Shown here piece after piece: positions 1 through 64,000 of a DNA stretch of 64,000 bases. The notes beneath the pieces are model-generated. The model did no database searches. It was given only the letters and a program-made list of their open reading frames with translations, and was not told where the DNA came from. The stretch's first letter is position 1. Every line of letters starts with the position of its first letter. Position numbers and translations under genes: made by a program. Source of the stretch: Diphasiastrum complanatum (Eukaryota; Streptophyta; Lycopodiopsida; Lycopodiales; Lycopodiaceae); contig CM055095.1 of the NCBI GenBank assembly GCA_029204225.1, positions 26,705,312 to 26,769,311 of the forward strand, in the 5' to 3' direction.

Positions 1-250
1 ACCATCTTTCCCACCTCTCAGCATCCTCGTCTTCATACATCTTGGATTCATCAAAGATAACATCACGACTTACATGGATTTTGTTTTCCACTAGATCAAA
101 ACATCATAGCCCTTCACACGATCGTCATATCCTAGGAATATACACTTGATAGCTTTTACATCAAGTTTACATCTCTCTTCCTTAGGAACGTGTACAAAGG
201 CCTTACATCCAAAGCTTTGCAAGTGGTTCACCTTTGGATTTGCTACATGT
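1..250 (-). pseudogene. Ty1/copia integrase C-terminal fragment
   Basis: Read on the minus strand this encodes the end of a copia integrase: a stretch containing FGCKAFVHVPKEERCKLD, then CIFLGYDDRVKGYDV and, after a one-base shift, VSRDVIFDESKMY. Known copia proteins have this order after the integrase core (HLRVFGC, then FIGY..KGYR, then SRDVxFDE). The fragment is cut by the window edge and carries at least one frameshift and a stop. Nothing upstream on the minus strand continues it, so it is a truncated relic. Confidence 0.75.
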
Positions 251-339
251 TCTTTCTGCTTCTATGCTCTGGGTAACCATCATCAAGGGTACACTTGGTT
301 TATTCTGAGCTACTGGTCTTTGCTTGATTGTTATCAGAT

Positions 340-600
340 TTACAGGAGCTACAGCCAGTGGTGGCTTCGGTCTTGCTAGACATTCCTTATAGCAATGCCC
401 ATAACCACAGTCACAACAGAATGGTACAAATTTGTCTTTATTTGAACATTATGCAACTCTATGATTTTCTCCACATGCAAATCATCCAAGTGGTGCTCTG
501 GTCCAGTTTCTAGATGCTTGTTGTTGCGCGACAACATAAATAGCATACTATTCTGAAGATCCACCTTCATAATCATTGCAATAATTCCATTGCTCGGCAC
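340..600 (-). pseudogene. Zinc-knuckle fragment, possibly LINE ORF1 (DUF4283-type)
   Basis: The minus strand at about 340-435 reads FVPFCCDCGYGHCYKECLAR, a CX2CX3HX4C zinc knuckle preceded by a phrase resembling the end of a DUF4283 domain. In plants this pair is typical of LINE ORF1 proteins, but it also occurs in other gag-like proteins. The surrounding reading frame is short and broken. The assignment rests on one motif, so the element type is uncertain. Confidence 0.35.
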
Positions 601-699
601 TTCTGTAAGGTTCTGGTTCCATCAAATTGGCTGGAGGAGCGGGATGCTTTGGTGGGGTAGGTTAGAGTTATCACTATGTTGCTACAAGAAGATAATCGA

Positions 700-2726
700 A
701 GAAGTCAAGAAACCTCTTCAACTTCATCATCTCACATTCTATATGTCAACAAAGGCTCAAAAGCAATGACAGAAGAAGAAAAGCTCTAAGTAGTCCGCAT
801 CAAATCAAAAGTTGACACAAAGTCAAAAGCGATTATCAAATTTGCAAGCGAAGAAGAAGATGTTTTGTAAGTATTGAAAACTCACTAATCACGAGATCCA
901 AGATTGCAAGGTGTTAAAAACAAATAATGCCAACAAACGACAGATAGAAAAATGAATGTTGTCACAGTATCATCTCCTAAACTCGACATGGACGAAGGAG
1001 CGTTTATGGTCAAAGACCAAAAGGCACGATTCAATATTTCTTGGTTTTTGGACTCTGGAGCATTGTGAGCATTTTCACTCCTATATGCGGTATAATATAA
1101 AGAAATTTGTTCATCTTGGCGAGGATAGTACACATACTATCAAAGGTGAAGGCACTAAAAGATTGATGTTCCAACATGATCAATTCAAACTACTATCAAA
1201 TGTTCTGTATGTACCTAAACTCTCTACAAATCTGTTATCAATAAGTAGAATTATTGATTTAGGTCATAGAATAGAGTTTGAGTCTGATCAATGTCGAATT
1301 ATCGATAGGACAAATCAGATCCTTGCACTCAACAAGAGCATGGATACTTATATAGGCTGGATCATTGTTATTCTGACACTAGTCAAGCCTTGAAAATCTC
1401 TGTTCTTGTCAATATAACATTACTTTGCATCATAGATTAGGACATTTGAATCATACATATGTGTTGAACATGTCCAAAAAATCCCTAGCACTTGATCTCG
1501 ATTATCCAATCAACATAGTCGACCTCCCTGTCTGTCATAGCTGCATCATTGAAAAACAGACTAGGATTCATTTTAGATCAAGTCATAGACATGCAGCAAG
1601 AAATGTTCTAGATGTTGTTCATTCAAATATATGTGGTCCAATGCAAACTCTGTCGTTGCTTGATGCAAACTATTTCATTACCTTCATTGACGAATATTCG
1701 AGAAGAACAGTTGTTTATTATATTAAGCAGAAATCAGAGGCTTTCAAAATCTTTCAACAATTTAAAGAGCGTGCAAAAAAAGAAACTGGTAAAATAATCA
1801 AAGCAATGAGATTCGACAATGGGGGAGAATGCATCTCTACCAAATTCAAGGAGTATTGCCTTAACAACGACATTGAGCAACAATACATTACCTCCTATTC
1901 ACCTCAGTCGAATGGACTTGTAGAGAGAAAGAATAGAACCTTAGTCAAATCGGCCAAGTGTATGCTTGCTTATGCGACTCTTCAAAAATCCTTCTGGGCT
2001 GAAGTTGTTTCCACTACAGCCTATATTCAGAAGAGATGTCCACGACTAAAAGTCTCTCAAACAAAACACCATAGCTCCAAACCATCAATATCAAACCTAT
2101 GAATTTTTGGATGTATTGCTTATGCACAAATACCGCAAGATCTTAGGAATAAGTTGTCGACTTCTAGAGTATCAAATCCATTTTTATTAGCTACACTAGT
2201 TCAGATAAAGCTTTCAAGCTGTATGATCATGTCGAGTCAAAGATATTTACCATGCGGGATATCGTCTTCACTGAAGATCAGTTTATCGACTTCAAGGGTA
2301 AGGGCAAAGCTCATATATACAAACTATCAGACTCTCCCAAAAGAATACTTATGTTACTAGGTCGACTATTCCTATTGAAGGTCCCTAGCTCATCCACTTC
2401 AGACAAACAACTTATCAACAACAAATCCAAAGAAGATGATGCTGCAACTCAACAACTACAACATGATGAAAATAATCAACTTCGCTTATTTTCCAGAAGA
2501 TCAACTAGAGAACATAGACCCTATGTTCAAGAAGTCTGCAACCTATCTTGTTCAAGAACCAAGTACTATCGAAGAGGCACTTAGTCAGCCCGACTTCGAT
2601 CTTTGGAAGGAAGCTATGGATAAAGATTTTTCATCTCTTATCAAGAACCAGACTTGGACTATTGTCAAATTGACTACCAGCAGAAATGTAGTTGATTGCA
2701 AATGGATATTCAAAATCAAATACAAT
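700..2726 (+). pseudogene. Ty1/copia family A gag-pol relic, truncated in reverse transcriptase
   Basis: Domains run in copia order on the plus strand. A gag zinc knuckle (CKY.KLTNHEIQDCK, with a stop inside it) lies near 860. A decayed protease follows near 1030 (frame broken at the DSG motif). The pre-integrase HHCC motif is at 1425-1560 (HHRLGHLN ... CHSCIIEKQ) and the integrase at about 1600-2100. The reverse transcriptase start (NQTWTIVKL ... CKWIFKIKY) lies at 2640-2726, where homology stops abruptly. The integrase frame is open from 1425 to 2102, but the first catalytic Asp is Asn (HSNICGP, codon 1626-1628). The second Asp (FDNGGE) and the Glu (VERKN) remain. Several frameshifts follow 2100. 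It matches the copies at 15-16 kb and 33.7-36.4 kb most closely. Confidence 0.85.
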
Positions 2727-3432
2727 ACCTTATCAGTTTTTTTTTTATTGTTTACAATTTCATTGTTTTTATGACTTGAGTGGTTTTTCTTTTCTCTTTA
2801 AAAAAAGAAAAAAAAAAAAGCAGAAAAAAAAGAAGAAAAGAGAATGATGAACAAGAGTCAAAAAAGTCATCAGAGTAGAAAAAGTGAAAGGAAAGTATTT
2901 TCAAAAAATGATTTTTGACAAAAATGACCTAGGAAATCACTTTTTAGATCATATTATGCACAAACAATGACCACACATCCACCTCGGATATACCTATATT
3001 TAGAAATGGGCGAAGGTTATTTTCTGAAGTTACTACCTAATTTGTAGTTAGGTGCATTATGCCATTTTGGAGACCTTTGTCGAGCATCAAAACATCATTA
3101 TTACCCTTCATCGAAATGCCAGATAGATTCAGAATGCCAAAAATAGGTTGGCCATAGGTTCGGATTTTCAAAATTTACATTTATTACAGTACCTAGGCGA
3201 ATGATGTCCTTAGGCGAAGGATGAACCTTCACCATATCTGGAAAACCTTCGTCGAAACAGTTCAATCTTTCAGAAACCTTCTCTGAGATTTTTACAACCT
3301 ATTTCCATAGTACTGAACATGCTTGCAAATTTTTGTCCAGAACTGAACAGCCAAACTAGTACATAAAAGGGCAGAATTCGATTTCATTTCTCACTTGTAC
3401 CATTTCATTTCTGTACCATTGTATTTGAGAAA
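2727..3432. other. Non-coding, AT-rich; possible LTR remnant
   Basis: No gene is visible. It starts with T- and A-runs just after the copia truncation. The second half carries short repeats built on CCTTCGTCGAA/CGAAGGTT and a TATA-like ACATAAAAGG near 3362, followed by leader-like sequence. This would fit an old LTR, but no boundaries or target duplications were found. Confidence 0.3.
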
Positions 3433-3987
3433 AGTTTGGATTCCATCAGGAGTTATGTTGCCAGCCCTCGTCAATTGCGGGTAGATCCGTACTATTTGCC
3501 GATGCCAAGAAGGAATAAATGGAAAGATTTGGAGATTCCATTGGAAAAAGTTAGTATCCAACCCCAAATTGGCCCATAATCCACCAAGTGTATAATTGGC
3601 AAACAGTAGTGGATTTCAACCAGGCCTTACAATTTTATGCGACAGAGTATAGACATTTGCCATATCTGATTGTTAGGCAATTTGCGCTTTTTGCGAACGA
3701 TTTGACCATGTTGGCATCCGTAGTAATGCGATGGGATGATTGCCTACCCCAATTGGCTTTCGATCCTAATAAACCAATGGCGTTCGACAGTGTTCAAGAT
3801 CAATTGTCACTTGCCAGATTATACTACCGTGCCGCGATGCTGGGCGGAATGTGGGAATCAAGATTTATGGCATGGACCACTTCCAAATGGATTGTCGGAG
3901 CCAATAAGTGCTTCTTACACTACACGAGAAAGATTTCAATATAGCGAGTCTGAAATTCATGGAGAAAGTACGGTACTATCTTATTAA
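3433..3987 (+). CDS. Uncharacterised ORF, possibly gag-like, broken
   Basis: A plus-strand frame runs from about 3475 (RVDPYYLPMPRRNKWKDLEI), is interrupted near 3575, and continues as a 118-codon open frame at 3588-3944. That frame is rich in aromatic and hydrophobic residues (FNQALQFYATEYRHLPYLIV ... WESRFMAWTTSKWI). I recognise no domain. A TATA-like site and leader-like sequence lie just upstream, and LTR-like sequence starts at 4056 downstream, so a gag-like protein of a non-autonomous LTR element is a guess. It resembles the ORF at 38.1 kb in style (a Y..LP..FPL-type opening), but homology was not established. Confidence 0.3.
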
Positions 3988-4055
3988 GGTATGACGTGAG
4001 GCTAATCAAAGCCCAAAAAGAATAAATCTCGCGAGATGTCATGGGACCGCCATAC

Positions 4056-4754
4056 TGTTGGAGGGTTTGCAGACCCCAAGGAAACCCTAACCCTAGTTAA
4101 TAAGTGATAGAGATTTGGCACCCTGTTGTGCAAGTCCAACCCGATGATCACATAGAGATTTGATAATCAGAAAGTCAATAAAAAAAATTTAGGCCTTTTT
4201 GCGGGACTTTTAATGTCGTAGGGCCTAAACGTCAATTTTAAATTGGTTTTCTCCAATTATTGAATGGGTTCCTACTCTTTTTTAAATTTGAATAGTTAGG
4301 GAGGTAGGAATTAGCCAATAGGAATTGGGACGCCCATCTCTTCAATTCTCTATATAAGTAGCAATTTCAAATGATTGTACATGTTCTCTCTTCATTTCAA
4401 ATACAAGCAGTTGAGACTCTACGAAATGGATTATGAATGTCCTTGTTTTCTATCTCTTTTCCTTCATCTCTCATGATTTTGTTATATTTGCTAATTGTAA
4501 GATCTGAATATTATTGGGATTGTATGTTCTTAAACTTTTTGTGAGAGAGAAAGGGAGAGAGAGAGAAGCAAGTATCTATCTTATTGTGGATCGTAGTGTT
4601 AATCTATAGTGTTAATGGATCTTAATGTTAATTGTGAATCATCCATGCATGTTGAACTTGTTTAATGTTATCTCTCTCATGGGAACGTGTGACGACTAAC
4701 TTCATCACCTTGATGCTTGTATGCTTGGATCTTGGGTTGAGGATAGGATAGGAA
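4056..4754 (+). repeat. LTR-like sequence with TATA box
   Basis: It starts TGTTGGAGGG, a common copia LTR opening. A TATA box (CTATATAAGTAG) lies near 4349 and an adenine-rich leader with GA repeats follows. The 3' end and a partner LTR could not be identified, so the extent is approximate. It lies upstream of the family C relic at 5.0-7.8 kb but is not obviously its LTR. Confidence 0.35.
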
Positions 4755-4817
4755 GTCCTTAAAAGTAGTTTTACAAGTCTTGTTGGATCATCAAGGAGGG
4801 GTGAGAAAGAGTCATTT
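4755..4817 (+). repeat. Direct repeat unit 1 of family C leader
   Basis: A segment of about 60 bp (TCCTTAAAAGTAGTTTTACA ... GAGAAAGAGTCATTT) recurs almost unchanged at 5046-5103 and again at about 49,632-49,690. The two later copies continue into a shared leader; this one does not. Confidence 0.85.
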
Positions 4818-5045
4818 AGATTCATCTAAAGAGATCGATTCATCAGCAGTCATATTCTGGCCAATGAATGAATGCCGAAACACATCAGTATTTACATTAA
4901 GAAAATCACTATCCTTATCAAGGGTGTCGATAAGGAAGTGACTAATATCCTTAAAGAATGATTGAACTGAGGATGATGCAATATGAAGATCAGAAGGAGA
5001 AACTTCCTCATCATCCAGGATCTAAACTAATAGAAAAAGTATGAT

Positions 5046-5440
5046 TAAAAGTAGTTTTACAAGTCTTGTTGGATCATCAAGGAGGGGTGAGAAAGAGTCA
5101 TTTTTTGTGCAAAATCATTGATTATTGATGAAATTTGATAGGAATTTGATACAAACTCATTATATCTGCATTCAATCTTTGTGAGAGAGTGAGAGGGCCA
5201 AGACTAGAAGTCTAGATCAAATTAAGTGAAGTCCTTTGTGAACTTCTAGAATCAAATCTATTCAATTTTCTTGAGAAATTCTTTGTAGAATCCTTCAAGA
5301 TAGTTCTTTTAAATCAAGATCACTTAGATCTTGCCACTTGTGTCTTTGTGATCATCAAGTGAGTTGCAATTGAGGAAAATTTCAAAAAAGAACTTAGGGA
5401 TGGCCAAGAAGTACATTCATTGTCCAAGTCACTAGCAAGA
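5046..5440 (+). repeat. Copia family C untranslated leader (repeat unit 2)
   Basis: This leader includes a GAGAGAGTGAGAGGGCC segment and a CAAGATCACTTAGATCTTGC segment. It is followed by gag sequence here and is matched over about 350 bp at 49,632-49,990, so it is interspersed repeat DNA. Position and content fit the region between a primer-binding site and the gag start codon. Confidence 0.65.
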
Positions 5441-7795
5441 TGGGATCACTTGGAACATAGTGAGAGGTTAAATTCTAAAAACTACTCAATATGGAAAGTG
5501 AGGATGGAGTCACTCCTAGTGCCCCAAGACCTCTTTGATATTGTCCTAGATGAAGAGGATGAACCTCTTGTGAAAAATGAAAACTAGTTTAGTTGATTTA
5601 TCTTGGCAATTTTGAGGCCAATATGAAATCTCAACTTGGAGATAGACTTATTTTTGTCAATAAAGGTCTAAATAATGTTTGTACTATTTTTGGCAAGTAG
5701 ATAAATGGATGAGTTTGGATTTGGACCCATTCTAATTGGCTAATATTGATACATTTCATCTAGATTAGAATTTCTAGAATTTTTTATGAAGTACCAAGAA
5801 GTTACCATTTAGGGCAAGTTTAGGAAAAATAGCCAAATGACATTTTATTAGTTATAAATAGCAGTATCAACATGGAGAAAGTATCAATGTATTTTCTTTT
5901 TATGTGGAGAATTCATCTCTTTTGATTCTATGTCCATCTCATCTGTATTTCTCAAGATATCTTGAATTTTAGTTGTAGAATGTGATTTTTCTTGTTGATC
6001 TTCAATCCACACATGTGAAGTATTGTATGCTATTGTTGTTGTATGGACAGGGACAATACCATAATGGATCTAGGTTCTTATGATCAGATCTTCATGCATT
6101 TCCAAGTTCTAACATGTGTAAAGTGATTATTTCTATCTTGTAGCTAAATGTAGATGTGCATCCAAACTTGGCTAAAGAGCTAACATCCATCAAGTATGTT
6201 TTGGATTTGATTTTCTCACACTTCTTAAAGGGAAAGATTAAAGCACAAAAAGAAAGCAAGACTAGTATTGCATTGCATCAAAATGAATGTTTAGTAATGA
6301 TCTCCTAAAGGAGGTAGCCTTTTGTATGTCAGCCAAAGAAGCATGGGATTCATTAAAGGAAATCTATGAATTCAATAACACCTCTAGAGTACTCATGCTT
6401 AGAAATTCAATCTTGAAAAGTATGAGAAATAGGGGTGAGAGTGCACAAGAGCATGTTCTTAGAATCAAATCTCTTAATAAAGGACTAACTGCACTAGGAG
6501 ATAAAATTCTTGATAAAGAACTTGTACAAGTGATCCTCAATGGCCTAGGAGATGAGTTCTCCAATTTGGTTCAAAGATTTGTGATCTCCACGATGTCTTA
6601 CCTTCTATTGACAAGCTACATAGTAGTCAACTTATGGATAATGGTTTGGATGCCCAATTCAAGCAAGATGTTTGTTCCATTTTGAAGAATTATAATTGCA
6701 TAGCAAAGGGATTAAGAAATGGAAGGTTGTTTAAATTGGATGAAAGTGTTGCTATTGAGAGTGTGAACATGGCAAAGGAGGATATCACTCAAGTGGATGA
6801 TATAAGACGTTAGGCCATTCGGCCTCCCCAAGAGTTTGTCAAAGTGTGATAAGTTATGTGACACTTGTAGTCTCTCAAGGCTCACAAGCTACATTTCTCA
6901 AGGTCTACCACAAGATCTTCCACTCCTTTAGAGATTATGCATTTTGATGTGCATAGCTTCTCTCATGTATCTAATGGAGGTGCGAAAGTGTATGTATCAT
7001 TCATAGATAATCATTCAAGATATGTTTGGATCTATCTTTTGCCTATGAAGGGTATGGTGTTTGATTCATCTGTGAAGTTCAAAGCTCTACTATTAAGATT
7101 TGATAATTGTGGAGAGTACATCTCCAATAAGATGATAGAGTTTTGTGGATCTAATTGAATAAAGAGGGACTCTACATATTCTTATACCCCTCAACAAAAT
7201 GGAGTGGCCGAGAGGAAAAATAGATCTCTTTATGAGTGTTCCAAGGCCTTGAGGCTAGATGCCTCTCTCCCAAAACCATTTTGGGGTGAAGCTATTAATT
7301 TTCTAAGTACTAGGTTGCCAAAACAAAGCCATTGGAGGGATCACACCATACGAAGCTCTAAGTGGTAAGAGGTCAAATCTCGAAGATATGTTCACCAATA
7401 TTTAAAAACAAGGAAAAAGGATGACACTACATCAATCATATGTATCTTTGTTGACCATTGTGAATCTAACAAGGGATATAGAGTCTTTAATCCCATCATT
7501 AAAAAAATCATAGTGGGTAGGGATGTTTTATTTGATGCGGGCCATGTTTCTCAAGTGACTAAAAGTGCATCTAATCATCTTGATGTCAAGGATATTGCTA
7601 GGATTGAGGAGAAGCAACAAAGTGATCAAGATCTTGAGGATCCACCTCAAGACCCGAGAGCTCCAAGGAGGTCTTCAAGGGTAAGGGACGAGCCATCAAG
7701 GCTTGGCAAAGGTGATCAAAGGGAAGGCACTCAACCATTTGTCGGGATTATCTTGGATTGGGAGATGAATCCTCGGTGTGTGCACTACAACAATA
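5440..7795 (+). pseudogene. Ty1/copia family C gag-pol relic
   Basis: The gag start (SERLNSKNYSIWKVRMES) lies at 5456-5510, then an insertion (5578 to about 6246). Gag resumes (LVLHCIKMNV, one-base frameshift, then SNDLLKEVAFCMSAKEAWDS) through about 6585. An internal deletion removes the zinc knuckle and protease active site: sequence jumps to LMDNGLDAQFKQDV at 6630. A broken pre-integrase region follows, then an integrase from 6937 (MHFDVHS ... RFDNCGEYIS ... NGVAERKNR) with a stop at 7156. A Ser/Arg-rich segment (RAPRRSSRVRDEPSRL) ends near 7790. Reverse transcriptase and RNase H are absent. It is closely related to the intact element at 53.5-57.5 kb. Confidence 0.85.
5578..6246 (+). mobile_element. 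Insertion of about 670 bp inside gag, possible solo LTR
   Basis: Comparison with the intact family C gag shows foreign sequence between EDEPLVKNE and KKARLVLHCIKMNV. The insert begins TGAAAACTAG and ends near AAAGCAC. It is flanked by AAAAA on both sides, which would be a 5-bp target duplication, but the run makes the exact ends ambiguous. Inside is a promoter-like TTATAAATAGC near 5856. These traits suggest a solo LTR. No second copy was found here. Confidence 0.45.
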
Positions 7796-8439
<644 letters not shown>

Positions 8440-8512
8440 ATGCTTGTTATGATGGCAAAGAGCATCTTTAACCTTGTTTGTATTGTGACAATTAATGTTC
8501 ATAAAAGTTCAA

Positions 8513-9265
8513 GTCCAAGCTTTTATTATGAAGCTATTCACAATTTCTTAGTAATAATTTATCATTCCAAGCTCTTTGGTAAGCAGGATTCTGTTTTATT
8601 ATTTGTGTTCAAATGTCTCCAATATCAATATCATTATTATCATCTTAATATTGTAGACTATATAATGAAAATTTGGTGACGAATTTGTCATAGTGATTTG
8701 ACATTCTAAGGTCATGAAATATTGATTACTAAATTGTGAAATTGATGACAACTTTTGTGAATATTTTCTTTTGATATCACGAGTATTGAATCATGAAAGC
8801 ATAAATATTGAATAGATTTATGAGAACATTAGCAAAATGTGAAATTTGTGACTATTCACAAATTTCACAATTTGTGAATGTTCTCAAAAATCTATTCAAT
8901 ATTTATGAGAACATTAGCAAATTGTCCAAGCTTTTAATATGAATAGCTATTCACAATTTCTTAGTAATAATTTATCATTCCAAGCTCTTTGGTAAGCAAG
9001 ATTCTTTAGGACCTCATTGTTTGTGTTCAAATGTCTCCAATATCAATATCTTAATATTGTCAAAAAAAATAATGAAAATTTGGTGACTATTTTGTCAAAG
9101 TGATTTGACATTCTAAGCTCATGAAATATTGATTACTAAATTGTGAAATTGATGACTACTTTTGTGAATATTTTCTTTTGAAATCACGAGTATTGAATCA
9201 TGAAAGCATAAATACTGAATAGATTTATGAGAACACTAGCAAAATGTGAAATTTGTGACTATTTT
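8513..9265 (+). repeat. Direct duplication of about 410 bp, with hairpin
   Basis: The segment beginning GTCCAAGCTTTTA at 8513 is repeated from 8924, and the segment GAATAGATTTATGAGAACA at 8810 recurs at 9217, giving an offset of 407-411 bp. At about 8810-8905 the first copy contains an inverted repeat (GAATAGATTTATGAGAACAT against a matching reverse complement) spanning about 95 bp. The sequence is AT-rich and non-coding. Confidence 0.8.
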
Positions 9266-10506
9266 ATGAAATTTACTAATTATACAATCCTAAATATTGA
9301 GTTGTCAAATCATTTATATTATTTTGTGAAACTCATAAAGAATTTCATGTATATTGATTGTGAGATTATAAATTTTCAATTATGAACATTGGGACTATTG
9401 TATATATTTATTGTAAAATTTTGAATAAAAAAAATTATGAAAATTGTGACAATTTATGTGAACATTAATTAATGATTTCAATCACTAAAAAACATTATAA
9501 GTATCATGATCACTTTTATGAAAATTATTCATGAAACTTTGAATGTTCAATCATAGGCTTGATCATATTTTTTAATACAAACACAAACTATTAGATTAAA
9601 AATTGAAACATGAATAACTTAGAAATTATAGTATCATACCTAATTGATTCTTTTACCAAAATTCCACTTAACAACATTAATATTCATTCTTTCAAGTTGC
9701 CATGGATGTTGGCCCAATAGACTTCAACTCATGAGATTTTGTTGAAAACATGTTCGAGGCTCAAATAAAATATAATTATAAATACACCCTCTTGTAATGT
9801 TTTTTTTTTTTTTTTGTAATTAAGAGTGCTCATGTGTTTTTGAACTCTTGATATTCTATTTCTAGATACCAAAATTACAACTAAACTCAAGAGAACTACT
9901 TTGTGCAATTCACTATAAACAAACTATGCATAGAACCGACAATATTGAAGCCATTAAGTTATGGCTAAGGCTAAAGCTATGGCCACTTTTGGTTTTTTAT
10001 AGTACTAGATTCCGAGATCAAACAAAAAAGATATGAGGGAATAAAGAGAATTAAGAACTAAATGTCGTTGAATCAACTTAGTAGAAGGGCCTTACAACAA
10101 AAATTGGTTTTCTTGAAACATTGAGCCGTAAAAGAGTGTAGATGGTAAAAGGTAAAATTTTACAGCAAATTCTTTTTTTATCTCTATTACGAAACATTAA
10201 GTTGCTCATTAATGAATAAAAGAGACAATAGAAAATTTTAAAATTTAATGGTAGATAAGGTTTGATGGCTCCAAAGTAAAACATGCGCCTGCAAAAAAAT
10301 GTTAAAAGAATAAAATTGATTTGTCGGTATTGGGGGTCGTGGACCAGTGGGCGTGATCTAATTTTTTCTATCTTGGTTACACTAGGATGGGTTTTAGAAC
10401 AAGATTCTAAGATTACTTCATATTAGAAGGGGTTTAGTCACAACAAAGCCCCCACAAATGTCACTGACTGAACTCTTCTAATTAAGCAAGCTTAAGGGTT
10501 GAGCAC
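9266..10506. other. AT-rich non-coding sequence
   Basis: Rich in ATTGTGA/TCACAAT words with one long T-run near 9800. I see no gene, LTR boundary or RNA gene. A short minus-strand open frame at 10,078-10,284 has no recognisable domain and low-complexity composition. Confidence 0.4.
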
Positions 10507-12075
10507 TTGACCAAAAATCTACTTTCAGTTAGCAGAATCACAAATGCAAGTCGGAGGGTCGAATTCAATATAGACGACTGCACAATTCTTGACAAGTCAC
10601 GAAAGGTTCAAGCTTTCGGGAGAAGAAGCGGCTATCTGTACAAACTCAGTCACTACTATTCTTCTAATAGTCAATCTCTTCATACACCCACTTCTGAATC
10701 AACTGATATGCTTTGGCATTTTAGATTAGGCCATATTAACTTCTATAGTATTCAGCAAATGTCGACTCAGAATCTAGTGTAAGATCTTCCTTCTATTAGC
10801 AAACCAACTTGTCCATGTGAAAGTTGTATTATCATAAAGCATGCTAGAAGTCCTTTTATTTCTGATTCAGTTCATACTTCTAAAGGCTTGTTTGATCTTG
10901 TACATAGCGACATTGTGGCCCAATGAAGATTGCTTCGACAGGGGGAGCTCTCTATCTCCTAACCTTCATCGATGACTTCTCTCAAAGGACTACAACTTAT
11001 TTTCTGAAGAACAATTTACAAGCATTCAAGTTCTTGAAGTAGTTCAAGGTGTCTGTTGAAAATCAGACCCAGAGAAAGATCAAAGCTCTACGTACTAATG
11101 GAGGGGGAGGGGGAGAATTTATCTCCACAGAATTTCAAGGAGCTTTGCAAGGCCAACAGAATACATCAACAATATACAACCAGCTATTCACCTCAGTCCA
11201 ATGGTATAGTTGAGAAGAAGAATCAGACACTCATCAAAAGTGCCAAGAGCATGCTGGCCCATGCCTCTCTTCCAAAGAATTTTTGGGCAGAAACTGTTAC
11301 TACAGCTGCCTATCTACAAAATCTATCCATCACTAAGCCCTGAATGACAAAATACCTTATAAGGTGTGGACAGGATCGAAGCCATCACTCAAGCATATTC
11401 AAGTGTTTGGATGTATTGCTTACTCTCAGATCTCTGAAGATCTAAGAAAGAAGTTGGACGACACCAGTAGAAAGTCGATCTTCATCGGCTATTTCCCATA
11501 CCACAAGGTATACAAGCTCTACAATTTGGACACTCAAAAAAGTTTCACAAGTAGAGATGTCATTTCTGTGAAAGACAAATTTATCAACCATAAGGGAAAA
11601 GCTCCATCGACTTCGAATTCCAGAGTTGACAACTTGAACTTGGGACTGATCACAAGCTCGACATCAACTTCGACAATGAGTCTGAACCTTGACAAGTCGA
11701 ACCACATCAGAGGATCGAAGTTCAACCCAAAAGATCAAACCGATCCAGACATCATTCATCATGATTCATGGATGATTCAACCTGCTACTTTGTGCAGGAA
11801 CCAAACATTGTTTCTGAGACAATGTCGACACCTGATGCTGACTAGTGGAAAGCTACAATGGACACCAAATTTGATTGTCTTATAGAGAATCAAACTTGGA
11901 CTGTAACTCAGCTACTAAAGGATCAAAGTCCAATTCCATGCAAATGGATATTAAAAGCAAAGTATGATGCTAAAGGAAGACTAAATCGATACAAGGCCAA
12001 GCTAGTCGCCAAAGGCTTCTCCCAGATTCCAGATTTGGGTTATTCCAAGACCTTCAATCCAATTGTCAACATTCT
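10507..12075 (+). pseudogene. Ty1/copia integrase and reverse transcriptase relic
   Basis: It begins inside the protease tail (KNLLSVSRITNASRRVEF) at 10,507. The pre-integrase motif (WHFRLGHIN ... CPCESC) follows, then the integrase (LVHSDI near 10,905, then a frameshift) and the strand-transfer Glu (NGIVEKKNQ) near 11,205. A chromodomain-like tail (VFGCIAYSQI ... FIGYFPYHKVYKLY) and the start of reverse transcriptase (NQTWTV ... CKWILKAKYDAKGRLNRYKA) run to about 12,075. Homology stops at FNPIVN, before the active site. The second catalytic Asp region reads LRTNGGGGGEF: the Asp is lost and a G-rich run has expanded at 11,095-11,118. Confidence 0.85.
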
Positions 12076-12400
12076 TCAATCTGATTGTTTTGTTGCTAAC
12101 TAACGTGCTTCCAATCGTAAACCATCCTCGCTCAAGCTTCTACTGCCAGTCATCACAATCTAATATCAGAAATATGTTTCTGTCAATTCTCTACTAATCC
12201 GATATCAGCTCATACTCTCAATTTATGACATCCTACATATGTCTAGGTAACCAACACAAGGATTGTTGTGACATTGCTACAGGATCTGGGCCCACAAGTC
12301 CTCTCTCTCTGACAAACAAACCTTTCTCTTACAAAAAAACAGACCATTCCTACTTTCCAAGTTCATCACTAGATTTAGAATCTCCTACCAAGACATCTAG
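12076..12400. other. Unassigned sequence between copia and gypsy relics
   Basis: No gene or boundary signature is seen. It contains CT-rich stretches near 12,300. Confidence 0.35.
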
Positions 12401-13690
12401 CTAGATGTGATCGAAAAACCCATCGGTTCGACAAAGATCCCAAAGTGATAGATACAATTCAGATTGGATCTTAGCAAAGCATAACTGATTAACCTCTCCA
12501 ATATGACTCAAGGCATCAGCAGCACTATTCGACATAGCTTTACGATACTTGATGTTGAACATGAACTTTTGAATGAGTTCCAATCATCTAGCCTTTTAGT
12601 CATGAAGGTCCTTAGCATCACATATATACTTAAGAGATTGGTAATCGGTCATCACCATAAATTTGGCACCATAAAGATAATGCCTCTAGATTTTCAATGT
12701 ATAAATAACTACAAAAAGTTTTTTTCTCTTAAGTAGAATACCTAGATTGAGCATGATCTAGTTTTTTTGCTTTCAAATGCAATTGGACTGCCATCCTGGT
12801 AAAGGACCGCTTCTACATCAATGTCCCTAGCATCCATATCCACCATGAAGAGTCGGTTGGTTAGGATCGACAATGTGTAAAATTGGAGCCATAGAAACAC
12901 AATGCTTGAGAGTTTCAAAACTCTCATTCATTTCATTAGCCATATTATCAATGTACTTTTTGTGCGGCTACATTTTTTATCTACCCCCCATAAGAATGTT
13001 CTTTAGGAGTAATGCTATTAAAGCATAATCCATAATAAACCTATGAAAGAATCCTGTAAAGCCCAAAAATCATTTCAAATCATGAATTGTTTGAGGTCGT
13101 GACCACTCTCATGCCTTATGAACCTTATGATAATCGATCTCAATACCTTGATCAGATACAATATGGCCCATGTACTTGAGTTTAGTTTGGAAGAACTCAC
13201 ATTTTGACTCCTTAGCATAGAGCTTTTCTTGTCTTATGAGACCCAAGACAATACAAAAATGCTCTTCATGATCCTCAAGGGTTTGACTATAACTTAATAT
13301 GTCATCCAAATACACCACCACAAACTTTCCCAGATATGGATGAAGAATATTGTTTATTATCTGGTGGAAAGTGGTAGGTGTGTTCGTGAGTCCAAAAAGT
13401 AAAACTAAAATCTCATAATGACCATACCTAGTTCGAAATTCAGTCTTACAAACATCCGCATTCCTAATCCTTATATGATAGTATCTTGATCTGAGGTCAA
13501 TCTTGGAAAAATACTTAGCTCCATTTAGATGATCCATTTGATCATCCATCCTAGGTAAGGGATATATGTTCTTGATTGTTAACTTATTTAATTTCTTAAA
13601 GTCGCCACACAAAGGTGTGCCTTATCATTTTTACTAACTAAAAGGACTGGTGCCCATAAGGGTTGCCACGTCATTTGGATAGGTTTTGGG
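12401..13690 (-). pseudogene. Ty3/gypsy reverse transcriptase-RNase H relic
   Basis: On the minus strand the order is: reverse transcriptase entry (WAPVLLVSKND), a frameshift, CGDFKKLNKLT..YPLPR, KIDLRSRYYHIRI, VLLFGLTNTPTTF and the active-site VVYLDDIL (13,109-13,612). RNase H follows with VDMDARDIDVEAVLYQDG (12,742-12,860), MVMTDYQSLKY (12,600-12,680) and KYRKAMSNSAADALSH (near 12,515-12,560). These are the standard Ty3/gypsy signatures, distinct from the YVDD of copia. Stops and shifts separate the blocks. No integrase or LTR was found, so it is an internal fragment. Confidence 0.85.
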
Positions 13691-14950
13691 CCTTCTATGC
13701 ATGCTAAGAGGTGTTTGTGGGTAGTGACCCAAGTGACCCTTGGGTGAGGCGGCATAGGGAGGGTGGTGGCTGTTGGAAATTAAGCCCATAGTTGCCTCCT
13801 TGGTGAATGACTAATTTCTATTTCAAGATTCTTCCTACACATTTATTGATGTTTGATCTAGGGTCAAGTGAAACCTATTTTGGGTTATATGTCTGCTCAT
13901 CTGACACCTGCAGGAATCATAATTTAGACAACCAAACTATTTGAAGGACGTCTACAATGGACTTCTGGCTGATCTCTAGCAAAGGATAACCAATTTTATC
14001 ATATTTTAAGTTCAGATGTTAAGTTCAGTAATTTGAAGATCGTTGAAGACTTGGCCATCTTCAACAACTTCCAAGAACTAGCATTTAGAACAAGTTTGCA
14101 GAAGCACTTTACTTTTTCAACAGTCTGCGAAAATACACTAAGTGTCGCACACTCGCATTTGTTGCATTTTTTCGAAAATTGTGGCACTTGCCTTCGGCTT
14201 CTTCCATTCACTTATTTTGAAGAAGTCAACTTATGTGTAGCTCAAAAGTTTAAATGTTTTCAACAACTTCAGCATTTTCGCAAAATGCGAAGAGAGAGAG
14301 AAAATTTTGAAGAAACTTTATTTTCAAGAGTTGAACTATTTTAGGGCACTTTCGGCTTTTTTGCAAAATCTCGAAGAGAGAGAAAATGCTGAAGGTCGTT
14401 TATTTTGAACGAGGAATGTTTCCAGCCACTTCCCAAAATTTGCGAAGTGAGAGAAAGCCACTTCCCCTAAAAAGCGAAGTGAGAGATTTGTGATGTCCTC
14501 GTCCGTGTCAACATTCCCTACGGGTTGACCGTGTACACAATGTATAGTTGTCATCTCAAGCCAATACTTCCAAGTACAACGGCTTGTCTAATTAGATGAC
14601 AAACATTTATTGTAATTAATACATGGATGCAATCTATAAATGGATCATCCAAGCACACTCTGTGTGATGCTCCGTCCATGAAATGAACGATTTTGATCCT
14701 CTCAGTTACGTCGTCATTCTGGTTGTAACTACCATTTTGTTAAGCTTCAGTGTTATATAGCAGCAATACACTTTTCTATCTATGTACAACGTAGATGAAT
14801 GCTTATTGCGATTGAATGCACTTTACTTCTGTTATCATGCCTTGTTCACTCACTCTGATCAGAACACGGGCGTCTATGACTCCTTTGTTTTTTATCAACG
14901 AACGGTTGTCTTGCATCATTTTGTTGCACTATCACTCCAAAGTTTTTGAA
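13691..14950 (+). repeat. Probable LTR upstream of copia A relic
   Basis: A TGTTGGAAAT opening lies near 13,772. Four short related blocks around GCGAAGAGAGAGAAA and GCGAAGTGAGAGA occur at 14,280-14,490, each paired with an AAAATTT/TTTTCG dyad. A TATA-like CTATAAATGG lies near 14,633. Copia gag begins shortly after 14,950, so this is most simply the 5' LTR and leader of that element, but no partner LTR or primer site was identified. Confidence 0.4.
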
Positions 14951-16074
14951 CTAAACTTCTCATTGAAATGACATTGATTTCAAGATTGCCCTCTACATAT
15001 GAGAACTGGGTGATGATCATATCGACACACTCAGATTTAACTCTTACCAATAGAACAAGTCAAAACACTTTGTCTACTTTCTCTTCTCAGGCTCTATATG
15101 TCAACAAAGGCTCTAAGTGACAGAAGCAAAAAAGCTCCAAGAAGGCTGCAACGAATCAGAACAAAACTCAAAGTCCAGGATAATCATCAAATCCACAGTC
15201 AAAGCAGAAGATGTTTTGCAAGTATTGCAAGCGCAATAAACATGAGATCAAGAATTGCCAAATTTTCCAAGTGAAGAATGCAGCCAAGCTGATCAACAAG
15301 CAAACACAGTTTCATCATCTCCCCAAGTCGAAGTGGATGAAGGTGCATTTATGGTCAAAGGCCAAAGCACATTTTTGGATGATTCATGGTTTCTGGATAT
15401 TGGAGCAAATCGACACATGACCAATCAACGTGAGACTTTCAACTCCTACACGCCTTACATCACGAAGAAATTTGTTCATCTTGGTGACAATAGTACTCAC
15501 ACTATTGAAGGTGAAGGTACTATGAGATTGTGATTCCAGCATGATCAATTCAAACTACTATCAAAGGTTTTATATGTTCCTAAACTCTCTACAAATTTGT
15601 CAGTAAGTAGAATTACAGATTTAGGTCATAAAATAGAAATGCATAATTATTGATAGGAGTAATCAGATCCTTGCACTCGACAAAAGATAGAGCTACTTAT
15701 ATAGATTAGCACATTGTTATTTTGAGTCTAGTCAAGCCTTGAAAACTTCTGTTCTTGTCAATAAAGCATTATTATGGCATCATCGCTTAGGACACTTGAA
15801 TTATGCATCTGTTTTGAACATGTCCAAACAATCTGGCATGGTTCTTGATCTCGACTATCCTTTTGGTAAGGTCGATCTCCCTATCTGCCATAGCTGCATC
15901 CTTGGAAAGCAGACTAGGATTCTTTTTAGATCAAGTCATAGGCATGTAGAAAACGGTCTGTTAGATGTTGTTCATACAGATATATGTGGACCTATGAAAC
16001 TCCTTCATTATTAGATGCAAAGTATTTCATTATCTTTATTGACGAATTCTCCAGAAGCACAGCTGTTTATTTAA
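14951..16074 (+). pseudogene. Ty1/copia family A gag-protease-integrase relic
   Basis: The gag C-terminus (LEMTLISRLPSTYENWV) is followed by an intact zinc knuckle CKYCKRNKHEIKNC at 15,214-15,255. The protease near 15,390 reads WFLDIGANRHMT, so the Ser of the DSG catalytic motif is Ile. Then come FVHLGDNSTHTIEGEGT, the pre-integrase HHRLGHLN/CHSCILGKQ (15,780-15,910) and the integrase start HTDICGPM at 15,970. A stop lies at 16,012 and homology ends near 16,074, so the rest of pol is missing. Closest relative in the window: the 700-2726 relic. Confidence 0.85.
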
Positions 16075-17000
16075 TGGCATTTTTTGCCTGTCAGAAATTA
16101 TGAGTAAATATGCAGAGTCGCATTTTTCAAAGTGTCTCAAATGTTAAATGACTCTGGAAAATTGTGGGACTACCTCATAATGAAAGAAATAAGATTTTAG
16201 GACACTATCGCATTTTTCGCAAAAAGCCTTTTTGCGACACTGTCGTCTGTGCCAGTTTTAGTTCATTTTTACAGAGTAATAGTTCATTTATGCAGACAGA
16301 CTGTCTATGGCCATTTTTATTGCGTATCAGCAATCAATTTCTGAGAAGGAACTTGATGAATACCAACGGACTCTAGCCAATTGGCGATTGCATTTGACGA
16401 CCTAATACTTAGTATAAATCAGCTGTTCATACATCTCATCAGTTAACGAATCAACATTGTGAATTATAAAAGAGTTGAGTGTTATTACATGATGCTTCCT
16501 GCGCTCTCATCAAGCAAATCGTTCACAATCAAACAGTATTGTTGTTAGCTCTCTATCAAGCTTTCAAGCTTGAACTCTCTTGAGCATTCTAGCTCAGTCT
16601 TTTAGAGATTTATTTTAGAGTTGCTATTGCGCTACTGCTTATCAACAGAGCGGCTTATTATTAGACTTTTTCTCAATTACTCAGAGACAACTTAGAGTGC
16701 ACGGTTTCTATCCACTATTATCTTGCACTCATTAGCATCTGATCTTTTTCTGAATCAATACTATTTTCTTATTGCATTCAGTTTATGTCAAAATGCATGC
16801 ATCTCTGTTGTAACTGATAGTAATTGTTTGAGAATTCAATACTTTATGTTTGGCTACATAATTAGTTAGTATCTAGCGAAAGCTAATTGCTAAAGATTGA
16901 ACATGATTTCCATCACTACTGCTTTGTTCAATTTTTGATAGGCGTAGTCATGCATTGGAAGTAGGAAGTTTATGCATTCCATTACTCACCTATTTCCGAC
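16075..17000. repeat. LTR-like non-coding sequence
   Basis: It starts abruptly at the end of the copia relic with GGCATTTTTTGCCTGTC, a phrase echoed at 18,630. It contains a dyad CGCATTTTTCGCAAAAAGCC near 16,209 and TATAAATCAG near 16,413, then leader-like sequence. No coding content was seen. It is probably another LTR inserted into or next to the relic; ends not determined. Confidence 0.35.
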
Positions 17001-17003
17001 ACA

Positions 17004-17370
17004 AAGGACAACCTTGTCGAATGTTACAAGTTGGGGCAAAGCTATCAGAAAGACACCCATTAAAAAGGATCTTAGTAGAGGATGAGCTATAGAGGCCACG
17101 CACAAAGCTCAAAAAGGAGGAAGGAAAGCCAATAGCCTGACAAGAAGCAGTAATATAATCCCAACTAATTCGATCAAAGGATTTGTCAAGATCCAAACGG
17201 AGGATAGAAGGAACCGAAGAGGCGGCTAGGGAATCTGTTGTCGTCCAAACATTAAGAATGGAGTCCATAATGTTGCGGCCTTTCACAAGCCCAAACTGCT
17301 CAAAAGAAAGGAGGGTTTGAGACCCTATAACCATTGATAGCTTCTCAAGGTTTCTTTTGAAAGACACCAA
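17004..17370 (-). pseudogene. LINE (non-LTR) reverse transcriptase fragment
   Basis: The minus strand encodes 126 codons with the L1-type order QFGLVKGRNIMDSILNVW, LRLDLDKSFDRISWDYI, SSSTKILFNGCLSDSF, IRQGCPL. This corresponds to the central fingers/palm of a plant LINE reverse transcriptase, up to the RQGCPLSP motif just before the active site. The catalytic FADD box, endonuclease and poly-A tail are absent. It is a short internal fragment, open over its whole length. Confidence 0.85.
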
Positions 17371-17626
17371 ACTAGCATAAATAGGATCTACAATTGATCA
17401 ATATTTCATCAACAAGTCAATGTATTGATATTGTGTGATGCCATACTAATGTTATTTGTTTTCATAACTCATTGGATGCTTCCATCTTGCTCAACTAAAA
17501 GTAGTGAATGCTTGCACTTTTACTAGTAGTAATTTTCTAGGGGTTGCCATCTTCTAAGATAAAAAGATTCTAATGCGTCTATAATTTTTTTTACGGCTCA
17601 TTTTCGATCAGTATCATCCTCATCTT

Positions 17627-17692
17627 GACATGTGGAAATCATCTTTGTTGAACTTGTTGATCAAGCAGATCTCAGAGGTTGAACCTTCCATT
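17627..17692 (-). pseudogene. Copia family B gag N-terminal fragment
   Basis: The minus strand begins MEGSTSEICLINKFNKDDFH and then shifts frame. It matches the gag start of the copy at 24,646-24,963. It sits about 70 bp from a primer-binding site and an LTR in the correct order for the 5' end of a minus-strand element, so the fragment ends where that element was truncated. Confidence 0.8.
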
Positions 17693-17762
17693 GATTGAAG
17701 AATTGAGATTGAACACAAATCAAAATATAAACTTGCTCTAAAAATATGAAATCCATGACCAG

Positions 17763-17774
17763 GCTCTGATACCA
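17763..17774 (-). other. Copia primer-binding site
   Basis: The minus strand reads TGGTATCAGAGC, complementary to the 3' end of plant initiator tRNA-Met, the usual copia primer. It lies directly inside the LTR that starts at 17,778. Confidence 0.85.
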
Positions 17775-17777
17775 CTG

Positions 17778-18640
17778 TGTTGGGAACAATTGAGCGTTTG
17801 GGCCACGCGATAGAGGTCGTCGCCCCAACAAAGAGAATTTGATGAACAATAATAGCTGTAATAACAAGATTTGGATTCTTAGATAACGGAATGATAGAGA
17901 ATTTCTCATTGTGTTGATTACGAGTATTAGTGTAAGCGTCGGAGACAACCATAAAGAGAGATTACATAAATAATTAGGTGTTTGAGACAGCCATGCAATT
18001 CTCTTTTTCTGATATTTTGATATAAAGAATGAAACAATTAGGCATCAAAGATAGCCATACATTTATTTGTTTATGATACTTGCAGAAGAAGAGTGAGAGT
18101 TAAAGAACATTCAACAAGAATGCAATGAGATAGAACAATAGCAAATCTGTATATTCAATGTTGTAATAACAATTATCAGATCACAAGACAATTGCGCTGA
18201 TAAGCGCATGATCCTACTTACAAAGACAAATCAATTGCTATAGTCTTGAGTACTTTTTCTCTCTTTCTATATTCTCTAACTCTAAGGAGTCAGATATTGT
18301 GAAGACCAGTTTTGGTCGATGGATCTCTGTCGTGTTTTGTATGAACTACGTATGGATTGATCAAGTATCTATCAATCTTGTTTTCAACTGTCATTCATTT
18401 ACTTATGTATAGCTGCTGGGTGATCTTGTATTATTCTAACTTTAAAATTACAAGATAGTTAACAGCTGATTAACTGATCAATTAGATCAGTTATTATTGG
18501 AGCATGAAGATGTAGACAATATCTTGTGTAAATCTGCAAAGTGTTGCATTCTTCAAAAGAAATGTCGCATTTTCTTTTATGCCCAGAATGGCCTAAAAGT
18601 TGAGTAGACGACCTTGTCTTGTTTTTTGCCTTTTTTGCCT
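17778..18640 (-). repeat. Copia family B LTR
   Basis: It starts TGTTGGGAAC next to the primer-binding site. The first 390 bp align with the LTR at 25,093-25,450, sharing GACAGCCATGCAAT and GATAGCCATACAATTT-like phrases and AACAAGAATGCA. The right boundary is uncertain; sequence resembling other LTRs (TTTTTTGCCTGTTG) begins near 18,630. Internal copia B sequence lies on both sides. Confidence 0.6.
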
Positions 18641-18759
18641 GTTGAAGTTTGCGAGTAAAATGTGGATTGTTGTGACAAACAATTAAAAAATGCAGACTTT
18701 TCTAGGAGAGTGATTCTTATAGTCACTAACAATGTGGGATCATGTATAGGCCCTAGAGC

Positions 18760-20008
18760 CTTTTTATATGCTTATGACCCGCACTGGGTCCTTTTTTATG
18801 ACATTGACTGGCCTTGGGCGACAATGTGCTTACAACATATGCAAGATTAGGTCGTGTGCAGATCATAGAGTACATGATAAAACCTATGACTGACTGATAG
18901 GGGTACTTGCACATTTCTTGCTGATCTACCTTCAATCTGGGACACATGTCTTTGGATAGCTTGCATCCTGGATCCATAGGATTATCTATGAGTTTGCAAT
19001 CCTCCATGCCATATCTGCGAAGCACATTGATTAGGTAATATTATTGACTTATGGTGATCCTTCTGCTTGTGCGATCTCTATGAATCTCCATTCCAAGTAG
19101 GTAATGGACTGGACCTAAATCAGTCATCTCGAACTTTGATGAGAGTAAGGATTTGGTTTCTAGTAGTAGCTTATTTGAGTTGCTGATGATTAGGAAATCA
19201 TCAACGTATAGTGCTATTATGACATAGCATGGCCCTTTCGTTTTAGATACACATTCGAATCTATGGAACAGGAGGTAAAGTCGTGCTGCAACAAGAAATG
19301 ATTTATTCTATCGTACCAGCCCTCAGAGCTTGCTTCAGACTGTATAATGCCTTATGTAATTTACATACTAGATGCTCCTTGTCTTAAAGGACGTAACATT
19401 TTGGTTGATAGATGAACACATCTTCTTGTATATATCCGTGTAGGAATGTCACTTGGACGTCCATCTGGTGAATGTCCAGATCTTCTGCAGTAGCTATAAC
19501 TAATAAGATACAAATAGACTGATGTTTTACGACTGGACTAAAGGTCTCAGTGTAGTCTATTCCATATATTTGTTCAAATCCTTTTACCACCAGTCTAGCT
19601 TTCCATTTGGATATTGATTCATCTGGTTTAAGCTTTAGCTTGAAGATCCACTTGGAGTCAATTGGTTTCACACCTATAGGAGGAATGACAAGACTTTAGG
19701 TCTTGTTCTTCATTAGAGACTGATACTCAGCATCCATGACAGCTTTCAATTTTTTGCATCGGACATTGACAGAGCTTCTGCTACGGTGGCAGGTTCGTCA
19801 TGACTGATGAAAGCCCGAGGGACGAAGCAATCAGACTGTTGTCGTTGTTTTGCAGACCTTCGAACTGCAGACGCTTGAGTGGACGATTCTCCTTGGTGAA
19901 TGACTAGGATTGTAGCATCTTGCAGTTGAACAATCGTGGGTCTAGACCCATCGATGGTACGTGGAGCTATTATGCCATGCTCTTGCATTGGTTGCTTCTG
20001 CTTGAAAT
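18760..20008 (-). pseudogene. Copia family B reverse transcriptase half
   Basis: Minus-strand blocks in order: a linker (GIIAPRTIDGSRPTIVQL ... HDEPATVAEALSMSDA), reverse transcriptase entry (SKWIFKLKLKPDESISKWKA ... KGFEQIYGIDYTETFSPV), MDVQVTFLHGYI, the active site LYVDDFLII near 19,190-19,220, FEMTDLGPVHYLLGMEI, and CKLIDNPMDPGCKLSKD with YQSVIGFIMYSMICTRPN. RNase H is missing. Frameshifts separate the blocks. It continues, across the nested element at 20,009-22,825, into the gag-integrase half at 22,826-24,963. Confidence 0.8.
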
Positions 20009-20158
20009 TGCTGATTTCACACGTGTGGACTGTCCACCACATGTACTTGTGATCTCCTAAGGCGTGTAGATGCACCAAGATCAAGACTAGATTGAGATTC
20101 AAGATCTACCTTTGATTCTATGGCAAAAATACACTACTACATGCATTCAATCACTTCC
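20009..20158 (-). repeat. Truncated LTR of nested copia family C element
   Basis: TGCTGATTTCACACGTGTGG and the following 150 bp match the first 150 bp of the full LTR at 22,293 (for example GATGCACCAAGATCAAGACT). It stops at CACTTCCAAC, where family C internal sequence begins, so most of this LTR and the 3' half of the element are deleted. Confidence 0.8.
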
Positions 20159-20159
20159 A

Positions 20160-21609
20160 ACGATGTCCCAACCTCCTATGCCATAATTCCTCCATAGAGA
20201 GCTTGTTCACAAGAGCAACATTACAAGAATTCACATATTCATTTGGATCTAGTTTATAGATACCTCCAAATCTAGATCCTAATGCAAGTACCTCATCGTT
20301 CTTCTTGATAGTACAAGCATCAACATTGAATTTTACATCAAGGCCATTATCAAGCAATTGGCCAACACTAATGAGATTCTTAGTAAGCTTAGGCACATAA
20401 AGCGCTTTAGAAAGAGAAAGAACTTTAGAGGATGCAAGCTTTAAGGGAATGTTCCCTATGCCTTCAATAGGACATTCAAAATCATTTGCAGTGTATATTG
20501 ATTTCTTGACTCCATCATAAGGTGCAATAGAAGAGAAAGAATCCTTGGAGCTACACATATGTGAAGAGGCTCCACTATCAATATACCATAAGACATCCTT
20601 GAAAGGAGTGGATGAGAAGCTAGAGACCATAAGAGATCCCTCTCCATCACTTGCAATAGTGTCTTCCTTCTCATTGGTGATGTTGGCTTGCTTGAGTTGA
20701 TTCTTCTTCTTGAAGCAATTATTGGCATAATGGGAAGCAATTATTGGCATAATGGCCTTTCTTGCCACAATAAAAGCACTTGATCTTCTTCTTCTTGAGC
20801 TTGGATGATGAAGCATTAGAGGAATCATCTTCCTCCTCATCTTTGTCTTTGAATTTGGCTTTGTCCTTGCTTGAGGATTGTTGAAATTGGTTCTTGCTCC
20901 TCCCTTTGTGCTTGTCCTTGGCAAAGAGAGCTTTGCCGTCATTATGAGTGAGAGAAAGCTTGTCCATCCTCAAGAGCTTATACTCTTGTCTTGATTCTTC
21001 AGAAATTAGCACACTTTGGAGAGCCTCCAAACTTGGTAGCTCCTCCTTAATGGCATAGGATTGGACAAGGTTATCAAATTCACTTTTCAAGCCATTGAGA
21101 ATGACTTGGACTAGCTCATTTTGATTGATGGAATCACCAATGCAAGCAAGCTCTCTATGAATATCTTTTACTCTCAAAACATAACTAGATGCACTCTCAT
21201 CACTCTTTTGGCTACTTTGAAAGATTTGATTTCTAAGAGTGAGGAGCCTAGAGGTGTTCTTAGCCTCATAGACAGACTTGAGACAATCCCAAGCTTCTTT
21301 GGTTGTTGTACAAGTACCTATCTCCCTCAATATCTCATTAGAGACATTCATCTTAATGTAGTGGAGAGCCATCCTAGATCTCTTTTTGTATTTTTGAACC
21401 TCTTGAAGAACTTGTGGTTCTTCTTCAAGGCCAAGAACTATGTCCATCACGTCTTGAAGGATCAAGATGGACTCCATCCTCATCTTCCAGATTGAATAGT
21501 TTGAAGTGGAAAATCTTTCACTTGGTTCCAACAAAGATGAACTTATTGAAGCCATTTGAAGTGAAGAAAACTCAAATGATGAACAATAAATGTTGCTATA
21601 CACTCTCAA
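20160..21609 (-). pseudogene. Copia family C gag-protease, deletion derivative
   Basis: Gag starts with MASISSSLLEPSERF (ATG at 21,555; an in-frame upstream ATG exists at 21,609). It contains NYSIWKMRMESIL, HYIKMNVSNEILREIG and a complete zinc knuckle CFYCGKKGHYANNC near 20,740-20,780. A 22-bp tandem duplication right there shifts the frame. The protease continues in the next frame: WYIDSGASSHMC with an intact DSG, then ISVGQLLDNGLDVKF and the start of the pre-integrase WHRRLGH, after which sequence jumps to the truncated LTR. Integrase, reverse transcriptase and RNase H are deleted. Frames are otherwise long and open, so decay is limited. Confidence 0.85.
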
Positions 21610-22280
21610 TAGGATCCAATAATGAAGTACTATCTCCTCCTATGAAAGATCTTGCAATTATTTGTGAATTGATTCTCACTAGCTACACAAATCTCTCTAA
21701 AACAAGATCTATTTCACATCAAATGATGGACTATAGACAAAGTTAGGATCATTTACTCTTAGCACATGTGAAATACACTAAGTAACCAAATTTGACACAA
21801 ACTCAATGATATTGCATAAAACAAATTGGCTATGATCTCAAAACAATGTCTAGATCACTTATAGAACTATGAACAAAGATCTAACAAGCAATCTCTTGAC
21901 CAAACCAAATGTGTCCACCCAGGTCTAGGTGCCCTACCTAACCCTCTTCAAAAGCTTATAGCTTCTGATTGGCTCAACCAAATGGAATGAAACTGATTGC
22001 GACAAAAAGTAGACAAAAATAGCTTTAAAACAAGCTATGAAGCAAGATAAATGGATCAAGCATGAGAGAGAACTCTCAATCTAAAATTGGATGTTCCTCA
22101 CACGTGTCTGAGCACCTGATTCCGTACAGTACCAGGTCAGACCCAATCAATGCCCTATTGATCTCTTTTGATCCAAAATTAGACAAGATAGCTAGGAAAA
22201 TGGATCTTGACAATTTCTAGCTCAAGATTGATGAAAAGTTTTCACTTAAATGGATCAGAATGCATGGTAACCTTAGGTAG
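21610..22280 (-). other. Untranslated leader of the nested family C element
   Basis: Lies between the gag start and the primer-binding site, as in the intact element at 57,510-58,308, with similar length and AT-rich composition. No coding content seen. Confidence 0.6.
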
Positions 22281-22292
22281 GCTCTAATACCA
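22281..22292 (-). other. Copia primer-binding site (one mismatch)
   Basis: The minus strand reads TGGTATTAGAGC, one base away from the canonical TGGTATCAGAGC, abutting the LTR start at 22,293. Confidence 0.8.
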
Positions 22293-22825
22293 TGTTGATT
22301 TCACACATGTGGATTGTCCACCACATGTTTGTGATCTCCTAAGGCATGTAGATGCACCAAGATCAAGACTAGATTGAGATTCAAGATCTATCTTTGATTC
22401 TATGGCAAAAACACACTACTACATGCATTCAGTCACTTCCAACTCTCACTCACATGTGTGGGAAGTGTTCCAAAAATAATCTAAATAAAAACAAGCTGCT
22501 CTCCTTGGGTAGAGAGAGAAAATCCTCATGAGCTCTCGGGTAGAGAGAGAAAGCTAGAAAATCAATTACTCACAAAATCCACTTGATCCATTCACCTCTA
22601 GATTCTATTGGACCATTTTCAAGCAAACCTCAAATTCTATTGGACCCTTCAAGGTTCCACCTCTAAATCCTATTGGACCTCTTAAATTTCATCAAACAAA
22701 AGTATTACACTTGTCTACACTCTAATTGGCACGAGTTTAGCCTCTTACCCTATTTTGGCTAAATAGTGGCATTACAAGTGGAAATGGATAATTTGCCATC
22801 TATGCCAAATTTGGTCCTATCAACA
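22293..22825 (-). repeat. Full 5' LTR of nested copia family C element
   Basis: 533 bp bounded by TGTTGA and TCAACA, the inverted ends expected of an LTR, with the primer site directly inside. The first 150 bp recur at 20,009. The 5 bases outside the two element ends (GAAAT and TCCTA) do not match, so no target duplication is visible. Confidence 0.8.
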
Positions 22826-24963
22826 TCCTACACCTAGATGCTTGATATAAAAACATAAGACCCCTATATCTAACGTAGATAATCTTTTTCAATTCTTCAC
22901 AAAAATCGTGATACTTTTCTTCAAAAAAGACAACGTCACGATGGCCCGTAACAACATCGTATACACGATATGCTTTGTGTGATGTTAAATGGCCGATGAA
23001 GATGTTTTTGCAACTTATTGAGTCCAACTTCTTCCTCAGGTCAGATGGCACTTGTGCATAGCAAAGACATCCGAAAACACGTAGGTGTTTCAAACTTGGT
23101 TTGTAGCCATAGCAGGCTTCAAATGGTGTCTTGGAATCAACTACTTTAGTGCTAGAGTAATTTTGCAGATAGCAGATTGTAGATATCGCTTCTGCCCAAA
23201 AGGTTTGAGACAAATGCACGTTGATTGTCATGGATCGTGCAGCTTCCAATAGTGTGCGGTTCTTTCGTTTAGCTAGTCCGTTCTGTTGTGGAGTGTAGCT
23301 TGTAGTAAACTGATGGTGCATGCCACATGAAGATAGGTAGTTCTCATATCATTTGACAAGTACTTTCTCCCTGAATCAGACTGTAGGACCTTGATTCTCT
23401 GACCAGGTTGATTCTCAACATATTGCTTAAATTCTTTGAAGCTATTGAATGCTTCTGACTTGTTCTTTATGAACATGATTAAATTGGGAGTAGTCATCAA
23501 TGAATGTAATAAAATATAGAGCTTGACCCAGGTTGTTTTTTACTAGTAAGCAAATTTTATAGACAGACTGATTAGCTGTAGTAACAGCATTTATATTCAT
23601 GTCCTTGACCATTTTGTTATGATGCATATACAAGATTGAACGCTTGTTTAGATGACCTAATCTTTGATGCCATAGATTAGCATCTGAACAGCTTACAGAA
23701 AGTGAAAAATTGTGACTCAGTATATACAAATTTCCTTCTCTGTAAGCAGAGAGGATTTTTTGTGAATTCTCATCTAAAATAGTACATCGGTTGGCAGTGA
23801 ACATGGCTCTATAGCCCTGATCTATGATCTTGCTTATAGACAATAGTTCTTTGTTAACTTAGGTACATAAAGTACACCATTAAGCTACCTAGTGATGCCA
23901 TCAGACAATTGTAGTTGAATAGAGCCTTTCCCTTCGACTTGATGTGAACGGGAGTCACCAAAGAAAATATACTTTGAGTTTGTAGCTGTGAGTGTAGAGA
24001 AGAGGTCTTTGCATGGCGTCATGTGCTGGGAAGCACCTGAATCGAGATACCATTGATGGGCATCTCTACTGGGTCGATCTTGTACCATCAGCACTTTATC
24101 ATCATCTTGCAAACCTCTGACTGTGTCAGAGTTGCCTTCTTGCTGCTGCTGCATCCTTTTCCTCGCTTCATTATGCTTGAGGATACGACAGTCCTTGATG
24201 TCGTGGTTGGTTCTTTTGTAGTATCTGCAAAATAGCTTGGTCTTGGACAATGATTGACTGTGCTGTTGCTGTTGTGGTTGCGATGCTACTGGCTGCTATG
24301 TCTTTGTTTTCTTATCCTTGAAGCCTTTCTTCTTCTTGGACTGCTACTTGTTTGAGTAGAGTGCCATGGATTTGGTACTGGTTGTCGTAGACAAGCTTTT
24401 TCTCCTAACTTCTTCCTGCAACAGACTTGCTGTCATTTTTTGGAGAGACAACGCAGGAGTATTGCTAAGAAGCAACACTAAATTGTCGTAAGAGGATGGA
24501 AGACTGGCAAGAAGAGACATGGTAGAGTCTTCTTCTGAGATAGACAAACCTATTGCAGCCAGTTGGTTGAGCAACTATTTGAACTCATTCAGATGGTCGC
24601 TTACTGAGTTGCCTTCACTCATTCTGAGTGTCAGTACCTTCTTCCTCAAGAAGAGATGAGTGGAAACATTTGAGGTTTCGTAGATGCTTGTAAGGATATC
24701 CCACAATTCTTTGGAGGTGGTGCTATTTGTACATGAGCAATCTGAGTGTCCTTCAGATTTAGAGATACAATGACAAGTGCTTTGCCATCCTTTGCTTCCC
24801 ATGCTGGAAGCAGCTCAAGTTTCGTCGGTTTGGGTATTGAACCATTTATATATCCCCAAAGCTCCTTCTCGATCAAGATCATCCTCATCTTAAACTTCCA
24901 CATGTGGAAGTCATCTCTGTTGAATTTGTTGATGAGGCGGATCTCTGAGGTTGAACCTTCCAT
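22826..24963 (-). pseudogene. Copia family B gag-protease-integrase half
   Basis: Gag starts at 24,963 (MEGSTSEIRLINKFNRDDFH, then FKMRMILIEKELWGYI), with a frameshift near 24,730 and another gag block at 24,344-24,802 (LLASLPSSYDNLVLLLSN). The zinc knuckle reads CRYYKRTNHDIKDC: the second Cys is Tyr. The protease is intact at its motif (WYLDSGASQHMT, near 24,030-24,060). The pre-integrase (WHQRLGHLN) and integrase follow, with a deletion around the first catalytic Asp, then LQSDSGRKYLS and NGLAKRKNR, where the catalytic Glu is Lys. Ends at 22,826 against the nested LTR. Confidence 0.85.
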
Positions 24964-25035
24964 TGTAATTGAATAACAGAGATAAAACACAACCTAAATG
25001 AAATGACTGGACTCTAATAATCCAATAAACCTGTG

Positions 25036-25089
25036 GCTCTGATACCAATCTATGGGATCAAAAGATGTGAATTATCAGCTCTGATACCA
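25036..25089 (-). other. Two copia primer-binding sites 42 bp apart
   Basis: The minus strand carries TGGTATCAGAGC at 25,036-25,047 and again at 25,078-25,089. The outer one is adjacent to the family B LTR; the inner one is an extra copy inside the leader. Confidence 0.75.
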
Positions 25090-25092
25090 CAT

Positions 25093-25450
25093 TGGTTGAC
25101 GTTTTGGAGATGCCAACTGATAAAACAAAGAATTTTTAATGACAAGATCGTGGATTACTTGGAGAACGGATTTTAATGAGCTATTCTTTTGCGTTGAATC
25201 AGATTATCAATGTAGGAGTCTTAGACTGCCATAAAAGAGAGATTGTAGAGAAATGATTAGACGTCTGAGACAGCCATGCAATCCTCTAATACTGATAACC
25301 TGGTATGATGAAAAGAATGTAGAATCAATTTAGGTGTCAAAGACAGCCATACAATTCTCTGATAATAGTGTTTGTGTAAGAGGAGTGAGAGTTATCATTC
25401 AACAAGAATGCACAAGGATATAGAACAATAGCGAATCTGTAAGCACGGTA
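25093..25450 (-). repeat. Copia family B 5' LTR (partial)
   Basis: Homologous to the first 390 bp of 17,778-18,640, with shared phrases such as GACAGCCATGCAAT, GACAGCCATACAATT and CATTCAACAAGAATGCA. Similarity stops near 25,450, so the outer end is truncated or diverged. Confidence 0.7.
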
Positions 25451-25975
25451 TGTTTAGTTCTATACATCCTGAAAATATAGCACTCTTCTACACAATTGTG
25501 CTTTTACGTCCTCTTTTTGAAAAACGAAACAATATAAGACCACATCTAACCTTGTATACGAGTCAATTTAACACAACATAAAATGAAACCTTGTCATAAA
25601 AATGAACAGTAAGGACTCCAATAATGCGATCTTAGACATCATGGATATGCATAAGAGGCAGGGTTTCTATGTAAGGATTAGAATGACACGGATCTGCCCT
25701 AATACCTAGTAGAAATATTGGTAGTCTCTTACTATTTTTTAATCACATCTTTCCTACACAGTGTCTCTATACCATGGTTGTTACGTTACTCATATGTAAC
25801 AACCATGGAAATTGTGTTACTCTAGACTCCTGGTGAGATACGATTGGAAAGCATGGAGATGTTTAGAAGTATGAACAGTAGTGTGTGACATACCTTACAT
25901 GGTCACTTGGGTCAGTATAGCATGGATTTGCTCTGATACCAGCACATGTGTCCACACCAGGTCTTTTAGCTAATT
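25451..25975. other. Unassigned, with one primer-site-like sequence
   Basis: No gene seen. A GCTCTGATACCA at 25,931-25,942 is another minus-strand tRNA-Met primer-site match and may mark the edge of a further decayed copia element. An inverted pair CATGGTTGTTAC/GTAACAACCATG sits at 25,772-25,808. Confidence 0.4.
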
Positions 25976-26598
<623 letters not shown>

Positions 26599-26601
26599 AA
26601 T

Positions 26602-26619
26602 TGGCGCCATTGTCGGGGA
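26602..26619 (+). other. Gypsy (Athila/Tat-like) primer-binding site
   Basis: TGGCGCCATTGTCGGGGA closely resembles the TGGCGCCGTTGCCGGGGA primer site of plant Athila/Tat-type gypsy elements. It lies 3 bases after the inferred LTR end. Confidence 0.65.
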
Positions 26620-27110
26620 GCGCCATACTCTCATCTTGCTGCATAGCGCTTTTCTTTTTCTTTTTCTCACTCTTCTTCTTTAGCACTTTTATTTCATCAA
26701 AAATTCATGGTTTTAGCTTATTAGTGTTTGTTAGGTGTGGATTAGAGTTAGTTGGGGGCTTGTGGCGACATGACAACTTGAAGGCAGTTTAGCACAAAGT
26801 CCAAAGTAAAGTGCAATCATGCAACCTTTGAATGGGAAGTGCAATATCAAGCGAGAGACTAAGGTTGATAATTGCCCTTCAACAAGCAAGATTCAACCAA
26901 ATTTTGATTTTTCACAACATAACAGACCACAACATAGTGCCAAATCCGAGTATATCCATTTTTAAAAGGCCAAATCCAGGAAATTCAAGCCAAAAAGGCC
27001 AACTGTACAACGAGAACTAGCACCTATAACGCCTAAGATTTTTTTCTCAATTTGTAAGATTTGTTGCGGAGGAAATTATTCATCTTCATGCATTTTTTTT
27101 AATGTATTCT
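26620..27110 (+). pseudogene. Gypsy leader and possible gag start, truncated
   Basis: About 200 bp of pyrimidine-rich leader follow the primer site, then a short frame near 26,818 (PSTSKIQPNFDF ... NRPQHSAKSEY) with a stop. No gag domain can be recognised. Position after a primer site is the only reason to call it element-internal. It ends before the TA repeat at 27,129. Confidence 0.35.
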
Positions 27111-27126
27111 TAAGCTTTTTAAGTAT

Positions 27127-27128
<2 letters not shown>

Positions 27129-27212
<84 letters not shown>
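27129..27212 (+). repeat. (TA)n microsatellite, about 84 bp
   Basis: Uninterrupted TA dinucleotides, self-complementary and able to extrude as a cruciform. Confidence 0.98.
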
Positions 27213-27213
<1 letters not shown>

Positions 27214-27252
27214 CTTTTTTTAACTAAAAAAACCTAATCTACTCGGCGGGTT

Positions 27253-27273
27253 GGGGGGGGGGGGGGGGGGGGG
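27253..27273 (+). repeat. G homopolymer, 21 bp
   Basis: An uninterrupted run of 21 G. Length may be affected by sequencing error. Confidence 0.9.
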
Positions 27274-27299
27274 TGTTTTGAATCTTTTTTATTTATTAA

Positions 27300-28620
27300 A
27301 AAAACTAATTAAGGCCCCCCACACCCAGCCGCCGCGGCGGGTGGGCTGGGTGGGCCGCAATGGGTTGGCGAGGCTTCGCGAAATTTTCACAAAAGCAGGC
27401 TTCACGCGAAAATTTCGCAAATCACCCCTTCGCGAAAATTTTGCAAAGACGCGAGTCGCAAAATTTCATGAGAAGCCTGCATCACGAATTTCCGACGACT
27501 CAAATTTTTGAAACTTTTTTTGTATTCCCTCCCCCCGCCCACCTGCCACGGCGGGTAGGGGTCGTTCCAAAAATTCAAGTCGTCAAAAATTTGAGTTTTT
27601 TCAGAAAATTTCGCGAATTTTTTTTTGCGTGCAGGTTGCATCGCGAAGATTTCGCAGTCGCGAAAAATTCGCGAAAGTAGGCTACATCGCGAATTTTCGA
27701 AATTTTCGCGAAGGCGCCCTTCGCAAAATTTTTGCGAAATCAGGCTTCGCGATGCAGCCTGTGCGGGAAAATTTCGCGAAGGCTCGAGTCTCAAAAAATT
27801 CGCGAACGAGCGAGTCGTGAAATTTCACGCGCAGGTTGCATCGCGAATTTTTGAAATTTTCACAAAGGGCGTCTTCGCGAAATTTTTGTGACAACAGGCT
27901 TCGCAAAAAATTCGCGATGCAGCCTACGCGCGAAAATTTTGTGATGGCGCCCTTCGCGAAAATTTCGCCAAGGCACGAGTCGCAAAATTTCGCGCGCAGG
28001 CTGCATAGCGAATTTTCGACAACTTGAATTTTTGGAACTTTTTTTATATTCCCCTTCCTCCGCCCACCCACCGTGGCGGTGGGGGTCGTTCCAAAAATTC
28101 GAATCGTCGGAAATTCAAGTCTGTTTAGAAAAATTCAAGTATTTCTAGAAATTGTCGTGAAGAAGTTTTCGCGTTGCCTGCCTTCGTGAAAATTTCGCGA
28201 AAGCATCGCGATGCCTACCAAACCTCAAATTTTCGCACTGCCTTCGCTAAAATTTTGTGAAGGCAGTGTTCGCAAATTTTTTTGATGCTTTCGCGAAAAT
28301 TTCGCGAAGGCATGTAGATTTGAAAAAAAATTCGCAAAAATTTCTGGAAAGACTCGAATTGCCAACGACTCGAATTGTTGGAACGACTCAAATTTTTTAT
28401 ATTCCCCTCCCCCCGCGGCGGGTGGGGGTTGTTATTCAAAAAAAATGTTTTTATTTTAAATTTCTAGCCCCCGCCCCCCGCGCCCCTCCCCCCTCCCCCC
28501 CCCCTCCCTTGCCTGCCGTTAATTTCCCCACCCTGCCCACCTGTTGCAATAAACTAAATTTTTAATTTATTTCGCCCCCCCCCCGCCGCAGCGGGTGGGC
28601 ATGAGGGAGGGGGGGGGGGT
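27300..28620. repeat. Palindrome-rich island: TTCGCGAA words and CCGCGG hairpins
   Basis: The island alternates two motifs. One is dozens of variants of TTCGCGAAAATTTCGCGAA, mostly self-complementary. The other is a GC-rich dyad (CCGCCGCGGCGGGTGGG and degraded forms) near 27,325, 27,540, 28,065, 28,415 and 28,590; the middle three are followed by GGTCGTTCC- or GGTTGTT-like sequence. Spacing between dyads is irregular (about 150-520 bp). Apparent open frames on both strands come from the repeat words and contain no known domain. Function unknown; a satellite or the interior of a non-autonomous element are both possible. Confidence 0.75.
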
Positions 28621-29369
28621 TAATTTTATTCATATTTATATATATACATATATTGACATTATTTAACTCAAAATTAGATTTAACTAAAAAAACCATAAGA
28701 AAAGCAAAAACTTATTTACCATATTGTATTAGCTAAAAAATTGGAAGCAAGAAAATCTGAAGTAAGTAGTTCTGTTATATGAAAGCTTAAAAATTTCAAA
28801 AGACACTGTAAATTATCATTGTAGGGGGGTTTTATTTATGTTTTTTTTTTTTCCATTGTCCGATTTCATAAATACTTAATGGGACAAATGGGATTCCACG
28901 TGTCATGAGGACATAAGATCTCAAAAAGACCCAAGATTTCCATTTTTGGGGGACCATTTTACAAAATGGAAGTTTATGCTCCCAATTTTTGCAGAATCCA
29001 CTAGTTGAAGAGTGTATATATAGATTGGAAAGTGCCAATGTTGCACCAAATGCTTATGGGATTATTAAGTGTTTCAACTGTGCTCTCCTTTCTCCTCATC
29101 CCTTCCATGAACTTGCTAATACAAAAGTAGGGAAAAAAACATGAAAACGAAAAAAACCAAGAGAGATCAAAATATTGTAAAAGATCAAAACATAATCTTA
29201 AGAAAACCAAAAAACAAGCATAAAAAATGACAAATAAGATTGGAATATTGAAAACAATCTAAAAAGACAAAATAATGTAAAAAATTCCCAAAAAACACCA
29301 TTTTATATAAACAATCTTAAAAAAACAAAAAACTAAAAAAACCATTAAAAAAATTGAAAAAACCTTTCA
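28621..29369. other. AT-rich non-coding sequence
   Basis: No gene. It holds T- and A-runs and a gradual transition to A-rich sequence. Nothing else recognisable. Confidence 0.4.
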
Positions 29370-29850
29370 AAAAACCAAATAATGTCAAAACAAATAAATT
29401 TCTGAAAAAATCAAAAAATAAAATTAAAGAAAATCATAGAAAAAAAAAACAAAATAGAGTCAAAAAATAAAATTTCGACAAAACCAAAAAATAACATTAA
29501 AAAAATTGAAAGAACCTTCAAAAAAACAGAATAGTGTCAAAAAATAATAATTTTTCAAAAAAACCAAAAAATAACACAAAATAAATCATAAAATAAAAAA
29601 AAATAGTGTCAAAAAAATAAAATTTTCGAAAAAACCAAAAAATAACATTGAAAGTTCATAGAATAAAAAAAATAAAATAGTGTCCAAAAAAATAAATTTT
29701 CCAAAAAATCAAAAAATAACATTAAGAAATAAATCATAAAATAAAAAAAGAAAATGGTGTCAAAAAAACTAAATATTCAAAAAATCAAAAAATAAACATA
29801 AAAAAAAATAAAAAATAAAAGTGTAAAAAAAAAACGTAATTTTCAAAATA
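29370..29850 (+). repeat. A-rich tandem repeat, period about 75 bp
   Basis: Six or seven degenerate units each carry a GTGTC-type word (near 29,382, 29,456, 29,534, 29,607, 29,681, 29,757), then AAAAAATAAATTTTC and CCAAAAAATAACATTAA. A-runs throughout. No coding content. Confidence 0.7.
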
Positions 29851-30154
29851 AAAATTTAAAAAAATAAATGATAGTACAAATAGTTGTAACTTGTAAAAAA
29901 ATTAGATATTCAAAAAAATGAAAAAAAAAAAATTGCTAAAAATGGTGTTAAATCTTAAAAGAACCGTAATACTAACTTAAACCCTCTAAAAAACTTAAAA
30001 CTCTATAGTTTTTTTTTTAGAAAACGTTGAAAGGATTTAGTCTTAAAATAAAAAAAAACATAAATTGTGACATTGTAAACTAATAAAAGACCTTAAATAA
30101 ATACAAAAGTAATAATAAGGACAAGATAAAAAGTTCACAGAACATATAAAAAAG

Positions 30155-30352
30155 TCAAGGACTAGGGGCTACGGACTAAGGGACAAGGGCTAAGGGCCTA
30201 GGGGCAAGGGCCTAGGGGTAAGGGCCTAGGGTATAAATTAAGGACGAAATGTTAAGGCTAAGGGCCTAGGGGCAAGGGCCAACGACCAACGACTATGGGC
30301 TAAGGGCTACGAGTTAAGAGACACTGGCTAAGGGCCAAGAGCTAAGGGCTAA
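30155..30352 (+). repeat. Degenerate CTAAGGG / CCTAGGG array
   Basis: About 200 bp dominated by 7-8-mers such as CTAAGGG, CCTAGGGG and CAAGGGC, in tandem with variants. It resembles, but is not, the plant telomere repeat TTTAGGG. Confidence 0.75.
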
Positions 30353-30483
30353 GGTTTCATAATTTTGTTACAGTCTCATAATTTTGTTTACTATAAAAAT
30401 TTATTATAATTTTATAATTTTGCTAAGTATACTTTCAATAACATTGCAAATCCTAACATAAAGTGTACCTATGATTTTTTTCA

Positions 30484-32610
30484 GGGTCACTACATGGACT
30501 ACTCGAGAGAAGATGTTCCAGTTGTTTTATTTTTTCGGAAAGAAGTGATTGCATTTGGAAATGTCTTAACTGCTCAATCACGTGGAACATGTTCTTTTAG
30601 AGAAGTTGATACGGATAAAAGTGTGGTTCTAATTTCAAAGGTGTAGATTCTGATCATCTAGGAGACGTTTACAACTATATTCCATCGATGTCATTACAAA
30701 AAAAAATCTTGTGGAATAATGCAAATATTTTTAAAATGAATGAACTCTTTCTGGCCAAGTCTATTATACAATATTGATGACGTTGTTGATTGTATGGATT
30801 TTGAAGAGGTAGTAGTTTTCACTGCTGAATTTAAAGGCTACTATCGCAGTGAAAAAAACTTGTTTGTTATTGTGAAGGTGACTTCAATTACAACAGAAAG
30901 AAATATTGTGAATGTCACGACAGATGACGGAGACCCTTTCTACATGCAAAATCAAACAAGGATTTGGTGTTTGTCAAAGCTATCTTTGCACTCTAAAAAG
31001 ACAAAACATGTATCGTTTACTGAATCATTAAGTGAGTGCGTTACGTATTATTCTAAATGTTCAAATAGAAACAACATGAAGAAAATATTGGGCCATCCTT
31101 GTGGTTCAAAAAGGCGTAGCATCCAAAAAACGTCGACAAGATGCTATAATTCGGATATCTTGACAGATGTCGAGGATGTGGTCAATCGCACTAATATATC
31201 TGCATCAACATATAACTCGGATATTTTCACATGTGTGAAGGATGTGTTGGAGAGGATCTTGATAACAACAAAAATAAAAGACGTCATTTTGAAATCAGTA
31301 TTCAAACAAAGCGTACACCGAAATCGTCAATTTTTGCGAGTGCAAATGCATCCACCTGACGTAATTCAGATTTTTCGATTTCGAAGAACATGATAACACA
31401 AGCAACGTATTACATGATGCTAATATGACAAACGATCCTGCAAGATCAAAATAGTCACAAGCAGATGAACTTTTGGAAGATCTACAAAGAGAGCCTCAAG
31501 TAGATTCAACATCCTTTGGAACTACTCAAAGTCTCAAAAGAAAACATGTGCTTGCTTATGTTGCATAAAAAAAAACAGAATATGTTTTATCGTCAAAAAA
31601 TACAAGGGAAATATTGATGCAACCATGTTGTAGTAAGTTGTGCATTCGACAAATTACCTACAAAGAATGTGAAGAGTTGCGACTAGGTGTGTAGAGAAAA
31701 CGAGGAGCTGACAAACATAGTCAATTATTGCAAATGTTCAAATGTTTTTTTCATAGACAAGAAAAATCAGATGCAATGTTTGATATTTTGGAAGAACCCA
31801 AATTGCGTTTCAAACCTACATTAAATGGTAAAGCTATATGCATAAAAGCATATCAAAATCTATTGGGAATCTCCCATGGAATGTTTTGGCAAGTAATTGT
31901 TGAGGCATGTTATTCCATTGTGTACAAGTTTCATGGAAACACCGGCACATTCAGCAACGTGGACATTTTCTGAAAGAGTTAGCCATAATGCGTGGGATTT
32001 TAGAAAAGCATGCATTGCCTCAGCCACATCTGCAACATAAATCAAAAGATGGCACTGTTATTTGCGAACATCATCTCCCACTCGGCATGCATAAATATGA
32101 CGTCTTCAAAACTATAAATACACAACTTAAAGATGCATGTATTCCTGAAGTTTCAAGATCCACGCTCTACAAGATGTGGAAACAAGAGTTTGGACATGTA
32201 AAAACTCCAACAAGACAAAGAATGTCCAAATGCAAAACATGTGACGACCTTAAAAATGCAATAGAGACAACTTCTGACATTAGGATGTGTGATCGCTATA
32301 TTGCATTGAGAGGTCATCATATACATCATGTTTTCGCATATTGGAAAGAAGAGTCAAGATCCCATCCTGAACAGTCTTTGTGTCTTATCATTGATGGAAT
32401 GGATCAAAATACAACAACATTATCCCGTTTCAATAAGACTCCTCCCAGATTAGAGGGGAATCGATTTTTGAAAACACATGTTTGTGGGGTATTGGTTCAT
32501 GGATTTTGCTCTGTGATGTTTGAATTGATACCTTGCATGCTCATGATGGCAATCAAGTTGCCACATCAATAACATGAGCAATAAGAAAGGTATAAGCATC
32601 ATGTGGTAAC
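30484..32610 (+). pseudogene. DUF7869-like transposase-type gene, 5' part
   Basis: An acceptor-like TTTTTTTCAG precedes a frame reading HYMDYSREDVPVVLFF. A 217-codon frame (30,740-31,393), a Cys-rich segment (CIRQITYKECEELRLGV near 31,640), and FKPTLNGKAICIKAYQNLLG follow. After a frameshift near 31,950 comes a 200-codon stretch with EVSRSTLYKMWKQEF, a CKTCDDL zinc-like pair, and LCLIIDGMDQN at about 32,380-32,405. The order (Cys-rich region, helix-turn segment, CxxC, IIDGMDQ, then ADNCWRENKNK and GHTHEDIDQ) is that of uncharacterised DUF7869 proteins, recalled from memory. Such proteins have an RNase H-like, transposase-like core. In-frame stops (31,686; 32,573-32,595) and frameshifts indicate a pseudogene, interrupted at 32,611 by a copia element. 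Confidence 0.7.
32606..32610. repeat. Target-site duplication GTAAC, left copy
   Basis: GTAAC directly precedes the LTR start; the same five bases follow the other end at 36,533-36,537. Confidence 0.9.
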
Positions 32611-33648
32611 TGTTGGAGAGAGAGGGGGAGAATAAATGATGAACATGAACGAGAAACGAACTCGAACAGAAAATGTTCGTGCGCAGCGGAATGAGTTAAA
32701 CAGCTCTCTCCGAAAGCATGACTACGCCTATCAGAATGAATAGAACTTTAGTGATAGGAATCATAGTCATTCTAGATTACGCAGCCAAACATTTAATGAA
32801 TGAAGCGCTAGATGAATAATTGTCACAAATTGCAAGACAAATTATATGTCGCGAAGAGCTAGACTGTGCTCGACTGATAATTAGTCGCGAATTATTCGTG
32901 AAAGACAAGACTAAAAGTTAATCGTCTATTACCAAAAAGAACAACTACAAAGATCAGACAAAATGAAGAACAAGCATAGTAATATTAACACAAATCAGAA
33001 TGCAGAACAAAGAGTTGTATCAGATTAAGTATATCATGTATACATGTTAATAATGTAGTACAGCACAATACAATAGCGGACAAAACCGCGTGCCCTACGA
33101 AGCTTATTTTGTCTGTAATGAGGAATGAAACCTCTTCTCTTAATCCCTTCTTCTCTCACTTGATCATCTGATCATCATCATCACATAAATGGTGTCCAGA
33201 ATATGTATATAATATTACAGGTGTGCAGATGTGAAAATACAGAGTGGATGTGCTGTTTGTAGGAGATCGTGGGTGGCTGCAATCATTGTTCAATATGTTA
33301 GCACAACTGCATGGAGTGAGCATACAAAGGGTGAGATGTCAGCCAGTGCTGAAGTGAACGTTGGTGATGATGCAAAAAGTGGGTCACTCTTACGAATGGC
33401 CTTAGGATAAGATCTACAGGGTGCCTTAGCTTTTAGGGCACCTTGGCATATGGTAGGATAGTGTCCCCTTTTTGCTTGTCACCATAACCTGTGTAAAAAC
33501 ACAGTGTTTGCGATTCTTTCGTCCTTTATTCGTCTATGCAAATTTGCATGTAAATATGCAGGCTACGTGACAGCGTTAGTAAATATGTAGCAAAAATGGA
33601 GGCAGATTAAAAACGGGATTTAGGAGAGTAGAAGGAGTAAATCCAACA
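32611..33648 (-). repeat. 3' LTR of nested copia family A element
   Basis: 1,038 bp bounded by TGTTGGAGAG and AATCCAACA, with matching inverted ends. A minus-strand polypurine tract lies just outside at 33,649-33,660. The last 138 bp recur at 36,395-36,532. Confidence 0.9.
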
Positions 33649-33660
33649 CCCCCCCTTAAT
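33649..33660 (-). other. Polypurine tract
   Basis: The minus strand reads ATTAAGGGGGGG immediately before the 3' LTR, the expected plus-strand priming site. Confidence 0.8.
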
Positions 33661-33759
33661 CTAGATCCGTGAATGCCTTGATCTTTAGACTGAGCAATGC
33701 ACAAAATTTGGTGTGTGCATTAATACTGAGTGCTTTCGTGAAAATGTCTACAACCATGT

Positions 33760-36390
33760 CCTACGTTCTGCAGTACGTTAAGCTTACCTCCCTGTCGAGA
33801 ACCTTGCCCCTGATGTAGTGATATCTTATCTCAATGTGCTTACTCCTAGAATAAAATCTAGGGTTGGCCGATAAGGCAATAGCACTTTGGTTATCACAAA
33901 ACAAAATTGTGGGACTATACTGATACGGATTGATGTCTGACAACAAATTTCTTAACCAAAACGCTTCCTTAATAGATTGAAAAGCATCAATGTATTCTGT
34001 TTCAGTAGAAGAAAGTGCGTTAGAGGTTTGCTTGCGACTGTTCCACGAAATAGGACGGCCGTGGAAGAAGAATGTAAATCCAGATGTGGATTTACGATTG
34101 TCTACATCTCCTCCCCAACTTGCATCAGAATAGCCACTGAGTTGATGAAAATTGTCGTTGCTGACATCTCCATAGCAGATGCACTGGTCCATGGTAGCTC
34201 AAATATATCTCATGACTCGAATAAGAGCCTTCCAATGGATAATGCCAGGATTAGCCAAATATTGGCAATACAAATATTCTCTCATCTGCTCCTCTTCATG
34301 CTTGGTCTGGGGACATTGGTCCTTCGACAAATGCAGGCCTGGATCCATTGGTGAGTGAGCTAATTTACAATTCATCAAATTGTATCTATTAAGAACATTG
34401 TAAAAATACCTTTGTTGAGTGATGTAAATCAGTCGATTTGCTCTGTCTCTATGGATTTGAATTCCAGGACAAAAGTGAGCTTCGCCCAGATCAGTCATGT
34501 CAAATTCTGAGAACAGCATCTATTTTGCATCCTTGACCATTTTGGTATTGTTGTTGAAGAGCAACGTATCATCAACGTACAAGGTGATGGTAATGAAAGA
34601 TTGCTGCACTGACCTTGAATAAACATTGCAATCAGTAGTGCTTGGTTTGAATCCTTGTTCAATGAGAAATGTGTTGATTCTCTGAAACCAAGCTTTGGCA
34701 GACTGTTTCAAGCCGTATAATGCTTTGTGGAGTTTAAAGACATGATTCTTCATGCCTTCCAGAACTTATCCTTCGGGCTGGATCATGTAGATATCCTCTT
34801 GTATGACTCCGTTCAGTGTGCGCACTCGGCTTGATCTTCTGGGATGATTCGACTAATGAACCGCTCCTAGGACTTGTTGCTGGGTAGCAGCAACATCTTT
34901 GTCTGATTCGTTGTCTCGAAGTGGGTCGACAATAGACACGTCTGAGCCAGAAGCTCGGACTGTCGTGTCAATGGCAGGAAATGTAGGGTTCTCTTGAGCA
35001 ATATCCTTGTCTTTGAGGTCGACGAATTGATCCTCGATAAAGACTGTATCTCGGCTATACAAGATTTGTTGGGTATCAGGATCATACAGCTTGTAGGTGT
35101 TATCAGACAAAGTATATCCGATCAGGATGATCTTGAGACCTTGGAAGTCCAATTTCTTCCTTGTGTCTTTTGGGATCTACGCGTAGGGAATGCACCATAA
35201 CAATCTTAGGTTCTTCAAAAAAGGCTTAGAGCATGTCCACACCTCGTGGGGTGTCTTGTCTGAGAGGGCCTTGGTCGAACATCTGTTCTGGAGGTAAGCT
35301 GCAGTGGAGATAGCTTCAGCCCAGAATCTCTTGGGCAACGATGCATGCGATAGCATACACTTAGCAGATTTGACCAAAGTACGGTTCTTCCTCTCAGGTA
35401 AGCCATTAGATTGAGGACTGTAAGGAGTGATGAATTGCTGCTCAATGTCTTGGCTTTGACAGTACTCCTTAGACTCGACAGAGATGTATTCTCCACCGTT
35501 GTCTGACCTTAGGGCCTTGATTGTCCTTCCAGTCTCCTTTTTTGCATGCTCCTTGAAGATTCTGAAGCAGTTGAAAGATTCTGATTTCTTCTTTATGAAA
35601 TACACCATCGTCCTTCTGGAGAATTTGTCAATAAAGGTTATAATATACTTGGCATCCTTCAGCAAAGGATTTTTCATTGGGCCACATATATCTGAATGTA
35701 CAACATCTAGCAACATGTTGATGGCTTGACTTAAATGGTTTCCTAGTCTATATACCAACTAGACAGTCTTAACAGATAGGTAACTCAACTTTTTTCGCGA
35801 GGATAGTCGAGATCAAGAACAATAGATTGTTAAGACATTCGTTGTACAGTAGCATGATTTAAATGACCAAGTCTATAATGCCAAAGTAAACCTTTATTTT
35901 TATAAATTGAAGTACTGAGAGCCTGACTAGAGGCAGAAAAGATGACTTAATTTATACAAGTATTCATGCCTCTTTTCGAGTGCTAGGATCTTGCCAGTCC
36001 TATCAACTAGTTTACACTGATCACATTCAAAATATACTCTATGTCCTAAATCTGTGATTCTGCTTACAGAGAGCAGATTTGTAGATAAATTTGGTACTTA
36101 CAGGACTTTAGAGAGTAGCTTAAATTGATCATTGATCTTACAGTGCCTTCACCTTTGATAGCTTGTGTGCTATTGTCACCAAGGTGAATGAACTTATGGG
36201 TACTGTAAGGTATATAGGACTCGAAACAGCCAATGAGGCTAGTCATGTGTTGAGTGGCTCCGGAATCCAGGAACCAAGAACTGTCCCCAGATGCTTCTTG
36301 ATGGTTGGTCATGAAGGCATCACGATCTGCTTTTTGAATATGTTGTGGAGCTTCTGCAGCTACATTTGTCACTTGATTCGATTGTCCCTT
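33760..36390 (-). pseudogene. Nested copia family A protease-to-RNase H
   Basis: Minus-strand order: protease WFLDSGATQHMT (near 36,270) with intact DSG; pre-integrase remnants; integrase 35,177-35,758 with HSDICGPM, LRSDNGGEYIS and NGLPERKNR, so all three catalytic acids are present; linker; reverse transcriptase 34,199-34,753 with TLYVDDTLLF; RNase H 33,761-34,192 with GYSDASWGGD, SSTETEY and CDNQSA, catalytic acids present. Frames are separated by a handful of stops and shifts. Gag, the primer site and most of the 5' LTR are deleted, so the element cannot act on its own. It sits inside the DUF7869-like gene. Confidence 0.9.
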
Positions 36391-36394
36391 GCTG

Positions 36395-36532
36395 TGATTC
36401 TTTTGCCTTTTATTTGTCTATGCGAATTTGCATGTAAATATGCAGGCTGCGTGACAACGTTAGTAAATATGCAGCAAGAATGGAGGCAGATTAAAAATGG
36501 GATTTAGGAGAGTGGAAGGAGTAAATCCAACA
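36395..36532 (-). repeat. Truncated 5' LTR of nested copia element
   Basis: 138 bp matching the end of the 32,611-33,648 LTR (for example GCATGTAAATATGCAGGCT and GGAGTAAATCCAACA). It joins protease sequence directly, so a deletion removed the primer site and gag. Confidence 0.9.
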
Positions 36533-36537
36533 GTAAC
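36533..36537. repeat. Target-site duplication GTAAC, right copy
   Basis: Matches 32,606-32,610. Confidence 0.9.
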
Positions 36538-37495
36538 TTACCTCCAATCTTACGTATTCAAGCTGACAATTGTTGGAGGGAGAACAAGAACAAATTTATT
36601 TTTGGTCTTTGTTGTATGTTAGTGGCACATAACATCTTCCAAAAGGTAGAAATGGTTTTTTTTTTGGTTGGCCACACACATGAAGACATAGATCAGGTTT
36701 TCAATGTCCTATCCAAGGCTTTGAAGTCCAAATCAGTTCACACAATGCCAGATATGCTAGCACGAATTGGTGAAAAGATAGGTGGCGGTCGTATTGAAAG
36801 CATTGAAGTAGAAATACTGGAACAAATGTTAGATTGGAAACAATTTATAGATTCTTGTATTGCTCAAGGACTTGTCGAATATCTTTCCAAAGAAAAAATG
36901 TTATCAAGATCAATGTATAGCCAAGAGGCTTTTTGGCCACAATCCTTGCCAACCACTTTCGATTCATCTGTATCAACTTTGATCAATGAGGTCGAAATGG
37001 ATGTAGAGTTATTACCCCAGAGGTTTTGTAAGCAAAAAGCTGATGCACCTCTGATTAAATTCATCTCATGTAGAGAAGTTGTGTTGGACAAGTTCGTTGC
37101 AATGCGGCCTCCAGATGAAGATGTTGTGGAGGGTTCCATACCTATTTGGGTGGCAAAAGTTGTAGAAGTGAAGAAAAACTCAGAAGGCTTGGCCACAGAG
37201 TTTAAAGCATTATGGTGTGAACCAAAATCTAATCAATGAGATAGAAACCAGAGACAAGTTCACAACTCGAAGCTGTACAAAAATTGCTTAGAGAAAGAAT
37301 GGATTCCGAACAACAATAGACCACGATATATGGATGTAGATACAGTTGTTCATGCATGGAAATCAAAGGCAAAAAAAACAATTAAAGCACACAACTATAC
37401 TATGGAAAAATCAATATCTATTCCGGAAATATCAGTGGCACACATCAAATAATACCTGTCCAAATTATCCGATGAATTTGCAGCTGATATTGATG
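36533..37495 (+). pseudogene. DUF7869-like transposase-type gene, 3' part
   Basis: Reading resumes exactly in frame across the copia insertion: ASCGN ends on the left at the duplicated GTAAC and LPPILRIQADNCWRENKNK begins on the right (36,538 on). GHTHEDIDQVFNVLSKALK follows at about 36,669-36,720, then a 200-codon open frame to 37,239 and a further block (NCLEKEWIPNNNRPRYM) to about 37,495. The conserved acidic residues of IIDGMDQ (left part), QADN and HEDIDQ are all present. The C-terminal half is less decayed than the N-terminal half. Family assignment is from recalled motifs, not a search. Confidence 0.75.
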
Positions 37496-38049
37496 AGTAG
37501 AGTTCATGATCATTGTAGTTGTAGAGTCCTGGTTACAATCTTTGTCGCCATAATTATTGGACTTGTAATGTATTTTAGTGAGTGTTGGCAGATTCCAAAT
37601 CTGCAACAAGGCCAAATTTGGCTCCAAAAGACGTGTAATTCTTTTTGTAAATTCAGCTTGGCAATTTTGTAGAAAGTCGACTTTTTGTATGCTAGGGTGT
37701 GGGCATGTCACCCTATTATAAGTAAATCATATTCCATGGCATGTGTATTGTAAGACCATGAGGAATCATGATGTAGAAAGTTTAATGACTTTTCTGAAAG
37801 TTGAAAATAGTTTCTAATTCTCAACCTTCAGAATATTGAAATAGTAAATCACTAGTCTAAATGATTAAACTTCTACAATTTGTCTAGAATTGCACCAAAG
37901 TTGTGCATCTTTTGTAATAGTCTCTTGACTAATGTAGGGCTTGGGCCAAGACCATTAATTATAAATATGAACCACTTTTAGTGGCAAATATGCTAGCTAG
38001 GCAATTACATGAATACTAGAGAAAAGAAGCATCAAGAGGACCAATCAGC
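37496..38049. other. Non-coding sequence, LTR-like towards its end
   Basis: No gene. A TATA-like ATTATAAATATG near 37,960 and leader-like sequence precede the 38.1 kb ORF. Confidence 0.35.
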
Positions 38050-38616
38050 CCTCAAAGTTCCCGTAACCCCTTACCTGCTTATCCTGTACATCGCAAGAAA
38101 ATTTTGTCAGACAATAGATACTACAAAAACTTTGATGCCTATAGTTTGTATCTACCACCCATGGAGTTTCCTCTAGATGACCAGGTTTTTGAACTACGAC
38201 CATCCATGAGTTCAGCCCTCAGATTCACATGGCCACTCGTTCCAGGTAGTTTTGAGGACTACAAGAATTCCTGCGAGATCTTATGTAGGTTCTCAGTTGT
38301 TGCCGTGCACCAGAAAGATGATATCATTAGATTGGCCGACCATTATGTCTACTACCTGCAAAATTGGTTACTACAACCTTGGGGCACTAAGTCGAAACCC
38401 ACCAAGATTCACCTTGCCAAATGGTGGTACAACCCCAATGAGTCAATGGAGTTAGGAGCTGACCTAGCACTATACATGCAAATGCGGGACATGATTTCCA
38501 GAGAACGCAAAACCCTAAATGAAATGTTCTATTTCAAGTTCCTGGAAGGTGCCAATCCAGCCCTTGTGGATGTGGTTGAAGTGGACCCCAATTACACCAG
38601 GGAGTTAAAGAACTGA
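38050..38616 (+). CDS. Uncharacterised ORF, possibly gag-like
   Basis: An open frame of about 170-190 codons: it is open from at least 38,050 (NPLPAYPVHRKKI) and has an ATG-independent start upstream of 38,104. It reads YSLYLPPMEFPLDDQVFELR, FTWPLVPGSFEDYKNSCEIL, IHLAKWWYNPNESMELG and ends ELKN. It is aromatic-rich and probably helical, with no signal peptide, membrane segment or zinc knuckle. I recognise no family. A TATA-like site and leader precede it, and a gypsy-type LTR in opposite orientation follows, so an element-encoded structural protein is possible; a small cellular gene cannot be excluded. Confidence 0.4.
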   Translation, partial: PQSSRNPLPAYPVHRKKILSDNRYYKNFDAYSLYLPPMEFPLDDQVFELRPSMSSALRFTWPLVPGSFEDYKNSCEILCRFSVVAVHQKDDIIRLADHYVYYLQNWLLQPWGTKSKPTKIHLAKWWYNPNESMELGADLALYMQMRDMISRERKTLNEMFYFKFLEGANPALVDVVEVDPNYTRELKN

Positions 38617-38939
38617 CGAATATAAATGTGCATGAATGCACTGTAACCACTCACCTCACTATTATGCATAATACACTAGACACAGTATGGTGAGCATCTG
38701 TTGCAAGTCTCAGTTTTTCATGCATACATCTTTATTGCATCTCTACATAAATCTGCTTTGGGCATTTGCTAACTCCTATGGGCATGAATGTGCTATTAAT
38801 TAGTAATTGCCTAGTTTCACATCTGCATATTGTGCAGTTTATACTAAATAGTTTAGCCTTATCTTGTAAACTCTACATTGTGCCTAAACCCTCTGATTAG
38901 CCACGATCTCTGTAAACTTGTATATGTACAATAAATCAG
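38617..38939. other. Non-coding sequence
   Basis: No gene or recognised repeat seen. Confidence 0.4.
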
Positions 38940-39440
38940 AACAAGATAGATGATTATCAATATAGATGCGTGAACAAGAGTTCAAGTACAAACATTGTAT
39001 CAGATTATCTAGAATCAAAGATTTAGAGAGAGAGAGAGAGTAACATAGATTTCACATAGTCCCCCTTGAACAAGTCAAGACCAAATCCTTTAAATCCTTT
39101 CGTCTTACAACATAACAAATTTAAATGAAGCTGAAAAAACTTACAGTACAAGGCACCATAAAGTGAAGCAAGTTTTAGGATACCCAGCTGTTACCTGCCA
39201 CCATCCCACAAAACACAATTGCTTGAGTGATAGGTGTCATAGCTGAGCATCAGTTGTCATCCATGTCACTTTCAACTAAAATAAAATCAACAATCATTAG
39301 TCGAATCTTCCCTACCACGCATTCTACCATATCATAGTCTTGCCCTAATACCACCGTATCAAGGCATCCGCCATACTGATCAGTATAAGGCAAGTAATCC
39401 TATAGTTACATAACATTAACATAGCTTTAAGCTGATGAAG
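38940..39440 (-). repeat. Second, inverted copy of the 26 kb gypsy-type LTR
   Basis: The reverse complement aligns with 26,040-26,440: GATCAGTATGGC, TTGATACGGTG, ACTCAAGCA, GTTTTGTGGGATGGTGGCAG, then a GA/CT run (39,027-39,042 here). No primer site is seen at its internal edge. Confidence 0.65.
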
Positions 39441-40100
39441 CCCTAGTCAATCACAACAAGTGAAAGATGTGTAGTTTGGTCATAAATGTCGGTATCAGGG
39501 CATATCCGTGTGTAGTAGGTCGACATGATCGTTTCTTCCACTTGGTTTTGACACAAGTCCTAATAGCATTATGATTATCGAGCCACGAGTTTCAAGTCAT
39601 TATCATACATCTTTCTAGAAGTACAGTGTTTCAAGGTAAGCCATTGATTCGTAAGAGTGGAATGCCTATACGTGCTTTAGTTACTAAAAATCTGTTGTTA
39701 TGGATCATTTTTAGGCATCAACCTTATGTTCTATGCCTTTTCTACATCTTGCTTTAAAGTAAGCGTTTCATCAACATGGTGAAACAATGATTATGGCAAT
39801 CAAAGCACTATCTTATTTTCTTGGAGGACATAATTTTATGAAGGTGCATAAAATAATATTTTTCAAGAAAAGTATTTCCCTCAAAATTTTAGGATATGGA
39901 CCGGTGAATTCCATGCTTAGATCATCACATTTTGCAGTTTATGCTGCGTAAGTTGATTTGAGTAAGTACGAGAACTATGAGCTCTTGGATCCATACGAAA
40001 GAAGGAGGCTATTGCATGACTGCAAATTACAACTTTCACTAAAGAAAGTGTCAAAGATGGAGTAGCCTTTGAAGATTCAATTTGCACTTTGTAATATTTT
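39441..40100. other. Non-coding sequence
   Basis: No gene, LTR boundary or RNA gene recognised. Confidence 0.35.
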
Positions 40101-42582
40101 TTATTTCAATATATGGAATATCTTTGTATGTCTATTGTCTACTGGCTTGTATAACTTTACATGCTTTTTGAAAATTTTCATAATTTGACGATTTTGTATT
40201 ATGACGAATTTGCACTCTTCTGTAAAACCATTGTTCTTTGTGCTGGTTCCACCATGTTGTGTAGTTTTGTGAAATGTCGCTCTTGCATGCCAATGAGATT
40301 TCTCCATTCCTTGTGATGACATACGCTGAGACTTCCACTATTCCTTGCAAAGAATGTCGAATGGTGTCGTAATGTGTGTTGCACGTCATACAAACAAATA
40401 TAAATCGGTACCAAAAGCATCTAAACTAATTACACATATAAATGTCTATAATAGTGTTACACCAAAATCTTACCATATAAAGTGTTATATGATTTGCTCT
40501 CCATGCAATTTGAACTGCATTCACAAATTCACTGGTTGTCATTTGTATATCAGTATTTGAAAATTGATCTTTTCTCAAGTATTTCACCATGTTGTCTAGT
40601 TTTCTCCAAACTTCTACTTTGAGTAGTTGAGTAGAACCTTGTTCCTCGAAATCTTGAGTTGCAGCTATTATCTCTTTCCAAACTGAGTATTGAATCTTGT
40701 TATTTTTTCCAAAATAATTTGATAAAAATCTACGATCTTTGGATCCTCCAATGCTCGGTTTGTGTGGAATATTTTCTGATTTACCTGAAAGCTTGTCGTC
40801 TTTTTTTATTTTAACATAGCCTTTATGTAAGCCTACTTTAGACAATAAATCCTCTAATCTGGATAGAGTTTGCTTCGAAGATGACTCCGACTTGGTATTC
40901 CATGCAAACAAGATGTGAAGATATATTATTTTCTCTATTATACGCACCTCTGCATGCAATGTACAAATATGAACATTATGAATGGTATTGGTAGTACATG
41001 TTTCCAATTAGGATCATCTCGGTCTCTTGATATTCCTGTACTCCTTGTCATGTCTTTTGCTATCTTCATGCAGTAAAGACAAGGGTGCTTGGAGTTAGCT
41101 CCATGGGAAACATTGAACATACATTTCAATGTCTTCAAATCTCCTGCTAAATGCCATTCTATGTTGAAGTTGCCAATTCCTGAAATACCGAGTGGAACTC
41201 CCTCCATGTGATTGCTGATGATGTCAAGATATGATATTCTACTAAATATCCATGAGAGAATGTCATGGTCTACTTTCAACACTTGTAAGAGAAACAAGAA
41301 ATTTGATTCAACATAATATTAACATAGAGAAAAATATTCAAATAGAATCCATTTAAGAGCAACTATATCTGAAAAGCTGCCAGCCAACAAATATAATTCT
41401 TTGATTGAACACTAAAGTTGAGGCCTTCTGAGTGTTTTGAATTCAAAAGTGCTCCATTCATGACCGTAAGACTAACTTTCTCCATTTTCTGTCCCTTAAT
41501 AATAATTTCAGACTCATCTAACTTAAGAACAACAATCAACTTGCTATTGACATTTTCATTTGTAATACCATAAAATCTTATTATGAATACTGGCAACTGA
41601 TTAATATCAATAAACAAATTGTTGGAATTGTCATAAGTTAGACATTCTCCTTTTGAGCTATACACTTCATTGATATGAAATGGAATACCCACTATTTTTG
41701 GCATGCCTTGGTTTAACATGTCTCTCTTCTTTTTAAGATGAAATGGTTGTGGGATCGAAAACGTTTTTACACTCACCTGTGCAAATGCTTCCTTTATCGT
41801 CTTGAACATTGTGGCATATGCTTCTCTACTGATGTTAGCAAAATCACATGCCCCTTGTACCAATGTAATGTCTAATATTTTTCCAACTTCATTCATGATG
41901 CTATCTGTAATTGAGGCCTTAACTTTTTTCATTCTATTGTTGTCTAACATTGACTTCAAAGACTTGGTAGTCAAAATAGAACCTAATGATCTTCCAATGG
42001 AAATCCCATCGGCCAAATGTTGTTTAACAACCAATGTAGATCTATATAGCAAATGAATTTTCAGAAAATAGTCAGTAATTTTTTGGACACAAAGTATACT
42101 GAACAAATTGGACACAAATAAAAAAAATAAATCAATATCAATACAAATAAGCTAGAACTTACTTGAATGCACAAATTTTTCTTTTTCGGTAACCTCCATT
42201 GGATGAAAGATTACAAATGTTTACAAATCTCTTTCTCTTGTTAGTTTTTGTCTTTTTGTTGAGCAAATCCATGTCTTTAACCAGAGATAAATAAGAGGTA
42301 TGCATGATTTGAAATGAAATCTTCATCTTATCATTACTAATTGTAAAATCACGATAAGAAGATTGTAACATTTGATTCTCCTTCTTGAGAATATTATTTG
42401 TCTCTAAACAAGTTTTCAACTTTATAGATGTTTTTTGACACTCTTGGTATGTTCTTTAATTGCTCTTCTAAACAAAATATTTTACGCAATGAGTGTGCAT
42501 TACCATAAGCTTTCAAATTTTCACAGTAATATAAAAGACCATTTTTTTCGTGACACATATAGATTATTAACTGAGTCACCAA
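40101..42582 (-). CDS. Multi-exon transposase-like gene with WHLAGD and CLYC motifs
   Basis: Minus-strand exons share consistent splice sites. An N-terminal coiled-coil-like Lys/Glu/Asn-rich region (42,160-42,582, one apparent frameshift near 42,450) ends at donor AA|GTAAGT. Acceptor ATATAG|A rejoins in frame at STLVVKQHLADGI. A 220-codon exon (41,363-42,040) contains VLKLDESEIIIKGQKMEKV. Then VLKVDHDILSW to NIEWHLAGDLKTLK and SKHPCLYCMK (40,990-41,297), with a short intron GTACTA...CAGAG into VRIIEKIIYLHI (40,426-40,960). A last exon near 40,101-40,322 reads QGMEKSHWHARATFHKTTQH. WHLA.D followed about 20 residues later by CxYC resembles uncharacterised proteins I recall from corals, Hydra and algae, suspected to be transposon-derived. 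This is memory, not a search. Long open exons suggest recent activity or constraint. Confidence 0.55.
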
Positions 42583-43161
42583 ATTAAAATCAAGATGTTA
42601 CAATGAATATGGATCAACATGATACAATATTCCTGATGACCATAAATCTAAATGCCTTAGCTTTGCCTCCCTATAATTCATCATATTAGAATATGATAAT
42701 TTAGAATCTTTAGAAATTCTTGTTCTAATCGGAGCGTACTCTGGTAAGAGATCCACATGAAGGTAAATGGTAACAAAGCTGGAATAACAGAGCTGGAGAT
42801 GAAATAACAGAGCACGATGAAATAACAGAGTTGGAGATGGCGCTTGAACAGTTGTTCGACCATAGAGATGGAGATGGTATTCGCCCAGAGCTATGAAATG
42901 TCATAGTCCACATCTTTTTTGAATTTTTGAATGTCCAAGCTTCTAGAAGGGAATATTTTGACTTCACACGAGTCACATTTAACTGTAGCTAAAGCATTTG
43001 TCACGTTTGATGTGACTACAATAAGGGATATGCATGCGCATGTAAAGTCGTGCGGGCAGATGCATAAAGAAGTTAGAAAACTATATTTTGATTATTTTAG
43101 TGTTATTTTCTCTCTCCTACATGGCATTTCTTATAGGGCCCTTTTCGGGCCCATATTTTCT
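42583..43161. other. Non-coding sequence upstream of the transposase-like gene
   Basis: No gene. It holds short GGAGATGGAGATGG and AACAGAGCTGGAGATGAAAT repeats near 42,780-42,875 and a GGGCCCTTTTCGGGCCC dyad at 43,137-43,153. Confidence 0.4.
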
Positions 43162-43410
43162 CTAATGTTGTTGCGTTGAATCTAATTGCTCCGCCTTGGT
43201 CTTCTTATCCTTGAAGTTCTTCTTTTTGGACTGTTGCTTATTTGAGTACAATGCCATTGTCTTGGTACTCGTTGTAGATAAGTTCTTTCTCCTAACTTCT
43301 TCCTGCAATAGACTTGTTGTTAGCTTCTGGAGTGATAGCACATGAGTATTGCTAAGAAGCAATACTAGATTGTCGTAGGAGGGTCGAAGATTGGCGAGAA
43401 GTTAGTTACA
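43162..43410 (-). pseudogene. Copia family B gag fragment
   Basis: The minus strand reads LLLSNTHVLSLQKLTTSLLQ, then EEVRRKNLSTTSTKTMALYS, colinear with the gag block at 24,344-24,574. It is an isolated piece about 270 bp beyond the 3' end of the alcohol dehydrogenase gene. Confidence 0.8.
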
Positions 43411-43683
43411 TACTCAATTATCTATGCACCAATTTTTTTGCTATTTTGACATAGGTATTATGTGCAAAACCAATGAGGGTAAAGAGTGGGCTAAAAGCCT
43501 TAAATTGGGTGGACCACAGCCAATATTTTCTAGCCAAGTACTAGATGCTAGGATATTAAACAGATTGGCTACAGGTTCAAGATTCCAAGTCCAAGCTCAA
43601 GGCTTATGGGCATGTGCATGTTGTTATAAACCTCTATGAAAAGCAGAGTAAGTCAATGGATAGTTTGGCACATTCTCTGATGT

Positions 43684-46535
<2,852 letters not shown>

Positions 46536-47799
46536 GCTATTCACAGCAGGAATTACAAAACTGTAAAACTACAGCAACAAGAGAAAATTGCGGAACTATC
46601 AGAGCAGCGGTGATATCTCCTTCTAACACCTGCAAGGAAACAAGTATTTAACAGACACATAGATTATATAACCCTACAGGGATGCTGTGATGTGTAGGTA
46701 TCAGGAAAAAAAATAGGACCATATGTGCATTTATTAGTGGTTACCAATTTCCACAGAAAGCCTCTGGCTTTACTTAAGATAAGAAAAAATTGCTAAGTGT
46801 AGTATTTGAGCTCATCCAGCACAGAATTAAAACAACTTTGAGTCCGTAGTGACATGTATGAGCTGATCCAGCACAGAAGTGAAGCAGATTTGAGTTTACA
46901 AAGCAAAATTGAAGCTTAGATCGTCACGCCTATCGATTGATAGAGAGGCCTACTGCCTCCTATCAGCTACTATCGCCATAGTCAGGATTAAGTGGTGTCA
47001 GTGGAGCTTGTTTCTGTGCTGAAATAGTCCTAGAACAAGAGTCAAGACACGAGAGAGCTCCAGATTCCAGTCTTGACACTTGCTTTTCTTTGCTGCCGGA
47101 TGCGCATCCCCAGCAAATAGCATGTGAACAGAACGTGGTTGTGGACTCAAAGCCACTGACGGCTGCTGATCGAAAAAGGTTTGTCTGGCCGGGGCACAAA
47201 ATTCAATGCACATGGAAGCTTTCAATTTGGACACCCGTCAGATTCAAAGATCTCAAGTTCATTGTGGACAGTTTGCCCCTGGACAATGGACTTCTTTTTT
47301 GGGAGATTACTTTTTTGGGATCAAGTCAGTGCTGTGAAACCTCTTTCTAGTTGTCCTCAAAAAACCTGCATTTAATAAAACTTTTGTTTTTTTGAAGACT
47401 TGTACTTATAAAAGGGCTTATATGATTGTATAAAAAATCTTTAAATATTTTATAATTTTGATTTTTAAAAAAACTTGCCGATTCCATTCCTATACTTGGT
47501 TGATTTTCCTAGGAGTGGATCAAGTCATCCATTCACTCAACATCAACCTTGAAGCTTGGTCCCACTATTCTCCAAACTTGATCCCTTCATTATCTCGCAT
47601 ATTCTTAGGGATTCAGTTTTTGAGAAAACATGCACATTTATTCTTGTTTCAAGCACTTAGTCCCTCACCCACCCCTAGGCCATCTCCAAGGGAAATACTA
47701 TAAGTCGGTCTCCACCGTGATCGTGATCGACTACTTTAGATAACTACTTTTAATACATTAAATGAAGATGTTAGCAATCCCCTCTGTCAACTTCAAATA

Positions 47800-47800
<1 letters not shown>
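46536..47800. other. Upstream region of the alcohol dehydrogenase gene
   Basis: Contains the presumed promoter and 5' untranslated region. No TATA box could be picked with confidence. Short open frames around 47,000-47,350 on both strands have no recognisable domain. Confidence 0.4.

Positions 47801-47872
<72 letters not shown>
47801..47872 (+). repeat. Compound (TG)n(AG)n microsatellite
   Basis: About 22 TG units followed directly by about 14 AG units. Confidence 0.97.
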
Positions 47873-47877
<5 letters not shown>

Positions 47878-48063
47878 GAGTGTTGGGGGCGGGGGCACAT
47901 GAGGAAGTTCCTAGTTGTGCAACCAAGAACTAGCACCATAAACTAGCTTTTGCCCACATAGGCCAAGGCAAATTTGTGAGCTTGTTCCTAGCTCTCATGA
48001 TCAGTTCCTGGTTGGGGCAGCACATTCAGGCCAGGCTATTTGCCAAGAACCAGGGTGCAAAAG

Positions 48064-48065
<2 letters not shown>

Positions 48066-48118
<53 letters not shown>
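48066..48118 (+). repeat. (GA)n microsatellite
   Basis: About 26 GA units. Confidence 0.97.
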
Positions 48119-48121
<3 letters not shown>

Positions 48122-48389
48122 GTAAAACAAGTTGATCGTTGTATTTTGATTGGTCCATGTCTACATTTAGGGTTTTGACCATACCCTAGTCTATGTTAAT
48201 TGCAAGTGGAGGTGGGATGGTTAAATGGCATGTGGCCTACGTAATCATGAGATAAGCAAACTTGCTTAAAGTGAACACGAGATGTTTACAAGATTCTTGT
48301 ACTTATTTTCTTAAAAAAAACAAGGGGTTGGAAGTTGTGCCTGGAAAATGGACATGACTTAGAATTTTTCAACCCAAGAAATGAATAAT

Positions 48390-48394
<5 letters not shown>

Positions 48395-48441
<47 letters not shown>
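48395..48441 (+). repeat. (GA)n microsatellite
   Basis: About 23 GA units; third GA tract within 600 bp. Confidence 0.97.
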
Positions 48442-48446
<5 letters not shown>

Positions 48447-49631
48447 AAAAATTGAAGAAAGCTACTTTATATAAAGTATGAAGGCGAGTCACTATCTTTT
48501 TTAAATCTATGATATTATTACCTTGATCACTAGTGCCTATTAAATGCTCCAAGGAAACAAGAATGTTGGGGCCAAGAGATAGAAATCTGTATTCATGTTG
48601 GAAATATGTGAAGATACAAATTTTTAGTACTAATGTAATTGACAAAGAATGGATAGCTAAGAATGTATATGTACGTCGCTATATTCAAAATCCAACTTTT
48701 TGACATTTTCTTTTCTGCTCGAAAACTATCTTTGGTTCAAATTGTGTGCATTCATAGAGATATGACAAGACTCAAATACATGTATTGAATGACCTTGTGA
48801 ATGCAAAAAAAAATCCTTATAACTTGTTGATAATAGTTTGTGATGCTTTTTTCTCTTGTAGGTAGCTAGTGACGTTAACTGATATTTGATCGATTGTTAC
48901 ACGCTCATGATATCAACATATGATGTTAGTTTGATGTCAAACTAATATTTGATAAAATCTATAAATTTTTCTACATGATAAATTTGTATAGTAACTTTTT
49001 GTTTTTTATTATAGGTATTTTAGAGAGTGATCATACCATTATGCATTAAGTACTTTTTACACCATATTTTTGAATACACAACATAAAATGATTTTCATAT
49101 TTTTAAAAAGGATGTCAAGAATTCAAAAGCACATATTACAAGAGTAAACTACAAAAATTTGGACCTTCAACCATTTTTTTAATCACATTTAGGGAATTTA
49201 ATTAGATGAATAGACTATTTGATATTCACGGTTTTAACACTTTTAGGATCCCATTGACGGTATGACGACAATGATTTTACGAAAGTGAATTTTCACAGTT
49301 TCACAAATAGTATATGTGAAAGTAGTCATGATATCTATGATTCTATGTTTTGAATTGTTGCAAAGTATTCACTCTCAATATTAAGATTTGTACTTATTAG
49401 GACTATTCACAATCAGTGTTCAAATTATCCATATACACTTGGTAGTGGGATGTAGGAATCTCTAAACCTGCATTTTATTTCCATTATTCATTAGATTCCA
49501 ATAATTTTACTACACATCATCTTGATGAGATTTTTTTATGCAAATCAAAGAGGAAGCATCAAAGATAATTTTTTGTTATTGAGATTTGACTTTTTGACAC
49601 AAAATCCTATGAATAGGTGCTGAGAACAAGT
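48442..49631. other. AT-rich non-coding sequence
   Basis: No gene, LTR edge or RNA gene recognised. Confidence 0.4.
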
Positions 49632-49990
49632 CCTTAAAAGTAGTTTTACAAGTCTTGTTGGATCATTAAGGAGTGAGAAAGAGTCATTTTTTGTCCAAAA
49701 TCGTTGATTATTGATGAGATTTGATAGGAATTTGATATAAACTCATTCAATCTTTGTGAGAGAGTGAGAGGGCCGAGACTAGAAGTCATGAGCAAGGCTA
49801 GAAGTGAACTTCTAGAATCAAGTCTATTCAATTTTCTTGAGAAATTCTTTGTAAAGTCCTTCAAGATAGTTCTTTTGAATCAAGATCACTTAGATCTTGC
49901 TACTTATGTCTTTGTGAACATCAAGTGAGTTGCAAGTGAGGCAATTCTAAAAAAGAACTTAGGGAGCCGAGAAGTACATTCATTGTAGAA
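49632..49990 (+). repeat. Copia family C leader, third copy
   Basis: Colinear with 5046-5400 over about 350 bp (TTAAAAGTAGTTTTACAAGT ... AAGTACATTCATTGT), with small indels. No gag follows, so the element is truncated just after its leader. Confidence 0.8.
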
Positions 49991-51551
49991 AGCAGTTAGG
50001 ATGAGTAGGAGAAAGATTAAACTCCAACACCATGTGCTATCCTAGTATCGTATCAGTGTGCGTGTGTATAGACCAATAGTGAGGCAATATAGGAGGCGCA
50101 CATTGAACCGATATCCCGAGAATGAAAGTCTGCAGTCGATAGCGGATCAACGCGCAGGTGAGCGTATTGAGATTGTAGTGCGTAGAGGTCATGCGTGTGG
50201 AAGCAATATCCGGGTCATGCATGATGAATTCGATAGTTGAAGGTCAAGTTTTTTTTAAGTACATGTTTGTGCTTATATAGAGCCAAGCTTCACAAATGAT
50301 TGCCCTCATGAACGTATCGAACTGATGGGAAGCTTTTCAACTCAAATATAGGTTGTTTCACGGTTGCCTCCTTGGAGATCTTTATCTCTACAGATGATGG
50401 AATCTTGTACCGATTTGGAAAAAGCGCTACCACGCAAGGATTGCTACAATCGTCTGGCAAAGACACTTTGAAATTCGATACTCGCAAGTTGACAAAAGGA
50501 TCTTCATGTACTCGTCTCTTTCTCAGCTTTGCTATTGTTGGATCTTGTTAGCAAAAATAGCACAACTAGCAGATTTCGAACCATAAAGCTCCATAGAGAA
50601 TAGTTGCTTCCACCAAGGTTATCTTCTTGTGACAAAACTCTAAAAACATCTGATGCATTTTGATCCATCTTCAACTAAACAAGAACAAACACACAAGTCT
50701 GAATGAAAATGCGAGCTAAATGCACCTCAATCTCAGCACAAAACTAGTCTCCAAATTTATCACACCACAGAACCGTATATCCTTGGTTGTACACCTGATA
50801 TCAAATTAGTGCACACAGGTACAACTCCTAGTCCTTCACTTGGTTGTTCGTGCGTTGATTTGACATGTACGAACAACAAGCAATATTGATTTAGCATGCA
50901 CAAGTACGAACTCTGGTACTCTAACTGGTTGTCCGCACGTTGAAACGATATATGTACGGACACATGCAAGATCAATTCGGCGCGCAGAGGATGTACAACC
51001 TCCCGGGATCTTTTTGGGCTTTTGCACGTTGAACCGATATTAGTATAGATAAGATGGAAAACTAAAGGGCATATTTCGATTTTTAGAGAGAATATTCTAA
51101 ATTCTCCATAGATTTTGAAGTGTGTGATCGTCCAAAAAACAAAGATCAGTAATGTGACAAGAAAGACTCAAATTTGATCCAAAGACTTGACACACTGAAC
51201 AATGGCCTAAGCAAGAACTTTGCTACTCCCAACGGTTGAGTAAATACTTCTCTGCTACACAAAAGCCACACAAGAATGCCAAGATCATTGTCACAAGATT
51301 CATTACTTTTGCTACTTGAATGCAACTCCAAACATTGTTATACACCAAAAACTTCACCGACATAAGTTTACTAGCACATAATGTGATGAACATAAGATCG
51401 CCTTCTCTGAAAGCAACTAGACAGTGAAAACTTCACTGGTAGAAGTTTGCTAGCAAAGATTGCGACGAACAAAAGATCGCCTTCTCCTACAGATGTGTTG
51501 GCCTGCAGCTGAATCTTTCCTCCTCACTTAAACGCACTCTCTGATACCAAA
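49991..51551. other. Element-internal or intergenic sequence with short repeats
   Basis: No protein domain seen. Contains three related CGTTGAA.CGATAT phrases (near 50,940, 51,028 and a weaker one near 50,105) and a direct repeat of about 80 bp (AAAACTTCAC at 51,347 and 51,427, each ending AAGATCGCCTTCTC). TGTTAGCAAAAATAGCACAA occurs at 50,548 and again at 51,552. Confidence 0.45.
51540..51549 (-). other. Primer-binding-site-like sequence
   Basis: The plus strand reads TCTGATACCA two bases before the TGTTAGC start at 51,552; on the minus strand this is a copia tRNA-Met primer site. Confidence 0.6.
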
Positions 51552-51701
51552 TGTTAGCAAAAATAGCACAACCAGGATCTTTGGAGAAGAGAGAAAGCAA
51601 AACAAGCTCACTTGTTCTACTTCTCCTCTCTTGTTTCATTGTGTGAGCTTGTTTTGCTTTCTCTCTTCTCCAAGATCTTGGTTGTGCTATTTTTGCTAAC
51701 A
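51552..51701. repeat. 150-bp near-perfect hairpin with LTR-like ends
   Basis: A 60-bp arm (TGTTAGCAAAAATAGCACAA ... CAAGCTCAC) is followed by a 31-bp loop and a 59-bp reverse-complement arm that ends TTTTTGCTAACA. The arms differ by one substitution and one single-base indel. Confidence 0.9.
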
Positions 51702-52840
51702 AATCTACCCCAAGGCAGCTTACAAACGCTCGCAGCTCCAAATGCTTTTTCTATGGCAGGAAGATCGGTGAGAAGTTGATCGGGGAGCCTAGGGAAACAA
51801 ATCGCCTTGGGAGAGCATAGATTTTTGTGATCGTCAACCTAGAAAATCCACGGAAAAACATGTATGCTAGTATTGCAATGTTCATAAGGCTTCAAAGAAA
51901 GAGCTTTTCTCTTTGTTGCATACTAATTAATGTCTGAAGTTAGAGCTAGTAAACCACAATAGTCAGAATGTGGGCATTATCGAAACTCGAAAAATGGCAA
52001 CCAAACATTATCGGTTTTTGTTTTCTCTCTACATAACCTCTCTCTAAAGTAAAACTTCTTAAAGGGCCCACTTTGAGCCCATATGTCCCCTAATGAAATC
52101 CTTGAGTAACAATATGGAGCCATCAAGGCTCAACCATATGAATCAAGAAAGGCAAGTTGGATTTAGCATCATTTTTTATGCACTTAATAGCTTAAGAGAT
52201 ATATCATCAAGTGCACAAAAAGCCTTGGAATTCATAGCTTGGTGTGATGTTTAGTTTTGAAGTGTGCTACATGTATATGGACACATCTATGGAGCATATT
52301 GTAAGGGATCCTTTAAGAGGTGGTGAAAGATCCTTCATGGACATCATTCTCTATTGGAGTCTCAAAAGTTCCTTGTTGGTAGCAAGATTTTTTTAAACAC
52401 TTCTAAAGGATTCATCATCAAGCAAGGAGAGTTGTAAATAGATCAAGCTAAATTTGAGAAGTGTGAGAAATTGTCAGAAAATTGGAAAATCTAGCTTAAA
52501 CCATGTAAATTGTACATAGGTGGGTCCTGCACATGTGAATCCTTATTGGCACGTGTGAGTTGAGGTCAAAGTAGTTTAGATCTCATTCATAGGGTTAGTT
52601 AGGCTTGTTTTGTCATAATTCCTAGATTATAGGGCCAAATTCCTTGAATCATGGAGGTGGATAACCAACCTAGCCACCAACTTGGCAAAACTCTAGGGTT
52701 AGGTAATATTGACAAATTAGGGCAAAAATAGTCAATCATATTCCTTAGTACATGCTGGATTTTTACCTAACTTGAGAGGACAAGAGCTCTATTGTACATA
52801 CAATCCATCATTCCATAATGAGGAGATATAATTTTTGGAG
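51702..52840. other. Non-coding sequence before the intact copia element
   Basis: No gene recognised. A short stretch near 52,070 (AAAGGGCCCACTTTGAGCCC) resembles 43,130-43,155. Confidence 0.4.
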
Positions 52841-52845
52841 CAAAT

Positions 52846-53526
52846 TGTAAAAATTACAGCAAATAAGGACCTAAAACACTTGAAATGATGAGGGAAACAA
52901 TAGATTATGATCTCATAAGATTAGCACAAGTTGAACCATCAAAATCCATCAAAAATCTATGCTTGAACCTCACTAAATGGCCCAAATCCTTGAAGAAGGC
53001 TTCACACGTGTGAAAGTACGGCCTCCCACAGTCTGAGTACTGTACACCAGACCTACATTCAATCCTATAATCATTAGTAATCACAAGTACTCAAACAATT
53101 ATGAACATAGAGAGCAATTGCACCATTATGAGAGAAAAATCATGAAATTGCTTGATTAATTTTGGTGAGATATCATCACCTATATATACATGATCCATCA
53201 CGGTTTTGGGCAGGTATGAGTAGCCCTAAACCTATCCCTAATGCTAATTTTGGTGGATATTTCATCCCTACCAAGTTAGGGTTGGAATCTTGGAGATCCC
53301 TCAACAATGCAAAAATTACCAAAAATAGCTCCTATTTTTTCTCCCTTGTATCTAAGCATAATTTGGACTCATTCCAAAGGTTCTAACACTTAGGTATACT
53401 TGAGAACATCCTTATGAATGGAATCCTATGCTATTTGGCACGTGTGACAAGCCACATCATGACCATCTAACTATTTACAAGTCATATGACCAAAACTAGT
53501 CAAGCTAGAATTGTGAATTTTTAACA
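52846..53526 (-). repeat. 3' LTR
   Basis: 681 bp, TGTAAAAATT to GAATTTTTAACA. A TATATATA box lies near 53,181. The word CACACGTGTG near 53,000 is a palindrome containing the ACGT core bound by plant bZIP factors. Confidence 0.95.
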
Positions 53527-53540
53527 CTCCTCCTCACTAT
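53527..53540 (-). other. Polypurine tract
   Basis: The minus strand reads ATAGTGAGGAGGAG, filling the whole gap between the gag-pol stop codon (53,541-53,543) and the LTR. Confidence 0.85.
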
Positions 53541-56500
53541 CTAGCTTGGTTCAATCATTGCTTTACTAATCACTCCAAGTGATGATATGAACTTCATAAA
53601 AGGTGTCTTTTGAAGTGGTTTAGTAAGTAGATCAGCTACACATTCATTGCTTGGAACATGCTCCAAAGCAATCTCCTTGGCTTGCACCATTTCTCTCACA
53701 AAGTGATGGCATATCTCAATGTGCTTAGATCTTGCATGGAAGATTGGGTTAGATGCAAGGTGTTGGGCTGATATATTGTCATTGTAGATGATTGGTGCCT
53801 CCTCTGAATCCATGATCTTTAGTTCCACCAATAATCTCTTGATCCAAAGTACCTCCTTTGTAGTGGTTGTCAAAGCTTTGTACTCGGCCTCGGTTGAAGA
53901 TAGAGATATAGTTTCTTGCTTTTTTGAAAGCCATGAAACCACACCTTCTCCTATGAAAGTTGAATAGGCACTTGTTGATTTCCTATCCCTCTTGTCCCCT
54001 GCAAAATCTGAATTACTAAATGCATGAAGGTTAATCACATCTCCTCTATATAGAATCCCAAAATCCAATGTACCCGAGATGTATCTTAGAATCCTCTTAG
54101 CCTTTTTCCAATGGATATTCAATGGCTTTTGCATGGATTGGCTCAACCTACATACACTAAAGCTAAGATCTGGTCTAGTTGTAGTGATCCACATTAAGGA
54201 ACCTATAAGTTGCCTAAACAAAGTGATGTCCATGAAGGATCTTTCATCATCTTCATTTGGCACTTTTACATCTTGCTCCATTGGTGTGTCAACACTTTTG
54301 CATACTTCCATCTTAAACTTCTTCAAAAGACTTTGAGCATAGTTTACTTGACTTATAAAGATAAAATCAGACCCTCTAAGTACTTCTATGCCTAAGATGA
54401 AGTGAAGACATCCTAGATCTACCATCTTGAACTCTAAGGATAGATCTATCTTGATTTTTTCAATACCATCAACACTATTTCCACTAATGATGATGTCATC
54501 TACATAAATGAGTAAAAGTACAATACCAACATCATCAAACTTAATGTAAAGAGTAGGATCATATTCACTTTGAACAAAAGAAAGTGAAATAAGATAGCAA
54601 TGTAGTCTTGAATTCCAAGATCTCGAGGCTTGCTTCAAGCCATAGATGCTTCTTTGGAGATGGCATACTTTGTTCTCCATTCCATGCTTGATGAACCCTT
54701 GTGGCTGCTCCATATAGATATCTTCTTCCAAAAAAGCATTCAAGAAAGCATTAGAGACATCCATTTGACATAGAATCCATCCAAAATGTGATGCAAGTGC
54801 AATGATTAGTCTTATTGTGACCATCTTGGCCACGGGTGCAAAAGTTTCCTCATAGTCTATCCCTTTCTCTTGAGCATAACCTTTTGCAACTAATCTTGCT
54901 TTATGTTTGTTAACACTCCCATTTGCATTCAACTTAAGCTTGAAGACCCACTTGCATCCTATTACATTCCTTTGAGGTCTCTCAACAAGCAACCAAGTTT
55001 CATTCTCAATCAAGGCATCATACTCATCCAACATAGCTTTATACCATTCTTTGGAGTTCAATGCATCTTCAACATTAGACGGTTCTTCAAAACTAGATAA
55101 AGCATAAGAAGTGGATGAGATACCCTCAACTTGCTGTCCTTTGCCTTGATATGTGAGCCTTGATGGCTCCACTTTTGCCCTTGAAGATCTCCTTGGTGTG
55201 ATAGGTGGGTTTGGTGCTTGCTCCTCCATGAGCTCCTCCTCAAAACCAAGATCTTGCTCCTCGGCCATCTTCTTCTTGATTGTTGGAGCACTTGAGCCTT
55301 CTTCAAGCATATGCATATGATGTTCATCAAAGATGACATCCCTTGAAACAAAAAATTTGTTCAAGGATGGGAGATAGACTTTGTAGCCCTTGCTTGAGCT
55401 TCCATATCCAAGCATGATCCCTCTTGTGGAAGATGGATCCTCCTTGGTTCTTGTTTCCAATGGCACATGCACATAACATATACACCCAAAAACTTTCAAG
55501 TGATTAAGATTGGGTTTCTTTCCATACAACATCTCATAAGGAGTTTTGCCTTCAATTGCTTTGCAAGACACCCTATTCATCAAGTAGTTTGCACATACAA
55601 GAGACTCACCCCAAAAGGATTTGGGCAAACAAGCATCTAATCTTAAAGCCTTAGAACATTCACATAATGTTCTATTCCTTCTTTCAGCAACTCCATTTTG
55701 TTGAGGAGTGTAAGGACAAGAAGTCTCTTTCTTGATCCCTTCCTCCTCACAAAAGGCCTTGAACTCATTGGAGATGAATTCTCCACCATTGTCACTTCTA
55801 AGAATCTTGATGCTATGATTATGATGCTTTTCCACAAACAACTTGAACTTTACAAAAGTATCAAATACTTGAGACTTTAAGGAAAGTAAGAACACCCAAC
55901 AATATATTGAGTAGTCATCAATGAAGGTTAAAAACATGGATGAACCTCCATTAGATTTGGTGCTAGCAATGTGCACATCCGAGTGTATGAGTTCAAGAGG
56001 ATGAGATGACTTTGTGATGGAGTTAGGAAACACCTTCTTATGTGCCTTGGATAAGGCACAAGCTTCACAAACCTTGTCTTCCTTCCCAATAGACCTTGGT
56101 AGGCCTAAAGCATACTCCTCCTTGATCATAGCCTCCATGGAACCCGAGTTGACATGTCCAAGTCTTTTGTGCCATAAAGTAAAGGTAGCTATCTTGCTCT
56201 TCTCGGCCAACATGACAACATTAGTATCCACAAATGCATCCAGCTTATAAAGTTTGCCAAGTCTAGTGCCCTTAGCCACTATCTTACCCTTCTTCTTGAT
56301 GAAACATTCATTTGAAGCAAAGTCAACATTGAAACCATTATCTACCATTTGGCCAACACTTAGTAGATTCTTTGTTATTGTAGGAATGTACAAAACACCT
56401 TCTATGTTGATCTTTTTGGAAGATCCTAAGCAAAGGGGAATGCTACCAACTCCTTCAATCTTACAAGCTTCATCATTTGCTGTATAGATAGACTTTATAG

Positions 56501-57509
56501 GTCCATCATAAGATAAGAGAGAAGAGAAAAACTCCCTTTTACTAGTCATGTGTGAACTAGCACCCGAGTCAATCCACCAAGGATCTTCTCCTTTGAAGCT
56601 TGTTGAAGAAAATATGGACATCATGAGAGAGTCCTCATGTGAACTCTCCTCCTCCTCCTTTTTGCTCATGTTGGCTTGGCTTTGATCTTGCTTCCTCTTG
56701 AAGCATTCCGAGGCATAATGCCCCATCTTGCTACAATAGTAGCACTTCACCTTTGATTTGTCCTTCTTGACTTTGGTGGTTGATGGAGATGCCTTTGAGG
56801 GTCCTTCTTGATCCTCAAGCTTTGTAGACTTCTTGAATGTTGATCCTTTGCCTTTGGACTTGCCTTTGCCTTTGGTGAAGAGAGCTTGGTCATCTCCACC
56901 TTGGATGGAAAGCCTATCCATCCTCTCTTGCATTTGGCTCCTTCTTGATTCCTCGGCCATGAGTGTGCCTTGGAGTTCTTCAAGTATGGGTAGCTTACCC
57001 ATAATTGCATATCCCTGAACCAAATTGTCAAATTCAAAGCTTAGTCCATTCAATATGAGTTGAACAAGCTCTTCATCCTTGATAGGGTCACCTATAAAGG
57101 CTAGCTCTTTGTTCAATTCCTTTACTCTTAGGACAAAAGTATGTGCACTCTCTCCTTTCTTTTGATAGCTTCTATAGATTTGATTCTTCAAAGCTAACAT
57201 TCTAGTTTGGTTCTTGGATTCATAGACCTTTTGCAAAGTCTCCCAAGCATCTTGAGCTGAAGTGCAATCTCCTACCTCTCTTAAGAGTTCATTTTCAACA
57301 TTCATTTTTATGCAATGTAGTGCAACATTGCACCTCTTGATGTATTTGGCTTTTTCTTGAGGATGAATAGGTTCACCCTCCTTACCATTTACAATTTCCA
57401 TCAAATCTTGCATGATCATGATAGATTCCATTCTAACTTTCCATATGGAATAGTTAGTTTTGTTGAGCCTTTCATTAGTATCCAAAAGATATGCATTTAT
57501 AGATGCCAT
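53541..57509 (-). CDS. Intact copia gag-pol polyprotein, 1,322 residues
   Basis: Encodes every protein of the element as one polyprotein. Gag covers residues 1-250, with a CCHC zinc knuckle at C256, C259, H264, C269. Protease D314-S315-G316 lies in WWIDSGASSHM. The integrase zinc site is H447/H452 and C481/C484; catalytic acids are D511, D573 and E609 with 35 residues between the last two, followed by the VFGC...GYKVY tail. Reverse transcriptase has D917 (QMDVSNAFL) and Y1002-VDD. RNase H has E1207 (STEAEY) and D1244 (YNDNISA), but the position usually held by the first catalytic Asp (YSDADWAG in relatives) is N1166 (AFSNSDFAG). Length is typical for plant copia. The ATG at 57,509 is the first in frame after an 800-bp leader. 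Confidence 0.95.
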   Translation of the reverse strand: MASINAYLLDTNERLNKTNYSIWKVRMESIMIMQDLMEIVNGKEGEPIHPQEKAKYIKRCNVALHCIKMNVENELLREVGDCTSAQDAWETLQKVYESKNQTRMLALKNQIYRSYQKKGESAHTFVLRVKELNKELAFIGDPIKDEELVQLILNGLSFEFDNLVQGYAIMGKLPILEELQGTLMAEESRRSQMQERMDRLSIQGGDDQALFTKGKGKSKGKGSTFKKSTKLEDQEGPSKASPSTTKVKKDKSKVKCYYCSKMGHYASECFKRKQDQSQANMSKKEEEESSHEDSLMMSIFSSTSFKGEDPWWIDSGASSHMTSKREFFSSLLSYDGPIKSIYTANDEACKIEGVGSIPLCLGSSKKINIEGVLYIPTITKNLLSVGQMVDNGFNVDFASNECFIKKKGKIVAKGTRLGKLYKLDAFVDTNVVMLAEKSKIATFTLWHKRLGHVNSGSMEAMIKEEYALGLPRSIGKEDKVCEACALSKAHKKVFPNSITKSSHPLELIHSDVHIASTKSNGGSSMFLTFIDDYSIYCWVFLLSLKSQVFDTFVKFKLFVEKHHNHSIKILRSDNGGEFISNEFKAFCEEEGIKKETSCPYTPQQNGVAERRNRTLCECSKALRLDACLPKSFWGESLVCANYLMNRVSCKAIEGKTPYEMLYGKKPNLNHLKVFGCICYVHVPLETRTKEDPSSTRGIMLGYGSSSKGYKVYLPSLNKFFVSRDVIFDEHHMHMLEEGSSAPTIKKKMAEEQDLGFEEELMEEQAPNPPITPRRSSRAKVEPSRLTYQGKGQQVEGISSTSYALSSFEEPSNVEDALNSKEWYKAMLDEYDALIENETWLLVERPQRNVIGCKWVFKLKLNANGSVNKHKARLVAKGYAQEKGIDYEETFAPVAKMVTIRLIIALASHFGWILCQMDVSNAFLNAFLEEDIYMEQPQGFIKHGMENKVCHLQRSIYGLKQASRSWNSRLHCYLISLSFVQSEYDPTLYIKFDDVGIVLLLIYVDDIIISGNSVDGIEKIKIDLSLEFKMVDLGCLHFILGIEVLRGSDFIFISQVNYAQSLLKKFKMEVCKSVDTPMEQDVKVPNEDDERSFMDITLFRQLIGSLMWITTTRPDLSFSVCRLSQSMQKPLNIHWKKAKRILRYISGTLDFGILYRGDVINLHAFSNSDFAGDKRDRKSTSAYSTFIGEGVVSWLSKKQETISLSSTEAEYKALTTTTKEVLWIKRLLVELKIMDSEEAPIIYNDNISAQHLASNPIFHARSKHIEICHHFVREMVQAKEIALEHVPSNECVADLLTKPLQKTPFMKFISSLGVISKAMIEPS

Positions 57510-58308
57510 CTAGTCTCCTAGTCAAGGACTTGACACAAATGAAGGTTACTTCTATTGATTTGATTGAAGGTCTACCTTATCCCACTTCTTAGGGACCTGA
57601 AAAGATCAGTAATAGACTTCCTATAAAGATCTAAGAATGATCTCTAACAAAATCAAATCATAGAATACTAGAAACAATGCACTTGCTTGATTGAAGTAGA
57701 CAATACTAGTAGAATTGCCCCTCTTTCTATAAAGAACATTAAAGCTTCCAAATGATCTGATCAAGAGTGAATTTAAGCAACCTAATATACTTCCAAAATC
57801 ACTTGTAAAAGATCTAAATGGAACTTAATGAGGATGCAACACAATCTACTATCCAATCACAAGCAAAAAATGATCAAAATTGATGAAAAATTGATCTAAT
57901 TTGGTGCATAAGTCAAGCAATGGTTGGACTGAACCTAAATCACTTTAGGAGGTGCCTACTACACCTTAGAACAGCCTTGAAGAGTCCCCAAAACTCTGAT
58001 ATTTCCTCTCCTTGAATGCTAGAAAGCCTCCTCTATGAAATCACCTCCAAAACTCGCTTAGAAATCAATGCTTGGAGCAAGCAAAACTTGCTATCTTGGT
58101 AATGTGAATTGAATTCAACTTTGCCTCTGGTTTTAGACACCTAAACACCTGCAAATGAAGTCACACAACACCAATCTCCAATGTATTTGACTCACTTTGA
58201 GTTCTAGAATCAATACTAGATGCTAAGATCCAATATACACAAGATTTAGATCAAAAATTGTGATCAAATTGAATGAAAACCAAGGATATAGCTCATTTCA
58301 ACCTTTAG
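57510..58308 (-). other. Untranslated leader of the intact copia element
   Basis: 799 bp between the primer site and the gag ATG, no open frame of note; likely holds packaging and dimerisation signals, none identifiable by eye. Confidence 0.7.
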
Positions 58309-58320
58309 GCTCTGATACCA
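58309..58320 (-). other. Primer-binding site
   Basis: The minus strand reads TGGTATCAGAGC, abutting the 5' LTR with no spacer; complementary to initiator tRNA-Met. Confidence 0.92.
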
Positions 58321-59002
58321 TGTAAAAATTACAGCAAATAAGGACCCTAAAACACTTGAAATGATGAGGAAAACAATAGATTATGATCTCATAAGATTAG
58401 CACAAGTTGAACCATCAAAATCCATCAAAAATCTATGCTTGAACCTCACTAAATGGCCCAAATCCTTGAAGAAGGCTTCACACGTGTGAAAGTACGGCCT
58501 CCCACAGTCTGAGTACTGTACACCAGACCTAGATTCAATCCTATAATCATTAGTAATCACAAGTACTCAAACAATTATGAACATAGAGAGCAATTGAACC
58601 ATTATGAGAGAAAAATCATGAAATTGCTTGATTAATTTTGGTGAGATATCATCACCTATATATACATGATCCATCACGGTTTTGGGCAGGTATGAGTAGC
58701 CCTAAACCTATCCCTAATGCTAATTTTGGTGGATCTTTCATCCCTACCAAGTTAGGGTTGGAATCTTGGAGATCCCTCAACAATGCAAAAATTACCAAAA
58801 ATAGCTCCTATTTTTTCTCCCTTGTATCTAAGCATAATTTGGACTCATTCCAAAGGTTCTAACACTTAGGTCTACTTGAGAACATCCTTATGAATGGAAT
58901 CCTATGCTATTTGGCACGTGTGACAAGCCACATCATGACCATCTAACTATTTACAAGTCATATGACCAAAACTAGTCAAGCTAGAATTGTGAATTTTTAA
59001 CA
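58321..59002 (-). repeat. 5' LTR
   Basis: 682 bp, same ends as the 3' LTR; TATA box near 58,657 (plus-strand coordinate) in the expected middle position. Confidence 0.95.
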
Positions 59003-59278
59003 CAAATTGGCAATCTTGAGTTTTCTACACATTAATTTTGTCTTGAGTTTTTGTGAATGTTTTGGTATCAATACTTGATTCCACTTAATCTCTAATAATA
59101 GAGTGTACCTGAGTCCATACCACACACGTTTGGGGTTGTACCAGAGTCCATACCATGTTCTTTTCCTTGAATGTTCAACTAACATATTATACTTTCTGTA
59201 ATTTTAGTTAGCTCAACAAGATGATGGAGACAAATGTGGCTGGTTCTCCATCCGCAATGTATAGGTCACTTCGTTTGG

Positions 59279-59460
59279 TTTACTGCTACTACCATGCAGG
59301 CCTTGCAAGGTGCCGTAGAGGATTATCTGTCCCAATTTTTTGAGGATCATGTCTCTTGGCTGTGCATGGTAAGCGTGTTGTTATCATCATGCCCAAAGAC
59401 TTTGTAATTCTCAAAAGACTAAGGGAGCGTCATTCAAAACTTCATTTGGATAATACAAGG
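59279..59460 (+). pseudogene. Histone H3-like fold fragment
   Basis: The plus strand from 59,279 reads RFTATTMQALQGAVEDYLSQ, then FFEDHVSWLC and, after a one-base shift near 59,362, VHGKRVVIIMPKDFVILKRL. In histone H3 the alpha-2 helix to alpha-3 region reads [48 protein letters not shown]. The match runs through the whole H3 C-terminal half, with one extra residue in the VTIMPK loop. No H3 N-terminal tail or alpha-N helix is seen upstream. Downstream sequence continues as the basic linker at 59,465 after one more single-base shift in a G-run. Confidence 0.65.
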
Positions 59461-59464
59461 GGAT

Positions 59465-59701
59465 TTGCCTCCGGACAGAACTGGTCTTCCCACCACCTCA
59501 AAGAGGAAGAGAAAACAACCTCGCCCTACTAAATCCAGTTCTCGCAGGCCAACTGTTTTTCTTCCTCCCCGAGGCATTCCTTCAAAGCATTCTCGATCTG
59601 TTCTAGACTCTGTTTCAGATTCTTCTGACTCTAAAACAGAATCACAGTTGCCTCATCTTCCTCCTCCAAGGCCTCTTCAAAAGATTACTTCTCCTATATA
59701 G
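59465..59701 (+). pseudogene. Basic Arg/Ser/Pro-rich linker segment
   Basis: An open frame reading LPPDRTGLPTTSKRKRKQPR, then SSSRRPTVFLPPRG and a Ser/Asp-rich end, closed by TAG at 59,699. It is disordered in character with a likely nuclear localisation signal (KRKRKQPR). It lies between the H3-like fragment and the Ulp1-like exons and is read here as part of the same decayed gene. Confidence 0.45.
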
Positions 59702-59933
59702 GAGATAACCCAAGAGGATCGACAAGATTGTTGACACATCTGTAGATGTTGTATCTAAATCCTTTCAATCCCCTTTTCATCTTTTTGTCTGAATACCATA
59801 CGAGCTTTCTCAAAATTTTGATTCTGACCACTATAATGAGTATGAGTCTCATTTGGCTAAAAGATAAATGCTCTCAGCGACTATTTTGATTTCTTTCTTC
59901 CATATACTACTAAATTTTTTTGATTTGGTCTGA

Positions 59934-61045
59934 AGTTTTGTGAGGAAATAAAAAATAAATCTGCTGAGATATCGGATTTAATCGTCGAAGCTGGGCAAAA
60001 GTTTTTGCAAACCAACATCAATCTCGATTTTAGAACAAGAGACATTTTTGTCGTATGTCCATTTTTTATGACAATAGTATCTACAAAGGATGCCAATTTT
60101 GAGAAGGTTGTTTACTTTATCGAGTGCAGTCCAATGGCCAAAATTTATTTGATTCCCTATGAAAATAAGTAAGTATTTTTACTTGAGCATTGTTTGTGTT
60201 TCATTTTGATGTTTATGTCTGTATTGATTCAGTGTTTCATTTTGATGTTTAAGTCTGTATTGATTCTAATTTTAATTTGTATGTTGTAGCCGTCATTGGA
60301 ACCTGAATATTCTTTCCGTCAAAATTAATAAAGGAGGAGTATCAAATTTTCTATATTTGAAAAGTGAATTCGGTTGATAGCACATAGAGAATTGGATTTT
60401 TTTTTCTTCGTACTGCCATTGAGAATATACCGACAACTGCCAAATCTATTGGCAAAATAAAAATCAAATCTTCTCAGGTAGATTTTTTTTTTCTTAATTC
60501 ATATCTATTTTTTTATTTAAGTTTTTAATCCTTTCATGCATAAAATATTTTTCATACGTTAATTCTTTTCTTTCAATGTTTGTAGTCTATACAGCATAAT
60601 GATTTCTTCAACTGTGCATGGTTGTGTTGTACAACACAAAACTCTTTTTTGAATGGTATGTTGACATTGATAAGGTGATATTTTTTTTTTCTCTACTTTG
60701 ATATTGTTAGAAGAATTTAGTTGCTATTCTTTTCATTTCAATTTCAATTTTTTTAAAATCATTTTTATTAAATTGTTGATATATTTTGTTGTTTAGGACA
60801 GTTCACTATTGAGCCGTACCACCTTGATAAGATGTACAAATTGCGACCAGAGTTGGTAAAAACTTTTGTCTCAAATGACAAAATATGATCAACAAGGAAT
60901 TAAAGCCCTCCCCAATGAAGAGGAGGGAGAAATAACAGGAAAGGAGGTTGAAGTTTTTATATTTCTTGGTACTGAACTAGCACAGAAAGAAGCAATTTTA
61001 GAAGATGCTTCTCTTGGTACAGAAAAAAAATTATATGATAGATAG
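59934..61045 (+). pseudogene. Ulp1-like (C48) cysteine protease, spliced, decayed
   Basis: Exons with compatible phases: 59,934-60,168 (VVYFIECSPMAKIYLIPYEN; donor AA|GTAAGT), 60,290-60,477 (acceptor GTTGTAG; NRHWNLNILSVKI, a frameshift, HRELDFFFLRTAIENIP; donor CAG|GTAG), 60,586-60,655 (SIQHNDFFNCAWLCC; donor G|GTATG) and 60,797 on (GQFTIEPYHLDKMYKLRPEL) to a stop near 61,045. IPYENNRHWNL matches the His-Trp step of Ulp1-type SUMO proteases, and QHNDFFNCAW matches the Gln...Asn...Cys step (usually DCG). The catalytic Asp is not identifiable. Ulp1-like domains occur both as cellular desumoylases and inside plant transposons. Stops and frameshifts point to a pseudogene. Confidence 0.5.
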
Positions 61046-61480
61046 GAAAAAAAACCTATGAGATACATGTATATATTACAATCAAAAGATACATCCAATC
61101 TTACATGTACACAGCTCATTTTTGGGATTACATTTAGATGAATATGGATTGTTACAATCAATTTATGTCTTTAGAACAGTATTGTAGTGCAATTACTGAA
61201 CTAACAATAAATAAATATCTATCTCTTGTTGAATTCAATGATGATGGACTTCTACTTTTTGATAGTAGATTTCAGTGTTTCTCCACTATTTGGATAGTCC
61301 TGTCAATATCTCTGCATTTGATCTCAATCTCATGTCTTTTACATACTTGCAAAAAATGACACAAATTATATTGCATTTAGAATAGCTAACATAAATTTGA
61401 TTTTGAACCAAGCTATTCAAGTGAAATAAAATACTTGCAGCTACTTACCAGCTTTACATTGGACATGAATCTGAAATATG
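61046..61480. other. Non-coding sequence
   Basis: Downstream of the Ulp1-like gene; no gene recognised. Confidence 0.35.
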
Positions 61481-62620
61481 ACGGTATATCATATTGTAGT
61501 AACAATAGCTCCTATCTAATGCAACTCAAACTTCAATCTTTTCCAACCTCGATACAAGTCATAACTCCATCATTGAAAATTATGTCAATATTCTTTCGCT
61601 GAGAGTGTCCATTTTCCTCAATGTCTTGATCAAGTGGCACCCATTTATTTTTAATCATTTTCCATCTTTGATAATGGAAACAAAGACTCAACATTTGTTT
61701 TTCTATCTGATAATGAAAGCACATGGAGACATTTTGATTCTGCATTTTATATCTCCATTTGATTTCTCATCCATAAGCTTAGATAATAAACTATCAGATA
61801 AATTTTTACATATAAACATAGTTGGAGTTTTATGTATATTGACACTTGAAAAAAATCCACAAATATATTCAATGCAACAAACCAATTTATTCGAACTATT
61901 TTTGAGTTTGTACTTATCTTTAACGAATTTCTTACGTCATTATTTAGCTTACAACGAAATGATTTTAAAACTACAACATCCAAAACAATCCATTCATCAC
62001 TTGTAAAACTAGGTAGTGGAATCGGCTGGATTTCACCAAAAATCTGGAATGTACACAGATTCAAGAAAGAATATTCTACTATTAACAAGGTCCTTAACAG
62101 TTCTACCTCTATACTGGAACAGTCCAATATTTGTGTGCACTACATCTAATACACCTGCAAGAGATCCAGTTGGATCCCATTCATTTACATTGGATGGATA
62201 TAAGTCTGCAAGAGAAGAATGATCAGATTGGCAAGTTTAATAATAATACTTGATTATAAATCAGAAAAATCAAAGTATGGTAATATATCAATACTCACAG
62301 TTGCTTTTTTTGTGATCCTAATGGTTGAATCCTTGCACATTTATCTCTAAATGCATATATACATGTTGGACTAAAATTTTGGAAATAGATTTTCTTCCTG
62401 ATGATGTTCTGAAATCCAAAGTTCTTGCTTTCCAATGTGATTGAAATGATAGTTTTGTCTTTTTGCTTTTTCGAAATGTTCATTTTGATGATGAATGCAT
62501 CAAAACCCAAGAGTTTTTTGAATATTTTCTTGGCACCCATAATCCATTGTCATCTTTCTCATTGAAGAGAAACACAAAGTCGATTGAGGAGCATAGCTTC
62601 CTTGATGGCGCCATTTGTTA
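61480..62620 (-). pseudogene. Unrecognised minus-strand coding-like region
   Basis: Minus-strand blocks: MAPSRKLCSSIDFVFLFNEK at about 62,610; a frame MGAKKIFKKLLGFDAFIIKM running to a strong donor CT|GTGAGT near 62,299; an acceptor TTCTCTTGCAG near 62,205 leading into ADLYPSNVNEWDPTGSLAGV and VVHTNIGLFQYRGRTVKDLV; then SFTSDEWIVLDVVVLKSFRC near 62,010. The frames do not join perfectly. I recognise no domain. It may be a decayed gene of the same unit as the Ulp1-like gene, in opposite orientation, or unrelated. Confidence 0.3.
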
Positions 62621-63009
62621 TGTGCAAGCAAAAATTTGAAATATTGAACTATGAATATGAAAATATGTGTAGGCAAAAATTTGAAACATTGAACTATTTG
62701 GCGCTACGAGTTAACTCACTCTAGTTAACCACGTGAACCATGATTTGAGAATGTATTTACATTAAAGCCACATCGAGTTTCTCATTTCGACCATCTATCA
62801 TATTCATTTTCAATATTTTTGTGCCTCTTCGGGTAGTGATGAGCTAGAAGGGCAGGCCTCAACATCCAATAGCATTTCCACATGCTAGTTGATGAAACAT
62901 TTATATATTTAAATAGTTTTTATTTTAAATATATTTAAGAAAAGCTACGTTACGTAGAAGCTTGATATCAAAGTTTCTATTGATCCACAAGGCTACGAAA
63001 ATTAGAAAA
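62621..63009. other. Non-coding sequence
   Basis: No gene seen; AT-rich with a possible LTR-like edge but no boundary identified. Confidence 0.35.
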
Positions 63010-64000
63010 AAAAATAAAAAGACATCTTTTTCAAAGGCCCTTGTCGAGCTCTAAGTTTCTCCAATGCAACAACAACACAATCGACAACAACAACCTGCCA
63101 AGACCAAATTATTTTGCAAATACTGCAAAAGGTCTATCACGACATCAAAGATTGTTGGATCCTCAAGCACAACGAAGTGAGGAAGAAGACGCAGCACCAA
63201 GAAGGGAAGTTCTGACTCTGCCAGAAATTCCCAAGAAGATGAGAAGGCGATGATCATACTAGTTGAATCCATCAGAGATGCCTTGGATTGGTATCTTGAT
63301 TTTGGTACTTCTCAGTACATAACAACATGTAAGATCCTATTTGAAGACCTCTCACTAGCATATTCGAAGTATGTTTACTTCGGTGACTCCAATGCATTAC
63401 AAATTGGAGGCAAAGGATCTATACGCCTCTAACTTCCAAACGGTGAACTAACCTTGCTTAAGGATGTATTTTACGTAAACAAACAGACAAAGAATTTACT
63501 ATCAACTAGCAGGCTCATCGATCAGGGTTGTAGGGCCTTGTTCAATTCAAAGAAGTGTACCATTTTGGACAAGAACTGTTAAGAAATCCTCTCTGCAAAT
63601 AGAGAAGGTAATTTGTACATTTTGTGTCATGAGTATGCACTTAATACTAATGAAAATACTTTAGATGCTGATTTATGGCATCAAAGATTAGGACATTTAA
63701 ACATGCAATCTATCTTGCACATGCATCACAATTGTATGGTCAGAGACATGAACATTAATGTTGTCTCCACAGCAAATCAAAATGTCTACGAAATGTGCTT
63801 ACTAGGGAAACAACTTAGAACTAGATTTCCAAGAGGACAAGGCAAAAGAGCTAAGTCCATTCTTTAACTAATTCATAGTGATTTATGTGGTCCTATGAGC
63901 GTGCCCTCGTTGGGTCAAGCTTTATATTTCATCACATTTATTGATGACCTCTCCAGATTTTGGTAAAGTGCTTGGCCAAGTATAAGCTCACATAGGTATT
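63010..64000 (+). pseudogene. Copia family B gag-protease-integrase relic
   Basis: The zinc-knuckle start KLFCKYCKRS lies near 63,110, followed by a frameshift. The protease near 63,290 reads WYLDFGTSQYIT, so the Ser of DSG is Phe. Then KYVYFGDSNALQIGGKGSIR, STSRLIDQGCRALFNSKKC, the pre-integrase WHQRLGHLNMQSILHMHHN (near 63,677) and the integrase start IHSDLCGPMS near 63,875 with the first catalytic Asp kept. Stops occur near 63,430, 63,580 and 63,865. The window ends inside the integrase. Same family as 22,826-24,963, opposite orientation. Confidence 0.85.

Follow-up and report, generated by a model that had tools for sequence, protein, structure and literature searches.

The 64,000-nucleotide stretch of Diphasiastrum complanatum DNA analysed here (the window, part of contig C4 of a 1.74-Gb genome) carries what is best read as one decayed and truncated member of a transposon family, a high-copy DNA element whose gene would encode a fusion of a divergent histone H3, a basic linker and an Ulp1/C48-like cysteine protease region. 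NAC-domain genes, a marker of plants, are numerous in the genome (98 NAM matches with exon pieces counted separately), as expected of a land plant. That these parts form one transposon-borne H3-Ulp1-like gene is very probable. For the statement as a whole, in which the gene also has an anti-silencing role, we put the probability at roughly 60%.

The window copy and its relatives

The arrangement of the window copy was obtained with tblastn using the protein of a related copy, L048, as the query, and the H3-like, linker and Ulp1-like segments all lie on the + strand in that order, bearing out the three same-strand segments of the preliminary description. The homology to other copies begins at 59262. 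The stretch directly upstream (59221..59260, +) reads ATG-ATG at 59221 and is a probable 5' remnant of the H3-Ulp1 frame, since nine of the 15 related copies with a readable start begin MMARxK. The H3-like C-terminal half (59261..59436, +), comprising α-2, loop 2 and α-3 with a frame break, is covered by a pair of overlapping HSPs that lie in different frames (E 3e-15), and the N-terminal half of H3 was not found in the window copy. The basic linker containing KRKRKQPR (59437..59738, +) aligns with the linkers of other copies and is followed by the Ulp1-like region of exon 1 (59739..60168, +), which runs to IPYEN and is matched by two HSPs at 59739-60169 (best E 5e-34). None of 200 shuffled versions of the L048 protein matches the window at E 1e-3.

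The exon and intron borders of the window copy were placed by eye and are consistent with the sequence. Intron 1 (60169..60289, +) opens with a GTAAGT donor at 60169 and closes with TAG, and exon 2 (60290..60477, +) continues the reading as YEN-N-RHWNL with the RHW (His) motif and a VDST region, frame-shifted in this copy and matched by two HSPs at 60291-60471 (E 4e-8 and 2e-6). Intron 2 (60478..60585, +) leads to exon 3 (60586..60674, +), which reads SIQHNDFFNCAW, includes QHNDFFNCAW with the Gln and Cys positions and aligns in two pieces to exon 3 of L048 (E 5e-6 and 0.7). Beyond intron 3 (60675..60801, +) lies exon 4 with a C-terminal acidic tail (60802..61045, +); it reads FTIEPYHLDKMYKLRPELVKT from its start, which aligns with L048 exon 4 (E 2e-5), the frame is broken near 60887, and the tail is similar by eye to that of another copy, L035. 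The splice phases that had been proposed to join into IPYENNRHWNL and QHNDFFNCAW thus fit the window sequence with borders set by eye.

The profile scores of the window copy are weak. Its H3 frame alone reaches a Pfam Histone E value of 0.0021 (18.8 bits, under the cut-off of 26.4), and the copy gives no Pfam C48 match, whether or not its exons are joined manually. The window copy by itself could therefore not decide the question, and its identity was established through relatives in the same genome. No Rfam match occurs anywhere in the window.

A DNA search of the genome with 59200-59760 as the query lists 41 matches including the window, the best 40 of 1,459 candidates having been scored, and these best matches besides the window itself have 69-88% identity. 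Many continue to align with the window across the linker and the Ulp1-like exons. In a protein search with the H3 and linker parts of L035, all 150 scored sequences (the best 150 of 7,349 candidates) match at 71-100% identity, the value of 100% being L035 itself, and span at least 164 of the 201 H3 and linker residues. A stop-free frame of at least 330 amino acids is present in 17 of these 150 rows by hand count, a figure that is suggestive at most, since the frames also take in open codons lying before the start. Twenty ten-kb loci were drawn from the DNA matches, so that colinearity is measured on loci selected by H3 and linker, and in 17 of the 20 the H3 and Ulp1 parts have the same order and orientation (tblastn E ≤ 1e-4), with the RHW exon also present in 12 of those 17. 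At this threshold the H3 part is not detected in L029 and L036, nor the Ulp1 part in L034. The exon structure is common to many of the loci compared.

The most complete reading comes from L048, where a single stop-free frame of 373 codons (MMARTKSTARAITTVQPSH...GRKQVWLREIKK...RVTIMPKDF...SRRKRKQ...PYENK, beginning MMARTK) covers H3, the linker and the beginning of the Ulp1-like region. Three short exons downstream read RHWSL..., VQQNDAFSCA (with a stop after it) and FTLEPYTPDDVY..., so that the RHW and Q-x6-C motifs lie after the open frame and the catalytic part is distributed across exons 1-4. The entire H3 part is encoded in one exon. The six of 15 starts that deviate from MMARxK are L024 LMARTK, L030 MIERTK, L031 MMAHVK, L033 MVARVK, L034 LMARVK and L041 MMVXVN. 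Every copy translated bears stops or frame breaks, L048 itself having the stop in exon 3.

The preliminary description had left room for an H3 pseudogene lying by chance beside an Ulp1 pseudogene, and the sub-threshold Pfam scores of the window copy, taken alone, would suit such neighbours. Seventeen of 20 dispersed loci repeat the order and L048 has it in one open frame, which rules out chance adjacency and leaves it a probability of practically nil. The same two observations, with the low dN/dS of both domains described below, uphold the claim of a single gene.

The histone H3 and Ulp1-like parts

The 373-residue L048 frame matches Pfam Histone with an E value of 2.7e-23 (83 bits against the cut-off of 26.4) and exon 1 of L035 with 3.3e-19, and the top PDB matches of the H3 part are H3 chains (2.7e-17). 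The H3 identity claimed for the window segment, sub-threshold there, is confirmed in this way by its relatives. The element very probably encodes a full-length but divergent histone H3 part, with a complete histone fold, a short tail and an RVTIMPKD loop; the N-terminal H3 half read in the relatives also belongs to the predicted gene, which corrects the earlier reading of a C-terminal half. The likeness to histone H3 includes an N-terminal ARTK, which is retained in six of 15 copies with ARVK or similar in most others. Compared with plant H3, the identity is 36-48% in the aligned parts, the tail is shorter and the protease region is appended. Against what we take to be the canonical H3 tail, most of the usual tail lysines are gone and the K9, K14 and K27 contexts are absent in the copies by eye.

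A derivation of the H3 part from centromeric CENH3, which would direct the protein to centromeres, was considered and appears improbable. By eye the positions LLIP.APF, EDF/EDY and KDF resemble presumed CENH3 sequences, and human CENP-A nearly matches the plant H3 score in some copies and equals or exceeds it in two of ten (L034 and L031). The Pfam CENP-T histone-fold model also passes its cut-off (1.1e-6, 29.1 against 28.1 bits), which may reflect the fold alone. Canonical plant H3, however, outscores three plant CENH3s in all ten copies tested, clearly in L048 (85.5 bits against 66.6-70.5) and closely in L026 (68.6 against 61.2-65.1), and by eye the copies lack the extended loop 1 that CENH3 has. 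In an unrooted tree of element copies and six references, a long branch parts the element from all six with no attachment to CENH3; all six sequences used in the comparison and the tree are what we take to be H3 and CENH3. With these presumed references the CENH3 derivation is not supported. The CENH3-like residues (LLIP, KDF) are most simply regarded as convergent or ancestral, given the higher plant H3 scores and the long branch.

The assignment of the C-terminal region to the Ulp1/C48 proteases is less secure than that of H3 and is considered probable, because the W, QQ and C positions are conserved in fitting order and L048 matches PF02902 with an E value of 0.0041. The W, QQ and C positions are invariant in all seven aligned copies. 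The L048 match scores 17.4 bits against a cut-off of 20.7, only one of seven copies reaches E 1 or better, and exons 2-4 alone give E 0.066. Of the two Pfam models that the preliminary description had named as a check, PF00125 is therefore matched through the relatives L048 and L035, and PF02902 stays below its cut-off. Comparison by hhalign with a small C48 set, containing sequences we take to be SENP1 and Ulp1, gives a score of 25.2 over a colinear region (nominal probability 5%), against 11.5 for the reversed control and a maximum of 20.8 among 30 column-shuffled alignments. A PDB profile search with the Ulp1-like region found no protease, and a genome-wide PF02902 search gives three matches (the best 150 of 520 candidates scored), none alignable by blastn to the window element. 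The acid of the triad is D, E, N, A or V depending on the copy and the His is missing in two of the seven aligned copies, and for these reasons some lineages may be without protease activity. A SUMO-directed activity of the protein, suggested in the preliminary description, is putative, the C48 match lying below threshold.

The median pairwise dN/dS is 0.29 for H3 (149 pairs, 3 saturated pairs dropped), 0.28 for the exon-1 part of the Ulp1-like region (144 pairs, 8 dropped), 0.35 for exons 2-4 (99 pairs) and 0.47 for the linker (189 pairs), calculated from 23 copies with the positions of stop codons and HSPs below 42% identity left out; the pairs share ancestry and are non-independent, and dropping weak HSPs may depress the values. 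These ratios indicate past purifying selection on the H3 and Ulp1-like domains alike. The close pairs L048/L047 and L035/L043 have dN/dS of 0.57-0.73. A gene that is selected in the active lineage and decays once inserted is the usual picture of such dN/dS values.

The probable transposon and its surroundings

The repeat containing the gene looks like a high-copy DNA transposon whose scattered copies end precisely in inverted terminal repeats, in agreement with the transposon carriage that had been suggested for it. The element measures about 9 kb and is bounded by inverted terminal repeats of the sequence CATTAGAGAAAA..., and outward comparison of copies gives the left end as CATTAGAGAAAATATGGGCCCGAAAAGGGCC and the complement of the right end as CATTAGAGAAAATTAGAGCCCAACGAGGGCC. 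All 40 right-end matches scored (the best 40 of 1,493 candidates) reach base 196-197 of the 197-base query, and among the left-end matches (the best 40 of 609 candidates scored) 38 of 41 start at base 1, two at base 2 and one at base 11. Termini within 3 mismatches number 1,084 on the left and 869 on the right, with none for the reversed-pattern control. Three candidate full-length copies with correctly oriented ends emerge when left and right ends are paired by eye over the first 100 listed places of each, namely C1:33126502-33135397 (8.9 kb), C2:45465672-45474192 (8.5 kb) and C2:32225474-32234744 (9.3 kb), the first two containing an H3 match. In the window copy the 3' non-coding part of the element (61046..63033, +) is aligned through 61366-63057 and 62544-63066 to the copies L027 and L025, and the right terminal inverted repeat (63034..63066, +) has 5 mismatches in 33 relative to the L025 terminus.

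A target-site duplication was sought at a pair of ends on contig C18 that are separated by 26 kb and may not belong to a single element, and the flanks show no simple duplication. On contig C7 (62819546-62836653) two right ends 17 kb apart have mirror-image flanks, representing an inverted duplication or an assembly effect; because the flanks are mirror images, this pair is uninformative on the duplication.

In copies that extend far enough to the left, two further genes separate the H3 gene from the left end. Gene A lies on the H3-Ulp1 strand and has an invariant CxxC and a candidate D...D...E, the first D being present in three of four rows, one of which was partly filled from sister copies. 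Gene B (RDHALGYYLKFFKNNEISVAHSKFHQH...), located between gene A and H3-Ulp1 and running in the opposite direction to both, is conserved in L026, L030, L032, L035 and L041. Pfam searches of gene A and B pieces from decayed copies give no convincing family, no known transposase and no MULE or Tnp2 domain. A scan of viral contigs found no relatives of gene A. In the copy formed by L044 and L026 the gene A block is tandemly duplicated.

The window contains a second family copy, represented by its left part (39765..43167, -), which has its left terminus at position 43167 and contains gene A frames (41363-42151, 40938-41318 and 40426-41007) and part of gene B. Three compared copies all cease aligning at 39765, and there is no second H3-Ulp1 match within the window. 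A motif resembling the left terminus (7 mismatches in 33) is present at 52095 on the - strand and possibly marks a third, related element. Just upstream of the H3-Ulp1 copy and outside the element, an LTR retrotransposon labelled copia-type from motifs by eye is inserted (52846..59002, -); it has a 1322-residue frame at 53541-57509, LTRs that are 99.1% alike and a 5-bp duplication, CAAAT, at 52841-52845 and 59003-59007, and is nearly unaged. A second copia-like coding stretch (63067-63867, with CKYCKR and DLWHQRLGHLN) adjoins the right end of the element, which may have inserted into it. At 45301-45936 (-) a match to Pfam ADH_N (2.1e-13), the N-terminal domain of alcohol dehydrogenase, is probably a piece of a host gene.

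Among the places listed on contig C1, taken as 101.3 Mb, 20 of 42 right ends fall within 48.4-50.3 Mb, where 0.79 would be expected. None of the 33 listed left ends and none of the nine listed H3 matches falls in the same 1.9-Mb stretch. The cluster would reflect either the local multiplication of a right-end fragment or a chromosomal region of a special kind, and it was set aside as evidence of centromere targeting because no listed left end or H3 match lies in it.

Possible roles and known systems

The proposed mechanism assigns one task to each part of the fusion. The H3 part would pair with H4 and enter or dock on chromatin as an anchor, and the protease part would act on silencing or chromatin proteins by stripping them of SUMO or a comparable tag. 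The fusion could in this way keep the chromatin of the element permissive or aid its movement, acting as an accessory anti-silencing factor. An accessory role in relief from silencing is proposed by analogy, because VANC proteins of Vandal elements counter silencing (PMC5735166) and in some lineages carry Ulp1 (PMC13317346); for the H3-Ulp1 protein it is a tentative assignment, put at rather less than even odds. A more elaborate form, the 'eraser nucleosome', in which a hybrid nucleosome protein of an unnamed transposon superfamily anchors a deSUMOylating protease beside the silencing machinery that it disarms, is put forward as speculation with the odds well against it.

Two other roles compete with anti-silencing. 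The H3-Ulp1 protein might work in transposition itself, the histone fold steering the complex to nucleosomes or chromatin and the protease region being structural or involved in processing. The co-occurrence of the gene with two other conserved genes inside precise termini in several copies would accord with this, as would the low dN/dS of both parts, but no transposase family is recognised by Pfam in the pieces of genes A and B, and the sole cluster of ends noticed, that on C1, consists of listed right ends, with no left end or H3 match listed there; such a role is judged unlikely. The fusion could alternatively be functionless cargo, captured H3 and Ulp1 fragments amplified with the transposon. 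The lesions in all translated copies fit this view, and the ratios of the two close pairs are as expected of dead copies, whereas the medians near 0.3 in H3 and Ulp1 alike and the shared exon structure argue against it, leaving it a quite slender chance. The preferred reading, a transposon-borne H3-Ulp1 gene acting against silencing, would mean that a selfish element apparently keeps up a histone of its own. A selected fusion in a family with thousands of candidate copies would link a protease directly to chromatin, and the combination hints at interference with the chromatin that normally silences the element.

The termini of CACTA elements are CACTA, and those of the present element are CATTA. 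What the Ulp1 domain does in plant transposons is still called unknown in a 2026 review (PMC13317346), and the H3 fusion makes this role testable by asking whether SUMO is removed at the element's own nucleosomes. A close comparison is with the Kaonashi/KIU genes of Arabidopsis and its relatives, VANC genes of Vandal (non-TIR MULE) transposons that bear an Ulp1 domain (PMC13317346). As there, the Diphasiastrum element is read as a DNA transposon of a plant in which one of three genes joins an Ulp1-like domain to a putative chromatin-acting accessory protein. In contrast, the partner is H3 rather than VANC, the ends are inverted repeats and Pfam recognises no MULE transposase. The grapevine CACTA-ULP and MULE-ULP elements likewise carry an Ulp1-like domain on plant cut-and-paste transposons (PMC2528002); the present element differs in having no Tnp2 or MULE domain in the pieces read, in its CATTA termini and in the H3 fusion.

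The histone half has its own precedent in Dothideomycete hAT transposons, which amplified a captured histone H3-like sequence (PMC6710886). These fungal elements of about 9.5 kb are similarly DNA transposons, and the H3 sequences in them number in the hundreds of copies. The available portion of that paper mentions no fused protease, and the fungal elements have 8-bp duplications and a hAT transposase, neither of which was found here (PMC6710886). The H3 sequences of P. fijiensis are mostly truncated and hit by RIP, with putatively functional copies mentioned for P. tritici-repentis (PMC6710886). The oomycete Cryptons share a C48 (Ulp1) peptidase carried in a transposon, and differ in being tyrosine recombinase elements for which the excerpt mentions no histone (PMC3212892). 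Both halves have transposon precedents (PMC6710886 for H3; PMC2528002 and PMC13317346 for Ulp1), whereas no report of histone H3 fused to Ulp1 is apparent among the open-licence PMC titles and abstract openings listed.
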